This document shows, one piece after another, positions 1 to 11,656 of a DNA stretch of 11,656 bases; position 1 is the first letter of the stretch; every line of letters starts with the position of its first letter. Source of the DNA: an uncultured Planctomycetaceae bacterium (GTDB taxonomy: Bacteria > Planctomycetota > Planctomycetia > Planctomycetales > Planctomycetaceae). The stretch is from positions 1 to 11,656 of the forward strand of contig CAIJTL010001578.1 in the NCBI GenBank assembly GCA_903823545.1, in the 5' to 3' direction. The notes beneath the pieces are model-generated. The model was not told where the DNA came from. It did not search any database and saw only the letters and a list, made by a program, of their open reading frames with translations. A program made the translations under genes and the position numbers.

Positions 1-55
1 GTTGGCGTTGCGGTTAAACGGTGACGGGGCAATTGATGTTGTCGCCCCGCTCGCC

Positions 56-79
56 GGAACCATTTCGTGACGTTGCGAG
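56..79. repeat. 24-base imperfect direct repeat, copy 1
   Basis: This copy begins GGAACCATTTC and ends TTGCGAG. It matches 707-730 in the same orientation at 21 of 24 positions. It lies just downstream of the minus-strand carrier gene. Neither copy overlaps a credible gene, so this is probably a dispersed intergenic motif. Its function is unknown. Confidence 0.5.
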
Positions 80-96
80 GATAGCCGCAGTGACTA

Positions 97-360
97 CTAA
101 GCTGCCATCTTCAGCGGTGACGTTTCGACCTCAGTCTGATCGACATCGATCGCCAGTAGCAGATCAGCAACTGTGTCGCATTTGAGAATCGTTGTCGGAG
201 AAATCGACACCCCGAACTCGTCGTCAATTGTGGCGATCAGTCCAATGAATGTGAGCGAACTCCATCCGGGAATATCTTTCAACACGGATGTGAGTTGAAT
301 GGTGCCAGCATCGACTTCAAACAAGTCGTGCAACGCCGCCAAAAAGCTGGAATTGCGCAT
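97..360 (-). CDS. Acyl carrier protein (phosphopantetheine-binding), 87 aa
   Basis: This is a small carrier protein of the acyl or peptidyl carrier fold. It should hold an acyl chain as a thioester on a 4'-phosphopantetheine arm. The signature is P-G-W-S-S-L-T-F-I-G at residues 31-40, with Ser35 as the likely attachment site. The usual Asp before that Ser is Ser here, which the family tolerates. Helix 2 continues as L-I-A-T-I-D-D-E-F-G-V, which is typical. The length (87 aa) is normal. The ATG at 358-360 is supported by a clean AGGAG (plus-strand 368-372) 7 bases upstream. The gene is transcribed away from the lipoprotein, radical SAM and flavoenzyme operon, and its downstream partners lie off the left edge. 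It is probably a dedicated carrier for a specialised pathway rather than the housekeeping AcpP, because the W-S-S-L core and the neighbours are unusual. The carrier call is firm; the pathway is unknown. Confidence 0.85.
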   Translation of the reverse strand: MRNSSFLAALHDLFEVDAGTIQLTSVLKDIPGWSSLTFIGLIATIDDEFGVSISPTTILKCDTVADLLLAIDVDQTEVETSPLKMAA

Positions 361-367
361 AGAAGGG

Positions 368-372
368 CTCCT
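368..372 (-). promoter_or_regulatory. Ribosome binding site of the acyl carrier protein
   Basis: Read on the minus strand this is AGGAG, separated by 7 bases from the ATG at 358-360. It fixes the start of the carrier protein. Confidence 0.7.
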
Positions 373-531
373 GCAGTGGCCTGAAGGTGGGAGTTGTGAC
401 AGGAAGGAAATTGAATGGTGATTCGTCGTGCCGACGGCAGTCGCAGTGGACCTTTTGCCGAGTCAGCCGAATGAGAGGCGGCGGCTTGTATCAGACCCCT
501 CCGATCACAGCAACATGAATTTTCGATAGTC

Positions 532-608
532 GGTCAGTTACGCTCGTAGTGACCGCTTTGATGCGGTCGAATCATCGACCCGATGAATCGGGTCACTACA
601 AACTGACC
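532..608. repeat. Branched (three-way) palindromic repeat
   Basis: The outer arms GGTCAGTT (532-539) and AACTGACC (601-608) are perfectly complementary. Inside them GTAGTGACC (546-554) pairs perfectly with GGTCACTAC (591-599). Two further hairpins can form within: GACCGC/GCGGTC (551-556 with 563-568, 6-base loop) and GACCCGA/TCGGGTC (577-583 with 588-594, 4-base loop). The single strand can therefore fold as an outer stem carrying two hairpins, like a cloverleaf. It contains no gene. It resembles bacterial REP-type extragenic palindromes and is probably one of many copies in this genome, which is inference. Confidence 0.75.
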
Positions 609-706
609 CAGCACCGAATTTCAAACCAGCAAGATGCCCAAACGAACTTGTGTGATCAAAGCCCCCTCGACGCATTTGCGAAAAGCTGGGAGAACTCACC
701 CTTGAT

Positions 707-730
707 GGAACCATTTCATAACTTTGCGAG
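707..730. repeat. 24-base imperfect direct repeat, copy 2
   Basis: This is the second copy of the motif at 56-79, with the same GGAACCATTTC start and TTGCGAG end and three substitutions in the middle. It lies in the divergent spacer upstream of the lipoprotein operon. The two copies bracket the carrier gene and much of the spacer. Confidence 0.5.
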
Positions 731-793
731 ATGAATCGGTCTTGCACCCTTTCCCTAACGCTTTCGATTCACCATCCATGCAGTCTCGGTGTC

Positions 794-820
794 CTCTGTG
801 TTTCTGTGTTGAAAACAGAG
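794..820. repeat. Degenerate CTCTGYGT-type repeat with weak hairpin
   Basis: CTCTGT-G-TTT (794-803) can pair with AAAACAGAG (812-820) across one bulge. The segment 794-815 aligns at 16 of 22 positions with 3887-3908, and the first differences are all C to T. It looks like a decayed half-copy of the palindrome at 3842-3906. Confidence 0.4.
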
Positions 821-929
821 TCGCAGCGAATTCTGAGAACTCTCACCTCACTTCTTAACGATCCAACCGCAGTGCTTTGTCGGTCGGCAAGGACGCTCGG
901 CAACTGTTTCGATACAGAGAGACAAAACT

Positions 930-1223
930 ATGTCACGTCTGGCATGTCGATGCATCATCGTCACGTCGCTCTTCATCGGGTTGCCTGGCTGCGGGCTCAT
1001 GCAGTCTGCGAAGAAGATGTCGAGCGATTCGATGAAGATGTTTAAGCCAAATCCCAATGGCTATGGGTCAAACGACACAAACAACCCCGCAAACTCGGAA
1101 TGGTCTGGTGTTGGAAAGACGGCGAGCGGTATCCGACCCAGGGAGTCCGATAGCGACCCGTTGCGTTACATCATGCTTGATCCGAAATCCATCGAAATCG
1201 AACGCAGCTTAGGGATTGATTGA
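930..1223 (+). CDS. Small predicted lipoprotein, 97 aa
   Basis: The N terminus carries a short basic region (R3, R7), a hydrophobic stretch (about residues 9-18) and a lipobox L18-P-G-C21. The mature protein should therefore be cleaved before Cys21 and lipid-anchored at the membrane. The mature part has about 76 residues. It is polar and rich in Ser, Asn, Met and Lys at first, ends in an acidic tail, and has no recognisable catalytic motif. The ATG at 930 is preceded by GAGAG about 8 bases upstream. It is the first gene of an apparent operon: its stop (1221-1223) overlaps a possible TTG start of the radical SAM gene. Function is unknown. The lipobox supports the lipoprotein call, and the tight coupling suggests a role linked to the next two enzymes. 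Confidence 0.75.
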   Translation: MSRLACRCIIVTSLFIGLPGCGLMQSAKKMSSDSMKMFKPNPNGYGSNDTNNPANSEWSGVGKTASGIRPRESDSDPLRYIMLDPKSIEIERSLGID

Positions 1224-2179
1224 TCGTGAATTGGCCGTCGCTAACTGATCACGAAGTACTTGCGGCTCGCGGGCCGAAGGCTGCGACCGATCCGTGGAAA
1301 CCGGTGACTTCTTTCATCGAACCAGAACGGCAAGCGGATGGCCGAGTGCTCGACGTTGTGACTCTCTTTTTGGCCAATCGCGAGTGCCTGTTTCGTTGTG
1401 TTTACTGTGATCTCTGGAAGCATACGCTCGATGAGCCGACTCCACGCAAGGCGGTGCCAGCACAAATTGACGCGGCATTTGACCAACTTCCGAAGGACCA
1501 GCTTGCGGCTGCGAGCGTGATCAAGCTCTACAACAGCGGAAACTTCTTCGATGCGTCGGCGATCCCCCCTTCCGACTGGCCCGCGATTGCCGACCGAGTT
1601 CGGAGGTTTGATCGAATCATCGTCGAGAATCATCCGTTGTTGATTGATGATCGGGCTGTTCGATTTCGCGATTTGGTCGGCAAACCGTTGGAAATTGCGA
1701 TGGGCTTAGAAACAGTCTATCCCGATGTCCTGTCTCGATTGAACAAACGAATGACGCTCGACGACTTCGCGAAAGCGGCGAGCTTTCTGACATGGCAGGA
1801 CATTGCACTCCGGGCGTTTGTATTGCTTCGTCCGCCGTTCTTGACCGAACAAGAAGGTATCGAATGGGCTATTAAGTCGGTTGAATTCGCGTTCGATGTT
1901 GGTGTGAATTGTTGCTCGATCATTCCGACTCGATCAGGCAACGGAGCGATGGATCAATGGCAGGCGGACGGTTGGTTTCACGAACCTCGGTTGAGGTCGC
2001 TCGAAGAAGTTACCGAAAAATGCTTGGCATTTCGTCGCGGTCGAGTCTTCGCCGATGTGTGGGACGCCGATCGCTTTTCGCAGTGCCAAATCTGTACTGC
2101 TGCGCGAACCGAACGCTTGCGGGCGATGAACCTGACGCAGACAGTGCCGCAGTCGGTCGTGTGCAGTTGCGTCGGTTAG
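1220..2179 (+). CDS. Radical SAM protein, archaeosine-synthase-like (RaSEA/TIGR01210 type), 319 aa
   Basis: The protein binds a 4Fe-4S cluster through C56-L-F-R-C60-V-Y-C63, the CxxxCxxC motif that generates the 5'-deoxyadenosyl radical from S-adenosylmethionine. Further blocks point to the Elp3-like RaSEA group: I-K-L-Y-N-S-G-N-F-F-D (101-111), V-E-N-H-P (135-139), M-G-L-E-T (161-165) and L-R-P-P-F-L-T-E (203-210). RaSEA in archaea acts in archaeosine tRNA modification, but nothing here suggests tRNA modification. Four more cysteines near the C terminus (C289, C292, C315, C317) could hold a second metal or cluster. The start is ambiguous. TTG at 1220 overlaps the lipoprotein stop and is 4 bases after AGGGA (1211-1215). 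GTG at 1226 would give 317 aa. The halogenase-like gene follows after 23 bases, so co-transcription is likely. The superfamily is certain; the reaction is unknown. Confidence 0.85.
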   Translation: MIVNWPSLTDHEVLAARGPKAATDPWKPVTSFIEPERQADGRVLDVVTLFLANRECLFRCVYCDLWKHTLDEPTPRKAVPAQIDAAFDQLPKDQLAAASVIKLYNSGNFFDASAIPPSDWPAIADRVRRFDRIIVENHPLLIDDRAVRFRDLVGKPLEIAMGLETVYPDVLSRLNKRMTLDDFAKAASFLTWQDIALRAFVLLRPPFLTEQEGIEWAIKSVEFAFDVGVNCCSIIPTRSGNGAMDQWQADGWFHEPRLRSLEEVTEKCLAFRRGRVFADVWDADRFSQCQICTAARTERLRAMNLTQTVPQSVVCSCVG

Positions 2180-2202
2180 CATTCAATTGGACGTGAAGTT
2201 TC

Positions 2203-3792
2203 ATGAATCACGATGTTGATGTCGCAATAGTCGGCGGTGGATTTGGTGGTAGCTTGCTGGCGTTGGTCCTGCGGCAGGCGGGCCTGTCGGTCGCATTGGT
2301 TGATCGCGGTTCGCATCCACGATTCGCAATCGGCGAGTCATCCACGCCGATTGCGAACTTGGTGCTCGGTGACTTGTGCCGCGAGTATGACTTGCCGCGC
2401 ATCGCACCACTGACGAAGTACGGAACTTGGCAGGCGACGCATCCTCAGATCGTTTCGGGGATCAAGCGCGGCTTCTCGTACTTTCACCACGAGGCAGGCC
2501 AGCCGTTTGTCGCGGATGCCGATCACTCGACGGAGTTGTTAGTCGCCGCCAGCAATAGCGATCAATCGTCCGACACGCATTGGCTGCGTCAGGATGTTGA
2601 TGCATTTTTATTTCGCGAAGCAGAATCGGCCGGGGCAAACTGCGTTGAACAGACTGACGTCATTGAGCTCGAACCGAGTGGTGATGGCGTGGCGATGAAG
2701 CTGAAGTTCGTTGCTCCGCAATTAGGTGGTCTTCAATTATCGCCTGAAGGCAGAGCGACGAACTTGAAGGCTCGTTTTGTGGTCGATGGTTCCGGCGAAG
2801 GTCGGTTTCTCGCTCGCCGATTAGGAATCGCTGACAAAACGCATGAATTGAAAACACAGTCGCGGACAGTCTTTGCCCACTTTGGTGATGTGACCCGATG
2901 GCGTCGATGCTTGAACGCGAACAAGATCAGTGTGACCGATCACCCCTTTGATTGTGATCACGCGGCGCTGCATCACGTCTTCGATGGTGGCTGGATGTGG
3001 CAGCTTCGTTTCAATGATGAGACGGTCAGTGCGGGATTCGTGCAAGACATGACTAAGCCAGAGGTCTTCGCGGGATCACCGCTCGCTGGAAGAGGCCCTG
3101 CTGGTAATGCTCGCGAAGAATGGGAGCATTGGTTGAATCGATTCCCGTCAATTGCCGAACAATATGCGTCAGCGAAAGTGGTGCGACCGGATGGTGGCTT
3201 AAGAGCGACAGGTCGCATGCAGCGAAAGTTGGCGAACGCTGTCGGAACGTGGTGGGCGATGTTGCCAAACACGGCAGGGTTTATTGATCCGCTCCACAGT
3301 TCGGGGATCGCTCACACGTTGTGTGGAATTGAACGGCTGTCGCGAATCTTGATCCGGCATTTAGGACGTGAAGACTTGCTGGCTCAGCTTCGCATTTACG
3401 AGGCGAACGTTTTGGCTGAAGTCGAATTGATCGACTTATTGGTCAGCGGTTGCTTCGCCGCAATGGGTGAGTTCCGGTTGTTCGCGTCGATGTCGATGCT
3501 CTACTTCGCAGCGGCGACGAGTTACGAACGAGCGCGTGTTGTCTCGACAGGTTTGTTTGCTCCGGCGTTTCTGCGAGCGGACGATCGTCATTGGCGCGAG
3601 GTTGTCTCAAGGATGTGGGAACGTTTGCGGGAAGTCTTGCGAGAGATCGATAGAGTTCACGGCGAACAGCGGCGCGCGATTATCGAACGCTTCGAGGCTG
3701 AGTTGGCGGACGCCGTGCATCCCTTTAACGTTGTCGGCCTGTGTAACCCGTCGCTGAAAAACATGTATCAGCGTTCGGCATTGCCGGAATAG
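2203..3792 (+). CDS. FAD-dependent oxidoreductase of the flavin-dependent halogenase superfamily, 529 aa
   Basis: The N-terminal dinucleotide-binding motif V-A-I-V-G-G-G-F-G-G (7-16) binds FAD. It is followed by the halogenase-family G-E-S (44-46), a second FAD motif D-G-S-G-E-G-R-F-L-A-R-R-L-G (195-208) and the block F-I-D-P-L-H-S-S-G-I (360-369). The length (529 aa) suits flavin-dependent halogenases. The diagnostic W-x-W-x-I-P is present only as W264-M-W-Q-L-R, with Leu and Arg in place of Ile and Pro. Lys72 (T-K-Y-G-T) and Lys88 (I-K-R-G-F) lie where the catalytic lysine usually sits, but I cannot tell which would serve. It may halogenate a carrier-bound or aromatic substrate, or it may be an oxygenase or oxidase of the same fold. 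It lies last in the lipoprotein and radical SAM operon and across the spacer from a carrier protein, which fits a tethered substrate. Confidence 0.8.
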   Translation: MNHDVDVAIVGGGFGGSLLALVLRQAGLSVALVDRGSHPRFAIGESSTPIANLVLGDLCREYDLPRIAPLTKYGTWQATHPQIVSGIKRGFSYFHHEAGQPFVADADHSTELLVAASNSDQSSDTHWLRQDVDAFLFREAESAGANCVEQTDVIELEPSGDGVAMKLKFVAPQLGGLQLSPEGRATNLKARFVVDGSGEGRFLARRLGIADKTHELKTQSRTVFAHFGDVTRWRRCLNANKISVTDHPFDCDHAALHHVFDGGWMWQLRFNDETVSAGFVQDMTKPEVFAGSPLAGRGPAGNAREEWEHWLNRFPSIAEQYASAKVVRPDGGLRATGRMQRKLANAVGTWWAMLPNTAGFIDPLHSSGIAHTLCGIERLSRILIRHLGREDLLAQLRIYEANVLAEVELIDLLVSGCFAAMGEFRLFASMSMLYFAAATSYERARVVSTGLFAPAFLRADDRHWREVVSRMWERLREVLREIDRVHGEQRRAIIERFEAELADAVHPFNVVGLCNPSLKNMYQRSALPE

Positions 3793-3841
3793 TTTTGGAT
3801 CTTTCGGCGATCTGTTTTGGAATAGATTGATTTTGAAGAGG

Positions 3842-3906
3842 TCTCCCGCAGAGGCGCAGGGACCGCAGAGAAGCATTCTCCGCGAACTCTGCGTCTCTGC
3901 GTGAGA
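3842..3906. repeat. 31-base-arm near-palindrome (CTCTGCGT type)
   Basis: The arms 3842-3872 and 3876-3906 are inverted complements at 25 of 31 positions around a 3-base loop. They contain the tandem theme CGCAGAGGCGCAG on one side and CTCTGCGTCTCTGCG on the other. No T-run follows, so it is a poor intrinsic terminator by the standard rule, though it could still end transcription after the flavoenzyme. It is best described as a REP-like intergenic palindrome. The rest of the 3793-3958 spacer holds only the leader of the next gene. Confidence 0.7.
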
Positions 3907-3944
3907 ATCTTGCATTTCAACAGGAATGGCGATGAGCCGGTTTT

Positions 3945-3951
3945 GGGAGAG
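3945..3951 (+). promoter_or_regulatory. Ribosome binding site that selects the start at 3959
   Basis: GGGAGAG lies 7 bases before the ATG at 3959. The ATG at 3926 is directly abutted by AGGA with no spacing, and the ATG at 3932 has AGGA 6 bases away. The 3959 start also puts Arg2 right before the hydrophobic signal core, so it is preferred. Confidence 0.6.
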
Positions 3952-3958
3952 TTATTTG

Positions 3959-5995
3959 ATGCGAAATGTCTTCTCATGTTTGTTGGCGGTCGTCGTTTTC
4001 GTTCACGCAGCGTCAGCTTCAAATTTGTTAGCGGCAGTGACACGTATCGAGATCAAGTCGCGCGAACCGTATGCAGACGGTCGCGTGTTCGATGGAGTCG
4101 GGGCGTACGAGAAAATACGCGGCACGGCGTTTTTTGCTGTCGATCCGAAGCTTGGGGCGAATCAACAGGTCATCGATATCGAACTTGCACCGCGGAATGA
4201 CGCAGGATTGGTGGAATTCTCGGCGGATGTCGAATGGCTCGCACCGAATGATCTTTCGAAAGGAAACGGCGCGGTTCTCTATGACGTCAACAATCGAGGC
4301 AACAAAGTAGCGCTCGGTCAGTTCAATGGTGGGGCAGACGAGTTTTTGATGCGGAAGGGGTATGTCGTTCTTTGGAGTGGCTGGATTGCAGAGACTCACC
4401 CAGGTGGTGGTCGCTTGCGATTGCAGGCGCCGATGGCGATCGAAAATGGGAAGCCGGTGGTCGGAGTTGTTCGGGCCGAGGTCGTGGTCGATGCGCCTGC
4501 TGAGCGACACACACTGTCACAATGGGCAAATCAAGGTTCATTCGAGCCGACCGAGCGTGGCGAACGTGAAGCAGTGCTGACGTGGCGAGAACGAGAGAAA
4601 GAGGCTCGCGTTGTCATCCCGCGTGCGCAATGGCGACTCGAAAAACGAAACATTGAAGAAAACGGCGAGCGCAGCCTGTTGCCGCAGATTGACCTCATTG
4701 TCAGCGGTGGATTCCGTCCTGGCTACATCTACGAATTGGTTTACGAGGGTCAAGGTTCGATCGTGCAGGGGCTCGGCTTAGCGGGAATTCGTGATCTCAT
4801 CTCATTCTTGAAATACGAGGCATCCGAAAAGAATCCTTTGCGAATTGTTGAGGCAAATCCGAAGCCCGCCATGTGGCGAGCGTATGGCTTCGGTGTGTCT
4901 CAGTCAGGTCGTTGTTTGCGGCAGTTCTTGTACGACGGATTCAATGCTGACGAAAAAGATCGGCAAGTGTTCGACGCAGTGATGCCGCATGTCGCGGGAG
5001 CTGGTTTGGGGTTCTTCAATCATCGCTTTGCATCGCCGACTCGACACAACGGACAACACGACAATCATCTGTTTCCCGCCGACCAATTTCCCTTCACTTA
5101 TGGTGACGAACTTGACCCTTTCACCGGGCGTGAGGACGGCATTCTGCATCGCGATCGAGTGCGTGGCACTGTCCCCAAGGTGATGCACACGCAGAGCAGC
5201 AGCGAGTATTGGCATCGAGCTGGATCGCTGGTGCATACCGATCCGAAAGGCCAACGCGATGCGGTCATTCCACCAGAAGTTCGTGTTTACTGTTTCGGTG
5301 GTACTCAACACGGACCGGGAAGTGGCGTCCCGGCATCGGCTCCAGGGAACGGACAGCTCATTGGAAATCCGGCCGACTATCGTCCATTGATCCGAGCCTT
5401 GCTGACAGCCTTGGATGATTGGGTTCGCACCGGAAAAGAACCTCCGCCAAATGCGTACCCTCGTTTCGCTGACAAGACATTGGTCGGTTGGCGTGAATCA
5501 GAGAGTGGCTGGCACGCGCTTCCCGGCGTTCGTTATCCGGAAGTGATTCAACAACCCGAACAGCTCGATCGTGGCCCAGACTTTTATCGCTCCCGACGAT
5601 CAACGATCGAACCGCCAATTAGTCGAGGCATCTATGGAATTAACATTCCCGCATACGGCCCAGACAACAACGAACTCGGAACATTGCTATTGCCTGCGGT
5701 CGCAACGCCCATCGGAACTTACACAAGTTGGAACTTGCGAAGTCGTTCGATCGGAGCGGCCAACGAATTGCTCGGATTGAGCGGCGGATACATTCCGTTT
5801 CTTAAGACAAAAGCGGAACGTGAAACATCAGGTGATCCGCGTCCGGCTTTGCAAGAACGTTACGGCACGTTCGCAGAGTACGCTCGACAATATCGAGCGT
5901 CGATTGATTCGCTGGTGACTCAACGATACTTGCTGGCCGAAGAAGTCGGCCCACTGATGCAGGCGATCGAAAGACTGCGGACCGCGTTTGAGTAA
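3959..5995 (+). CDS. Secreted alpha/beta-hydrolase-domain protein (Abhydrolase_10-like), 678 aa
   Basis: From the preferred start the protein begins M-R-N-V-F-S-C-L-L-A-V-V-V-F and has a signal peptide likely cut after A-S-A, so it should act outside the cytoplasm. The body looks like the large alpha/beta-hydrolase-domain family known from many environmental bacteria. The likely nucleophile elbow is G-F-G-V-S-Q-S-G-R (about residues 310-318 from this start), a GxSxS form rather than GxSxG. A probable catalytic His lies in G-G-T-Q-H-G-P-G. Other family-like blocks are L-Y-D-V-N-N-R-G-N and G-Y-V-V-L-W-S-G-W. It is probably an esterase or lactone-type hydrolase, but the substrate is not deducible. 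If translation began at 3926 or 3932, 11 or 9 residues would precede the signal peptide. It has its own leader after the palindrome, so it need not be in the flavoenzyme operon. Confidence 0.75.
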   Translation: MRNVFSCLLAVVVFVHAASASNLLAAVTRIEIKSREPYADGRVFDGVGAYEKIRGTAFFAVDPKLGANQQVIDIELAPRNDAGLVEFSADVEWLAPNDLSKGNGAVLYDVNNRGNKVALGQFNGGADEFLMRKGYVVLWSGWIAETHPGGGRLRLQAPMAIENGKPVVGVVRAEVVVDAPAERHTLSQWANQGSFEPTERGEREAVLTWREREKEARVVIPRAQWRLEKRNIEENGERSLLPQIDLIVSGGFRPGYIYELVYEGQGSIVQGLGLAGIRDLISFLKYEASEKNPLRIVEANPKPAMWRAYGFGVSQSGRCLRQFLYDGFNADEKDRQVFDAVMPHVAGAGLGFFNHRFASPTRHNGQHDNHLFPADQFPFTYGDELDPFTGREDGILHRDRVRGTVPKVMHTQSSSEYWHRAGSLVHTDPKGQRDAVIPPEVRVYCFGGTQHGPGSGVPASAPGNGQLIGNPADYRPLIRALLTALDDWVRTGKEPPPNAYPRFADKTLVGWRESESGWHALPGVRYPEVIQQPEQLDRGPDFYRSRRSTIEPPISRGIYGINIPAYGPDNNELGTLLLPAVATPIGTYTSWNLRSRSIGAANELLGLSGGYIPFLKTKAERETSGDPRPALQERYGTFAEYARQYRASIDSLVTQRYLLAEEVGPLMQAIERLRTAFE

Positions 5996-6000
5996 AACAC

Positions 6001-6174
6001 TGGAGTGCTGCGGCTCGACGCAGCACTCCTTGGATCGCGGTCATCAGGCCACGAACATCACGAGAGTTGGTCGTGGCGAGCACCGTTCACGGCGTCTGCT
6101 CATGACGAAAGGCCAACAATTGTGGCCGTGTTACTCCGCATTGATGAAGGGCTGCGTCGAGCCGCAGCACTCCA
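6001..6174. repeat. MITE-like element with 24-base perfect terminal inverted repeats
   Basis: Positions 6001-6024 are the exact reverse complement of 6151-6174. The left end also folds on itself: GGAGTGCTGCG (6002-6012) and CGCAGCACTCC (6019-6029) form an 11-pair hairpin with a 6-base loop. The right end has a shorter hairpin (GCTGCG/CGCAGC). The interior holds a GGCCA...TGGCC hairpin near 6112-6128 and no credible gene. The element fills the spacer between the hydrolase and the amidohydrolase. The last bases of the right copy run straight into AAGGA, the ribosome binding site of the next gene. A miniature element or paired REP is the best reading. Confidence 0.7.
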
Positions 6175-6178
6175 AGGA
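6174..6178 (+). promoter_or_regulatory. Ribosome binding site at the edge of the inverted repeat
   Basis: AAGGA lies 4 bases before the ATG at 6183 and 7 bases before the in-frame ATG at 6186. The second ATG is better spaced, so the amidohydrolase may start one residue later than listed. The site directly abuts the right inverted repeat and shares its first A with it. Confidence 0.55.
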
Positions 6179-6182
6179 TTAG

Positions 6183-7529
6183 ATGATGCAATCGCGTTTG
6201 AAAGCTCGCTGGGTCTTTCCTGTTGAACGACCGCCGATTGAAAACGGCATTGTCGAGATCGCGAACGGAATCATCACAGATGTGCGACGGGCGAAGCCTC
6301 AAGAGGTTGCCGAAGATCTCGGTGATGTGGCGATCCTTCCGGGGTTGGTCAACGCTCACACGCATTTGGAATTCAGTCACGTCACACAGCCGTTCGAGCC
6401 GTCGTTGCCGTTTACGAGTTGGATTCGATCGTTGATGGCCTATCGGCGAGAGGCGTTTGAAAACGACGCGGCCGCAAAGTCTGCTGCGATCGGAGCCGGA
6501 TGGCGAGAAGCCGCTGACGCCGGAACGACACTTTTGGGCGAGATCGCGACTGACGGCTGGTCGTTGGATGCGACACCTCTACGTAGCCATCACGCTCCGC
6601 GTGATGAGCCGTTCGCTTCAAGTTGCTACAGCCCAGGTGAAAATCATCGTCTGACTGAAGCGACCGGCTCGTCACGCGGAGCGATGACGGCTACGTACTC
6701 GCCTACATCGGGACCGCGCGTTGTCGCGTTTCGTGAGCTGATCGGATTGCGTTCGGAGAGCCAATCGCCACAAGTGGAGATTGCGGAACAGTGGCTGGCC
6801 TCAACAAACAACTTCGCGGCGCTGAGTCCACATGCGCCGTATTCCGTCGCCATGCCGTTACTCGTGGCACTTGTGGCGATCTCGAAGGAGCGGCACGTTC
6901 CTGTGGCCATGCATCTGGCAGAAACTCGTGCGGAATTGGAGTTCCTTGCAACTGGACAGGGCGAGTTTGCTGACATGCTGCGAGCCTTCGGGGCAATGCC
7001 AAGCAATGGCCTGTCAACGGGCCTTCGACCGTTTGATTACTTGCGAGCATTGGCACAATCACCGCGAGCGTTGATTGTGCATGGAAATTATCTCGCAGAA
7101 GACGAGATTGAATTCCTGGCCGCTCGTCCGCACATGAGCGTCGTCTATTGCCCGCGAACTCATGAGTTCTTCCGCCATGAACCGCATCCGTGGCGACGCA
7201 TGTTGGATCGGGGAGTTAACATCGCTGTCGGCACCGATGGTCGCGGCTCGAATCCAGACCTCAGCGTTTGGAACGAACTCGTGTTTCTTCGAAATCGCTT
7301 TGCTGACGTCTCGCCGAAGACGCTTCTTGAGATGGGGACCATCTCTGGCGCGCGAGCGTTGGGATTCGCTGACGATTGCGGAACACTAACTCCAGGCAAA
7401 CGAGCAGACTTGGTTGCTGTCCCCGTCAACGGCTTAGTCGCTGAAAGTGATCCACATGAGTTGTTGTTTGTGGATGGGCAGCGGATTGTCGAAACGCGGT
7501 TTGCCTCGGTTCATCAACCCGAAGCGTGA
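6183..7529 (+). CDS. Metal-dependent amidohydrolase/deaminase (SsnA/MqnX-like), with translated palindrome insert, 448 aa
   Basis: This is a cytoplasmic TIM-barrel hydrolase of the amidohydrolase superfamily, probably a deaminase. The metal ligand motif is V-N-A-H59-T-H61-L-E-F. Other active-site blocks are S-P-H217-A-P-Y-S, H244-L-A-E247-T, V-H300-G-N-Y-L, C-P-R-T-H327 and G-T-D352-G-R-G-S-N. The C terminus (G-T-L-T-P-G-K-R-A-D-L-V-A-V) returns to the usual small beta domain. The pattern of H-T-H-L-E-F with C-P-R-T-H is close to aminodeoxyfutalosine deaminase (MqnX) of the futalosine menaquinone route, but other COG0402 deaminases share it, so no symbol is given. Residues about 133-172 are encoded by a 118-base palindromic element (6580-6697) inserted between two strands, after G-E-I-A-T-D-G-W-S and before V-V-A-F-R-E-L-I-G. 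Function may persist if this is a surface loop. The start may be 6186. Confidence 0.85.
   Translation: MMQSRLKARWVFPVERPPIENGIVEIANGIITDVRRAKPQEVAEDLGDVAILPGLVNAHTHLEFSHVTQPFEPSLPFTSWIRSLMAYRREAFENDAAAKSAAIGAGWREAADAGTTLLGEIATDGWSLDATPLRSHHAPRDEPFASSCYSPGENHRLTEATGSSRGAMTATYSPTSGPRVVAFRELIGLRSESQSPQVEIAEQWLASTNNFAALSPHAPYSVAMPLLVALVAISKERHVPVAMHLAETRAELEFLATGQGEFADMLRAFGAMPSNGLSTGLRPFDYLRALAQSPRALIVHGNYLAEDEIEFLAARPHMSVVYCPRTHEFFRHEPHPWRRMLDRGVNIAVGTDGRGSNPDLSVWNELVFLRNRFADVSPKTLLEMGTISGARALGFADDCGTLTPGKRADLVAVPVNGLVAESDPHELLFVDGQRIVETRFASVHQPEA
6580..6697. repeat. 118-base palindromic element inside a reading frame
   Basis: The left arm (6580-6620) and right arm (6656-6697) are inverted complements with few mismatches and one indel. 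Both outer ends read TACGTAGCC (right end as complement), and the inner parts share TCGCTTCA. Within the left arm CATCACGC and GCGTGATG form an 8-pair hairpin around TCC, and the right arm has the equivalent. The same trinucleotide CTC flanks both ends (6577-6579 and 6698-6700), possibly a target duplication. The whole element is open in the amidohydrolase frame and encodes S-H-H-A-P-R-D-E-P and S-S-R-G-A-M among others. Confidence 0.75.
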
Positions 7530-7615
7530 GTTTTGAAGTTGCACTGTATTGGTATTTCGCCCAGTGAGCTTGTCTCAGTGGCTCTCGGGTTGGTGCATAT
7601 CGCTAGTTTCAGAGT

Positions 7616-7632
7616 AGTTTTTTTGAAAAACT
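7616..7632. terminator. Possible shared terminator hairpin between convergent genes
   Basis: AGTTTTT (7616-7622) and AAAACT with one more A (7626-7632) form a 7-pair A/T hairpin with a 3-base loop. It lies in the 106-base gap between the amidohydrolase end and the acidic-protein stop, with CTCTTTT following on the plus strand. The stem has almost no GC pairs, so it is weak as an intrinsic terminator, but the position between convergent genes is right. Confidence 0.3.
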
Positions 7633-7635
7633 CTT

Positions 7636-9036
7636 TTACACCGGGCGAACGGACTCAGACGGTTTGGTCGTATCTCTTCGAGCCTGATTCTGAGACAGTT
7701 GCTTCTGAACCGCGCGAATCGCTTCGGTGCGTTGTTCCGATTCAGCGATCTTGCTGTCTGTTACCTGACGTCGATGTTGAGCGTCATTGCCTTCAGCATT
7801 CGCTGTTTGGTTGCGATCCGAGTTTTGATCTTCGCTGGCCGACATCTCAGTGGCGGGGACGACTTGTGGTTCGCTGCGGACTTCATCGCCAACCTGCTTT
7901 ATGTAGTCATCAACCTTCTTCAAATCCGAATCTCGAACAGCCTCTTCCGTCAGAGAGTCGGTGGTTGTCGCAGAGGCATCGGATACCTTGGACTTGCCTG
8001 TCTTTGAATCAACTTTGTCGCCGAGTCTTTCGGTGGAGCCAGCTAAGTCCAAACTCCGTTCGGAACCGTTGTCTGCCGATTCCTGCCACGCCCCGTCATT
8101 CAATTGAGCCAGCATGACAGGAGCCGCAGAGATCACGTTCTGTGAGGCGAACAAATTTGTCGCCGCGCCGGTGCTCGACCCGGCAGCGCCCGGAATCGCG
8201 ATAATGTTGCCGACACCGGACGACGCGAGGCTCACCAGATTAGTCGCGGCTGCGGCTGGTGCGGCGGCCTGCTCGACAACAGGAGCTGCTGCCGCAGCGA
8301 GACTGGGGGCACCGCCAAAGCTGAGATTTCGGAACAACATCGGATTCGGAACTGAGTCCGCCAAGCCAGATTTCGCAGCACCGAAATCATCGAACGTCAC
8401 GAAATCATCAAGGACGTAATCTTCTTTCTGCATCAGCGTCACGTCATCAACGTAACCTTCAGTGGCTTCGAGATCGGTAATTTCCACTTCCGAGTCATCA
8501 CTCTCTTCGCCATCGAACCCGCCAGACATGCCAAAGTAGTAAATCACTTTGACCTGCTCACCGTCTTCTGAATCACCCTCGTCAACGGTTTCAAATTCGT
8601 CAGCCAACTCTCCGTCAATCACTTCGCTGTCACCATTTTCAGCCTCATCACCATCAGCGACGCCGCCTCGGAAATTCATCCCGAACGAATAGCGGATGAA
8701 CTGAAATTCGCCATCGGACTCACCGGTTTCATCACCCATTTCATCTGAGAACTCGCCATCCATCGAAACCAAGTCACACACCTCGAATTCGCAGTCGGTC
8801 AGATCCTGCTTTTCAAAGGTGAGACCCTCGTCGGACGGAAGCGAGTCATCCGCCGTTGCGTCGTCGGTGATGGTTGAGTCGTCCAGAATTGCGACCGTGT
8901 TGATCGCCGAAAGAACGCACTTGTTTTCCAAAACCTCGGCCGAAGGAGCACTGTTGAGCGATCGCCGCTTCAGCGAACGAACAAACCCGAGACGACGTGC
9001 GTGATGCAATTGACGCAACCAATCCATTTGAAGCAT
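7636..9036 (-). CDS. Acidic exported protein with planctomycete extracellular-type N terminus, 466 aa
   Basis: This is a large, low-complexity, presumably exported protein. Near the N terminus a basic patch (R-S-L-K-R-R) leads into V-L-E-N-K-C-V-L-S-A (about residues 35-44). This matches the L-E-x-R-x-L-L-S-A theme of the planctomycete extracellular (Planc_extracel) signature. Then come a strongly acidic region (about 55-200) with two copies of an acidic plus Y/F-F-G-M module, an Ala-rich stretch (about 243-265), a Gly/Ala/Ser part and a polar charged C-terminal third that is Glu, Lys and Gln rich. There is no catalytic motif, and a surface or Ca-binding structural role is possible. A TTG at 9090 would add 18 residues, but the ATG at 9036 has AAGGGA 6 bases upstream and is preferred. 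The gene converges with the amidohydrolase. Function is unknown. Confidence 0.75.
   Translation of the reverse strand: MLQMDWLRQLHHARRLGFVRSLKRRSLNSAPSAEVLENKCVLSAINTVAILDDSTITDDATADDSLPSDEGLTFEKQDLTDCEFEVCDLVSMDGEFSDEMGDETGESDGEFQFIRYSFGMNFRGGVADGDEAENGDSEVIDGELADEFETVDEGDSEDGEQVKVIYYFGMSGGFDGEESDDSEVEITDLEATEGYVDDVTLMQKEDYVLDDFVTFDDFGAAKSGLADSVPNPMLFRNLSFGGAPSLAAAAAPVVEQAAAPAAAATNLVSLASSGVGNIIAIPGAAGSSTGAATNLFASQNVISAAPVMLAQLNDGAWQESADNGSERSLDLAGSTERLGDKVDSKTGKSKVSDASATTTDSLTEEAVRDSDLKKVDDYIKQVGDEVRSEPQVVPATEMSASEDQNSDRNQTANAEGNDAQHRRQVTDSKIAESEQRTEAIRAVQKQLSQNQARRDTTKPSESVRPV
8464..8730 (-). repeat. Internal duplicated module in the acidic protein
   Basis: Two protein modules align in order. 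Module 1 (8611-8730) reads D-G-E-F-Q-F-I-R-Y-S-F-G-M, then an acidic run ending D-S-E-V-I-D. Module 2 (8464-8580) reads D-G-E-Q-V-K-V-I-Y-Y-F-G-M, then an acidic run ending D-S-E-V-E-I-T-D. The DNA has diverged more than the protein pattern, so this is an old duplication. Confidence 0.55.
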
Positions 9037-9042
9037 GGCGAT

Positions 9043-9048
9043 TCCCTT
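9043..9048 (-). promoter_or_regulatory. Ribosome binding site that selects the start at 9036
   Basis: Read on the minus strand this is AAGGGA, 6 bases before the ATG at 9034-9036. No comparable site precedes the TTG at 9088-9090. Confidence 0.65.
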
Positions 9049-9247
9049 GCTATCAGAATTCCCGACGCCCATCGCCGTGACTGGATTCAATCACCCGATC
9101 AATCGCAGAAGGCGATTCACGGCCAGCGTTCTACAATTGGGATTACCGACATCAATTCCCAGATCCCGCCACCCGCCCGGCAGATTTTCCAGGGGCAGCC
9201 CTTATCGCTGCATAAAAGCGGGACTTTCTATGGCGATCGCCGTGCTG

Positions 9248-9318
9248 GGCTCTGTCCCGCAAATCGTTGAGACCTCGTAGGACGGGTTCGCGTGACAGAG
9301 CCTAGTCCGCGCGTCCTA
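9248..9318. repeat. Overlapping, mutually exclusive inverted repeats
   Basis: GGCTCTGTC (9248-9256) pairs perfectly with GACAGAGCC (9294-9302), and the stem can be extended by about four bases with one mismatch. TAGGACG (9278-9284) pairs with CGTCCTA (9312-9318). The two stems interlock, so they would form a pseudoknot or alternate. It may be a decayed REP-type repeat or a regulatory leader. Confidence 0.4.
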
Positions 9319-9473
9319 TCACAGATTTGCAGCCGCCGAGACAACACTGTCGTGCTTGAATCCTGGCCTACTTTTCGGCACTCTGGCACTCAATTCCAAG
9401 TGAGACCGCAACCAGCCCTTTGTGTCAGGCCGCGTGCGGCTCAATTAGTTGTTCGCAGGCGCAGGTCATCACT

Positions 9474-9917
9474 ATGGGATCGGTAGATCCAGACTACGAT
9501 TTGGCGATTGAGACCTATACGGCCATCTGGCCGCGGTACGAGAAGCTGGGATTCGAGAATCTAACGGAACAGGAACGAACGATCTTTTGCACTTGGCAGT
9601 TCGTGTGCGAAGTGAACAATGGCGGCTTCCACCAGTTCTTCTTCAACCCGTCGGGTGAATTCGCGGTGGAGACGGTTGACGCCCTTGATCGCGTTCAAAT
9701 GCCATTCGCCGCGTCATTGCTGCGGAACGCGTTGGCGGCTTTCCCTGATCCTCCGAAGGACCACCGAACACGTGCCGAAAAGGTGGTGTCGTTGCCCACG
9801 AATGTTTAGGACGATTTGTTCAACGCGTTGACGGCGGATTTTTTCGATTCACCGGAGAATGCCTATGCCTGTCAAGCTGACTATGTCCGAAAGAATCGTG
9901 AGGGCTTTCTCTGTTAG
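9474..9917 (+). pseudogene. DMP19/DUF4375-domain gene interrupted by an in-frame amber codon
   Basis: The ATG at 9474 has CAGG about 8 bases upstream. Its frame runs 147 codons to a TAG at 9915-9917, but codon 112 (9807-9809) is also TAG. The first part (111 aa) has the family hallmark C-E-V-N-N-G-G-F-H-Q-F-F-F-N at residues 45-58. After the amber codon the same frame continues as D-D-L-F-N-A-L-T-A-D-F-F-D-S-P-E-N-A-Y and on to N-R-E-G-F-L-C, which looks like the normal C-terminal helices of the family. The simplest reading is one recent nonsense change, perhaps CAG to TAG, with no frameshift. DMP19 of Neisseria is a DNA-mimic protein, but most relatives are uncharacterised. The product is either truncated to 111 aa or made by readthrough. 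Confidence 0.7.
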
Positions 9918-10025
9918 CGGCCTGACAGCATCTGCGAACAAGCGCACTCGACGGGGGGCTGATTTGTGGCTTTTTAGAGTTCAGCGTTTCACCAGCGGCC
10001 ACCGCAGGTGAGCTTGTGCGTTGGA

Positions 10026-11656
10026 CTAATTCTCGTCTGCATTCGCGGTAACTGGCGAGTTGATATTGCCCACTTGAGCGGTGATTTCTGGGCGGTCTAT
10101 TGGGAGCAGCGCGACGAGGCTGGGTTCGATGCGGGTGATGACGAACTGCGGCGCGATGCCGAGGGCGATGTTGAGAGCGATGAGTGTGGTGGCGATGCTC
10201 CAATCACGTCGGCTCCAAGGGGTGACTGGCCAGCGGGGTTCGTCGCGGTCGGCTCGCACCCACATCCAGGCGATGAGGCCGCTGGTGGTGAGGCTGACGA
10301 GGGCCAGATTGAACTCGTGCTGAATGAGGCCGAACGGCGAAATGAACTCCGCCACAAAACCGCTCAGGCCAGGGAGCCCGATCCACGCGCAGAGTGTGAG
10401 GCGAAAGAGCGTCCGGTGGCGTTTGCTGACCGGGTGATCGTGAGGTTCGTTCGCGAGAGCGTCCGGTTGCGGACTTTGCTCTGATGACCGAGGGAGCAAC
10501 CACAACAACAGAGCGGCGGTGAGGCCGTGGCTGAGCAGACGCAGCATCGCTCCGACCAGACCTTCGAGCGTGAAGGTCATGATTCCGAGCAGGCTTAGCC
10601 CAATGGAACTTGTCGTCGCTAACGCAATGCGATGAGGCCAACTCGTTTGACCAAACGCCAACACTGCGGCCAGCAGACTGCTGATGCCGACGAGCGTCGA
10701 CAAGAAATCGGCATTCAGTCGGAGCATGTCCGGAAAGACCGGAACGATGAATCTCAGCCAGCCATACAGTCCCACTTTGATCAACGCGCCGACCAACACA
10801 ATCGACACCGCTGGTGGCGCGGACGAGACCGACATCACGAACGCTCGATGAAACGGAGCCAATAGCATCGGCCCGGTGAAGCCAAACACCAGCAACCCGA
10901 ACAACCACGGGCTGACGTTCGCCCACAAAATCAAGTTGTCGCCCCCCGCCGTCCAATGGCTGAGTCCGGCAATCAGTTCCGGCATCGAAAAAATCAACGG
11001 CGGATGCGGTCGATTCGGAGATTGTCGCAACCAGCCAAACGCGAGCACCAAGCCGCACAGTCCGATGGTGACCAGCCAACCGCCGATTGAGGTTGCTTTC
11101 ATCAGTCGCGGAACTGCTGTGTGTCGTTGAGTGTCGCCGTAACTTCCAATCAACCAAGCGACCGCGAGCAACGTGCTCATCCAACAGATCGAAAACAGCA
11201 CAACATCCAGCGCGACGAATGTCCCAATCAAGCTCGCCTCCAACCACAGCCATGCAGTTGCTGGCAACGGTGCTGTCGAGCGACATTCCAAACTCAGTGC
11301 GACCGTCACCAACAACAGGCTGAGAGCCGTCAGCCACAAACTGATGCCATCGACTCCGACTTCAAGGCGAATGTCCGGTCCCCAGCGAACGGGGAAGTCG
11401 AAGCTGGTGACTCGACCGTTCGGCAGAGTTCGTTCAAGTGTTTCGGTCCGCGACTCCCCGACCCAACTGAATGACGAACGAAACTGAAACCGATCATATC
11501 TTCCGAACAAGGCCGCTTGATCGCGATCGACAGTGGGCTTGAGCGGCTCATACGCCACGACCATCCAAACGCAGAGCAACGCAGACGTCACCAAGTTGAC
11601 GAACAAAATCTGCCTCGCCGCAGACTCATGAAACCGACGTCCCAACCAAACCAACA
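10026..11656 (-). CDS. Divergent NuoM-like (complex I / Mrp antiporter-type) membrane subunit, 5' end outside window
   Basis: This is a multi-spanning inner-membrane protein of the proton-translocating NADH dehydrogenase M/N/L family. Recognisable blocks, numbered from the TTG at 11654, are V-D102-G-I-S-L-W-L (helix 3), P-F-H-R followed by V-G-A-L-I-K293-V-G-L-Y-G, S-H376-G-L-T-A-A, and G-L-P-G-L-S-G-F-V-A-E436-F. The aligned helix-5 glutamate (Glu144 in E. coli NuoM, in F-W-E) is Met159 here (C-W-M), and the Lys of the D-I-K-R segment is His341. The visible start is not reliable: the frame is open to the right edge, 11652-11654 reads as a TTG only, and the first helix normally preceding this part is missing. 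The gene is therefore 5'-partial. No nuoN follows within the window. It is probably a paralogue of the housekeeping subunit or part of a variant complex. Confidence 0.8.
   Translation of the reverse strand, partial: LVWLGRRFHESAARQILFVNLVTSALLCVWMVVAYEPLKPTVDRDQAALFGRYDRFQFRSSFSWVGESRTETLERTLPNGRVTSFDFPVRWGPDIRLEVGVDGISLWLTALSLLLVTVALSLECRSTAPLPATAWLWLEASLIGTFVALDVVLFSICWMSTLLAVAWLIGSYGDTQRHTAVPRLMKATSIGGWLVTIGLCGLVLAFGWLRQSPNRPHPPLIFSMPELIAGLSHWTAGGDNLILWANVSPWLFGLLVFGFTGPMLLAPFHRAFVMSVSSAPPAVSIVLVGALIKVGLYGWLRFIVPVFPDMLRLNADFLSTLVGISSLLAAVLAFGQTSWPHRIALATTSSIGLSLLGIMTFTLEGLVGAMLRLLSHGLTAALLLWLLPRSSEQSPQPDALANEPHDHPVSKRHRTLFRLTLCAWIGLPGLSGFVAEFISPFGLIQHEFNLALVSLTTSGLIAWMWVRADRDEPRWPVTPWSRRDWSIATTLIALNIALGIAPQFVITRIEPSLVALLPIDRPEITAQVGNINSPVTANADEN

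Follow-up and report, generated by a model that had tools for sequence, protein, structure and literature searches.

The DNA analyzed here, which we refer to as the window, is a stretch of 11,656 nucleotides (nt) taken whole. Its own genome is denoted G000, and the other genomes of the genus named below carry numbers from G001 to G010; P, L, and C numbers stand for proteins from database searches, fetched loci, and contigs, respectively. An amidohydrolase gene in the window is open without interruption from 6183 to 7529, and a long palindrome lies in frame within it. The features are as follows.

6183..7529, + strand: amidohydrolase gene, 448 amino acids, with an aminofutalosine-deaminase-like fold (open reading frame; PF01979, 1.4e-38)
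6580..6697, + strand: REPIN, a head-to-head dimer of GTAG REPs, in frame, residues 133-172
6583..6607, + strand: left REP, type A, GTAGCCATCACGCTCCGCGTGATGA, identical (0 edits) to the search form
6669..6694, - strand: right REP, type T, GTAGCCGTCATCGCTCCGCGTGACGA as read on the minus strand, matching the form derived from it with 0 edits
6621..6655, + strand: variable loop separating the 41- and 42-nt arms
6573..6689, + strand: stretch that must contain the 38-codon absence of the related protein P0002 (residues 131-168 or 132-169, inferred from protein)

A previous sequence-only reading had described near-perfect inverted arms of about 41 to 42 bases, open in the amidohydrolase frame as residues 133-172 and flanked by CTC at both ends, and each of these observations was borne out. 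Aligned over 42 columns, the 41-nt left arm (6580-6620) and the 42-nt right arm (6656-6697) show 38 matching positions, 3 mismatches, and a single gap. The resulting inverted-repeat score is 33, whereas 558 windows of this sequence and 500 shuffles scored at most 17 and 16, respectively. The isolated element folds as a long hairpin (-78.3 kcal/mol as RNA), with folding z scores of -9.7 as DNA and -11.5 as RNA and none of 200 shuffles as stable in either case. CTC is present at 6577-6579 and 6698-6700, although it is not a feature of the family, as other flanks surround the insert of the G001 orthologue. Inspection by eye of the flanks of 64 dimers, for which base make-up was counted, showed no consistent direct duplication of the target site of the kind known from classical MITEs.

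Each arm opens with TAC-GTAG and holds a short self-complementary REP, which makes the element a head-to-head REP dimer and thus a REPIN as commonly defined (Bertels et al. 2021, PMC8049555). The left arm reads directly as GTAG-C-CATCACGC-TCC-GCGTGATG, and the right arm follows the same plan with one additional bulged T. As in the GTAG REP superfamily (Di Nocera et al. 2013, PMC3733652), an unpaired GTAG lies at the foot of a short stem-loop, here with a stem of 8 and a TCC loop of 3 (superfamily ranges, 5 to 13 and 2 to 20), and head-to-head dimers predominate. The element likewise shares with REPINs (Bertels and Rainey 2011, PMC3116915; PMC8049555) the pair of inverted REPs, the highly variable spacer, the formation of a hairpin, and the many copies.

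A search with the 118 bases, proposed by the sequence-only reading, showed the element to be multicopy in its own genome and to have family matches in all 12 genus genomes searched. In the own genome, 102 alignment pieces matched the element, and the REP was found 53 times at ≤3 mismatches, compared with 0 matches for the reversed pattern; the 25 bases of the left REP occur unchanged 9 further times, and other copies likewise match the right REP form with 0 edits. The window and 37 fetched G000 stretches contained 74 REPs, arranged as 28 head-to-head dimers, 4 TT dimers, and 10 single or cut REPs, and the corresponding numbers in 39 G001 stretches were 36, 1, and 5. A further 78 stretches from other genus genomes, drawn from the best matches listed, held 156 REPs and 75 head-to-head dimers; all stretch counts are samples and not full totals. 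The own genome is a draft (7.23 Mb, 1,707 contigs, 88% complete), and six of its contigs (C1071, C452, C880, C835, C657, and C115) have this REP at one end. The repeats therefore probably interrupt the assembly, which would make the copy numbers underestimates. The element had been taken for a mobile insertion of the REP/MITE type. Its nature as multicopy REP-type mobile DNA accommodated by a protein was upheld, but a GTAG REP or REPIN is a closer description than a generic MITE.

The best NCBIfam match of the host protein is the aminofutalosine deaminase family, at 141.6 bits and under the cut-off of 320, and Foldseek matches include the aminofutalosine deaminase structures 7lkj and 7lkk as well as other amidohydrolases. 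AlphaFold2, run with 94 aligned sequences, gave a confident enzyme model (mean pLDDT, 88.2; pTM, 0.87). Structure modeling had been suggested as a check, and within this model residues 130-173 form a low-confidence loop with pLDDT values of <50, the only other such segment being residues 446-448; as only 5 of the 94 alignment rows carry the insert, the low values there may partly reflect the thin alignment. The insert is placed between strands 115-122 and 179-186, and from the amidohydrolase fold, a segment following a barrel strand probably opens on the catalytic face. The added 40-residue loop is therefore best described as probably floppy or disordered in the model.

Comparison with orthologues, another proposed check, revealed that among 30 orthologues retrieved out of 58 matching genomes, those of G000 and G001 contain the element, while residues 133-172 are absent from the other 28. 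A scan of genome contigs with the window protein found one relative, L147. In a set of 121 proteins, made up of the window protein plus the top 120 hits of a database search, the loop spanning W126 to R179 is 12 residues long in 106 proteins, 10 to 16 in ten other noncarriers, and 52 or 54 in five, namely the window protein, P0001, P0003, P0004, and P0005. Relative to the 12-residue loop, the gain is 42 residues in the window protein, P0001, and P0004 and 40 in P0003 and P0005; in the latter two, this is exactly 40 codons (120 nt), which we read as a 12-residue loop split 7+5. As far as the searches reached, the element was not single copy, and no orthologues from distant phyla carrying the same loop without the palindrome were encountered.

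The hairpin is very stable as RNA and foreign to the loop of this enzyme family, and one could thus imagine that the segment is missing from the mature product through removal from the mRNA or ribosome skipping. However, the frame is open in both the window and G001 and all five carriers are listed as continuous proteins, so that nothing forces skipping, and no RNA family from Rfam matched at its gathering score within the window. We regard this explanation as highly improbable.

The window and G001 inserts share codon, orientation, frame, a 61-nt spacer, and the A/T pairing of arms; the arms of the G001 insert carry 3 and 4 edits, and its frame is still open. A tree computed without the loop for 36 of the 121 proteins places all carriers within a clade of nine rows (support, 100/99), together with two proteins that bear remnant-like peptides, P0002 and P0007, and two members with plain 12-residue loops, P0006 and P0008. 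The window protein, P0001, and P0002 form a clade (100/100), within which the window protein and P0002 group together (98/89). At least two label changes are required on the tree, and none of 500 shuffles was as low. Either a single gain followed by losses or several gains would fit, and the plain loops of P0006 and P0008 inside the clade imply that the insert was lost completely or gained twice.

P0002 shares 97% identity with the window protein but is 38 residues shorter, and since it groups inside the carrier clade, it appears to descend from carriers. It reads DGWSLDA-TATYLPASGP where the window protein reads DGWSLDA-T...GAM-TATYSPTSGP, and its TATY corresponds to the end of the right arm, encoded in the window at 6687-6698. 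P0007 retains STHLRSHHA, which resembles the start of the left arm. Both remnants are known as protein only, and the TATY match comprises four residues; seven other proteins have loops of 13 to 16 residues without such a remnant match. From these peptides, the element seems to have been lost in frame in some lineages, leaving short remnants. The TATY of P0002 recalls asymmetric excisions reported for REPINs, after which ~6 bp at the end of the right REP stay behind (PMC3116915), but its left break would lie 4 to 7 nt outside the palindrome and not at the palindrome start.

Taken together, we consider it very likely that a genus-wide GTAG-type REPIN inserted in frame, probably once, and was then inherited vertically, with a drifting loop and some losses in frame. 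In this proposed history, the insertion would have occurred in an ancestor of several species, in the loop after the second barrel strand of the aminofutalosine-deaminase-like amidohydrolase. A type A or G arm offers two possible open frames, one of which gives the hydrophilic APRDEP, and the right arm in the window reads SSRGAMTAT; arms read in this way would add an extra, probably disordered loop with which the barrel still folds. After that, the insert would have been passed on vertically, its loop drifting under relaxed constraint and its arms remaining near the form of the mobile family, and some lineages would have lost it in frame, possibly by excision. A gain of enzyme function probably did not accompany these events. 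Of this history, the family membership, the in-frame position, the absence from most relatives compared, the grouping of carriers in one clade, and the remnant-like peptides are seen directly in the data, and the signs of movement are comparative, consisting of absences and remnants.

Counterpoints to this history include the plain loops of P0006 and P0008, the failure to find a cognate transposase gene in the Y1 loci described below, and an intergenic copy in G001 (C168; L108, 2973-3084), which is 86% identical to the whole window element, compared with 70% for the orthologous G001 insert; independent insertion or gene conversion could explain this closeness. Read in the same frame, the loop of the C168 copy resembles that of P0004 in our own translation. 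Accordingly, the same codon might have been a hot spot, struck repeatedly and independently in different species through a target preference and not shared by descent. Besides the C168 copy and the two noncarriers within the carrier clade, this idea draws on the combination of near-identical arms with differing loops, as is seen among unrelated copies, and on weak base preferences (0.35 to 0.49) that extend for several bases around 64 dimers. However, no flank position of these dimers outside TAC/GTA reaches 50%, i.e., there is no strong target motif outside the element. The likeness of the window and G001 inserts in codon, orientation, frame, spacer, and arm pairing also argues against a hot spot, as do loop residues such as E[NT].RL, which by our own reading of a small sample are shared by four carrier lineages and absent from the C168 copy. 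We therefore judge repeated insertion unlikely and prefer a single insertion followed by descent.

The arms have decayed more slowly than their surroundings. Between the G000 and G001 amidohydrolase genes, 2 of 14.8 silent sites differ in the arms, compared with 192.6 of 301.2 outside them (Fisher P = 1.2e-4). In the gene for the Lhr helicase, which carries the element in G004 and G010, 0 of 60 arm positions differ between these genomes, compared with 199 of 689 silent differences elsewhere (P = 0.008). Such a pattern could mean that the insert is retained for a selected job, with the hairpin controlling expression or the loop changing the enzyme. In the 19 spacer codons, moreover, amino acid changes are fewer than silent changes per site (Fisher P = 0.013), and the frame is still open in four carrier lineages. 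Under block resampling, which is stricter, support is weaker: in the amidohydrolase, equal conservation was reached by 37 of 326 blocks when all positions were counted and by 7 of 326 when third positions were counted; for Lhr, the numbers were 2 of 838 and 24 of 838. Over 11 shared dimer sites, including the amidohydrolase and Lhr pairs, identical positions numbered 534 of 567 in arms (94%), 245 of 314 in loops, and 4,952 of 5,916 in flanks (84%). The arms exceeded the flanks in 9 of the 11 pairs, equaled them in one nearly identical pair, and fell below them in L084/L127 (86% versus 88%). As arms are conserved at shared sites in general, a role of the hairpin specific to this gene is not needed, and given the weak amidohydrolase block test, we rejected gene-specific selection on the hairpin. 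Close relatives without the insert and the low-confidence modeling of the segment likewise speak against a selected job, which we consider quite improbable. Gene conversion from other copies, hairpin selection, or reinsertion could each be a cause of the arm conservation.

The element is not confined to the amidohydrolase, as in-frame palindromes were found in unrelated proteins of the genus. In G000, dimers lie in frame between or inside Pfam domains in a kinase-LRR protein, a kinase-FGE protein, the error-prone DNA polymerase DnaE2, and a DUF4175 protein; in G001, in MutY, AcrB, and a DUF7133 protein; and elsewhere, in Lhr (G004 and G010) and a PSCyt/PSD1 protein (G008). A dimer in another G001 protein stands just before a VWA match slightly under the cut-off, and L248, L250, L213, and L235 are weaker intragenic cases, in which a domain flanks the dimer on one side only or is missing altogether. 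Seven loci (SecA [L113], DUF1501 [L085], L098, L100, L072, L054, and L258) were excluded because in each the REP is close to the N terminus of a frame defined from stop to stop and might be upstream of the true start; L258 does not read APRDEP.

In all of the in-frame cases listed, including the weaker ones, the 5' arm reads APRDEP, with variants in the decayed G001 amidohydrolase (APRAES), P0003 (APRDER), and P0004 (APREEP). The alternative frame, VAVTLRVT, was available in eight genes having a type A or G 5' arm without an indel (those for the amidohydrolase, MutY, Lhr, kinase-FGE, DnaE2, DUF4175, DUF7133, and PSCyt proteins). Among 88 readings of dimers off the intragenic list, the VAVTLRVT frame was open throughout in 41 and the APRDEP frame in 30 (both in 17, neither in 34). 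So weighted, the chance that eight of eight genes use APRDEP is ~0.001 by our own post hoc arithmetic.

Three genes of DNA repair or replication (mutY, dnaE2, and lhr) show patterns related to that of the amidohydrolase. The DnaE2 dimer is present in 5 of 10 genomes aligned (G000, G001, G004, G007, in which the left foot is lost, and G010), and G003, G006, G008, and G009 have other sequence at the site. G002 carries CTACGTAGCTGTCACGCGGAGCGTGACGGCTACGTT there, one REP that has feet on both sides; it is in frame and lacks 25 codons relative to the G004 form. At the DNA level, this remnant resembles the product expected if the center of a dimer were deleted. 'Double foot' REPs that could arise by such a deletion have been described along with tnpA-REP genes of subclass 2.4, which contain in-frame REPs in a peripheral variable region (PMC6006769). 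The G002 form and the in-frame position in such a region are thus similar, but the host gene in that system is the transposase itself.

MutY inserts with the same arms and different loops were found in P0121, P0122, P0124, P0126, and P0127 among the 120 proteins listed, and the MutY matches in nine other genus genomes skip the insert segment. P0132, flagged by the MutY motif scan, has neither arm and was not counted. At the same MutY loop, P0123, P0125, P0134, P0135, and P0142 share an NPKRQRG peptide with a downstream SGYM.

The Lhr loop holds this REPIN in 2 of the 10 genomes aligned (G004 and G010), one or two copies of another palindrome, GGGCAGGTTTTCAACCTGCCC, in G006 and G007, and a third repeat in G003. 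GGGCAGGTTTTCAACCTGCCC gave 15 matches in 11 of 253 other fetched loci and the third repeat 7 matches in 5 loci, each compared with 0 in controls, although overlapping loci and sites matching on both strands inflate these counts. Two further loop palindromes stood not above controls (9 matches versus up to 16) or barely above them (12 versus up to 10). Other repeats or palindromes thus occupy loops that elsewhere carry the REPIN (Lhr loops of L270, L271, L272, L273, and L275 and the G009 DnaE loop, L301), and two of these alternative repeats are multicopy in the fetched loci. The different palindromes in the Lhr loop of different species count toward the hot-spot explanation considered above. 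The G009 Lhr sequence GACGGCTACGTTGCC was viewed as a possible tail remnant but not counted, because relatives without the insert are similar there.

It is possible, though somewhat less likely than not, that in this genus the flexible loops of four conserved enzymes (the amidohydrolase, MutY, DnaE2, and Lhr) are standing sites of turnover, in which REPINs and other palindromic repeats insert, persist through speciation, and leave in frame with footprints. Arms would be held near the mobile-family sequence, and removal would proceed by REPIN-style excision or collapse of the dimer. If true, palindromic mobile DNA would be a continuing and partly reversible source of loop diversity in proteins.

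Rickettsia palindromic elements (RPEs) are palindromes translated in frame inside unrelated proteins. The element studied here shares this behavior, but the resemblance is functional only. The two differ in host phylum, and the intragenic repeats of Rickettsia conorii correspond to RPE-4 and RPE-6, which are grouped with CGTC repeats, the type for which that species is listed (PMC3733652), whereas the element here is of the GTAG type. The sequence-only reading knew of no characterized planctomycete equivalent. In part this needs correction, as GTAG REPs in Planctomycetes (Rhodopirellula baltica) were reported in 2013; the intragenic GTAG REPs reported at that time came from other phyla (PMC3733652). 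In-frame copies in unrelated proteins, the prominence of DNA repair genes, the presence in Planctomycetes, and the idea that loops tolerate intragenic REPs are thus common ground with that work (Di Nocera et al. 2013, PMC3733652). Size is no difference in kind either, since its dimers or groups code for 20 to 30 residues and its clusters for 43 to 82, compared with 40 for the dimer here. The passages of that paper considered here name no intragenic planctomycete case and give no orthologue history or remnants.

Our literature searches, partly covering the best 25 of 86 and the best 10 of 317 results and with subscription papers mostly outside their range, returned no further report of planctomycete intragenic REPs or of protein excision remnants and no earlier account of shared inheritance, remnants, or slow arm decay of intragenic REPs. 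The element belongs to a known class of bacterial mobile DNA and has an unusually readable history. Intragenic REPs in the literature surveyed are mostly catalogued genome by genome, whereas the orthologues here suggest that the same element entered one gene, was inherited, decayed, and was lost, leaving remnants. This makes the exit of REPINs by excision, the resistance of arms to silent change at fixed sites, and the preference for repair genes suggested in 2013 testable.

By analogy, we infer that the family may be mobilized by a Y1 transposase of the RAYT or IS200 type. Y1 transposase genes gave 91 matches in 11 of the 12 genus genomes. Unlike in REPIN systems with their RAYT genes, no cognate transposase was found beside this REP in 31 Y1 loci taken from these matches; the REP occurred at 5 edits in one locus and at 6 edits in seven, without a control for matches so weak. 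Of the four Y1 genes in the draft own genome (88% complete), two pass the IS200 cut-off and none the NCBIfam RAYT cut-off; L172 of G003, one of five such genes from other genomes put to the same test, passes the latter. Other-sequence GTAG palindromes occur in 6 of the 31 Y1 loci (L009 and L172 among them), 17 in total, compared with 4 in 30 amidohydrolase loci. The Y1 genes of L009, L165, L172, and L174 stand amid such palindromes in a REPtron-like layout; by score, L009 and L174 are closer to IS200 than to RAYT, and L165 matches IS200 only. The window also contains a second palindromic repeat, GGAGTGCTGCGGCTCGACGCAGCACTCC, as an inverted pair (6001-6029 and 6146-6174) that ends just before the amidohydrolase start at 6183; it has 19 matches at ≤3 mismatches in the own genome, one site being counted on both strands, compared with 0 for the reversed pattern.
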